From assembly GCA_963205165.1 (NCBI GenBank), contig CAUJJX010000301.1:1-38994 (forward strand): 38,994 bases of DNA, written 5' to 3'. The notes under the pieces were generated by a model, which saw only the letters and a list, made by a program, of their open reading frames with translations, ran no database searches and was not told the origin of the DNA. The stretch's first letter is position 1, and the number at the start of each line of letters is the position of its first letter. The position numbers and the translations under genes were made by a program. This document shows, one piece after another, positions 1 to 38,994 of this stretch. Origin of the DNA: Pseudomonadota bacterium. Its GTDB lineage: Bacteria; Pseudomonadota; Gammaproteobacteria; Burkholderiales; Ga0077523.

Positions 1-1536
1 CACGGGCGCGGGTCCGTCGAGACGCCAGTCGAGCAGGCCGCGCACCGCGTCGAACGCGAGCGGCGCCTCGAACTGCGCCGGCGCATCGACGACGAAACGG
101 CGGGTGTCGAGTTCGAGCTGACCGGTCGTCTGGTCGGCCCGGAGGCTTCCCGCGGCGCCCGAGAACCCGGGGATCCGGCCGAGGCCGCGCATGGAGAGTC
201 CGTCGAAGCGCGCCGCGAGCTGGTAGCGGCCCGGCCCCGCCGCGCCCGTCTCGATCGAGAGTGACAGCTGGCTCACGCTGCCGCGCGGCGCGTGGGCCGA
301 GAGTGCGGCGCGAAGCGATGCCGGCACGGGCAACCGGTGCGCGAAATACGTGAGCGGCGCAAGGTCGATGCGGTCGGACTCGACGTCGATCCGGCCGGGA
401 CGATCGGGACGATCCGCGCGGCGTCGCACGACGATGTCGGCGGCCGGCAGGAAGCTGCCCTCGCCGACGCCGATCGAGAGGCGCCGCGCCGTCGCGTCGA
501 ACCCTTCGGGCGTGCGCTGCCAGAGGATGCGGCCCTGCACGGCCGGGATGTCGATCGGATCGAGCCGCGCATCGAGCCGCGCGACGATCCCGACGGCGCG
601 AAGGTCGACCGTCGCGCCCTGCGCCCGCCCCCCGCCGAGATCGACCCAGCCCTCGACCTCGCCCGCGCCGGACTCGAATACGAACGGGAGATCGACCCAC
701 GTCCGCAGGGCGCCGAGATTGAGATACGGCGCGTGAAGGTAGAGGCGGCCCGCCGTCGCGGCGAGGCCGGTGCGGCGTCCGGAACTGAACTCGCCGCGCA
801 CGTCGACGACGCCGCCGACCTCGGCCGTCGGCCGCGCCCGCAGCGCGATCCGGTGCTGCCGGCGGCGGCTCTCGAGGTGGACGAGGACGTCGGCGAGTTC
901 GAGCGGGGGTGCGCCGCGCGCCTCGTCGATCCAGGTGAGCTTCGCGTCGCGGATCTGCACCTGCGACTGCGCGAGCACCCAGTGGGCGAATCCGCTGTCC
1001 GGTCCGTCGAGGTTCACAGGCACGCCCGCGACCGTGAGCTGGCCGGCGCGGTCGCGGCGCACGACGAGGTCCGGCCGTTCGACGAGCAGCGTGCGCAATC
1101 GCACCGAACCCGCGAGCACCGTGCGCCAGCTCAGCACGGCGTCGACGCGTTCGAGCCGCAGCCCGGGGCGCCCCTGCGCATCGTGGACGACGACGTCGCG
1201 CAGCGAGAGCCGCGGATGCAGTCCGTGCCAGTAGCCGGCGAGTGCGCCGATGGAGACGGGCTGGCCGACGGCGCGGGTGACCGCAGCGGTGATCGGCTCG
1301 CGGAAATGATCGACGTTCGGCAGGAAGTAGAAGCGGAGTGCGACGACGAGCGCGGCGAAGACGACGGCGCCGGCGAGCACGAGGTAGCCGAGAACGCTCA
1401 GCGCTTGCGGCAGGATGCGACCGAGAGGTCCGGGGAAGGCAGGTCGCAACAGGAGGCAGGCGTCCTGGAAGGGATCAGGGCGCGGCAGGCGCCACGGGTC
1501 CGTGGTTCGATGGGAAGACGGTGAAGCGGCAGGCAC
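1..1536 (-). CDS. yhdP: YhdP-family AsmA-like envelope protein, 3' end outside window
   Basis: Reading leftwards, this frame stays open to the window edge, so about 512 N-terminal codons of a family that usually exceeds 1200 residues are present. One hydrophobic helix lies near residues 46-69, followed by the family signature FYFLPNVDHFR, then GQPVSIGALAGYW and RPDLVVRRD. These match the N-terminus of the YhdP (TIGR02099) AsmA-like proteins. YhdP in E. coli is an inner-membrane-anchored periplasmic protein that, with TamB and YdbH, supports phospholipid transport to the outer membrane; that role is carried over by family. The start is uncertain. GTG at 1536 is the best visible codon, but the frame is open further upstream and a later TTG just before the helix is possible. 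It diverges from glnE, as in many betaproteobacteria, with promoters for both presumably in 1537-1708. Confidence 0.85.
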   Translation of the reverse strand, partial: MPAASPSSHRTTDPWRLPRPDPFQDACLLLRPAFPGPLGRILPQALSVLGYLVLAGAVVFAALVVALRFYFLPNVDHFREPITAAVTRAVGQPVSIGALAGYWHGLHPRLSLRDVVVHDAQGRPGLRLERVDAVLSWRTVLAGSVRLRTLLVERPDLVVRRDRAGQLTVAGVPVNLDGPDSGFAHWVLAQSQVQIRDAKLTWIDEARGAPPLELADVLVHLESRRRQHRIALRARPTAEVGGVVDVRGEFSSGRRTGLAATAGRLYLHAPYLNLGALRTWVDLPFVFESGAGEVEGWVDLGGGRAQGATVDLRAVGIVARLDARLDPIDIPAVQGRILWQRTPEGFDATARRLSIGVGEGSFLPAADIVVRRRADRPDRPGRIDVESDRIDLAPLTYFAHRLPVPASLRAALSAHAPRGSVSQLSLSIETGAAGPGRYQLAARFDGLSMRGLGRIPGFSGAAGSLRADQTTGQLELDTRRFVVDAPAQFEAPLAFDAVRGLLDWRLDGPAPV

Positions 1537-1708
1537 GTGCCCGCGCTGCAATGCTGTCGCCGTGGTGTCGCGGCCCATGCACGACGACGGCGGCGGCAAC
1601 GCACGCAGCCTTGATCTGACCGGCCGACCGGTGCGTGCGTTCCGCGCTAACCTCTGCTCGCGGCACCTTGTGGCCGACGTCCGATCGACTCACCGAGTTT
1701 ACCTCGCC

Positions 1709-4375
1709 ATGTACCCCATCGCAGCCCTCGAAACCGCGGCGCATCACTCCCGCTATGCCAGACGCGTCCTCGAACGCACGCCCGATCTCCTCGATCCCGA
1801 CACGCTCGCGCGGCCCTTCGACGCCGCGTCGATGCTCGCCGAACTCGAAGCCGCGGCCCCCACCGACGAAGCCCGGCTGAAGCGCGCCGTGCGGCGACTG
1901 CGCGCGCGGGTGATGCTGCAGACGATGGCGCGCGACCTCACGGGCGCCGCCGACCTCGCCGAGGTCGTGACGGCCGTGACGGCGCTGGCCGAGACGACGA
2001 TCGCCTTCGCGACCGAGCGACTCGATGAATGGCAGTCGGCGATGTACGGCTTTCCCGTCGACCGCGACGGCCGGCGCCAGCGGATGATGGTCGTCGGCAT
2101 GGGCAAGCTCGGCGGCGGCGAGCTGAACGTGTCGTCCGACATCGACCTGATCTTCGTGTACCCGGAAGACGGCGAGACGAACGGCGCGCGGCCGATCTCG
2201 GCGCACGAATACTTCACGCGGCTCGGCCGCAAGCTGATCGGCGCGATCAGCGAGGTCACGGAAGACGGCTTCGTGTTCCGGGTCGACATGCGCCTGCGGC
2301 CCTACGGCGAGAGCGGCCCGCTCGCGGTCAGCCTCGACATGCTCGAGGAGTACTTCACGGCGCAGGGCCGCGCATGGGAACGCTACGCGTGGGTCAAGGG
2401 CCGCGCGCTGACCGGCGACCGCATCGCCGAACTCGACGCGCAGGTCACGCCGTTCGTCTACCGGCGGCATCTCGACTTCAGCGCGATCCAATCGATGCGC
2501 GAACTCCATGGACAGGTTGCCGCCGAGGTGCGCCGCCGCGACATCGTCGACAACATCAAGCTGGGCCGGGGCGGCATCCGCGAGATCGAATTCACGGCGC
2601 AGGTCTTCCAGTTGATCCGCGGCGGACGCGACGCCGGATTGCGCAGCCGCTCGACCCGCACGGCACTGACGGCGCTGGCCGACCGCGGGTTGCTGCCCGC
2701 CGATGCCGTCACCGAACTCCACCTCGCCTACCGCTTCCTGCGCGATCTCGAGCATCGGCTGCAATACCTCGACGACCAGCAGACGCAGATGCTTCCGCAA
2801 AACCCGGACGACCGGCAGCTGATCGCGACATCGATGGGCTGCGCCGACTACGACGCGCTGATGGCACGACTCGACGCGCACCGCGACATCGTCGCGCGCC
2901 ACTTCGCCGCGATCTTCGCGGGCGCGGCGCGGTCCGGCGACGATCCGCTCGACGCGCTGCTGCGTGCCGGCGAGGACGAAGGCGCGATCACGATCCTGGA
3001 AGAGATCGGCTTCCGCGATCCGGCCGGCGCGCTCGACCACGTGCGATCACTGCGCACGAGCGGACGCTTCCAGCGGATGTCGGCGACGGGCCAGGCGCGC
3101 GTCGACGAACTCCTGCCACGGATGATCCGCGCGGCCACGGCCGCGCCGCCGCCCGACGTCACGCTCGAGCGGCTGCTGAAGATCCTGGAGAGCATCGGCC
3201 GGCGCGAGTCGTACATCGCGCTGCTCGTCGAGTATCCGCAGGCACTCGCGGCGGTGGCGCGGCTCGTCTCGCTGTCACCCTGGGCGTGCGACTACCTCGC
3301 GCGGCATCCGATGCTGCTCGACGAACTGATCGACACGCGGCAGCTCACGGTGCCCGACTGGCCCGCCGTCGACGCGAAGCTCGCGGCCGACCTCGCGGAA
3401 GTCGACGGCGAGGTCGAGGCGCAGATGGACCTCCTGCGCCACTGCAAGCACACGCAGACCTTCCGGCTGCTCGCGCTCGACCTCATGGGCGGGCTCACGG
3501 TCGAGACGTTGTCGGACCACCTGTCGGACCTCGCGTGCCTGCTGCTGCGGCACTCGCTCGCGCTCACGTGGGCGCGCCTGCCGACGCGGCATCGCGAGGC
3601 GCCGAGCTTCGCGATCATCGGATACGGCAAGCTGGGCGGGAAGGAACTCGGCTACGAGAGCGACCTCGACCTCATCTTCCTGTACGACGACGAGGCCCCC
3701 GAAGCGTCCGAGAACTACGCGCGGCTCGCGCAGCGCCTGAACGGCAGCATCGGCAGCCACACGGCCGCCGGCCAGCTCTACGAGACCGACCTGCGGCTGC
3801 GTCCCGACGGCGCGAGCGGCCTGCTCGTGAGCCGCATCGAATCGTTCGAGACCTACCAGCGCGGCGCGGCATGGCCGTGGGAACACCAGGCGCTGACGCG
3901 CGCGCGCTTCGTCGCCGGCGACACGGCGCTCGGCGCGCGATTCGAGGCGCTGCGGCACGAGATCCTGCGGCTCCCGCGCGACATCCCGGCGCTGCGCGCG
4001 GAAGTGATCGCGATGCGGAAGAAGATGCGCGACGGCCATCCGAACGCGAGCGGCCTATTCGACGTGAAGCACGACCCGGGCGGCATCGTCGACGTCGAGT
4101 TCACGGTGCAGTTCCTCGTGCTCGCGCACGCGGCGACGCATCCGGAACTCACCGGCAACATCGGGAACATCGCGCTGCTGAAACTGATGGCGACGCTGGG
4201 GTTGATCCCTGCGGAACTCGGCGTGCCGGCGGGGGATGCGTATCGCGAGTACCGGCGGCGGCAGCATGCACTGCGGCTGCGGGGGGAGCGGTATGCGCGG
4301 GTGGTGCCGGAGGAACTGGAGCGGGAGCGTGAGACGGTGCTGGGGTTGTGGGGGGCGGTGTTCGGGGGCGAATAG
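1709..4375 (+). CDS. glnE: Bifunctional glutamine synthetase adenylyltransferase / adenylyl-removing enzyme
   Basis: The 888-residue product adenylylates and de-adenylylates glutamine synthetase (GlnA) under PII control, setting nitrogen assimilation. Two nucleotidyltransferase domains are visible. The N-terminal one (adenylyl-removing) has GKLGGGELNVSSDIDL with metal aspartates D144 and D146. The C-terminal one (adenylylating) has GKLGGKELGYESDLDL with D652 and D654. Each is followed by a helical domain. It is slightly shorter than the 946-residue E. coli protein, mainly at the N-terminus. I chose ATG 1709 because MYPIAALETAA leads directly into the conserved helix; the frame is open upstream, but that stretch has no family character. 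The last ~60 codons use GGG and GTG where the rest uses GGC and GTC, and the final 12 codons recur at 4509-4544 beyond a repeat element. Confidence 0.97.
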   Translation: MYPIAALETAAHHSRYARRVLERTPDLLDPDTLARPFDAASMLAELEAAAPTDEARLKRAVRRLRARVMLQTMARDLTGAADLAEVVTAVTALAETTIAFATERLDEWQSAMYGFPVDRDGRRQRMMVVGMGKLGGGELNVSSDIDLIFVYPEDGETNGARPISAHEYFTRLGRKLIGAISEVTEDGFVFRVDMRLRPYGESGPLAVSLDMLEEYFTAQGRAWERYAWVKGRALTGDRIAELDAQVTPFVYRRHLDFSAIQSMRELHGQVAAEVRRRDIVDNIKLGRGGIREIEFTAQVFQLIRGGRDAGLRSRSTRTALTALADRGLLPADAVTELHLAYRFLRDLEHRLQYLDDQQTQMLPQNPDDRQLIATSMGCADYDALMARLDAHRDIVARHFAAIFAGAARSGDDPLDALLRAGEDEGAITILEEIGFRDPAGALDHVRSLRTSGRFQRMSATGQARVDELLPRMIRAATAAPPPDVTLERLLKILESIGRRESYIALLVEYPQALAAVARLVSLSPWACDYLARHPMLLDELIDTRQLTVPDWPAVDAKLAADLAEVDGEVEAQMDLLRHCKHTQTFRLLALDLMGGLTVETLSDHLSDLACLLLRHSLALTWARLPTRHREAPSFAIIGYGKLGGKELGYESDLDLIFLYDDEAPEASENYARLAQRLNGSIGSHTAAGQLYETDLRLRPDGASGLLVSRIESFETYQRGAAWPWEHQALTRARFVAGDTALGARFEALRHEILRLPRDIPALRAEVIAMRKKMRDGHPNASGLFDVKHDPGGIVDVEFTVQFLVLAHAATHPELTGNIGNIALLKLMATLGLIPAELGVPAGDAYREYRRRQHALRLRGERYARVVPEELERERETVLGLWGAVFGGE

Positions 4376-4472
4376 ATACCGTGATGCGAGTCAATCCAGG
4401 TGCGCTTCGCGTAGGTCGGATTAGCGGCGGAGCCGCGTAATCCGACGCAGTCGCTCGTACAACCGTTCGCTT
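4373..4472. repeat. Direct repeat copy A, starting at the glnE stop codon
   Basis: About 100 bases beginning at the TAG of glnE are imperfectly repeated about 700 bases downstream, where the second copy begins at the TAG of hicA. Shared blocks include CCGTGAT, GTAGGTCGGATTAGCGGC, GAGCCGCGTAATCCGACGC, GCTCG and ACAACCG. The offset is exactly 700 up to the palindrome, then 701 because copy B has one extra base in its loop. Confidence 0.85.
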
Positions 4473-4504
4473 CGGATTACGCGCGTCGCGCTAATCCGAC
4501 CTAC
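4411..4504. repeat. REP/MITE-like palindromic element with 13-bp terminal inverted repeats
   Basis: The element opens with GTAGGTCGGATTA and closes with its exact reverse complement TAATCCGACCTAC. Inside are two hairpins: 4414-4446, where GTCGGATTA pairs with TAATCCGAC around GCGGC-GGA-GCCGC, and 4472-4499, where TCGGATTA pairs with TAATCCGA. Such GTCGGATTA/TAATCCGAC palindromes resemble REP elements mobilised by RAYT-type (Y1) transposases; no transposase gene is in the window. Its position just after the glnE stop means it may also end transcription. Confidence 0.8.
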
Positions 4505-4508
4505 TCCA

Positions 4509-4544
4509 CTGGAGTTGTGGGAGGCGGTGTTCGGGGATCACTGA
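4509..4544 (+). repeat. Duplicated copy of the last 12 codons of glnE
   Basis: This segment reads LELWEAVFGDH-stop in the frame matching LGLWGAVFGGE-stop at 4340-4375. The nucleotides agree except at GAG/GGG, GAG/GGG and the last two sense codons and stop. It lies directly after the palindromic element, so the glnE end appears on both sides of it. It has no start and is a remnant, not a gene. Confidence 0.8.
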
Positions 4545-4637
4545 GAGCAACTCGTTCGTCGCAATGGGATCGAGTCAGAACGACGGGCAGAAGTAGAATC
4601 GCGGCCTCTCACACACTTACCGAATCGAGGTGTACGC

Positions 4638-4847
4638 GTGAGGAGTTTTTCGGCAGTGATCGAGCGCGACCCGCAGACATCCCTGTTCGTCGGGTACGTC
4701 CCCGGGTTCCCCGGTGCTCATTCGCAGGGCGCGACGCTCGACGAGCTCAATACCAACCTCCGGGAAGTCCTGGCCATGCTCCTCGAAGACGGCGAGCCGG
4801 CACTCGACTCCGAGTTCATGGGTGTGCAGACCGTCGTGGTCGCGTGA
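4638..4847 (+). CDS. hicB: HicB-like antitoxin
   Basis: The 69-residue protein has the partial RNase-H-like fold typical of short HicB/UPF0150 antitoxins: a beta-strand start (FSAVIERD), then the family segment YVPGFPGAHSQGATLDE and an amphipathic helix NTNLREVLAMLLEDGE. HicB binds and neutralises the HicA mRNA interferase and usually represses its own operon. There is no obvious C-terminal DNA-binding domain, so autoregulation may need the complex. GTG 4638 follows a GAGG ribosome-binding site at 4627-4630. A weak TAGAAT hexamer at 4594-4599 could be the -10, with no convincing -35. It is translated just ahead of the toxin, with 3 bases between them. The pair lies between direct repeats. Confidence 0.88.
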   Translation: MRSFSAVIERDPQTSLFVGYVPGFPGAHSQGATLDELNTNLREVLAMLLEDGEPALDSEFMGVQTVVVA

Positions 4848-4850
4848 GCG

Positions 4851-5075
4851 GTGGGACAGATTCCCGTACTCAAGCCGGCAGAGGTCGTCGCGATTCTGCT
4901 CAGGCTCGGCTTCGTGGAGGTCCGGCAACGGGGCTCCCACAAGCAGTTTCGAGACGCGGCAGGCAGAAACACGACGGTGCCATTTCATCAGGGTCGGGAC
5001 ATCGCCCCCGCCTTGCTCCGGCAGATCGCGAAAGACGTCGGCCTTTCCATCGACGAGTTTCTCGAACACCGATAG
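4851..5075 (+). CDS. hicA: HicA-like mRNA interferase toxin
   Basis: The 74-residue product has the complete HicA double-stranded-RNA-binding-like fold. The N-terminal helix LKPAEVVAILLRLGF leads to the catalytic motif RGSHKQF (His30), then a strand with TTVPFH and the closing helix APALLRQIAKDVGLSIDEFL. HicA cleaves mRNA and arrests growth when its antitoxin is lost. Start GTG 4851 is 3 bases past the hicB stop, implying coupled translation. Antitoxin-first order is the reverse of the classical hicA-hicB order but is common for this short subfamily. All key residues are intact, so the toxin is probably active. Confidence 0.93.
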   Translation: MGQIPVLKPAEVVAILLRLGFVEVRQRGSHKQFRDAAGRNTTVPFHQGRDIAPALLRQIAKDVGLSIDEFLEHR

Positions 5076-5174
5076 ACCCCGTGATCCGGGGCAACCCGTG
5101 CATAGTTCGGGTAGGTCGGATTAGCGGCGTGAGCCGCGTAATCCGACGCCGTTGCTCGCACAACCGGTCGCGCC
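5073..5174. repeat. Direct repeat copy B, starting at the hicA stop codon
   Basis: Second copy of the ~100-base repeat whose first copy begins at the glnE stop. Similarity fades after the CAACCGGTCGC block near 5161-5171, so the second hairpin arm and the duplicated glnE tail seen after copy A are missing here. The rest of the gap to 5230 shows no further feature. Confidence 0.8.
5111..5147. repeat. Single REP-like hairpin arm
   Basis: GTCGGATTAGCGGC pairs with GCCGCGTAATCCGAC around a GTGA loop. It equals the left arm of the 94-base element at 4411-4504 with one extra loop base. It lies between the convergent hicA and vapC genes and could act as a transcription stop for both. Confidence 0.8.
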
Positions 5175-5230
5175 GGGTGACAGGGCGTTCGCCGATCGGA
5201 CTGGTCCGGGCAGGTACCCCGTTCGAAACG

Positions 5231-5662
5231 TCAGATCAGCAGCAGCACCGCAGCACCATCGTCCACGACTTCCGTCGCGAGCTTCTGATCGAGCGTCGCC
5301 AGTCGTCCCTTGTTGGCGCGGGCGAGTGCGAGCAGGTAGCTGTCCGTCACCCTGCCGTGGCTCGAAAGCAGCCCCGCATCGACGAGGTCGCTGTCGACGA
5401 GGCTGATGCTGTCGAGCCAGAAGGCGTGCCCGGGCAATCCGCGAATCGCCGCGAGCGCGCCGGCAACCGTGTTCGGCGGCCCCGGCGAATTCGGATACTT
5501 CGGGTGCCCGACGATCCGCAGCAGCCCGTTCTCGGTGATCGGACAGGTCGCGAAGGATTTCCGCCCGGTGCGTCCGAACCACTCGTGCACCTGATCGTGC
5601 TGGACATGCGCCGGATCGATGAGCGCGATCAGCACGTTCACGTCCAGCAGGCAGCGGCTCAC
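5231..5662 (-). CDS. vapC: VapC-type PIN-domain ribonuclease toxin
   Basis: This 143-residue PIN-domain protein has the expected acidic metal-binding residues: D7 in CLLDVNVLIAL, E44 in PITENGLLRI, D107 in RVTDSYLLALA and D125 in LATLDQKLA. VapC toxins are Mg2+-dependent RNases, often cutting tRNA or rRNA; the target cannot be read from sequence. The length is normal and the active site complete. Its ATG overlaps the end of vapB by 4 bases (ATGA), so translation is coupled with the antitoxin. It converges on hicA. Confidence 0.93.
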   Translation of the reverse strand: MSRCLLDVNVLIALIDPAHVQHDQVHEWFGRTGRKSFATCPITENGLLRIVGHPKYPNSPGPPNTVAGALAAIRGLPGHAFWLDSISLVDSDLVDAGLLSSHGRVTDSYLLALARANKGRLATLDQKLATEVVDDGAAVLLLI

Positions 5663-5892
5663 GGCTGTTCGTCGCGAAGCTGATTGACCAGTTCGAGGGT
5701 GACCGGCACGGCGTCGCGACCGACGGGCAGCAACGGCACGCCGTTGCGCTCCGCCCGCACCGCGCGGCTGCTTCGCGAGAGTCCCTGCCGCGCGAGGTTC
5801 GAGATCACTTCGCCGACGCTCTTGTGCTCCCGCTCCGCGAGATGTCTCGCCGCCGCGAGGATGTCGTCGTCGATCGCAAGGGTGGTTCGCAT
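5659..5892 (-). CDS. vapB: VapB-type ribbon-helix-helix antitoxin
   Basis: The 77-residue protein begins MRTTLAIDDDILAAARHLAE, a ribbon-helix-helix N-terminus as in VapB/Arc-type antitoxins: strand TTLAID, then helices over residues 8-20 and 26-38. The basic linker RSSRAVRAERNG leads to a C-terminal tail that should wrap the PIN-domain toxin. RHH antitoxins usually bind repeats in their own promoter. A four-copy heptamer array sits 30-57 bases upstream (5922-5949) and is a plausible operator. A GGAAG at about -10 fits a ribosome-binding site. Confidence 0.88.
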   Translation of the reverse strand: MRTTLAIDDDILAAARHLAEREHKSVGEVISNLARQGLSRSSRAVRAERNGVPLLPVGRDAVPVTLELVNQLRDEQP

Positions 5893-5921
5893 GGCGTTGG
5901 GCTTCCGCGCATCAGATGCCG

Positions 5922-5949
5922 AGCATCATACATCACGCATCAGGCATCA
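5922..5949. repeat. Four tandem 7-bp units (NNCATCA) upstream of vapB
   Basis: On the plus strand the units read AGCATCA, TACATCA, CGCATCA and GGCATCA; on the coding strand of vapB they are TGATGNN units. A TATGAT overlapping the array is a possible vapB -10, but its best -35 partner is weak. The array is noticeably more AT-rich than its surroundings. It could be an RHH antitoxin operator or a simple tandem expansion. Confidence 0.6.
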
Positions 5950-6008
5950 AGAATTCGGTCGTCCGCTTCTGCCTTGATCCCATCAACCGCCTCACGTCCG
6001 GGTTCGAC

Positions 6009-7325
6009 TCACACCCGCCTCCCCACCAACCGAAACACCAGATTCCTCCCCGTCCCCTTGTAGACGACCTCCCGCGGTTCCTCGAACAGGTACCGGTCTG
6101 ACAGCCGCACGTAGGTCGCGCGGTCCACGAGGATCGTCGCCGGGGCGGAGTCTTCCGTGACCCGCGCCGCGAGGTTCACGGTGTCGCCCCACACGTCGTA
6201 GCTCAGCCGCGTCGCGCCGATCACGCCGGCCACGGCCGGGCCGGTCGCGATGCCGACGTGGAAGGCCAGCGCGCGCTCGACCATCACCGGGTCGTTGCGG
6301 CACATCTCGTGGATGTCGAGCGCCATGTCGGCCATCGCCGCGACGTAGTCGTGGCCGCTGAACCCGAGGCCGCCGACGACCATGTACGCGTCTCCGACCG
6401 TCTTGATCTTCTCGAGCCCGTGCCGCGCGCAGAGATGGTCGAGGCGCGTGAAGACGTGGTTGAGGAATCCGATCACCTGCCGCGGTTCGAGCCGGCCCGA
6501 GAGGCGCGTGAAGTCGACGATGTCCGCGAACATCACGCAGATGTCGGCGTGGCCGTCGGCGATGATCGACTGCTCGCGCTTCAGCCGGTCGGCGACCCAC
6601 GCGGGCATCAGCGACGCGAGCAGCGCATCGGCCTTCGTGCGCTCGGCAACGAGCAGCGCGTGTTCGCGTGCGAGGTCGGCCTGCGCCTCGGACTTCTGCT
6701 GCGTGAACACCCGCAGGAGGTAGAACACGATCGCCGCGAGGATCGTCGCGTTGAGCACGAAGAACAGCGCGACGGTCCGGAGCGGCACCGACATCGTCCG
6801 CATCGGCACCGAGACCGATCCGGACGCATCGAAGAAATCGAACGCCGCCGACCCCGCCATCAGCACGATGAACGCCGCGAACCAGCGCAGCGATTCGCGC
6901 GGCCCCGCCACGACGAGCGCGCAGATCGGACCGAGCAGCGCGAGCAGCGCCACGCCGGACGACGCGAGGAAGTTGCCGATCGACCACTCGACCGCGAACG
7001 GCATCAGCAGGAACAGCGCGAGCTGCGCGAACCGGTAGCGGCGGAAGTCGCGCGTGCGCAGGAAATAGAACAGCAGCGCGGCGGACGCGACCTGGTAGCC
7101 GAGCGGCAGGCTCGTGGGCAACCGGACGCCCATCAGCCAGTAGACCGCGAGCCACACCGACGCGACGACATTGGTCAGCGCGGCCGTGAGCAGCAGGAAG
7201 GACTTGCGCAGCCGCAGCTCCGCATCGTCGTCGAGATCGAAGGCGGCGAGCCCGAGGCGCTCGAGCAGCGTGACGCGCGGACCCGCCGGCGGGCGGCGAT
7301 CGGACTTGTTGTTGGGCTTTGTCAT
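6009..7325 (-). CDS. Membrane-bound class III adenylate cyclase
   Basis: The 438-residue protein has a short hydrophilic N-terminus, about six transmembrane helices over residues 41-206, a short coiled segment (210-235) and a C-terminal class III cyclase domain (260-430). Metal aspartates D268 (FADIVDF) and D312 (TVGDAYM) are present. K308 and D377 (YDVWGD) are the adenine-selecting residues, and N384 and R388 complete transition-state binding, so it should make cAMP from ATP. The 6TM-cyclase layout is common in proteobacteria; the signal sensed by the membrane part is unknown. The gene stands alone: the gap to ilvE is non-coding and vapB lies downstream on the same strand. Confidence 0.92.
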
Positions 7326-7680
7326 CCGGAAGTCGCCGGGGCATCAGGCGGCGTTCGTCAGGCGGAAATGCGCCGGGCATGAAAGTCGGCCGAGCGTATT
7401 GCATGCCCTGCCGGACCAGCAAGCCGCATCGGCAATGGCTTCGCGCCCCACGGCGACGCGGCCCGATCCATTCGCGCCGGGTCATCGACCGCGGCACGCG
7501 CAAGGCCCTGACGCACCGCCTCCCGCGTCCGGCGCGCAACCGGGTCCGTCGACCCGAACCGGACGTGCGTCGGATCGAACCTGCGCCCCTGCCCGCGACG
7601 GCGTCCGTCCCTCTGCGCAGCGTCGATCCACCGGGGATCCTGGGCTACAATCCGCCGCTTTCCGACTGGGGGATTTCAGC
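7326..7680. other. Non-coding gap between the cyclase gene and ilvE
   Basis: These 355 bases separate two divergent genes and hold no credible reading frame. The right end contains a possible ilvE -10 (TACAAT, 7646-7651) with only a weak -35-like GTCGAT about 18 bases upstream. A GGGGGA ribosome-binding site precedes ilvE. A small hairpin (CGGGTC/GACCCG, 7541-7556) is visible. I see no RNA gene or riboswitch. Confidence 0.6.
7646..7651 (+). promoter_or_regulatory. Possible ilvE -10 hexamer TACAAT
   Basis: TACAAT differs from TATAAT at one base and lies 30 bases ahead of the ilvE ATG, in otherwise GC-rich DNA. The -35 is not convincing. Confidence 0.4.
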
Positions 7681-8601
7681 ATGTCTATGGCCGACCGCGA
7701 TGGGGTGATCTGGTACGACGGCAAGCTCGTGCCGTGGCGTGAGGCCAACACGCACGTGCTGACCCACTCGCTGCACTACGGCCTGGCGGCCTTCGAAGGG
7801 CTCCGCGCGTACAACACCGTGAAGGGCACCGCGATCTTCCGGCTCGCCGAGCACATCGAGCGGATGTTCAACTCCGCGCACATCTACATGATGAAGATCC
7901 CGTACGACCGGGAAACCATCATGGAAGCCTGCAAGGAAGTCGTCCGCGCGAACAAGCTGGAATCCTGCTACATCCGCCCGATCTGCTTCTACGGCTCCGA
8001 GAAGATGGGCGTCTCACCGCGCGGCGCGACCGTCCACGTCGCGATCGCTGCCTGGCCCTGGGGCGCGTACCTCGGCGCCGACGGCCTCGAGAAGGGCATC
8101 CGCGTGAAGACGTCGTCGTTCGCCCGCCACCACGTCAACGTGACGATGGCCCGCGCGAAGGTCGCGTCGACGTACTCGAACTCGATCCTCGCGAACCTCG
8201 AAGCCACCCAGGACGGCTACGACGAGGCGCTGCTGCTCGACGTCGACGGCTTCGTCGCCGAGGGTGCCGGCGAGAACCTCTTCATCATCAAGAAAGACCG
8301 CATCCAGGAGCCGGAACTCACCTCCGCGCTCGTGGGCATCACGCGCGACACCGTGATCCAGCTCGCCGGCGACATCGGCCTGCCGGTCATCTCGAAGCGC
8401 ATGACCCGCGACGACGTCTACCTCGCCGACGAAGCCTTCTTCACGGGCACGGCCGCCGAAGTCACGCCGATCCGCGAAGTCGACAACCGCACCATCGGCG
8501 GCGGTTCGCGCGGTCCGATCACGACGCAGCTCCAGTCGCGCTTCTTCGACGTGGTCAACGGCCGCGACGAGAAGCGCATGGACTGGCTGTCGTTCGTCTG
8601 A
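7681..8601 (+). CDS. ilvE: Branched-chain amino acid aminotransferase
   Basis: The 306-residue fold-IV PLP enzyme interconverts valine, leucine and isoleucine with their 2-oxo acids, using 2-oxoglutarate/glutamate. The PLP lysine is K160 in [11 protein letters not shown]. Other family signatures are [13 protein letters not shown], the [11 protein letters not shown] loop and [12 protein letters not shown] near the cofactor phosphate. Length matches the E. coli enzyme (309). ATG 7681 is chosen because GGGGGA stands 6-11 bases before it and [14 protein letters not shown] aligns with the usual N-terminus; the frame is open upstream without family similarity. It is followed after 8 bases by the zf-CHCC gene and then waaF, a recurrent betaproteobacterial order. 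Confidence 0.97.
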
Positions 8602-8609
8602 CCGCCGCC

Positions 8610-8807
8610 ATGACCGCCGCCCGGAGTGAATCGAAGCAGGTCGAGGTCACGGCCGCCGACCTGCCGCTCCACTGCCCGACACCGGCGGTGGCGCTGTGGA
8701 GCTCGCATCCGCGCGTCTACCTGCCGGTCGCCGAGACCGGCGAGGCGCGCTGCCCGTACTGCGGCACGCACTACGTCCTGAAGGGCGAAGCCCCGAAGGG
8801 ACACTGA
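8610..8807 (+). CDS. zf-CHCC zinc-ribbon small protein
   Basis: The 65-residue protein carries the four zinc ligands of the zf-CHCC family: C22 (LHCPTP), H33 (SSHPRVYLP), C48 and C51 (RCPYCGTHY). The family resembles the C-terminal part of the mitochondrial complex I subunit NDUFS6; its bacterial function is not established. It is probably co-transcribed with ilvE, and a strong hairpin 36 bases downstream may end that transcript. Confidence 0.92.
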   Translation: MTAARSESKQVEVTAADLPLHCPTPAVALWSSHPRVYLPVAETGEARCPYCGTHYVLKGEAPKGH

Positions 8808-8842
8808 CGCGGACACGCCGGCCCGTCCGTCGACGCAGCACC

Positions 8843-8869
8843 ACGACGCCGCACCTGTTGCGGCGTCGT
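8843..8869 (+). terminator. Strong hairpin after the zf-CHCC gene, no U-tract
   Basis: ACGACGCCGCA and TGCGGCGTCGT form a perfect 11-bp stem around CCTGT. The stem can extend by GCACC/GGTGC with one bulged C. The downstream bases are GC-rich, so this is not a classical intrinsic terminator. It may stop transcription with Rho or protect the 3' end. Confidence 0.5.
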
Positions 8870-8911
8870 CGGTGCCGCGGTCGATCCGGTCGACCGATCG
8901 CCGCACCGTCA

Positions 8912-8965
8912 CGCTTCACCGCCCGTCCCCGCTTCAACGCCCGTCCTCGCTCCACCGTCTTCCGC
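8912..8965. repeat. Three 18-bp tandem units before waaF
   Basis: The units begin CGCTTCACC, CGCTTCAAC and CGCTCCACC and are each 18 bases. Units 1 and 2 differ at two positions; unit 3 is more diverged. They lie in the gap between the zf-CHCC gene and waaF, which holds no other visible gene. Confidence 0.65.
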
Positions 8966-9068
8966 CGCACCGTTCCCCGATCCGCCATTGGCGGCGACAC
9001 CCGTCCGCGCAACATCCTCCGTCCGTGCGCCCCGGGCCATCCGCATCCGAACCCGTGATCACCGCGCC

Positions 9069-10076
9069 GTGAACGACCGCATCCTCATCGTCGGCGCGAG
9101 CTGGGTGGGCGACATGGTGATGGCCCAGCCGCTCCTCGCGCGGCTCCGCGCCGCCGCCCCGCAATCCCCCATCGATGTCCTCGCGCCCGCGTGGGTGCTG
9201 CCCATCGTGCGGCGCATGCCCGAGGTCGCGGATCTCGTCGTGAGTCCGTTCGGCCACGGCACGCTCGACCTCCGCGGACGCTGGCGCCTCGCCCGCGATC
9301 TCGCGCGCCGCGGCTACGGGCAGGCCGTCCTCCTGCCCAACTCGATCAAGTCCGCGCTCGTGCCGTGGCTCGCGGGCATCCCGCGGCGCACCGGATTTCT
9401 CGGTGAGCACCGCCACGGTCTCGTGAACGACGTGCGGCGCTACGACCCGGTCGCTGTCCCGCGACTCGTCGATCGCTTCCTGCTGCTCGGCGACGGCCCC
9501 GCGGTCGAACCACTGCCGCAACTCGTCTGCGATCCGTCCTCCCGCGACGCGTTGCTCACCCGGCTCGGCGTCGACCTCGCCCGCCCCGTCGCGTGCCTCT
9601 GCCCCGGCGCCGAGTACGGCCCCGCGAAGCGCTGGCCCGTCCGCCATTTCGGCGAACTCGTCCGCCGGCTCGACGCGGCCGGCTTCGCCGTGTGGCTCAT
9701 GGGATCCGCGAAGGACGCCCCCGTCGCGGACGAGATCCGCGCAGCGGCCGGTGGTGCCGGCCACGTGCTCGCGGGGCGCACCGATCTCGGCGAAGCCGCG
9801 GACCTCCTCGCATGCGCGCGGGTCGTCGTCAGCAACGACTCCGGGCTGATGCACGTCGCGGCCGCCGTCGGCCGGCCGGTCGTCGCGCTGTTCGGATCCA
9901 GCTCGCCGGACTACACGCCGCCGCTCTCGCCGCTCGCGCGCATCGTGCGCAATCCGGTGCCGTGCAGCCCGTGCTTCCAGCGGGTATGTCCGCTCGGACA
10001 CTTCGCGTGCCTCGAGGAACTTCCCGTCGGGCGCGTGCTCGATCAAACCCTGTCCGCCGCCGGAGTCCCCGCATGA
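9069..10076 (+). CDS. waaF: ADP-heptose:LPS heptosyltransferase II
   Basis: The 335-residue GT-B glycosyltransferase (GT9) adds the second L-glycero-D-manno-heptose to the LPS inner core at the cytoplasmic face of the inner membrane. The N-terminus (ILIVGASWVGDMVMAQPLL) and DVLAPAWVLPIVRRMPEV are close to E. coli WaaF, as are VLLPNSIKSALVPWLAGIPRRTGF and the C-terminal donor-site motif VVSNDSGLMHVAAA. GTG 9069 is preferred over ATG 8988 because family proteins start right at the first strand. The stop overlaps the next ATG (ATGA), so the downstream gene is translationally coupled. Confidence 0.95.
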   Translation: MNDRILIVGASWVGDMVMAQPLLARLRAAAPQSPIDVLAPAWVLPIVRRMPEVADLVVSPFGHGTLDLRGRWRLARDLARRGYGQAVLLPNSIKSALVPWLAGIPRRTGFLGEHRHGLVNDVRRYDPVAVPRLVDRFLLLGDGPAVEPLPQLVCDPSSRDALLTRLGVDLARPVACLCPGAEYGPAKRWPVRHFGELVRRLDAAGFAVWLMGSAKDAPVADEIRAAAGGAGHVLAGRTDLGEAADLLACARVVVSNDSGLMHVAAAVGRPVVALFGSSSPDYTPPLSPLARIVRNPVPCSPCFQRVCPLGHFACLEELPVGRVLDQTLSAAGVPA

Positions 10077-10516
10077 CCGCCCCCGTGTTCGCCACGCCCG
10101 AGGACGCCGAGGCGGCCTTCTACCGCGCCTTCGAGAACACCGACCTCGACGCGATGATGGACGTCTGGTCCCCCGACGATCCGGGCATCGTCTGCATCCA
10201 TCCCGGCGGCGCGCGGCTCCGCGGTCCCGAGGCGATCCGCAAGGCCTGGAAGCAGATCTTCGAAGGCGGGATGCCGCTGACCTTCCGCCTCTCCGACTAC
10301 TCGATCGTCGGCCGGCCGGGCATGCGGATCCACAACGTCCGCGAGGAGATCCGGCTGCGCGGCAAGGACGCGATCGCGGCCGTCGTCCTCGCGACGAACG
10401 TCTTCATCGAGCGGCCCGGCATCGGCTGGCGGCTCTGGATGCACCACGGCAGCAACCCGGTCGCCGGACCGGACACGGCCGGGGACGACGACGATTCGCG
10501 ACCGACGCTGCACTAG
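10073..10516 (+). CDS. NTF2/SnoaL-like small domain protein
   Basis: The 147-residue protein has the helix-turn-strand start typical of DUF4440/SnoaL-3-type NTF2-like proteins (FATPEDAEAAFYRAFENTDLDAMMDVWSP begins the domain in two helices), then IVCIHPGG, GPEAIRKAWKQIFEGG and a C-terminal strand WRLWMHHGSNPV. The fold makes a cone-shaped pocket that can be catalytic or only ligand-binding; no substrate can be assigned. The end is acidic and probably disordered (DTAGDDDDSRP). It overlaps waaF by 4 bases and is presumably co-expressed with it. Confidence 0.8.
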   Translation: MTAPVFATPEDAEAAFYRAFENTDLDAMMDVWSPDDPGIVCIHPGGARLRGPEAIRKAWKQIFEGGMPLTFRLSDYSIVGRPGMRIHNVREEIRLRGKDAIAAVVLATNVFIERPGIGWRLWMHHGSNPVAGPDTAGDDDDSRPTLH

Positions 10517-10601
10517 GGTCACGACGGTGCGCATTCGTGTCGACGAACGCTGACCACGTCGCGCGCTCACCGACGCACCGCTGACCGATCGACGGACTTA
10601 C

Positions 10602-11579
10602 GTGTCGCCCCCGCCCTATCGCGCCCCCTGGTGGCTGCCCGGCCGCCATCTCCAGACGGTCTGGCCGGCGCTCGTGCTGCGCCCCCGTCCGCCGCACTAC
10701 CGGCGCGAACGCTGGACGACGCCCGACGGTGATTTCATCGACGTCGACCTGACCGGCGGGCCGGCCGGCGCGCCGCTCGTCGTGCTGTTCCACGGACTCG
10801 AAGGCAGCGCCCGCAGTCCGTACGCCGCGACGCTCATGCACGAACTCGTGCGACGCGGCTGGCGCGGCGCGGTCCCGCACTTCCGCGGCTGCAGCGGCAC
10901 ACCCAACGACCGGCCGCGCGCCTACCACTCCGGCGACGCCGACGAGATCGGCTGGATCCTCGAACGCTTCCGCGAACACACCGACGGCCCGCTCTTCGCG
11001 GCCGGCGTCTCGCTCGGCGCGAACGCGATGCTGAAGTGGCTCGGCCGCGAAGGCGACCGCGCGCGCGCCATCGTCACGTCCGCCGCCGCGATCAGCGCGC
11101 CGCTCGATCTCGTCGCAGCCGGCACCGTGCTCGGCCGCGGCTTCAACCGCGTCTACACGCGCGAGTTCCTCCGCACGCTGAAACCGAAGACGCTCGCGAA
11201 GCTCGACCGCTGGCCGCACCTCGCCGATCGCGCCCGCGTCGCGGCCGCGCGCGACTTTCACGGCTTCGACGACGCGTTCACGGCGCCGGTCCACGGCTAC
11301 CGCGACGTGCTCGACTACTGGACCCGTGCAAGCAGCATCGGCGACCTCCGGCACATCCGCGTCCCGACGCTGGTCCTGAACGCGCGCAACGATCCGTTCC
11401 TGCCGGCGGCCCGATTGCCCGGCGCGGCGGACGCCGGACCAGCCGTGACCATCGAGCAGCCTCCGACCGGCGGCCACGTCGGGTTCGTCAGTGGCCCCTT
11501 CCCCGGGAACCTCCGCTGGCTGCCGGCGCGGATGCTGGCGTTCTTCGCGGCCGCGGCCGACGGTCCGACGGCCGGATGA
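10602..11579 (+). CDS. YheT-family alpha/beta hydrolase
   Basis: The 325-residue protein belongs to the COG0429/UPF0017 hydrolases related to E. coli YheT and eukaryotic ABHD1/3. The start PYRAPWWLPGRHLQTVWPAL is diagnostic. The oxyanion segment is FHGLEGS, the nucleophile is S137 in GVSLGAN, and the acid and base are D264 (NARNDPF) and H292 (GGHVGF). Eukaryotic relatives act on lipids; the bacterial substrate is unknown. GTG 10602 starts exactly at the family N-terminus. An 85-base gap separates it from the NTF2-like gene, and a hairpin follows its stop. Confidence 0.9.
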   Translation: MSPPPYRAPWWLPGRHLQTVWPALVLRPRPPHYRRERWTTPDGDFIDVDLTGGPAGAPLVVLFHGLEGSARSPYAATLMHELVRRGWRGAVPHFRGCSGTPNDRPRAYHSGDADEIGWILERFREHTDGPLFAAGVSLGANAMLKWLGREGDRARAIVTSAAAISAPLDLVAAGTVLGRGFNRVYTREFLRTLKPKTLAKLDRWPHLADRARVAAARDFHGFDDAFTAPVHGYRDVLDYWTRASSIGDLRHIRVPTLVLNARNDPFLPAARLPGAADAGPAVTIEQPPTGGHVGFVSGPFPGNLRWLPARMLAFFAAAADGPTAG

Positions 11580-11583
11580 CGCC

Positions 11584-11613
11584 CGTCGGCACGCGGTCCG
11601 GTCGGTGCCGACG
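11584..11613 (+). terminator. Hairpin after the YheT gene, no U-tract
   Basis: CGTCGGCAC pairs perfectly with GTGCCGACG across a 12-base loop, 4 bases after the stop codon. No T-run follows, so the terminator role is inferred from position. Confidence 0.45.
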
Positions 11614-11693
11614 ACGGGCCGCGACCTCCGTCGACGGGCATTCCGCCGTCGATCACGAGGTTCGCCGCACTGGAAGCTGTCATCCGCGCCGGT

Positions 11694-11699
11694 GATAAT
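11694..11699 (+). promoter_or_regulatory. Possible phosphomannomutase -10 hexamer GATAAT
   Basis: GATAAT lies 38 bases before the ATG at 11737, in a GC-rich gap downstream of a hairpin. No good -35 is visible at standard spacing. Confidence 0.3.
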
Positions 11700-11736
11700 C
11701 GACCCACACTTCCAACGATCCGCCGAGACCCGACCC

Positions 11737-13110
11737 ATGCCCTCCATCGCTCCCGAGATCTTCAAGGCCTACGACATCCGCGGCATCGTCGAGACCGCGC
11801 TCACCCCGGCCGCCGTCGAACTGATCGGTCGCGCCTTCGGCACCGAGGCCCTCGCGAAGGGCACGCCGCGCGTCGCCGTCGGCCGCGACGGACGCCTCTC
11901 CGGCCCCATGCTGATCGAGGCGCTCGCGAAGGGCCTGCGCGCCGCCGGCTGCGACGTCGTCGACGTGGGCATGGTCACGACCCCGATGCTGTACTTCGCC
12001 GCTTACCACCTCGGCACGCGCTCCGGGATCATGGTGACGGGCAGCCACAATCCGCCCGAGTACAACGGTCTCAAGATGGTGCTGGCCGATGAGGCGATCG
12101 CGGGCGAGGCCATCCAGGATCTCCGCAAGCGCATCGACCGCGCGGACTTCGCGACCGGCAGCGGCGGCCTCTCGACGGCCGACGTCCGGGAGGCCTACCT
12201 CGAGCGCGTCGTCGGCGATATCAAGCTCGACCGGCCCATCGACCTCATCGTCGACAGCGGCAACGGCGTCGCGGGCGGGATCGCGCCCGAGTTGTACCGC
12301 CGCCTCGGCTGCCGCGTGACCGAGATGTTCTGCGAGGTCGACGGCAATTTCCCGAACCACCACCCGGACCCGTCGCAGCCCGAGAACCTCGAAGACCTCA
12401 TCGAGGCCCTGCGCAGCGGCGGCGAACTCGGCTTCGCGTTCGACGGTGACGGCGACCGTCTGGGCGTCGTCACGAAGCGCGGCAAGATCATCTATCCCGA
12501 CCGCCAGCTGATGCTGTTCGCGGCCGACGTCCTCACGCGCAACCCCGGCGCCGAGATCATCTTCGACGTGAAGTGCACGCGCGCGCTCTTCCCCTGGATC
12601 CGCGAACGCGGCGGCCGGCCGCTCATGTGGAAGACCGGCCATTCGCTCATCAAGGCGAAGCTCCGCGAGACGGGCGCACCGCTCGCGGGCGAGATGAGCG
12701 GCCACGTGTTCTTCAAGGAACGCTGGTACGGCTTCGACGACGGCGTGTACGCCGGTGCGCGGCTGCTCGAGATCCTGTCGCGCGTCGCCGACGTGAGCGT
12801 GCCGCTCGAATCGCTGCCCGACTCCGTCAACACGCCGGAACTCCAGATCAAGCTGGCCGAGGGCGAGAACTTCAAGCTGATCGAGAAGCTCCAGCGCGAG
12901 GCGAAGTTCGACGGTGCGACCGACGTCATCACGATCGACGGCGTCCGCGCCGAGTACCCGGACGGCTTCGGGCTCGCGCGAGCCTCCAACACGACGCCCG
13001 TCGTCGTGCTGCGATTCGAGGGCGACAACGCCGCGGCGCTCGCGCGCATCCAGGCGGCGTTCCGGTCGGCGATCCTCGCGGTGGCTCCGACGGCGCAGCT
13101 CCCGTATTGA
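11737..13110 (+). CDS. manB: Phosphomannomutase/phosphoglucomutase
   Basis: The 457-residue alpha-D-phosphohexomutase interconverts mannose-6-P and mannose-1-P (and probably glucose phosphates), supplying GDP-mannose and UDP-glucose for LPS and exopolysaccharide. It resembles AlgC of Pseudomonas in length. The phosphoserine is S103 in TGSHNPPEYNG, the Mg2+ loop is D236-G-D238-G-D240-R, the sugar-specificity loop is GEMSGHVFF (E319, S321) and the C-terminal phosphate site is RASNTTPVVV. The start KAYDIRG context is typical. Substrate breadth cannot be settled from sequence; AlgC-like dual use is likely. The next gene begins 8 bases downstream. Confidence 0.94.
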   Translation: MPSIAPEIFKAYDIRGIVETALTPAAVELIGRAFGTEALAKGTPRVAVGRDGRLSGPMLIEALAKGLRAAGCDVVDVGMVTTPMLYFAAYHLGTRSGIMVTGSHNPPEYNGLKMVLADEAIAGEAIQDLRKRIDRADFATGSGGLSTADVREAYLERVVGDIKLDRPIDLIVDSGNGVAGGIAPELYRRLGCRVTEMFCEVDGNFPNHHPDPSQPENLEDLIEALRSGGELGFAFDGDGDRLGVVTKRGKIIYPDRQLMLFAADVLTRNPGAEIIFDVKCTRALFPWIRERGGRPLMWKTGHSLIKAKLRETGAPLAGEMSGHVFFKERWYGFDDGVYAGARLLEILSRVADVSVPLESLPDSVNTPELQIKLAEGENFKLIEKLQREAKFDGATDVITIDGVRAEYPDGFGLARASNTTPVVVLRFEGDNAAALARIQAAFRSAILAVAPTAQLPY

Positions 13111-13118
13111 GCGGCGAT

Positions 13119-14351
13119 GTGAGCAGTACGACGCTGTTCCTCGGACGCCAGCCGATCCTCGATCACGAGGGCAATCTGGTGGCGTTCGAGCTGCTGTTCC
13201 GCGCGAGCCGGTCCGACGACGCCGATGTCCGCGACGACCTGATCGCCACCGCGACGGTCATCAATCACGCGTTCTCCGAGATCGGCGTCGACGCCGTGCT
13301 CGGCCACTTCACCGGCTACATCAACCTGTCGGCGTCGCTGCTCATGAGCGACGTCATCGAGCTTCTGCCGCGCGAGCGTGTCGTGCTCGAGGTGCTGGAA
13401 TCCGTCGAGATCACCGACGCGTTGCTCGGACGACTGCGCGAGCTGCGGGCGCTCGGCTACCGGCTCGCGCTCGACGATTTCGTCGGCGACACCGGCAAGT
13501 ACGCACCGCTGCTCGACCTGCTCGACATCGTGAAAGTCGACGTGAGCGCGATGGACGACGCGCGCCTCGCGGACATCACGGCGCGCCTGCGCCGCTGGCC
13601 CGTGCGGCTGCTCGCCGAGAAGGTCGACACGCGGGCGCAGGTCGACCGCTGCCGCGCGCTCGGCTACGAACTGTTCCAGGGCTACTACTTCGCGCGACCG
13701 TCGCTCATCACGGGCGTCCGGCCGTCGCACGCGGGTTCCACGATCCTCCGGCTGATCGCGCTGGCCGTCGACGTCCCCGACCTCGCCGGCATCGAACACG
13801 TGCTGCGGCAGAGTCCGGCACTGTCGGTCACGCTGCTGCGGCTCGTGAATGCGCGCACCAATGATCGACAGCACCGGATCGAATCGCTGCACGACGCGGC
13901 CGACCGGCTCGGCGCGGCGGAACTGCGGCACTGCGTCCAGCTGCTGATCTTCGCGGCACCGCAGGTGCCCGGCGCGAGTTTCCCGACGCCGTTGCTGGTA
14001 CTGGCCGCGACGCGCGCGAAGCTGATGCAGTTGCTCGCCTGCGTGACCGGCGACGACCGAGCAGGCGACGACGCATTCCTCGCCGGCGCGCTGTCGCTGA
14101 CGGGTGCGCTGCTCGCCCAGCCAGCGGCCGACATGCTGGCGGCGCTGCCTGTCCGCGCGGATGTGCGCGACGCCGTGCTCACGCGCAGCGGCCGGCTCGG
14201 CGCGCTGCTCACGCTCGCAGAGCGCATCGAGCAGACGGACATCGCAGCCATCGAACGCCTGCTCGTCGACCTGCCGGGGCTCGACCCGGTGCGCATCAAC
14301 GACGCGTGGATGGGCGCGATCGAGTGGGCGAACACGATCGCGGAGGCGTAG
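13119..14351 (+). CDS. EAL-HDOD signalling protein (YuxH/CdgJ type)
   Basis: The 410-residue protein pairs an N-terminal EAL domain (about 5-200) with a C-terminal HDOD domain (about 205-400), the layout of Vibrio CdgJ and Bacillus YuxH. The EAL motif reads E24-L-L. The other residues known for c-di-GMP hydrolysis are present: N69, E91, D119, D120, K139, E167 and Q187. Catalysis is therefore possible although the loop-6 DDFGTG segment is altered to DDFVGD. The HDOD part is a protein-interaction module. GTG 13119 is the only start that gives the FLGRQPILD N-terminus. The 8-base gap suggests co-transcription with the phosphohexomutase gene, hinting at a link between c-di-GMP and polysaccharide supply. 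Confidence 0.88.
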   Translation: MSSTTLFLGRQPILDHEGNLVAFELLFRASRSDDADVRDDLIATATVINHAFSEIGVDAVLGHFTGYINLSASLLMSDVIELLPRERVVLEVLESVEITDALLGRLRELRALGYRLALDDFVGDTGKYAPLLDLLDIVKVDVSAMDDARLADITARLRRWPVRLLAEKVDTRAQVDRCRALGYELFQGYYFARPSLITGVRPSHAGSTILRLIALAVDVPDLAGIEHVLRQSPALSVTLLRLVNARTNDRQHRIESLHDAADRLGAAELRHCVQLLIFAAPQVPGASFPTPLLVLAATRAKLMQLLACVTGDDRAGDDAFLAGALSLTGALLAQPAADMLAALPVRADVRDAVLTRSGRLGALLTLAERIEQTDIAAIERLLVDLPGLDPVRINDAWMGAIEWANTIAEA

Positions 14352-14368
14352 CGCGCCGACGCACATGC

Positions 14369-14397
14369 CGATCGCCAGGTTCGCGACCTGGCGATCG
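14369..14397 (+). terminator. Perfect 12-bp hairpin after the EAL-HDOD gene
   Basis: CGATCGCCAGGT and ACCTGGCGATCG are exact reverse complements around TCGCG. It lies 17 bases past the stop. No T-run follows on the plus strand, so it is a terminator candidate of the U-less kind. Confidence 0.55.
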
Positions 14398-14480
14398 AAT
14401 CCGCGCAACGCCACCCGTTCCGTTCACGACACCCGACGCGCGATCGATCACCGTCGAACGATCCACCCGCCGTCGCAATG

Positions 14481-14508
14481 AAAAAGGCCGTCGCTGCGCG
14501 CGACGGCC
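14481..14508 (-). terminator. Intrinsic terminator of the recA-recX-alaS-SRPBCC strand
   Basis: Read on the minus strand, GGCCGTCG-loop-CGACGGCC is followed by TTTTT, the classical intrinsic arrangement. It lies 81 bases beyond the SRPBCC stop codon. Confidence 0.8.
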
Positions 14509-14589
14509 TCCCGATGCCTCGATCGCGAATGCCCCGATGCCACAGGGGTTCGCGCGAAACCGGCGGGTGTGCTGCCCGCCGTCACCGCA

Positions 14590-15123
14590 TCACTGCCCCT
14601 CGATCTTCGCCTTCAGCGCGCCGAGTCCGGCCTTGTAGACGCCCGAGAAGAACTTCACGAGCGTCTCGTCTTCCTGGCCGGCGGGCGGCGGGTCCTGCCA
14701 GTACGCGAGGCGCGTGAAGCGACCGCTCCAGACGACCTCGGACTCGCCGTTGCCGACGTCCTTCACCTGCATCGTCGCGAAGTAGTCGCTGGCCGCGACG
14801 GCGCCGTCGACGTACGTGTACGTGATCCGCATGTTGTACGGATCGAACTCGACGAGCTTCTCGAACACGCGCGTGCCGTTGCGACGGTTGAGTTCGCGGA
14901 TCGCGCCTTCCTCCGGCTTCGACCGCAGCACGAGCCGCGTCGACTCCGCCGACGGGAACCACTTCGCGAGCCCGCCGAAGTCGGCGATGTGCGGCCACAC
15001 GACCTCGGGCGACGCCTTGATGCGGATCGTCTGGACGGTCGACAGTTCCTTCGCGTCGGCGAACGCCAGCGCGGGTGCGACAGCGAGTACGGCCGCGGCC
15101 GCGAACTTCGTCAGGTTGTTCAT
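14590..15123 (-). CDS. Exported SRPBCC (polyketide cyclase/START-like) protein
   Basis: The 177-residue product starts with a signal peptide (MNNLTKFAAAAVLAVAPALA, predicted cut after AFA near residue 22), then a SRPBCC fold: TIRIKASPEVVWPHIADFGGLAKWFPSAE opens the domain, and VVWSGRF and the long C-terminal helix VKFFSGVYKAGLGALKAKIEGQ close it. Such proteins bind hydrophobic ligands; this one should act in the periplasm and has no assigned substrate. ATG 15123 follows GGGAGAG. It is the last gene before a good terminator and begins 54 bases after alaS, so read-through from alaS is likely. Confidence 0.82.
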   Translation of the reverse strand: MNNLTKFAAAAVLAVAPALAFADAKELSTVQTIRIKASPEVVWPHIADFGGLAKWFPSAESTRLVLRSKPEEGAIRELNRRNGTRVFEKLVEFDPYNMRITYTYVDGAVAASDYFATMQVKDVGNGESEVVWSGRFTRLAYWQDPPPAGQEDETLVKFFSGVYKAGLGALKAKIEGQ

Positions 15124-15176
15124 CTTCTCTCCCCCTTGTCTGGGCGCGACCGCGACGCGATCGCGCCGGCTCGAAA

Positions 15177-17771
15177 TTACAGGCGACCCTCGACCCACGC
15201 GGTGACCGATGCGAGCGCAGCATCGAGCTTCGCGACGTCGGTCCCGCCGCCCTGCGCGAGTTCCGGACGGCCGCCGCCCTTGCCACCCACCTGCGAAGCG
15301 ACGTGGCCGACGAGATCACCGGCCTTCACCTTGCCAGCGAGATCAGCCGTGACACCGGCGATCAGCGTGACCTTGTCGGCACCCTCGGCACTCGCGAGCA
15401 TCACGATCGCGGAACCGAGCTTGTCCTTCAGCTTGTCGATCGTCTCGCGGAGCGCCTTGGCGTCGGCGCCGTCGAGCTTCGCGACGAGCAGCTTCCCGCC
15501 GTTGACGTCGCGCGCGGCACTCACGAGATCGTCGCCCTGCGAGGCGGCGACCTTCGACTTCAGCCGGGCGAGTTCCTTCTCGAGCGACTTCACATGATCG
15601 AGCGTCTGCGCGAGCTTCGCTCCGATCTCGGGCGTCGGCGCGCGCAGCATGACGGCGATCTCGCCCAGTTGACGTTCCTGGCTGCGGGCGTATTCGAGTG
15701 CGCCGTCGGCCGTCACGGCCTCGATGCGGCGGATGCCTGCCGCGACGCCGGATTCGGCGACGATCTTGAAGCTGCCGATGTCGCCGCTGCGCTGCACGTG
15801 CGTGCCGCCGCAGAGTTCGGTGGAGAAGTCGCCCATGCCGATCACGCGGACCTCGTCGCCGTACTTCTCGCCGAATAGCGCCATCGCACCGGCCTTGATC
15901 GCGTCGTCGTACTTCATCAGGCGGGCTTCGACCGGGACGTTGCGGCGGATCTCCTGGTTGACGAGGTCCTCGACCCTGGCGAGTTCCTCGGCCGTCACCT
16001 GCTGCGTGTGGCTGAAGTCGAAGCGCGTGCGCTGCGCGTCGACGAGCGAGCCGCGCTGCGCGACGTGCGAACCCAGCACTTCCCGCAGCGCCGCGTGCAT
16101 CAGGTGCGTCGCGGAATGGTTGTACGCGGCGCGGTGACGCTGCTTCGCGTCGACCTGCGCCGTGACGCGATCACCGACCGCGAGGCGCCCGGCCTCGACG
16201 CGACCGTGATGACCGAAGACGGTCGCCTGGATCTTCAGCGTGTCGGCCACGTCGAACGCGGCGCTGCCGGACACGATCTGGCCGGCATCGCCGACCTGGC
16301 CGCCGGACTCCGCGTAGAAGGGCGTGCGATCGAGCACGACGACGGCGCTGTCACCGGCCTCGACCTGCTGCACGGAACTGCCGTCGCGGTAGATCGCGAG
16401 GACTTCGGCGTCGACGCGGAGCGTGTCGTAGCCGTGGAATTCGGTCGCCTGGCCCGTGTAGTCGACGGCCGTCTGCATCGTGAAGCGCGAGGCGGCGCGG
16501 GCGCGGTTGCGCTGCTGCTCCATCTCGGCCTCGAAGCCGGCGAAGTCGACGGTGAAGCCGCGTTCGCGCGCGATGTCGGCCGTGAGGTCGAGCGGGAATC
16601 CGTACGTGTCGTAGAGCTTGAACACGGTGGACCCGTCGAGCATGCGGTCCTCCTTCTGCATCGCGCCTTCGAGCACGGCCATGCCGTGTTCGAGCGTCTC
16701 GGCGAAGCGTTCCTCCTCCTGCTTCAGCACCTGCTCCACGCGCCCCTGCGCGGCGACGAGTTCCGGATACGCCTCGCCCATCACGCGCGCGAGATCGGCG
16801 ACGAGCGTGTGGAAGAAGGGCTTGCTCTGGCCGAGCTTGTAGCCGTGACGGATCGCGCGACGGATGATCCGGCGGAGCACGTAGCCGCGTCCTTCGTTGC
16901 CGGGGATCACGCCGTCGGTGATCAGGAAGCTGCACGCACGGATGTGGTCGGCGACGACCTTCAGCGAATTGTTGTCGAGGTCGTCGACGCCGGTCGCGCG
17001 GGCAGCTGCGGCAATGAGTTCCTGGAAGAGATCGATGTCGTAGTTGGAATGCACGCCCTGCATCACGGCGCTGATGCGTTCGAGCCCCATGCCGGTGTCG
17101 ACGGACGGCTTGGGCAGCGGATGCAGCACGCCCTTCTCGTCGCGGTTGAACTGCATGAACACGAGGTTCCAGATCTCGATGTAGCGGTCGCCGTCGGCGT
17201 CTTCGGACCCGGGCGGACCGCCGGCGACGTCGGCGCCGTGGTCATAGAAGATCTCGGTGCAGTAGCCGCAGGGGCCCGTGTCACCCATCTGCCAGAAGTT
17301 GTCGTTCGTCGCGAGGCGCACGAGACGATCGGCCGGCACCTTGATGTCCTCCAGCCAGATCTTCGCGGCGCCGTCGTCGTCGGCGTGGACCGTCACCCAG
17401 AGGCGGTTCTTCGGGAGGCCGAGTTCCTCGGTGAGGAAGCCCCACGCGAACTCGATCGCCTCGCGCTTGAAGTAGTCCCCGAAGCTGAAGTTGCCGAGCA
17501 TCTCGAAGAACGTGTGGTGCCGCGCCGTGTAGCCGACGTTCTCGAGGTCGTTGTGCTTGCCGCCGGCTCGCACGCAGCGCTGCGACGAGGTCGCGCGGCT
17601 GTACGGGCGGCGATCCTGGCCGAGGAAGACGTCCTTGAACTGGACCATCCCGGCGTTCGTGAAGAGCAGCGTCGGATCGTTGCCGGGCACGAGCGGCGAG
17701 GACGAAACCACGGCATGGCCCTGGCGGCGGAAGTACTCGAGGAAGCGGTGACGGATTTCGCTGCTTTTCAT
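15177..17771 (-). CDS. alaS: Alanyl-tRNA synthetase
   Basis: The 864-residue class II synthetase charges tRNA-Ala. The order is catalytic core ([21 protein letters not shown] near residue 30, then [20 protein letters not shown]), tRNA-binding helices, the editing domain with zinc ligands in [11 protein letters not shown] and CGGTHV that removes mischarged Ser/Gly, and the C-terminal oligomerisation (C-Ala) domain with the glycine-rich [16 protein letters not shown] segment. The length is slightly under the E. coli 876 residues and nothing is missing. It follows recX with a 148-base gap, as in many betaproteobacteria and gammaproteobacteria (recA-recX-alaS). Confidence 0.98.
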
Positions 17772-17919
17772 GGTCGGTCGATGAGCGTTCGGGAAGTCGG
17801 TCGGAGGGGCGAAGGTTCGTAGGGCAAGGGGTCGGAGCGCCGTTGGCGCGCCGGGCGCCGAAGGATAGCGCCTGGATGCGCATTTTCGTGAATTGCGCGG
17901 CGGATCGGGCGGCCCCGCA

Positions 17920-18444
17920 TCAGGTGTCGTCGTCGGCCACGGTGCGGATCACGCGCCGGATCACGCCGGGCGAGAACCCGCGGTTCTGGAGATAGCGCCC
18001 CTGCCGGGCGTACTCCGCGGCGTCGGCAGGTGGCTGCGGAAACTTGCGGCGGAGCACAGCGAGCGCCTGGGCAGGTTCGTCGGCCTTCGCGGTGGCGATG
18101 ACCTCCTCGGAGTCGGCGGCCGGGACTCCGCGCATCGCGAGGTCACGGGCGAGCCGCAGCGGGCCGTGGCGCCCGGCCGCGCGGCGACCGAGCTGTTCGG
18201 CGACGCGGGCATCGGAGATGAAGCCGAGCCGTTCGAGATCGTCGAGGAGGGCGGGGATGTCGTCGCCCTCCTCCGCGTGGCGCTGGAGCTTGCGCGCCAG
18301 CTCGACGCGACCGTGGTCCCGGCGGGCGAGCAGGCCGAGCGCACGGTTGCGGAGGGAGATTCCACCTCCGGACGGGCGACCTCCGCCACTACCGGACAGG
18401 CGTCCATCGCCACTACCGGACAGACGCCCTCGGCCCCCGGTCAA
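17920..18444 (-). CDS. recX: RecX regulatory protein with Gly/Ser-rich N-terminal repeat
   Basis: RecX caps RecA filaments and limits RecA activity. The helical three-repeat core is clear from about residue 30: [21 protein letters not shown], then [13 protein letters not shown] and the end [14 protein letters not shown]. The start is uncertain. TTG 18444, overlapping the recA stop (ATTGA), is the best in-frame choice and gives 174 residues. Between it and the core lies a low-complexity repeat ([23 protein letters not shown]) encoded by a 24-bp tandem repeat, which I would not expect in RecX. If translation began later, the repeat would be untranslated spacer. Overlap with recA implies coupling. 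Confidence 0.88.
18363..18434. repeat. 24-bp tandem repeat, three units, in the recX 5' end
   Basis: Units start at 18363, 18387 and 18411. Units 2 and 3 share CACTACCGGACAG and unit 1 has CACCTCCGGACGG. The period of 24 keeps the recX frame and encodes an 8-residue Gly/Ser/Arg unit. Confidence 0.85.
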
Positions 18445-19463
18445 TCTTCCTCGGCCGTTTCTTCGGCGAGCGGCGCGACACCGACCGCTTCGCGGATCTT
18501 CTGCTCGATCTCGCGGGCGACGTCGGGGTGCGTCTTGAGGAACTCGCGGGCGTTGTCCTTGCCCTGGCCGATCTTCTCGCCGTTGTAGGCGTACCACGCA
18601 CCGGACTTGTCGACGAACTTGTTGATCACGCCCAGTTCGATGATCTCGCCCTCGCGGGAGATGCCCTCGCCGTAGAGGATGTCGAAGTCGGCGGTGCGGA
18701 ACGGCGGCGCGACCTTGTTCTTCACGACCTTGCAGCGGGTCTCGCTGCCGATGACTTCCTCGCCCTTCTTGATCGCGCCGGTGCGGCGGATGTCGATGCG
18801 GACCGACGCGTAGAACTTCAGCGCGTTGCCGCCGGTGGTCGTCTCGGGGTTGCCGAACATCACGCCGATCTTCATCCGGATCTGGTTGATGAAGATGACC
18901 ATCGTGTTCGAGCGCTTGATGTTGCCGGTCAGCTTGCGCAGCGCCTGGCTCATGAGTCGCGCCTGGAGGCCGGGGAGCTGGTCGCCCATCTCGCCCTCGA
19001 TCTCGGCCTTCGGCGTCAGCGCCGCGACCGAGTCGATCACCACGATGTCGACGGAGCCCGAGCGAACGAGCATGTCGGCGATCTCGAGGGCCTGTTCGCC
19101 GTTGTCGGGCTGGGAGATCAGGAGGTCTTCGACCTTAACGCCGAGCTTGCGGGCGTACTGCGGATCGAGTGCGTGCTCGGCGTCGATGAAGGCCGCCGTG
19201 CCGCCGACCTTCTGGGCCTCGGCGATGACCTGGAGCGTGAGCGTCGTCTTGCCGGAGGACTCCGGACCGTAGATCTCGATGATCCGGCCGCGCGGGAAGC
19301 CGCCGATGCCGAGCGCCAGATCGAGGCCCAGCGAGCCCGTCGAGATGACCTGGATGTCCTGGCTCACGTCGTTCTCGCCGAGCCGCATGATGGAACCCTT
19401 GCCGAACTGCTTCTCGATCTGCGAGAGGGCCGCAGCCAGCGCCTTGCTCTTGTTGTCGTCCAT
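18441..19463 (-). CDS. recA: Recombinase RecA
   Basis: The 340-residue recombinase forms filaments on ssDNA, drives strand exchange and promotes LexA self-cleavage in the SOS response. Walker A is GPESSGKT (66-73), Walker B lies in [12 protein letters not shown], and DNA-binding loops L1 ([20 protein letters not shown]) and L2 ([18 protein letters not shown]) are standard. The C-terminus is acidic (EETAEED), which normally tempers DNA binding. ATG 19463 has GGAAAA just upstream. A degenerate SOS-box-like site overlaps the likely -10 (19498-19513). It diverges from the kinase-HDOD gene and is followed by recX. Confidence 0.99.
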
Positions 19464-19497
19464 GTTTTCCGGGAGAGAGTCGATGATCTTTCGAGGG

Positions 19498-19513
19498 CCG
19501 GATTATCGCACAG
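19498..19513 (-). promoter_or_regulatory. Possible recA -10 overlapping a degenerate LexA box
   Basis: On the recA strand the site reads CTG, ten bases, then CGG; the proteobacterial LexA box is CTG-N10-CAG, so one arm has one mismatch. The internal GATAAT (19502-19507) could be the -10. No strong -35 is seen. The site starts 35 bases before the recA ATG. Confidence 0.35.
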
Positions 19514-19623
19514 GGCCTCCGCGGGACATGGGCGCCAATTTCCCCTTTTTTCAAGCACCTGCCGCCGTTGCGACGACTTGTGCGCGGCACGCATCCGGGA
19601 TAAAGAAGCGCCGGATCCTGCCG

Positions 19624-22041
19624 ATGTCAGCGCCCATGGCATCCGCTCCCCAGACCACCAGAAACATCGGCCGATTCGAGGTCGTCCAGCCGCTCGGGCG
19701 AGGCATGCAGGGCAGCGTCTGGCTCGCGCACGACCCGCAGCTGAAGCGCGAGGTCGCGATCAAGACGATCGACGTCGACGCCAGCACGAACCCGGCAGCC
19801 GTCCGCACGCTCCTGGAAGAAGCCGTGATGGCGAGCCGCCTCGTCCACCCCGGCCTCGTGACCCTATTCGACGCCGGCCGCGACGGCGACAAGCCCTACC
19901 TCGTCTTCGAGTACGTCCCCGGACGCACCCTCGCGACCGTCATCCGCGACGACGGGCGCATCGCGCCGCTCGCTGCCGCGCGCTACACGCTCCAGATGCT
20001 CCAGGCCGTCGAGTTCGCGCACCGCAAGGGCGTCGTGCACCGCGACCTGAAGCCGGCGAACGTGATGATCGCGGCCGACGACATCGCCCGGATCATGGAC
20101 TTCGGCATCGCGTCGCTCGTCTCGGGCGTCGATCCGGCGGACACCGGCTTCCACGGCACGCCCGCCTACACGGCGCCCGAGTACGTGACGAGCCGCGAGT
20201 TCTCGCCGCGCTCCGACGTGTTCTCGATCGGCCTCATGCTCCACGAGATGCTGACCGGCGAACCGGCGATCAGCGGTTCGACCGTCTTCGAGGTCCTCCA
20301 CAAGATCGCGAACGTCCCGTTCACGCCGCCGTCCGGGAAGGCTGCCGAGGTGGACGAAGTGCTGGACGGCATCGTGATGCGCGCGCTCGCGAAGGACCCC
20401 ACGCTGCGCTACGCCTCGGCCCAGGAGATGGCGGATGCCATCGAGGACTACCTGCGCCCGGCGAAGACCGCGACCGCGATCGAGCATGACGGCAGCGACG
20501 GCACGCTCGAGTTCCTGCTGCGCCGCATCCGGCTGAAGAACGATTTCCCCGCGCTGTCGAACACGATCACGTCGGTGACGAAGGCGATCTCGGCCGACAA
20601 GCAGGGGCTCGCCACGCTCGCGAGCGCGATCCTCAAGGACTTCGCGATCACCAACAAGCTGCTGAAGCTCGTGAACTCGGCGCACTACGGCCAGCTCCGC
20701 GGCGGCGTGTCGACCGTGACCCGCGCGATCATGGTGCTCGGCTTCGACCAGGTCCGGTCGATGGCGGTCGGGCTCATGCTGTTCGATCACCTGCAGAACC
20801 GCTCGCAGGCGGCCGGCCTCCGTGACGAGATCATCGCGGGCTACTTCGGCGCCCTCCTCGCACGGTCGCTCGCGACGCCCGCGGGCGTGCGCGACAGCGA
20901 GGAAGCCTTCATCGCCGCGCTGTTCCACAACCTCGGGCGCCTGCTCACCGCGTTCTACTTCCACGAGGAACACGCGGAGATCATGAAGAGCCTGCAGCAG
21001 GGCGGCGACGAACGCGAGGTCGCGATCGCGCTGCTCGGTTCGCCGCTCGACGAACTCGGCGCCGGTGTCGCCCGGAGCTGGAAGTTCCCCGAGGAAATAA
21101 TCGCGAGCATGCAGCCCGTCGTCGGCAAGACGCTCGAACCGCCGCCGACCGAGGCCGAGCGGATGCGCATGCTCGCGAGCCTGGTCCGCGGGATCGTCGA
21201 CGCCGTGCGCTTCACGCCCGACCAGCTCCGCGGCCGCAAGGTCCTCGAGATCGAGCAGCGCTTCGCGCCGGCGCTCGGCGTGAACCAGAGCCAGATCCTG
21301 ACGGCCGTCGCGAAGGCCGTGCGCGACGTGTCCGCCGACGCGTCGGTGCTCGGCATGAAGACCGGCGCCAGCCCGTTCTTCGCGCGCGCCGTCGCGTGGA
21401 CGCAGCACCTGTCCGGCGACCGCGTCCCGGACGAGGCGCAGAACACGATTGCCGGCACCGTGCTGGACAGCAGCGAACTGCTCGTCGAGAGCGAGGCGAC
21501 CGACGGCACGGCGATCGCGGCGAACCGCAAGGCCGCGCTGACGGCCGGCATCCAGGACATCACGAATGTGCTGGTCGGCAAGTATCAGATGAACGACGTC
21601 CTGCGGATGGTCGTCGAGACGATGTACCGCGGCGCCGGCTTCTCGCGCGTGCTGCTGCTGATCCGGGACGCCGCGAGCAACTCGCTCAAGACGCGCATGG
21701 GTCTCGGCACCGACATCGAATCGATCCTGCGCAAGGGCTTCTCGATCCCGCTGGCACCGGCGAAGGACGTCTTCCACGCCGTGCTGGCTCAGGGAATCGA
21801 CCTCTTCATCGAGGACGCGAACAGCCCGAAGGTGCGTGACCACGTCCCGCGCTGGTACCGGCAGTCGCTGAACGCGCATTCGTTCGCGCTGTTCCCGGTG
21901 ATGGTCGGCAAGACGTCCGTCGCGCTGCTGTACGGCGACAGCCCGGATCCGGGCCAGCTCGCGTTCACTCCCGAGGAGCTGTCGCTCCTGAAGACCCTGC
22001 GGAACCAGGCCGTCATGGCGATCCGCGCACCCTCCAGCTGA
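19624..22041 (+). CDS. Ser/Thr protein kinase-HDOD-GAF fusion
   Basis: The 805-residue protein has three parts. Residues about 18-275 are a Hanks-type kinase with the glycine loop GRGMQGSV, ATP lysine K47 (VAIKTI), HRDLKPAN (H139-R140-D141), DFG at 159-161 and APE in the activation segment; all catalytic residues are intact. Residues about 290-490 are an HDOD domain (LLKLVNSAHYGQLRGG, VLGFDQVRSM, AALFHNLGRLL). Residues about 640-800 are a GAF domain (VLRMVVETMYRGAGFSRVLLLIRD start). No membrane segment is seen, so it is probably cytosolic. The GAF domain may sense a small ligand, and HDOD domains mediate protein interactions. It begins at ATG 19624 (19636 also possible) and is followed after 10 bases by a cyclase-FHA gene, suggesting a shared pathway. 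Confidence 0.93.
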   Translation: MSAPMASAPQTTRNIGRFEVVQPLGRGMQGSVWLAHDPQLKREVAIKTIDVDASTNPAAVRTLLEEAVMASRLVHPGLVTLFDAGRDGDKPYLVFEYVPGRTLATVIRDDGRIAPLAAARYTLQMLQAVEFAHRKGVVHRDLKPANVMIAADDIARIMDFGIASLVSGVDPADTGFHGTPAYTAPEYVTSREFSPRSDVFSIGLMLHEMLTGEPAISGSTVFEVLHKIANVPFTPPSGKAAEVDEVLDGIVMRALAKDPTLRYASAQEMADAIEDYLRPAKTATAIEHDGSDGTLEFLLRRIRLKNDFPALSNTITSVTKAISADKQGLATLASAILKDFAITNKLLKLVNSAHYGQLRGGVSTVTRAIMVLGFDQVRSMAVGLMLFDHLQNRSQAAGLRDEIIAGYFGALLARSLATPAGVRDSEEAFIAALFHNLGRLLTAFYFHEEHAEIMKSLQQGGDEREVAIALLGSPLDELGAGVARSWKFPEEIIASMQPVVGKTLEPPPTEAERMRMLASLVRGIVDAVRFTPDQLRGRKVLEIEQRFAPALGVNQSQILTAVAKAVRDVSADASVLGMKTGASPFFARAVAWTQHLSGDRVPDEAQNTIAGTVLDSSELLVESEATDGTAIAANRKAALTAGIQDITNVLVGKYQMNDVLRMVVETMYRGAGFSRVLLLIRDAASNSLKTRMGLGTDIESILRKGFSIPLAPAKDVFHAVLAQGIDLFIEDANSPKVRDHVPRWYRQSLNAHSFALFPVMVGKTSVALLYGDSPDPGQLAFTPEELSLLKTLRNQAVMAIRAPSS

Positions 22042-22051
22042 GAGCACCGGC

Positions 22052-22957
22052 ATGACTGCAGACGTGGCGACCTTGGATACGACCCGACCGATGACGGTCC
22101 TGTTCGTCGATGTGGCGGGCAGTACCCGACTGTACGAGACGCTCGGCGACGACGAGGCGCTGCGACGCGTCCGGGCCTGCCTCGATGTCGCGACGGAGGC
22201 CACGACCGAGCACGGTGGCACCGTCGTGAAGAACATCGGCGACGAGCTGCTGTGCACCTTCCCGGACAGCGGGTCCGCGCTGCTCGCGGCGTGCGCCATG
22301 CAGTCGCTGGTGCGCGCGCTGCCCGAGACCGGCGGCATCCGGAACATGTTCCGGATCGGCTTCCAGCACGGGCCTGTCCTGATGCGCGACGGCGATGCCT
22401 TCGGGGACACCGTGAACGTGGCGGCCCGCATCGTGGCCCTCGCCGCGGCGGGACAGATCCTCGTGGGCAGCGACGCGTGCGACACACTCCCGTCGCATCT
22501 AAAGTTCGGCATCCGGCCGCTCGGGCAGGCGACGATCCGCGGCCGCAGCGCCGAGGTGCGGCTCCACGAGATCGTGTGGGACATGGCGGCCGACCTGACG
22601 CAGGTCGCCGACGGCGCGACGCTCCGGGCACTGCCCAAGGCGCTGAGCATCGAACTCCAGTTCGGCACGCTCACGTGGCGCATCGAGCGCGGCGCCATCG
22701 CGATCGGCCGGGACCCCGGCAACGAGGTGGTACTGTCGACGAAACGTGCGTCGCGCAGCCACGCGCGCATCGAGGCCCGCGACGGCCGGTTCGTGCTGCG
22801 CGATTCGAGCACCAACGGGACCTTCGTCCAGCCCGCCGAGGGCGACGGGCGCCAGATCTGCCGCGACGAGACCGAACTCACCGGCAGCGGCTGCATCTAC
22901 TTCGGACACAAGCCCACCGACGAGGGTGTCGAGGGGATGACCTTCGCCATCGGGTGA
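22052..22957 (+). CDS. Soluble class III adenylate cyclase-FHA fusion
   Basis: The 301-residue protein joins an N-terminal class III cyclase (about 12-185) to a C-terminal FHA domain (about 205-295). Metal aspartates are D20 (FVDVAGST) and D64 (NIGDELL). K60 and the Asp in DAFGDTVN are adenine-selecting, and the VNVAAR Asn and Arg complete the site, so cAMP synthesis is expected. The FHA part has GRDPGNEV (R220), SRSHARIE and SSTNGTFV, the residues that read phosphothreonine. Known biology: FHA domains dock onto phosphorylated kinases or their substrates. Inference: the kinase encoded 10 bases upstream supplies that phosphothreonine and so positions or controls this cyclase. Confidence 0.93.
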   Translation: MTADVATLDTTRPMTVLFVDVAGSTRLYETLGDDEALRRVRACLDVATEATTEHGGTVVKNIGDELLCTFPDSGSALLAACAMQSLVRALPETGGIRNMFRIGFQHGPVLMRDGDAFGDTVNVAARIVALAAAGQILVGSDACDTLPSHLKFGIRPLGQATIRGRSAEVRLHEIVWDMAADLTQVADGATLRALPKALSIELQFGTLTWRIERGAIAIGRDPGNEVVLSTKRASRSHARIEARDGRFVLRDSSTNGTFVQPAEGDGRQICRDETELTGSGCIYFGHKPTDEGVEGMTFAIG

Positions 22958-22983
22958 CGCCCGCACCGGGAGCATCTCGCACC

Positions 22984-23193
22984 ATGCTCGACCTGCTGAC
23001 CGACCTGCTGTGGTGGTGCACCGACCGCACATGGCGCGGTCTGCGGATGCTGTCCGGCGACGACGCTTACGACCGCTATCTCGCGAATCTGGAGCGTCGC
23101 GACGACGGCACTACCCCGATCTCGCGCGGCGCCTTCCACGCGCAACAGCTCGACCGCAAATGGGAGCGCATCTTCGGCTGCGGCCGGGGCTGA
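22984..23193 (+). CDS. YbdD/YjiX-like small protein, variant C-terminus
   Basis: The 69-residue protein matches the YbdD/YjiX (DUF466) family: WRGLRMLSGDDAYDRYLANLERR, then a central SRGAFHAQQLDRKWERI. The usual ending is NRCC, present in the second family member at 37691-37870; here it is FGCGRG, with one cysteine left. It also has a longer, tryptophan-rich N-terminus (LLTDLLWWCTDRTW). Family members normally sit beside cstA/yjiY-type pyruvate transporters, but this copy is the third gene of the kinase/cyclase operon, 26 bases after the cyclase stop. Function unknown. Confidence 0.85.
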   Translation: MLDLLTDLLWWCTDRTWRGLRMLSGDDAYDRYLANLERRDDGTTPISRGAFHAQQLDRKWERIFGCGRG

Positions 23194-23196
23194 AGC

Positions 23197-23697
23197 TCAG
23201 GCGCCGGCCGGCGCCTCGCACAGCCGGATGACCCCGGCGAGCGCCTCGATCACCGTCTGCCGCCGCACGGCATCGCGATCACCCGCGAACCGGTACGTGC
23301 GCGCCTCGCGCGAACCGTCGCGCAGGCCCCATCCGATGCAGACCATCCCGACGGGCTTGGTGAGCGTGCCGCCCGTCGGCCCCGCGACACCGCTCACCGC
23401 GACGGCGATGTCCGATCGCAAGGCCCGCAGCGTGCCGTCGACCATCTCGAGCACCGTCGCTTCCGACACGGCACCGTGACGCAGCAGCGTCTCGGGCGAC
23501 ACGCCGAGCGCGGTCTGCTTCACGGCATTGCTGTACGTGATGAATCCGCCGTCGTACCAGCGGGAGCTGCCGGCGACCATCGTGACGGCGGCGCCGATCC
23601 AGCCGCCCGTGCACGATTCGGCGGTGGCGAGCACCGCACCGCGCGATACGAGCGCTGCACCGGTGCGTTCGGCGAGTGCGAGAAGTTCGGTATCCAT
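23197..23697 (-). CDS. pncC: CinA-type nicotinamide-nucleotide amidase
   Basis: The 166-residue protein is the stand-alone C-terminal CinA domain (PncC), which deamidates nicotinamide mononucleotide to nicotinate mononucleotide in pyridine nucleotide recycling. Seen: TAESCTGGWIGAAVT, the FITYSNAVK segment, and VSGVAGPTGGTLTKPVG. The N-terminal molybdopterin-like domain of long CinA proteins is absent, as usual in E. coli-type PncC. It starts 2 bases after the pgpA stop. Its stop lies 3 bases from the end of the convergent YbdD-like gene, leaving almost no room for a terminator. Confidence 0.94.
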   Translation of the reverse strand: MDTELLALAERTGAALVSRGAVLATAESCTGGWIGAAVTMVAGSSRWYDGGFITYSNAVKQTALGVSPETLLRHGAVSEATVLEMVDGTLRALRSDIAVAVSGVAGPTGGTLTKPVGMVCIGWGLRDGSREARTYRFAGDRDAVRRQTVIEALAGVIRLCEAPAGA

Positions 23698-23699
23698 GT

Positions 23700-24212
23700 T
23701 CAGAGTACGAGCGCCTTCCAGGCCGCGAGGACGAGCAACGTGTAGAGGGCCGCGACGAGATCGTCGAGCATGACGCCGAAGCCGCCGCCGACCGTGGCGT
23801 CGAGGTGGCGGATGTGCAGCGGCTTCCAGATATCGAACAGCCGGAACAGCAGGAAGCCCGCGACCTGCCAGACGAGCGTCTGCGGAATCATGAACAGCAC
23901 GATCATGAACGCGACGATCTCGTCGACGACGATGCCGCCGTGGTCGTGCACGCCGAGCGCGCGGCTCGTGCGCTCGCACGTCCAGATGCCGCCGAGGAAG
24001 GCCCCGACGAGCAGCAGCGCGTACCACCCGTCGGACAGCCGCGGATACGTGATCGCGAAGATCGGGATCGCCACGAGCGTGCCGAGCGTGCCGGGGCCGA
24101 ACCGCGACAGGCCGGAACCGAATCCGAACGCGATCAGGTGTGCCGGATGCGACAGCAGGAAGCGCAGGCTCGGACGCCGCGGTGGACGCATGTGGTACGT
24201 GTCGGCGCTCAT
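23700..24212 (-). CDS. pgpA: Phosphatidylglycerophosphatase A
   Basis: The 170-residue inner-membrane enzyme dephosphorylates phosphatidylglycerol phosphate to phosphatidylglycerol. Family motifs are GFGSGLSRFGPGTLGTL near the N-terminus, HDHGGIVVDEIVAF, and RLFDIWKPLHIRHLD. Three to four hydrophobic helices are evident. Its ATG overlaps the thiL stop by 4 bases, and thiL-pgpA-cinA is a common proteobacterial operon. Confidence 0.96.
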   Translation of the reverse strand: MSADTYHMRPPRRPSLRFLLSHPAHLIAFGFGSGLSRFGPGTLGTLVAIPIFAITYPRLSDGWYALLLVGAFLGGIWTCERTSRALGVHDHGGIVVDEIVAFMIVLFMIPQTLVWQVAGFLLFRLFDIWKPLHIRHLDATVGGGFGVMLDDLVAALYTLLVLAAWKALVL

Positions 24213-25177
24213 CGTGCGGCCTTGCGAAAGTGATCGAAACCGCCGCCGGCCAGCGCGATCGCGCGACCATCGGCGTCGAGGACGCGCACGCCGGACTCGC
24301 CGGCCGTGACGCGGCCGATGCGGGTCACGGGAACACCCACTGCATTTCCCGCCGCGAGCACCGCGTCGCGACGATCAGGCGCGGCAGTGAACGCGAGTTC
24401 GTAATCGTCGCCGCCCGCGAGCACGGCGGCGGCGCGCTCCGTGAACGGCACGCCGGCAAGCGCGGACGAATGCGGCAGCCGCCTCCAGTCGAGTTCGATG
24501 CCGCACCGGGAACGCTCCGCGATGTGGCCGAGGTCGGCGACGAGTCCGTCGGACACGTCGATCGCACCGCTCGCGACACCGGCGAGCGCGAGGCCGAGGG
24601 CGACACGCGGCTCGGGGCGTTCGAGGCGTCGGCGGCAGCGCGCTGCATCGATCTCGGGCAATTCGATGGCGCCACGCGCGACGGCAAGCCCGATCGCGGC
24701 CTCGCCCGTGCAACCGGACACCCAGACGTCGTCGCCGGACCGTGCACCGTCGCGCCGCAGCGCGCGAGTCGCGGGAACTTCGCCGATGACCGTCACGCAG
24801 AGATTCAGCGGACCACGGGTCGTGTCGCCGCCGGCAAGATCGACGCCGTGCGTGCGGGCGAGCGCGAGGAAGCCGGAAGCAAAGGCGGCGATCCAGTCTT
24901 CGTCGGCGTCTGGCAGGGCGAGGGCGAGGAACGCCCAGCGGGGGCGTGCGCCCATCGCGGCCAGGTCGGAGAGATTCACGGCGAGCGTCTTGTGACCGAG
25001 GGATGCCGGGTCGGCCCCGGGGAGGAAGTGCATGCCCTCGACGAGCATGTCGGTCGTGATGGCGAGCGCGCAGCCCGGCGCGGGCGCGACGAGGGCGGCA
25101 TCGTCACCGCCGGCAAGCAGGGTGTGATCGGTGGCGGGCGAGAACCAGCGCCGGATGAGATCGAACTCGGAAGACAC
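24209..25177 (-). CDS. thiL: Thiamine-monophosphate kinase
   Basis: The 322-residue enzyme phosphorylates thiamine monophosphate to the active cofactor thiamine diphosphate. The ATP/Mg2+ sites are visible: AGGDDAAL, TTDMLVEGMHF, the AVNLSDLAAMGA segment, GGDTTRG, DVSDGL and GGDDYEL. The GTG start at 25177 is supported by the conserved SEFDLIRR N-terminus. A TAGAAT hexamer on this strand (25184-25189) ends only 6 bases before the GTG, so if used as a -10 the mRNA would be nearly leaderless; there is no good -35. No TPP riboswitch is seen in the 37-base gap upstream. Confidence 0.96.
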   Translation of the reverse strand: MSSEFDLIRRWFSPATDHTLLAGGDDAALVAPAPGCALAITTDMLVEGMHFLPGADPASLGHKTLAVNLSDLAAMGARPRWAFLALALPDADEDWIAAFASGFLALARTHGVDLAGGDTTRGPLNLCVTVIGEVPATRALRRDGARSGDDVWVSGCTGEAAIGLAVARGAIELPEIDAARCRRRLERPEPRVALGLALAGVASGAIDVSDGLVADLGHIAERSRCGIELDWRRLPHSSALAGVPFTERAAAVLAGGDDYELAFTAAPDRRDAVLAAGNAVGVPVTRIGRVTAGESGVRVLDADGRAIALAGGGFDHFRKAAR

Positions 25178-25214
25178 GGCCGGATTCTATCCCGCCATGC
25201 ACCTTCGACAGTCC

Positions 25215-26075
25215 CTAGAAAGCGAGCTGTCCGGAGAGGTAGAAGGCGCGCTGCTCCTTCCGGTCCGCGATGTGTCCGAGGTCGACCCACGCGGCCGTCA
25301 GCGACAGGCGCTTGCCGGCGAACCATGCCAGATAGACGTCCTTGAACGATTCCTCGCGGAACACCGAGAGGTTGTCGGGCTTGCGCCGCCATTCCGCCCC
25401 GAGCACGAGGTTGTCCGTCAGGAAGACGCCGACCGAGAGCTCCGGCATGAGGCGGTAGTCGTCGCGCCGGTCACCGCCGAAACCGAGGAGGCCCAGCTGG
25501 TTCGCCTTCGTCGCGCGCAGCGTGCCGTTCAGCAGCAAGTTGCGGCCGGCCGCCGCGCCGAGCCAGACCTTCGTCGCGGCGACGTAGACATCGACGCCCT
25601 CCGCGTGGCGCGCACCGAGCGCCGTCGGCACGGCCATGTCGTCGTTGCGCTTGTACTGCAGGCCGAACGCGATCTGCGGCATCCAGCGGTCCTGGTCGAA
25701 CACGGCATCGCCGGCGACCTTCACCTTCACGCCGAAGATGTCCTGACCGATCGCCTGGCCCGGCACCGTGCGTCCGAGACCCAGCACCTGACGGGCATAC
25801 GAGAGCTCGACGCGGTCGTGGATGCCGACCGCGACGCCACTCGCGTGCAGGCTGAAGTCGGTCGGATCGGCCCGCGTGTGGAACACCGTGAAGCCGATCT
25901 GGTCCCGGCTGCCGTAGCCCGCGATGAGCGCCCACGGCGTGAGTCCGCCACCGGCGGACCCTTCGATCTGGGAAACCCCGCCGGTGGCGGGAAGGCGGGC
26001 GCCGGGCGACGGCAGGCCGGCGGCGGATGCCGGCAGCGCGAGCGTGCACAGCAGGGCGAGGAGCGTTCGTTTCAT
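25215..26075 (-). CDS. DUF3034-family outer-membrane-type protein
   Basis: The 286-residue protein begins with a signal peptide (MKRTLLALLCTLALPASAAG, cut near residue 18-19). It continues with alternating polar/hydrophobic strands ending in a C-terminal phenylalanine (YLSGQLAF), as expected for an outer-membrane beta-barrel. Segments such as WALIAGYGSRDQIGFTVFH and VELSYARQVLGLG resemble the DUF3034 family. No function is established. It diverges from the exported globin gene across 115 bases. DUF3034, globin, cupredoxin and GGDEF-EAL genes are, to my recollection, found together in other betaproteobacteria, which argues for a joint role. Confidence 0.78.
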   Translation of the reverse strand: MKRTLLALLCTLALPASAAGLPSPGARLPATGGVSQIEGSAGGGLTPWALIAGYGSRDQIGFTVFHTRADPTDFSLHASGVAVGIHDRVELSYARQVLGLGRTVPGQAIGQDIFGVKVKVAGDAVFDQDRWMPQIAFGLQYKRNDDMAVPTALGARHAEGVDVYVAATKVWLGAAAGRNLLLNGTLRATKANQLGLLGFGGDRRDDYRLMPELSVGVFLTDNLVLGAEWRRKPDNLSVFREESFKDVYLAWFAGKRLSLTAAWVDLGHIADRKEQRAFYLSGQLAF

Positions 26076-26190
26076 GCATCCGGTATCGACCGGGAACCCG
26101 ACCGCCTTGAGGCAGATGCGCGGTCAAGTCATCGCACCGGTCGCCGTTAACCTCTGTTCGAACGACCGATCAGAACATGCACCAGCCGCC

Positions 26191-26631
26191 ATGACCCAAA
26201 GCAGAAAACGCCACCCCGTCCGCCTGATGCTGGCCGCCGTCGCGATGACCGGGATCTTCGCGTCCGCGCACGCCGGCCCCACGCTCTACGAACGCCTCGG
26301 CGGACGCGATGCCGTCGGACGCATCGTCGACGAGCTGATCGAGACGTCCCGCGTCGACCCGGTGTCGGCCCACCTCTTCGTGAAAGTGAACCACAAGCGG
26401 CTGAAGCAGAAGATCGCGGAACAGATCTGCGCGCTCGCCGGCGGCCCGGTCCCCTTCGAGGGCGACGACATGAAGACGACGCACGCCGGCCTCGGCATCA
26501 CCGAAGAGGATTTCTACCGGCTCGTCGAGCACCTCGTCGCGATCCTGGACCGCAGCGGCGTCGGCACGCGCGAGAAGAACGAACTCCTGGGGCTGCTCGC
26601 CCCCCTGAAACGCGACGTGGTGACGAAGTGA
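26191..26631 (+). CDS. Exported group 1 truncated hemoglobin-like protein
   Basis: The 146-residue protein has a signal peptide (residues 1-28, ending SAHA) ahead of a truncated globin fold: TLYERLGGRDAVGRIVDELI, then the LFVKVN segment with F63 at the CD1 position, and the heme-proximal histidine H98 in MKTTHAGLGITEEDF. Typical family members read FY at the B9-B10 positions; here I align LI, so the B10 tyrosine that stabilises bound O2 is missing. Export to the periplasm is also atypical for this mostly cytosolic family. ATG 26191 is chosen because it gives the full signal peptide. The stop overlaps the next ATG by one base. Confidence 0.88.
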   Translation: MTQSRKRHPVRLMLAAVAMTGIFASAHAGPTLYERLGGRDAVGRIVDELIETSRVDPVSAHLFVKVNHKRLKQKIAEQICALAGGPVPFEGDDMKTTHAGLGITEEDFYRLVEHLVAILDRSGVGTREKNELLGLLAPLKRDVVTK

Positions 26632-27266
26632 TGGACCGTGTCGTGACCATCGCCGCGATGCGCACTGCGGGCGCACTCGGACTGCTGCTGATCGCCACGG
26701 CCGCCCACGGCGCGACCGTCAGCGCGACCGTCGCGACGCCGTCCGGCGAAGCCGTCACGCAGGCCGTCGTGTACGCGCTGCCCGCGACCGGCAAGGCGCC
26801 GTCCGCTCCGCGTCCGTCGGTGATCGACCAGATCGACCGCGAGTTCGTGCCGCTCGTCGTGCCGGTGCAGGCCGGCGCGCCCGTGACCTTCCCGAACCGC
26901 GACAACATCCGCCATCACGTCTACTCGTTCTCGCCGGCGAAGGTGTTCGAGCTGAAGCTCTATTCCGGCGTCCCCGCGAAGCCGGTCGTGTTCGACAAGC
27001 CCGGCGCTGTCACGCTCGGCTGCAACATCCACGACTGGATGGTCGGCCACGTGTACGTCGTCGACAGCCCGTGGTTCGCGAAGACCGGCAAGGACGGCCG
27101 CGCCACCATCGACCTGCCGCCCGGCGACTACCTGATCCGCGTCTGGCATCCGTGGATGAAGGCGGAACCCGCGCCGTCGCGGCTCGAGGTGAAGGGCACG
27201 ACCGCGCAGCCGCTCGTCCTCCGGTTGGACATCGTCCCGCCGCCCGCCCGCGCCGACAGACGCTGA
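26631..27266 (+). CDS. Exported cupredoxin-like protein (methylamine utilization-like)
   Basis: The 211-residue protein has a signal peptide (cut near AHG, residue 27), a carboxypeptidase-regulatory-like beta domain and a cupredoxin-type core. Candidate copper ligands are H95 or H96 (NIRHHVYSF), C131, H134 and M137 (GCNIHDWMVGH), the H-C-H-M set of type 1 copper proteins. Proteins of this kind are often named methylamine utilization protein, but no methylamine dehydrogenase genes are here, so the name should not be taken as function. ATG 26631 is used; GTG 26628 immediately before it is an alternative. It is coupled to the globin gene and followed by the GGDEF-EAL gene after 12 bases, suggesting a periplasmic redox role tied to signalling. 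Confidence 0.85.
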   Translation: MDRVVTIAAMRTAGALGLLLIATAAHGATVSATVATPSGEAVTQAVVYALPATGKAPSAPRPSVIDQIDREFVPLVVPVQAGAPVTFPNRDNIRHHVYSFSPAKVFELKLYSGVPAKPVVFDKPGAVTLGCNIHDWMVGHVYVVDSPWFAKTGKDGRATIDLPPGDYLIRVWHPWMKAEPAPSRLEVKGTTAQPLVLRLDIVPPPARADRR

Positions 27267-27278
27267 GGCCGGGGCATC

Positions 27279-29723
27279 GTGCAGATCCGCAGTCTTCACA
27301 TCAGGATCATCGTGTTCTTCATGATCCTGCTGTTCACGGTGCAGGGCGTCCTGTACTTCGTCGTGACCGCGAGCGGCCAGCGCATCGCCGAACGCACGAT
27401 CGGCGACGAACTGGCCATCGGCGAACGGGTCTTCCGTCGCCTCGTCGACCAGCGGTCCGGACAGCTCGCCGCCGCCGCGCAGGTCCTCGCGGCCGACTTC
27501 GGATTCCGCACGGCCGTTGCGACGAGCGACGCCGAGACCATCGCGTCCGCGCTCGCCAATCACGGCAACCGCATTCAGGCGAACGTCGTGATGCTCGCAT
27601 CGCTCGACGGCAGCCTCACCGCCGCCGTCGGTGCCGAGGGGATGCGCGGCATGCACTTCCCGCTGCCCGCGCTGCTCGAGGTCGCGCGCGAGAAGGGCAA
27701 GGCCGCCGCGATCGTGCTGCTCGAGGGCCGGCCCTACCAGATCGTGATGGTGCCGGTGCTCGCGCCGGTACCGATCGCGTGGGTCGCGATGGGCTTCACG
27801 CTCGACGACCGCGTCGCGTCGGATCTGCAATCCGTGTCGACGCTGCATGTGTCCTTCCTGTCGCGCGCCGCCGATGGCCGGTGGTCGCTGCATGCGTCCA
27901 CGCTGCCCGCGCCACTGCGTGCATCGCTCCTCGGACACAGTGCGGCGCTCGCGGACATCAGCCGCGCGACGACGATGGGGCTCGATGGCGAGGATTACCA
28001 GTCGCTGCTGCCGATCCTCGGCGAGACGCCGGAAGGCCGCGTCGTCGCCCTCCTCCAGCGTTCGCGCCGCGAGGCCCTCGCACCGTTCGACCAGGTCCGG
28101 ACGATCCTCACGGTCCTCGCGCTCGTCAGCATCGGACTCTCGGTCGTCGGCAGCGTGATGATCGCGCGCGGCATCAGCCGGCCCGTGCAGCGCCTCGCGG
28201 ACGCGGCCCGCCAGATCCGCGACGGCGACTACGCCCACAAGGTCGAGGTCGAGAACCGCGACGAGATCGGGGAGCTCGCCACGAGCTTCAACCACATGCT
28301 CGACGGCATCGCGGCACGCGAGTCGGAGATCCTGCGGCTCGCGTACGAAGACACGCTGACCGGGCTGCCGAACCGTGCGCGATTGCGCGAACGACTCGCC
28401 GAAGCGCTCGACACCGCGCGCGGCGCGGGCGCCCACGTCGCGGTGATGATGCTCGACCTCGACCGGTTCAAGCTGATCAACGACAGCCTCGGCCACCCTG
28501 CCGGCGACCAGGTCCTGCGGCTCGTCGCAGCACGGTTGCAGACGACGCTGCGCGACACCGACATGGTCGCGCGCCTCGGCGGCGACGAGTTCGCGATCGT
28601 GCTGCCCGATGGCTCGGCGGAACGCGTGCAACGGGTCGCGCAGCGCATCCTCGGCGCACTCGAGGCGCCGATCCCGCTCGACGGGCAGGCCGTCGACGTG
28701 AGCGCGAGCATCGGCGTCGCGTGCCATCCCGAGCACGGCGACGATCCGGACGTGCTCATGCGTCACGCCGACGTCGCGATGTACGCCGCGAAGCGCGGCA
28801 ACACGGGCTGGGCCGCCTACGACCCGCAACGCGAGAGCGGCCGGATGACCCATCTGTCGCTGCTCGGGGAACTGCGTCACGCCATCGAGCACGACGAACT
28901 GAGCCTGTACTACCAGCCGAAGCTCGATCTCGTCACGGGACAGGTCCGCCGCGCCGAGGCGCTCGTGCGCTGGATCCATCCGGAACGCGGCTTCGTGTCA
29001 CCGGGCGAATTCGTGCCCTTCGCGGAACAGACGGGCGCCATCAAGCAGCTCACGCGCTGGGTGCTCGCGCGCGGCATCCGGCAGGTCGCGGACTGGCGTG
29101 CCGCCGGGCTCGACATCGCCGTCTCGATCAACGTCTCGACGCGCGACCTGATGAGCCCCGATCTCACCGAGTACGTGTCCGACCAGCTCGCACGCCAGGG
29201 CACGCCACCGGACCGCGTGTGCCTCGAGATCACCGAGAGCGGCTTCATGGAGGATCCGACGCACGCCCTCGCGACGCTCGAACGCCTGCACGGCCTCGGA
29301 CTGATGCTTTCGGTGGACGATTTCGGGACGGGCTATTCGTCGCTCGCTTACCTGAAGAAGCTGCCGGTGAGTGAGCTGAAGATCGACCAGTCGTTCGTGC
29401 GCGACATGGTCACGAACGAGGACGACGCGACGATCGTGCGGTCGACGATCGAGCTCGGACACAACATGGGACTGGAGGTCACGGCCGAGGGCGTCGAGGA
29501 CGGCGCCGGGCTGGAGATGCTGCGCGACCTGGGCTGCGACCAGGCCCAGGGCTACTTCATCGCGAAGCCGATGCCGGCCCCGCAGTTCGAGGACTGGCTG
29601 CGCGCCCGCGCGCCGGAACGCGAGGTTCCGGAACCGGCCGGCGCGCAGCAGCCTCCGCGGCTCAGCGTCGTACCGCTTCGTCCGGACGGACCTGCGCAGC
29701 GAGGCGATCGAGCACGCCGTTGA
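27279..29723 (+). CDS. Membrane sensor with HAMP, GGDEF and EAL domains
   Basis: The 814-residue protein has TM1 (about 8-32), a large periplasmic sensor region (about 33-275, CACHE-like), TM2 (about 276-300), HAMP (about 300-352), GGDEF and EAL. The cyclase signature GGDEF is intact at 434-438 with the inhibitory-site RxxD (R425, D428). The phosphodiesterase motif EAL is at 560-562 with DDFGTGYSS from 680. Both activities are possible, so direction of c-di-GMP change depends on regulation. It is the last gene after the exported globin and cupredoxin-like genes, which could act on its periplasmic domain. The final 20 codons overlap the convergent nusB gene. GTG 27279 follows a purine-rich GAGGCCGGGG. 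Confidence 0.95.
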   Translation: MQIRSLHIRIIVFFMILLFTVQGVLYFVVTASGQRIAERTIGDELAIGERVFRRLVDQRSGQLAAAAQVLAADFGFRTAVATSDAETIASALANHGNRIQANVVMLASLDGSLTAAVGAEGMRGMHFPLPALLEVAREKGKAAAIVLLEGRPYQIVMVPVLAPVPIAWVAMGFTLDDRVASDLQSVSTLHVSFLSRAADGRWSLHASTLPAPLRASLLGHSAALADISRATTMGLDGEDYQSLLPILGETPEGRVVALLQRSRREALAPFDQVRTILTVLALVSIGLSVVGSVMIARGISRPVQRLADAARQIRDGDYAHKVEVENRDEIGELATSFNHMLDGIAARESEILRLAYEDTLTGLPNRARLRERLAEALDTARGAGAHVAVMMLDLDRFKLINDSLGHPAGDQVLRLVAARLQTTLRDTDMVARLGGDEFAIVLPDGSAERVQRVAQRILGALEAPIPLDGQAVDVSASIGVACHPEHGDDPDVLMRHADVAMYAAKRGNTGWAAYDPQRESGRMTHLSLLGELRHAIEHDELSLYYQPKLDLVTGQVRRAEALVRWIHPERGFVSPGEFVPFAEQTGAIKQLTRWVLARGIRQVADWRAAGLDIAVSINVSTRDLMSPDLTEYVSDQLARQGTPPDRVCLEITESGFMEDPTHALATLERLHGLGLMLSVDDFGTGYSSLAYLKKLPVSELKIDQSFVRDMVTNEDDATIVRSTIELGHNMGLEVTAEGVEDGAGLEMLRDLGCDQAQGYFIAKPMPAPQFEDWLRARAPEREVPEPAGAQQPPRLSVVPLRPDGPAQRGDRARR

Positions 29724-30126
29724 TGTAGCGATGGCCGTCGGTGCCGCCGAAGGTCTTGGCGAGATCGATGGCCTCGTTGATCACGACGCGGTAAGGCGTG
29801 TCGATGTGCGCCGACAGCTCGAGCGCCCCGAGCAGCAGGATCGCGTGCTCGACCGGCGACAGCTCGACGACCGGTCGATCGAGCAGCGGCGTCAGCAGCG
29901 CACGCAGACCGTCGACGTCACCGGTCACGCCGTCGATGAGGCGATCGAAGAGCCGGGCGTCGAGCTTCGTGAAGCCTTCCTCGATGCGCGCATCCCGCTT
30001 GATCTCGGTCGCGGACGCAGGATTCAGCAGCCACGTGTAGACCGCCTGCACCGCGCGTTCGCGTGCGAGGCGCCGCGGGTTCGCGGGGCGCGGCTTCGGT
30101 GCTTCCTGCGGATCAGTCTCGCTCAT
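29662..30126 (-). CDS. nusB: Transcription antitermination factor NusB
   Basis: The 154-residue all-helical protein binds boxA RNA with NusE (S10) and supports rRNA antitermination. Seen: [19 protein letters not shown] at the start, [16 protein letters not shown] and the closing [35 protein letters not shown] 30126 lies inside the end of ribH (14-base overlap), and the open frame upstream is ribH shadow. The last 62 bases overlap the convergent GGDEF-EAL gene, leaving no terminator between them. Confidence 0.96.
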
Positions 30127-30595
30127 CTTCGATCGCCTGCATGAGGTTGGCCATCTCGACGGCAACACGCGCCGCTTCGGCGCCCTTGATGTGCATGCGG
30201 GCCTCGGCCTGCTCGTCGTTCTCGGTCGTGAGCACGCCGTTCGCGATCGGGATGCCGCTGTCGAGCGCGACGCGCATGATCCCGGCACCCGACTGGTCGG
30301 ACACCAGCTCGAAGTGGTACGTCTCGCCGCGGATCACGGCACCGAGCGCGACGAGCGCCTTGAACTGCCCCGTCGCCGCCATCTTCCGCAGCGCCATCGG
30401 GATCTCGAGCGCCCCCGGCACGCTGACGACGGTCATGTCGTCGCGGTTCACGCCGATCGCCTCCAGCTCGGCGAGGCAGGCCGACAGCAGCGCCTCGCAC
30501 ACCGTCGGGTTGAACCGGCTCACCACCACGCCCACGGCAAGCCCTTCGCCGGAGAGATCGGGTTCGATCTCGTAAATGTCATCCACGTGCTCCAT
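30113..30595 (-). CDS. ribH: 6,7-dimethyl-8-ribityllumazine synthase
   Basis: The 160-residue enzyme condenses 5-amino-6-ribitylaminouracil with 3,4-dihydroxy-2-butanone-4-phosphate, the penultimate riboflavin step. Motifs: [30 protein letters not shown], and the active-site [14 protein letters not shown] with its histidine. [14 protein letters not shown] closes the subunit interface. ATG 30595 is chosen over GTG 30601 because GGAG sits 5 bases before the ATG and would abut the GTG. It lies between ribBA and nusB in the operon. Confidence 0.97.
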
Positions 30596-30604
30596 GGGCA
30601 CTCC

Positions 30605-31720
30605 TCAGTCGTTCGTTGCACCGGGCTGGACGCCCGGCTCGAGATAGCCGGCGACTTCGAGATCGAAGCCCGCCATGCTCGGCATGCGCAGCGGCTGCGC
30701 CATCAGCCGCATGCGTGCGACACCGAGGTCGCGCAGGATCTGCGCCCCGATGCCGTACGTGCGAAGGTCCCACTTGCGGCGCGCCGTTCCGCCCGCGGAC
30801 GCGCGGAGGCGGTCGAGCAGGTCGGCGCCAGTTTCGGTCCGGTGGAGCAGAACGATGACGCCGCGATCCGCGGCCGCGATGGTCGCGAGGGCGTCGTGCA
30901 GGTTCCAGGAATGGCTGCGTTCACCGGCATCGAGTGCGTCGACGACCGAGAGCGGTTCGTGCACGCGCACCAGCACCGGCTCGTCGCCGGACAGGTCGCC
31001 GCGGACGAGCGCGAGGTGCGTCTCGCGCGTCGTGCTGTCGACGTACGCGACGGCGCGGAATTCACCGTGGGCCGTCACGAGCGCGCGTTCGTACTCGCGC
31101 TTCACGAGCGATTCGGTGCGGCTGCGATAGTGGATGAGGTCGGCGATCGTGCCGATCTTCAGGCCGTGCTCGCGCGCGAACTCCACGAGGTCGGGCAGCC
31201 GGGCCATCGTGCCGTCGTCCTTCAGGATCTCGCAGATCACCGATGCCGGCGTGAGGCCCGCGAGCTGCGCAAGATCGCATCCGGCCTCGGTATGGCCGGC
31301 GCGCACGAGCACGCCGCCGTTCTGCGCCATCAGCGGAAAGATGTGGCCGGGCTGGACGATGTCGTCGGGCTTCGCATCGCGGCGCACGGCGGCCTGCACC
31401 GTCCGGGCGCGATCGGCGGCGGAGATACCCGTCGTGACGCCTTCGGCAGCCTCGATCGACGCCGTGAAGTTCGTGCCCATCGACGATCGGTTCGCCGTGA
31501 CCATCGGACCGAGATTGATCTGCCGGCAACGGGCCTCGGTGAGCGTGAGGCAGATGAGGCCGCGGCCGAAGCGCGCCATGAAGTTGATCGCGTCGGGCGT
31601 CACGTAGTCGGCCGCCATCACGAGGTCGCCCTCGTTCTCGCGGTCCTCCTCGTCGACGAGCACGACCATCCGGCCGGCGCGCAGCTCCTCGATGATCTCC
31701 GGTGTCGTGCTGATGCTCAT
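30605..31720 (-). CDS. ribBA: DHBP synthase with degenerate GTP cyclohydrolase II domain (RibBX type)
   Basis: The 371-residue protein has an intact N-terminal RibB domain that makes 3,4-dihydroxy-2-butanone-4-phosphate from ribulose-5-P: DEEDRENEGDLVMAADY, GRGLICLTL, and HTEAGCDLAQLAG. The C-terminal RibA-like domain lacks the zinc cysteines: where RibA has C-x10-C-x-C after VRVH, this one reads VRVHEPLSVVDALDAG with no cysteine, so GTP cyclohydrolase II activity is not expected. Such RibBX proteins are known in proteobacteria that carry a separate ribA. ATG 31720 follows AGGAG and overlaps the ribE stop by 4 bases. Confidence 0.94.
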   Translation of the reverse strand: MSISTTPEIIEELRAGRMVVLVDEEDRENEGDLVMAADYVTPDAINFMARFGRGLICLTLTEARCRQINLGPMVTANRSSMGTNFTASIEAAEGVTTGISAADRARTVQAAVRRDAKPDDIVQPGHIFPLMAQNGGVLVRAGHTEAGCDLAQLAGLTPASVICEILKDDGTMARLPDLVEFAREHGLKIGTIADLIHYRSRTESLVKREYERALVTAHGEFRAVAYVDSTTRETHLALVRGDLSGDEPVLVRVHEPLSVVDALDAGERSHSWNLHDALATIAAADRGVIVLLHRTETGADLLDRLRASAGGTARRKWDLRTYGIGAQILRDLGVARMRLMAQPLRMPSMAGFDLEVAGYLEPGVQPGATND

Positions 31721-32322
31721 GCATGCTCCTGTTGCGCGTCGCCCGTCAGCATGCGCTCGACGTAGCGCGCGATCAGATCGATCTCGAGGTTCACGCGGCT
31801 GCCCGCTTCGAGCCGGCCGAGGTTCGTGACGGCCAGCGTGTGCGGGATCAGGTTGACCTCGAAGCGGTCGTCGCCGACGGCGTTCACCGTGAGGCTCACG
31901 CCGTTGACGGTGACGGAGCCCTTGCGGGCGACGTAGCGCGCGAGCGCCACCGGCATCCGGAACTCGAAGCGGCGGTTGTCGCCGGAGGCCGTGATGCGGA
32001 CGACTTCGCCGACGCCGTCGACGTGGCCCGTGACGAGGTGTCCGCCGAGACGATCGTTCGCACGCAGCGCCTTCTCGAGATTGACGTGCGCGCCGGGCGC
32101 GAAGCCCGCCGTGCAATCGAGCGTTTCCTGCGAGACGTCGACCGTGAACCCGGACGCGTCGAACGCGATCACGGTGAGGCAGCAGCCGTCGACGGCGATG
32201 CTGTCACCGAGCGCGACGTCGGCCATGTCGAGTCCGCCACCGTCGATGCGCAGCCGCGCACCCGCGGCGCCCGATTCGAAGACAGCCACGTGGCCCTGGG
32301 CCTGAACGATTCCCGTGAACAT
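31717..32322 (-). CDS. ribE: Riboflavin synthase alpha chain
   Basis: The 201-residue enzyme dismutates two lumazine molecules to riboflavin. It shows the MFTGIV start and two lumazine-binding barrels, with DSIAVDGCCLTV in the first and GSVTVNGVSLTVN in the second. The C-terminal helix supports trimerisation. A GGAGAAGG site precedes the ATG. It overlaps ribBA by 4 bases and follows ribD by 35. No FMN riboswitch is visible in that gap. Confidence 0.97.
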   Translation of the reverse strand: MFTGIVQAQGHVAVFESGAAGARLRIDGGGLDMADVALGDSIAVDGCCLTVIAFDASGFTVDVSQETLDCTAGFAPGAHVNLEKALRANDRLGGHLVTGHVDGVGEVVRITASGDNRRFEFRMPVALARYVARKGSVTVNGVSLTVNAVGDDRFEVNLIPHTLAVTNLGRLEAGSRVNLEIDLIARYVERMLTGDAQQEHA

Positions 32323-32357
32323 TCCTTCTCCAGATGGATGTGCGATCGCGACCGGCG

Positions 32358-33458
32358 TCAGGCCGGCCGGACCACCGGGCGCGCGAGGATCCGCACGTCC
32401 GGACCGAAGCGGCGCAGGTCGGTGATGTCGAGTTCCACCGCCTCGTCCATGTGCGTGAAGCCGGGCAGCCGCAGCATGCCGCGCGCGGCATCACCGATCA
32501 GCTTCGGCGCGAGGTAGAGCACGAGTTCGTCGACGACGTCGGCGCGCATCAGCGCACTGTGCAGGTTGATGCCGGCTTCCACCAGCACCTCGTTGAAGCC
32601 GTGGACGGCGAGTTCGCGGACGAGTGCCGCGAGATCGACCTTGCCCTCGTGGTCAGGCAGGCACCACACCTCGCCGCCGCGGGCCGCGAGCGCCTGCGAC
32701 TTCACCTTGTCGTCCGTGGCGGTCGCGACGATCACGCGGCCACCGTCGAGGATGCGGGCGTCCACCGGGATGCGCAGCCGGCTGTCGACGACGATGCGCA
32801 CGGGCTGGCGGCTCGTCGGCACGTCACGCACCGTGAGCCGCGGATCGTCGTCCTTCAGCGTGCCGATGCCGGTCATGACGGCGCACGAACGCGCGCGCCA
32901 CCGATGGCCGTCGCGTCGCGCATCGGGGCCGGTGATCCACTGGCTCTCGCCGTTCGGCAGCGCCGTCTTGCCGTCGAGCGTCGCGGCGATCTTCACGCGG
33001 AGCCACGGCCGGCCGCGCGTCGTGCGCGAGACGAATCCGATGTTGAGTTCGCGGGCCTCGGCTTCCATCAGCCCCGTGTCGACCGCGATGCCGGCGGCGC
33101 GCAGGCGTTCGAGCCCGCGACTGGCGACGCGTTCGTCCGGATCGGTCATCGCGGCGACGACGCGCACGACGCCGGCCGCGATCAGCGCATCGGCGCACGG
33201 CGGCGTGCGGCCGAAATGGCTGCAGGGTTCGAGCGTCACGTAGGCCGTCGCCCCACGTGCCGCTTCGCCCGCGGCGCGCAGCGCGTGGACTTCGGCATGG
33301 GGCTCGCCGGCGCGCTCGTGCCAGCCGTCGCCGACGACGCGCCCGTCGCGGACCAGCACGCAGCCGACGCGCGGATTCGGCGTCGTGGTGTTCATGGCGC
33401 GTGCCGCAAGCCGCAGCGCGCGCGCCATGTACTTGTGATCTTCGAGGGACCAGGGCAT
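32358..33458 (-). CDS. ribD: Bifunctional riboflavin deaminase/reductase
   Basis: The 366-residue enzyme deaminates and then reduces the pyrimidine intermediate after GTP cyclohydrolase II. The N-terminal deaminase has zinc residues in HAEVHAL and PCSHFGRTPPC. The C-terminal reductase has VKIAATLDGKTALPNGESQWITG and the NADPH-side segment NEVLVEAG. The length is typical. It starts 5 bases after nrdR. Confidence 0.97.
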   Translation of the reverse strand: MPWSLEDHKYMARALRLAARAMNTTTPNPRVGCVLVRDGRVVGDGWHERAGEPHAEVHALRAAGEAARGATAYVTLEPCSHFGRTPPCADALIAAGVVRVVAAMTDPDERVASRGLERLRAAGIAVDTGLMEAEARELNIGFVSRTTRGRPWLRVKIAATLDGKTALPNGESQWITGPDARRDGHRWRARSCAVMTGIGTLKDDDPRLTVRDVPTSRQPVRIVVDSRLRIPVDARILDGGRVIVATATDDKVKSQALAARGGEVWCLPDHEGKVDLAALVRELAVHGFNEVLVEAGINLHSALMRADVVDELVLYLAPKLIGDAARGMLRLPGFTHMDEAVELDITDLRRFGPDVRILARPVVRPA

Positions 33459-33463
33459 CGGCG

Positions 33464-33940
33464 TCAGGTCGTCCGGCGGCGCTTCGGGGCCGGCTTCGCG
33501 ACCTCGTCGATCACGTCGCGGAAGTCGTCGACGTCCTGGAAGCTGCGGTACACCGACGCGAAGCGGATGTAGGCCACCTTGTCGAGCTTGTAGAGCTCCT
33601 TCATGACCATCTGCCCGATCGCGCGCGACGCCACCTCGCGCTCACCGAGCGCCAGCAGCCGCTGCGTGATCCGCTGGATCGCTGCGTCGACGAGTTCGGT
33701 GGGCACGGGCCGCTTGTGCAGCGCTCGCGTGAAGCTCGTGCGCAGCTTCGACTCGTCGAACTCCGACCGGTGGCCGCTCGTCTTGACGATCTGCGGCATG
33801 CGCAGCTCGACCGTCTCGTACGTCGTGAACCGCTTGTCGCACGAGAGGCAGCGCCGGCGCCGGCGCACGCTGTCGCCGTCCTCGCTGACGCGCGAATCCG
33901 CCACCTGGGTGTCGGCGTGTCCGCAGAAGGGGCACTTCAT
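33464..33940 (-). CDS. nrdR: Transcriptional repressor NrdR
   Basis: The 158-residue repressor of ribonucleotide reductase genes has an N-terminal zinc ribbon (C3, C6, C31, C34) and an ATP-cone (about 49-139) that senses ATP/dATP. The segment [16 protein letters not shown] is diagnostic. It sits between glyA and ribD, its usual place in betaproteobacteria and gammaproteobacteria. No nrd gene or NrdR box pair is seen in the window, so its targets are elsewhere. Confidence 0.98.
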
Positions 33941-33976
33941 GATCCGGGCGTCGCCGCGGGCGGGAGGTGCCGGGGA

Positions 33977-35227
<1,251 letters not shown>

Positions 35228-35535
35228 GACGGCGGCCGGCTCGGGGAAAAGGGGCGGGAGTTTACCACCGCCCCCCGCGCGCGCCCCGGGTTCGCGGGCC
35301 AAGTTTGTTGCGGCGCGATGACCCCGCATGGTTCGTCCCGGCCCCCGCCGCGTCGGCCCGCAGGCACGGACGCACACCGTCCGCATCGCTTCGCCGCGGG
35401 AAGTCCATGACGTATGATCGCCCGCCGGTTCACGGCACCGGGCGAATGCCCCGCGCCGCCGTCCCCGCAAAAGCACGCAGCCCGGTCATCGAGGCACGCG
35501 GCCCACGAAGAAAGCACGCTGGAGGAACGTCCGAA
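35228..35535. other. Divergent regulatory gap between glyA and cstA
   Basis: These 308 GC-rich bases hold no credible gene. They should contain the glyA promoter (a TAAACT lies near 35258-35263 on the minus strand, without a matching -35) and the cstA promoter at 35390-35418. GGAGG precedes cstA. I could not identify a CRP or other activator site. Confidence 0.6.
35390..35418 (+). promoter_or_regulatory. Candidate sigma-70 promoter of cstA
   Basis: TTCGCC (35390-35395), a 17-base spacer and TATGAT (35413-35418). The -10 has five of six consensus bases and the -35 has three. It would give a leader of about 110 bases. Confidence 0.45.
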
Positions 35536-37599
35536 ATGCCGAACGCCTTGTCGAAACTCATCTGGGTGGCCATCGCGCTGCTCGGCGCGTCCGCCATCGG
35601 CGGCATCGCGATACACCGGGGCGAGCAGATCAACGCGCTCTGGTTCATCGCCGCGGCCGTCTGCACGTACCTGATCGGTTACCGGTTCTACAGCGCCTGG
35701 ATCTGCGCGAAGGTCCTCGTGCTCGACGAGACCCGCGCGACGCCGGCCGAGCGCTTCAACAACGGCCGCGACTTCATCCCCACGAACAAGTGGGTCGCCT
35801 TCGGTCACCACTTCGCCGCCATCGCGGGCCCCGGGCCGCTGATCGGACCGACGCTCGCGATGCAGTTCGGCTACCTGCCCGGCACGCTCTGGATCCTCGC
35901 GGGTTCCGTGCTCGGCGGCTGCGTCCAGGACATGGTCACGATGTTCTGCTCCACGCGCCGCGACGGCCGCTCGCTCGGCCAGATGGCGAAGGACGAACTC
36001 GGTCCCGTCGGCGGCTGGGCCGCGCTGATCGGCTCGCTGATGATCATCATCATCCTGATCGCCGTGCTGGGTCTCGTCATCGTGAAGGCCATGAAGCACA
36101 GCCCCTGGGCGACCGCGACGGTCCTCGGGACGATCCCGGTGGCCATGCTGATCGGCCTCTACATGCGCGGGATCCGCCCCGGCAAGGTGCTCGAAGGCTC
36201 CCTGATCGGCATCGCGCTCCTGCTCGTCTGCGTCTGGGGCGGCGGCTGGGTGAACGGTTCCGCGGAATTCCGCGGCATGTTCGACTGGGACGACATGACC
36301 TGCGCCTGGTTCGTCATGATCTACGGCTTCTCGGCGGCGGCACTGCCCGTGTGGCTGCTGCTCGCGCCGCGCGACTACCTCTCGACCTTCCTGAAGCTCG
36401 GCGTCGTCTTCATGCTCGCCGCCGCGATCCTGATCTGGTCGCCGACCGTGAAGATGCCGGCCATCACGCAGTTCGTCGACGGCACCGGCCCGATCTTCAA
36501 GGGCACGCTGTTCCCGTTCGTCTTCATCACGATCGCGTGCGGTGCGATCTCCGGCTTCCACGCGCTCGTGTCGTCCGGCACGACGCCGAAGCTGCTCGCG
36601 AACGAACGCGAGATCCGCATGATCGGATACGGCAGCATGGCCCTCGAATCCTTCGTGGCCATCATGGCCGTGATCGCCGCGACGGTGATGGAGCCCGGCA
36701 TCTACTTCGCGATCAACAGCCCCCCCGGTGTCGTCGGCAAGGAAGCCGCCGATGCCGTCGCGATGATCACGTCTTGGGGCTTCCCGGTGACGGTCGAGCA
36801 GATGAGCACGCTCGCCGCCGGCATGGGTGAATCGACGCTCTTCGGCCGGGTCGGCGGCGCGCCGTCGCTCGCCGTGGGCATGGCCACGATCTTCAGCAGC
36901 ACGTTCGGCGGCAACCTCCTCGACATGTGGTACCACTTCGCGATCATGTTCGAGGTGCTGTTCATCCTGACGACGCTCGACGCCGGCACGCGCGTCGGCC
37001 GCTTCATGCTCCAGGACCTCATCAAGCACGTGTCGCCGGCGCTGGGCAATGTGTCGTCGTACCCCGCGACCGTCGTGTCGAGCCTCGTGTTCGTCGGTGC
37101 GTGGGGCTACTTCCTCGTGCAGGGCGTCAAGGATCCGCTCGGCGGCGTGAACATCCTCTGGCCGCTCTTCGGCATCTCGAACCAGCTGCTCGCGGGCATC
37201 GCGCTGACCGTCGCCACCGGCATCATCATCAAGATGGGCAAGGTGCGGTACTCGTGGGTGACCGGCCTGCCGCTCACGTGGCTCGCGGTCGTCTGCACGA
37301 GCGCCGCCGTCGAGAAGGTGTTCAGCAGCAACCCGGCCGTCGGCTTCCTGGCCGGCGCGAACAAGCTGGCCGCCGATCTCGCCGCGGGCGTGCTGTCGCC
37401 GGAGAAGGCAGCGGCCGCACCGTCGCTGATCCTCGGCCAGCGGATCGACGCGGCGCTCGCGCTGCTGTTCGCCGCGATCCTCTGGATCGTGATCTTCGAC
37501 ATGATCCGCATGAGCCGCCGCTTCCTCGCCGGCAAGCCCGTCCAGCCGCTGTCGGAATCGGAACACGTGACCACGCAGCTCGCCTGGGCGCGCGACTGA
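35536..37599 (+). CDS. cstA: CstA-family carbon starvation / pyruvate transporter
   Basis: The 687-residue inner-membrane protein has many hydrophobic helices and the CstA signatures HFAAIAGPGPLIGPTLA, SVLGGCVQDMVTMF, CGAISGFHALVSSGTTPK and LFGISNQLLAGIAL. E. coli CstA and BtsT take up pyruvate, and CstA is also tied to peptide use in starvation; exact substrate here is inferred. ATG 35536 follows GGAGG. The following ybdD gene, 91 bases downstream, is its normal partner. Confidence 0.95.
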   Translation: MPNALSKLIWVAIALLGASAIGGIAIHRGEQINALWFIAAAVCTYLIGYRFYSAWICAKVLVLDETRATPAERFNNGRDFIPTNKWVAFGHHFAAIAGPGPLIGPTLAMQFGYLPGTLWILAGSVLGGCVQDMVTMFCSTRRDGRSLGQMAKDELGPVGGWAALIGSLMIIIILIAVLGLVIVKAMKHSPWATATVLGTIPVAMLIGLYMRGIRPGKVLEGSLIGIALLLVCVWGGGWVNGSAEFRGMFDWDDMTCAWFVMIYGFSAAALPVWLLLAPRDYLSTFLKLGVVFMLAAAILIWSPTVKMPAITQFVDGTGPIFKGTLFPFVFITIACGAISGFHALVSSGTTPKLLANEREIRMIGYGSMALESFVAIMAVIAATVMEPGIYFAINSPPGVVGKEAADAVAMITSWGFPVTVEQMSTLAAGMGESTLFGRVGGAPSLAVGMATIFSSTFGGNLLDMWYHFAIMFEVLFILTTLDAGTRVGRFMLQDLIKHVSPALGNVSSYPATVVSSLVFVGAWGYFLVQGVKDPLGGVNILWPLFGISNQLLAGIALTVATGIIIKMGKVRYSWVTGLPLTWLAVVCTSAAVEKVFSSNPAVGFLAGANKLAADLAAGVLSPEKAAAAPSLILGQRIDAALALLFAAILWIVIFDMIRMSRRFLAGKPVQPLSESEHVTTQLAWARD

Positions 37600-37690
37600 T
37601 CGAGATCGAAGCTCACCGGCGCGTGCGCATCCCGTGCACGCGCCGGACGACGCGAGCGGTTTCGCGGACCCCGACGCCTGACCGCGAACG

Positions 37691-37870
37691 ATGCGCGACG
37701 ACCTGAAGAAACTCTGGGATTTCATGCGCGAGGTGACCGGCGACGACGCCTACGAGCGCTACCTCGCCCGCCATCGCGAGACCCATCCGGAAGTCCCGCC
37801 GCTCGCCGAGAAGGAGTTCTTCGCGTCGGAGCAGGAGCGGAAATGGAGCGGGATCAACCGCTGCTGCTGA
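37691..37870 (+). CDS. ybdD: YbdD/YjiX-family small protein
   Basis: This 59-residue frame encodes a complete YbdD/YjiX (DUF466) protein: WDFMREVTGDDAYERYLARHR, then an ending EQERKWSGINRCC with the family cysteine pair. Members are nearly always next to cstA-type transporters and the function is unsettled. It is the canonical copy; a divergent paralogue lies at 22984-23193. Confidence 0.93.
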   Translation: MRDDLKKLWDFMREVTGDDAYERYLARHRETHPEVPPLAEKEFFASEQERKWSGINRCC

Positions 37871-37874
37871 ACCG

Positions 37875-37895
37875 CCCGGCATCCCGACTGCCGGG
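37875..37895. terminator. Hairpin between convergent ybdD and channel genes
   Basis: CCCGGCA and TGCCGGG pair around TCCCGAC, 4 bases after the ybdD stop. No T-run lies on either side. Placement between converging genes suggests a bidirectional stop. Confidence 0.45.
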
Positions 37896-37906
37896 GCCGA
37901 CCGGAC

Positions 37907-38770
37907 CTACGCCCCCGGCCCCCTTGCCCGCCTGACCTCTTCCCGCAGCCGCGCGATCTCCCCGCGCAGTTCCCGGATGTCGCGATGCAGTTCGCGGACG
38001 ACGGTGCGTTCCTCGGCGTCGATCATCCCGGCGAGCGCCTCGCGCATCTGGCGGATGTCCTGCTGCATCTCCGCGCGGAGACGCGCCTCGTCCTCGCCGA
38101 CGAGCAGGGCCGCGATGTTCGCCGTCAGCATCGACATCGTGGCAACGCCGACGAGCACGATGAACACGGCGAAGAAGCGCGCCGCCACCGTCGTCGGCAC
38201 GAAGTCGCCGTAGCCGATCGTGGCGCCCGTGACGAACGCGAGCCACAGCCCCTCGCCGTAGCTCTGCACCGTCGGCTCGAGCCAGTAGAACCCGAAGCCG
38301 GAGAGAAGCAGCGCGGCGAAGCCGAACACGAGCATGTAGGGCAGTCCGCCGCGCCGGAACACCTGGCGGCTCGCGGCGACCGCACGCATCAGCAGCAAGC
38401 CGACGATCGCGACCCGGGTGAGCCGGATCAGCGTGACCCACTGCGTCTCGAAGCCGACGACACTCGCGAGCGTGAAGGCGATCACGACCACGTCGAGCCA
38501 GTTGCGGGAGAGGTACTGCGCGCGGTGGCGCGTGATCCGCAGCATCCACGCGAGTTCGAACGTGAAGGCGAGCAGGATGAAGATCTCGATGGCCTCGCCG
38601 AGGATGCGGGCGGGCCGCGTCGACGCGAGTTCCTCGAGATAGAACCCCGGGATCGACAGCAGCGCGATGCCGATCATCACCCAGTGGAGCCGGCGCTCCC
38701 AGACGTACGCCCGCGGGTCGTCGTCCGGCGGGACGCCGCCGACGCCGATCCAGGAAAGTCCCTGGCTCAC
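37907..38770 (-). CDS. Voltage-gated-like potassium channel
   Basis: The 287-residue protein has about six helices, an S4-like segment with spaced arginines (LIRLTRVAIVGLLLMRAV, residues 114-131), and a pore loop with the K+ filter T184-I-G-Y-G-D189. The tail (about 226-283) is a charged, heptad-like coiled coil that may assemble the tetramer. This is the layout of bacterial Kv-type channels. Gating cannot be deduced further. The gene is 43 bases downstream of pmbA on the same strand. Confidence 0.9.
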   Translation of the reverse strand: MSQGLSWIGVGGVPPDDDPRAYVWERRLHWVMIGIALLSIPGFYLEELASTRPARILGEAIEIFILLAFTFELAWMLRITRHRAQYLSRNWLDVVVIAFTLASVVGFETQWVTLIRLTRVAIVGLLLMRAVAASRQVFRRGGLPYMLVFGFAALLLSGFGFYWLEPTVQSYGEGLWLAFVTGATIGYGDFVPTTVAARFFAVFIVLVGVATMSMLTANIAALLVGEDEARLRAEMQQDIRQMREALAGMIDAEERTVVRELHRDIRELRGEIARLREEVRRARGPGA

Positions 38771-38813
38771 GGGGTCCGTCCGGCGACGACGCAGGTGCGC
38801 GGCGTGCGTCCGC

Positions 38814-38994
38814 TCATTCCCCCGCCACCGCCATCCGGTCGATCAGGATCGATCCGCACTGGCGCGAGCTGCGCGCGAGGACGTCGTTGCCGATGGCGGT
38901 GATGCCCAGGAACATGTCCTTCAGGTTGCCCGCGACGGTGATCTCGTGGACCGGATACGCGATCACGCCGTTCTCGACCCAGAAGCCCGCGGCG
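38814..38994 (-). CDS. pmbA: PmbA/TldE metalloprotease, C-terminal end only
   Basis: The last 60 codons are present and the rest lies beyond the right edge. The translation includes [20 protein letters not shown], then NLKDMF and [14 protein letters not shown]. These match the end of E. coli PmbA (TldE), the partner of TldD in a heterodimeric protease that matures microcin B17 and degrades CcdA. Confidence 0.93.

Follow-up and report, generated by a model that had tools for sequence, protein, structure and literature searches.

A Hanks-type kinase and a class III cyclase-FHA protein encoded side by side, with a conserved candidate phospho-switch in the cyclase hinge

GarA is an FHA partner of PknB-type kinases, and neither it nor OdhI carries a cyclase, the outputs of both being metabolic enzymes; PpkA-PppA-Fha, the threonine phosphorylation pathway of type VI secretion, likewise combines a Ser/Thr kinase with an FHA partner. 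The nearest precedent for an FHA domain fused to a cyclase is DgcB of Bdellovibrio bacteriovorus, an FHA-GGDEF protein whose FHA domain binds the protein's own phosphorylated peptide and thereby activates the fused cyclase (PMC6733907). Here we describe a locus in which the gene for a kinase-HDOD-GAF protein (KIN) precedes that for a class III cyclase-FHA protein (CYC), within a window of 38,994 nucleotides that comprises the whole stretch of DNA analyzed. Among the papers listed by searches of the open-access literature on FHA domains with adenylate cyclases, HDOD domains with kinases and cNMP-binding domains with Hanks kinases, none described the KIN-CYC pair in its title or opening abstract lines. 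The features of the locus are as follows.

18441..19463, minus strand: recA, flanking the conserved slot on the left (PF00154)
19624..22041, plus strand: KIN, Hanks-type kinase-HDOD-GAF protein, 805 aa (Pfam; kinase domain nearest PknB; 43 aligned homologues)
19675..20424, plus strand: KIN kinase domain, residues 18-267 (PF00069, Pkinase, 2.1e-49)
20548..21111, plus strand: KIN HDOD domain, residues 309-496 (PF08668, 7.5e-35; model confidence <50 over 304-391)
21415..21510, plus strand: KIN predicted disordered linker, residues 598-629, including Thr612 (pLDDT <50; motif count, with the pattern picked post hoc)
21592..22023, plus strand: KIN GAF domain, residues 657-800 (PF01590, 6e-9)
22052..22957, plus strand: CYC, class III cyclase-FHA protein, 301 aa (Pfam; PDB relatives; model pLDDT 85)
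22082..22549, plus strand: CYC class III catalytic domain, residues 11-166 (PF00211, Guanylate_cyc, 4.5e-12)
22598..22600, plus strand: CYC Thr183 codon, within the hinge predicted to be disordered; candidate phospho-switch (Thr conservation in FHA-cyclases)
22700..22873, plus strand: CYC FHA domain, residues 217-274 (PF00498, 2.5e-12; R220, S234, H237 and N255 kept)
22984..23193, plus strand: Sel_put (YbdD/YjiX-like) small protein, 69 aa (PF04328)
23197..23700, minus strand: cinA-type gene, flanking the conserved slot on the right (PF02464)

The original observation, that 10 bases separate a kinase-HDOD-GAF gene from the cyclase-FHA gene behind it and that both retain their key residues, was borne out by Pfam assignments and by residue conservation. 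KIN has a PknB fold together with the catalytic Lys, HRD, Asn and DFG that define Hanks-type Ser/Thr kinases, and ten of its residues (K47, E66, H139, D141, K143, N146, D159, F160, P185 and E186) were identical in all 43 aligned homologues, with G161 kept in 42, the HRD arginine R140 in 40 and A184 in 39. KIN is thus a Hanks-type Ser/Thr kinase with predicted activity. The GAF domain fell below the cut-off in the two homologues scanned.

CYC carries the class III adenylate cyclase residue set of two Asp, Asn, Arg and a Lys/Asp pair. D20, D64, N122, R126 and K60 were present in all 103 rows of the FHA-cyclase alignment, the window row included, and D115 in 102; we take D20 and D64 to be the metal-binding aspartates, N122 and R126 the transition-state residues, and K60 and D115 the adenine-selecting pair. 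The base-selecting Lys/Asp pair predicts cAMP as the product. Similarly, G219, R220, S234, N255 and G256 of the FHA domain were found in 103/103 rows and H237 in 102/103, so that CYC contains the motifs of a phosphothreonine reader (Gly-Arg, Ser-x-x-His and Asn-Gly, as named in PMC1262709), and binding is predicted.

Neighboring genes were otherwise housekeeping apart from KIN, CYC and Sel_put, the direct neighbors of the pair being recA, alaS, cinA, pgpA and thiL, and a scan for promoters and terminators gave nothing exceeding shuffled sequence. The region originally singled out ended at 23193 and takes in a third small gene, Sel_put, which lies 3' of the cyclase in the window and in six of the seven other genus loci and was not found at the locus of a further genome (G156). 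CstA in the window has a Sel_put copy of its own. Its lack of a match in G156 and the separate copy with CstA argue against Sel_put as a system component, and it is likely a passenger at the locus.

We assessed how far the pair recurs among genomes, leaving out kinase homologues covering <700 residues (in both the pair and the linker-motif counts) and cyclase matches spanning <200 residues or yielding <240 aa. The expectation that both architectures co-occur elsewhere held: the KIN-CYC pair was found in 12 genomes spanning no fewer than three family codes (f1, f39 and f19), always on the same strand with the kinase first, and with gaps of -8 to +45 bases. Such same-strand recurrence in 12 genomes indicates that the pairing exceeds chance. 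Ten of the 12 paired loci adjoin recA; the order recA-kinase-cyclase-cinA is shared by the window, seven genus-mates and G156, while in G093 the contig ends after recA-kinase-cyclase. The kinase also occupies the slot in three genomes where no full FHA-cyclase was found anywhere (G034, G161 and G049) and in one where the cyclase lies ~12 kb off (G171), and since the slot kinase is kept there without an adjoining cyclase, KIN probably has other work too. Matches were obtained in 76 genomes of the order, from which 11 were dropped as lacking the FHA part, leaving 65 with an FHA-cyclase. KIN and CYC stood side by side in 9 of the 33 order genomes holding both and apart in the other 24, some pairs possibly being hidden by draft contig splits, and pairing with exactly KIN is a minority arrangement. 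In the cyclase tree, 11 of the 12 paired cyclases clustered with one unpaired row inside (support 91/92) and the twelfth was separate on a long branch; a single origin of the paired cyclases was neither shown nor rejected (p-AU 0.092).

Proximity to kinases was a more general property of FHA-cyclases. With a strict kinase profile, whose training set excluded the kinases adjoining these cyclases, a kinase domain was found within 5 kb of 49/103 FHA-cyclases (chance expectation 1.1 to 1.7), or 30/47 when restricted to rows with full 5-kb flanks, and HRD and DFG motifs lay inside the match in 45 of the 49 nearby kinase domains. No kinase domain occurred within 5 kb in the available sequence of the remaining 54, many of which had short flanks.

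The strongest signal lay in the hinge between the two domains of CYC. Position 183, seven residues past a nearly invariant Trp that closes the cyclase domain, was Thr in 100/103 FHA-cyclases with a column entropy of 0.24 bits, compared to 1.8 to 3.7 bits for the remaining columns of hinge 181-196, a segment predicted to be disordered in the CYC model (pLDDT <50). In a second FHA-cyclase set, counted without P0011 and four near-copies, Thr was present in 110/114, bringing the total over both sets to 210/217, and stood one residue earlier in the other four of the second set; a Trp-anchored pattern recovered it in 97/114 FHA-bearing proteins, having picked the wrong Trp in some, such that the alignment count is the better one. 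Among FHA-free cyclases, Thr occurred six to eight residues past the Trp in 2/118, and at seven residues in none of the 7 FHA-free loci keeping the Trp. A single subfamily (3 clusters at 50% identity) makes up most of the FHA-free set, so the contrast may reflect one evolutionary event, and structural constraint could also explain why the Thr is retained. Thr183 is also kept where KIN is absent or distant, and therefore nothing ties it to KIN in particular.

The conservation of this Thr among FHA-cyclases, combined with the DgcB precedent, makes phosphorylation of Thr183 and its binding by the FHA domain a likely switch. We tentatively propose, with a probability of roughly 0.47, that KIN phosphorylates the hinge Thr183 of CYC and that the FHA domain binds the phosphothreonine, switching cAMP synthesis, most likely on; the proposal is built on sequence conservation and analogy. 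Judging by domain type, a signal would be sensed by the GAF and perhaps the HDOD part of KIN, which would autoactivate and then phosphorylate Thr183 on the co-made CYC. Active sites of class III cyclase dimers lie between chains, and binding of phosphorylated Thr183 by the FHA domain of the same or the partner chain could, by analogy with DgcB, set the geometry of the dimer. The predicted rise in cAMP would be read by cyclic-nucleotide-binding proteins, which may include three kinases fused to cyclic-nucleotide-binding domains that the window genome encodes and that are possible cAMP readers. Relatives of one kinase-cNMP fusion (L211) were found in 59/65 order genomes with an FHA-cyclase versus 29/235 without, while the association with cNMP-binding kinases was weaker when genomes rich in kinases (5 or more) were compared (14/16 vs. 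4/7, p = 0.14).

Part of the phosphorylation-to-cAMP relay first proposed, in which the FHA domain would be recruited by the autophosphorylated kinase or its target, was retained in that the pairing recurs; its focus shifted, with the strongest signal found on the hinge Thr of CYC itself instead of on the kinase or a further, unspecified target. We consider it rather unlikely that KIN autophosphorylates and offers a phosphothreonine to which the FHA domain docks, the cyclase thereby being brought to the kinase and controlled. Docking is consistent with the conserved KIN-CYC pair and with the known case of a PknB-type kinase with an FHA partner, 6i2p being among the PknB-fold structure matches of KIN. 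A Thr-hydrophobic-Leu/Val motif also occurred in linker residues 598-632 in 33/83 KIN homologues (shuffle mean 11.6, maximum 21 in 1000 shuffles), yet it was not significantly more frequent where an FHA-cyclase was present (16/33 vs. 17/50, p = 0.25). Behind the kinase domain of other FHA-cyclase-adjacent kinases, a [DE]xT[LVIM] motif that resembles the hinge motif of FHA-cyclases, and that also counts toward the hinge switch, was present in 27/32, compared to 2/8 controls, with tails countable in only 8 of 20 control kinases (12/20 had <60 residues behind the kinase domain). Both motifs were picked after looking, and docking leaves Thr183 unexplained, though docking and a hinge switch could both hold.

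The same Thr183 conservation would be expected if hinge phosphorylation caused the FHA domain to fold back and inactivate the cyclase, so that KIN lowers cAMP, as in the self-binding of GarA and OdhI. Their self-peptides act by steric occlusion according to PMC6733907, but DgcB, the closest fused-cyclase case, is activated, and we regard inhibition as unlikely. Less probable still is that the genes are merely co-transcribed, a widespread cyclase having landed beside KIN while its FHA domain reads another protein. Separation of the genes in 24/33 order genomes with both, the four genomes with a slot kinase and no adjoining cyclase, and the finding that 37 of the 49 kinase-near FHA-cyclases adjoin a kinase other than the KIN type (30 of the 37 convergently) favor this reading. 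In Methyloversatilis universalis, a cultured environmental relative, the FHA-cyclase (L066) has a different kinase next to it. Against it stand the identical order and strand of all 12 pairs, which span several families, and the strong tendency of FHA-cyclases in general to lie near kinases, as well as the window genome (92% complete), in which no more than two FHA proteins were detected at E 1e-3.

Hinge phosphorylation of CYC may extend beyond this locus. It is conceivable, though doubtful, that a cross-phylum family of FHA-class III cyclases gated by a hinge phosphothreonine connects Hanks kinases to cAMP, and that in Burkholderiales the cAMP is read by PKA-like cNMP-binding Hanks kinases, forming a kinase-cAMP-kinase cascade. 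If true, bacterial Ser/Thr kinases and cAMP, which are usually studied apart, would be joined via one testable residue, and because almost every FHA-cyclase compared retains the Thr, a result obtained with a single enzyme would bear on hundreds of uncharacterized proteins. Since cNMP-binding kinases occur in the same genomes, it may be asked whether bacteria have a PKA-like cascade.

Several described systems share parts with this locus. For Pycsar defense cyclases, the PADLOC matches to PycC models were all weak and partial (best 1.2e-8), with no effector among the direct neighbors, which are housekeeping genes beyond KIN and Sel_put. The threonine phosphorylation pathway of type VI secretion was set aside, there being no secretion gene among the direct neighbors and the FHA domain being fused to a cyclase. 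Soluble class III adenylate cyclases such as Ma1120, Rv1900c and Rv1264 have the catalytic fold and residues of CYC, but, according to their chain descriptions, no FHA domain. TOMM_kin_cyc (TIGR03903) and Pkn2 of Myxococcus (PMC1262709) similarly bring a Hanks kinase and a class III cyclase from one locus, there as one chain, and an FHA hinge like that of CYC is not mentioned in the available text; scores of KIN and CYC against TIGR03903 were 164 and 29.8 bits, compared to a cut-off of 705.75. PknB or PknG with GarA or OdhI resemble the pair in the PknB-like kinase domain and in an FHA protein with its own phosphoacceptor. Like DgcB, CYC fuses an FHA domain to a second-messenger cyclase and has a conserved Thr in a predicted flexible self-peptide, located in the hinge in CYC and in the N-terminal tail in DgcB; a DgcB-type N-terminal self-tail was rejected, since visual inspection showed no Thr conserved among the short N-termini of the eight genus cyclases. 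DgcB is a GGDEF protein that makes c-di-GMP, with an N-terminal FHA domain and a kinase not identified in that work, whereas CYC has a PF00211 catalytic domain, a C-terminal FHA domain and an adjoining kinase gene. Since that catalytic domain is PF00211 and not GGDEF, CYC could work like DgcB without being a member of its family.

The two genes named in the original prediction, a Hanks-type kinase fused to HDOD and GAF domains (805 aa) and a class III cyclase fused to an FHA domain (301 aa), lie 10 bases apart as described, in a fragmented source genome (3.9 Mb in 409 contigs, 92% complete). All key residues claimed for the kinase, cyclase and FHA domains were present and conserved, and we take these residues to have the functional roles assigned to them. 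The predicted interval holds both genes on the forward strand, and its end coordinate takes in a third gene on that strand:

19624–22041, forward strand, kinase-HDOD-GAF gene
22052–22957, forward strand, cyclase-FHA gene, 10 bases after the kinase gene
22984–23193, forward strand, small Sel_put gene

This Sel_put beside the FHA-cyclase is the second in the window, where a CstA transporter (35305–37599) has its own Sel_put partner (37691–37870); a further class III cyclase lies on the minus strand at 6027–6554 (PF00211, 1.2e-45) within an open frame of 444 codons. The AlphaFold2 model of the FHA-cyclase was good (pLDDT 85), with the hinge at residues 181–196 predicted to be disordered, while that of the kinase protein was fair (74.8), confidence being low over the 598–629 linker and a portion of HDOD. 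PknB was closest to the kinase domain and Ma1120 and Rv1900c were the nearest folds to the cyclase domain, with 3mr7 and Ma1120 at the top in sequence comparison of the cyclase.

The original prediction looked to co-occurrence of the two architectures elsewhere, and we found them paired in 12 genomes. Among 60 relatives, full-length kinase-HDOD-GAF homologues occurred in the window's genome, in 8 of 11 genus-mates and in many other families. The cyclase directly followed the kinase, between recA and cinA, in the window's genome and in 7 of the 8 kinase-bearing genus-mates, the eighth (G010) having the kinase at another place and without the cyclase after it. Across 300 genomes of the order, the kinase was detected in 86 (E 1e-120 or better, fragments among them), a full FHA-cyclase in 65 and both in 33, and the two were adjacent in 9 of these 33, to which split contigs may add: seven of the genus and two of other families (G093 and G156). 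The total of 12 adds genome G007 and loci L096 and L126, the latter two being near-copies of each other from Betaproteobacteria MAGs of one study. In all 12 pairs the genes share a strand with the kinase first, at gaps of −8 to +45. G156 keeps the order recA-kinase-cyclase-cinA and G093 keeps recA-kinase-cyclase as far as the contig end, while the pairs of L096 and L126 lie outside this slot. Four genomes (G034, G161, G049 and G171) have recA-kinase-cinA without a cyclase between, G171 carrying an FHA-cyclase ~12 kb away. Kinase-HDOD-GAF genes also occur as tandem copies, at L055 (6193–11081, genome G025) and L195 (4614–8725, genome G130, where the second copy is partial at the contig end). 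In the kinase tree, every paired and slot kinase fell within one 19-row group (support 100). In the cyclase tree, 11 of 12 paired rows grouped together with one unpaired row inside (91/92) and G156 apart, and a single clade of paired cyclases was not rejected (p-AU 0.092). We read the pairing as old, with losses afterwards; repeated gain is also conceivable. The pair is real and conserved, and the hypothesis it carries is sharper than the original one.

By record title, FHA-cyclase relatives are widespread in Betaproteobacteria, Gammaproteobacteria, Desulfobacterales and others (at least 496 candidate stretches, 80 kept). Using a strict profile on 782,605 bases of flank, we found a kinase domain within 5 kb of the FHA-cyclase in 49 of 103 distinct rows, and in 30 of the 47 with full 5-kb flanks. 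An initial count of 60/103 was dropped because its profile also matched the far ends of kinases. These 49 kinases were placed upstream on the same strand (12, as in the window), downstream on the other strand (30) or downstream on the same strand (7). Chance expectation was 1.1, calculated from the 285 kinases counted across 60 order genomes totalling 205 Mb, or 1.7 at the kinase density of the 17 of those 60 with FHA-cyclases. The comparison is limited by non-independence among related rows and by the inclusion of some loci from beyond the order. Other neighbours include a Sel1-repeat protein directly upstream of the FHA-cyclase in Gallionellaceae UBA2239 (L079, 6134–7984), possibly a degenerate kinase, whose kinase match is weak and falls short of the Pfam threshold. 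In MAGs that include Gallionella and Sideroxydans, defence genes resembling ZorA, ZorB and ZorC are located close to the FHA-cyclase (L075, L082, L090, L105, L118, L127, L132 and L134), and L073 has the ZorA-like cluster alone; one representative each was tested with PADLOC and the rest were assigned by sequence cluster.

Within the hinge joining the cyclase and FHA domains, position 183 was Thr in 100 of 103 rows (0.24 bits), with the other positions of 181–196 variable (1.8 to 3.7 bits); by eye, two of the three exceptions (L161 and L113) show Thr one residue off. A second set from protein search (120 listed, leaving out the window itself, P0004, its fragment, P0011, and four at least 95% identical to rows used) had the equivalent Thr in 110 of 114, the remaining four having Thr one residue earlier. 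Near FHA-free cyclases that keep the nearly invariant Trp (W) seven residues before this position had Thr at W+6 to W+8 in 2 of 118 cases, and in 1 of 31 representatives below 70% identity; W+7 was Ser in two and Leu in five of seven such loci of the order. The contrast between FHA-bearing and FHA-free cyclases may represent one evolutionary event, since most of the FHA-free set belongs to a single subfamily.

A lone conserved Thr in a floppy hinge, adjoining a phosphothreonine-binding domain in enzymes often near kinases, is the trace expected from a self-peptide switch. A precedent is DgcB, in which the FHA domain is reported to bind the phosphorylated tail of the same protein, activating the diguanylate cyclase fused to it; that study did not identify the kinase (PMC6733907). 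Given this precedent and the hinge Thr pattern, we would place the phosphate on Thr183, presumably added by the paired kinase in response to a putative input signal. The FHA domain would then bind phospho-Thr183 in cis or across the dimer, with cyclase activation as the favoured, though tentative, outcome. Gene order, conservation, residues and hinge pattern are observed for the pair, and the docking originally predicted, in which the autophosphorylated kinase or its target recruits the cyclase through FHA, remains a rival. Most other kinases next to an FHA-cyclase carry [DE]xT[LVIM] repeats after the kinase domain (27 of 32, versus 2 of 8 controls). These repeats fit either docking or a shared recognition motif, and the pattern was chosen post hoc.

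The window's genome has 16 cNMP-binding matches. They include a Crp-type regulator (L216) and three PKA-like proteins in which a Hanks kinase is joined to a cNMP-binding domain, each on its own locus:

L210, 84–1400, forward strand, kinase-cNMP fusion
L211, 1962–3257, forward strand, kinase-cNMP fusion
L212, 169–1869, reverse strand, kinase-cNMP fusion

By eye, all three have the Glu and Arg that we take to be the motif of the phosphate-binding cassette. Of the order genomes that have an FHA-cyclase, 59 of 65 contained relatives of the L211 kinase (E 1e-70 or better), versus 29 of 235 of those lacking one (Fisher 2.6e-33); by family code the counts were 15/16 versus 9/34 (f1 to f50 being the whole). 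The excess was smaller among kinase-rich genomes, both those with at least four kinases (15/17 versus 6/14, p = 0.018) and those with at least five (14/16 versus 4/7, p = 0.14). A kinase-cAMP-kinase chain is thus possible. The same genome has a second kinase-cyclase locus (L214, contig C20, 1376–8009), a series of CHASE2-kinase, PP2C phosphatase, FHA protein and CHASE2-cyclase; the kinds of part are the same, unfused, with FHA separate and a phosphatase added.

Searches of an open-access library, which lacks most subscription papers, turned up no description of the kinase-cyclase pair. Its domain content varies known themes, the FHA-gated cyclase and the kinase-FHA pair. As in DgcB, FHA is fused to a second-messenger cyclase, but the bound peptide is DgcB's own tail, whereas the candidate here is the hinge Thr183.
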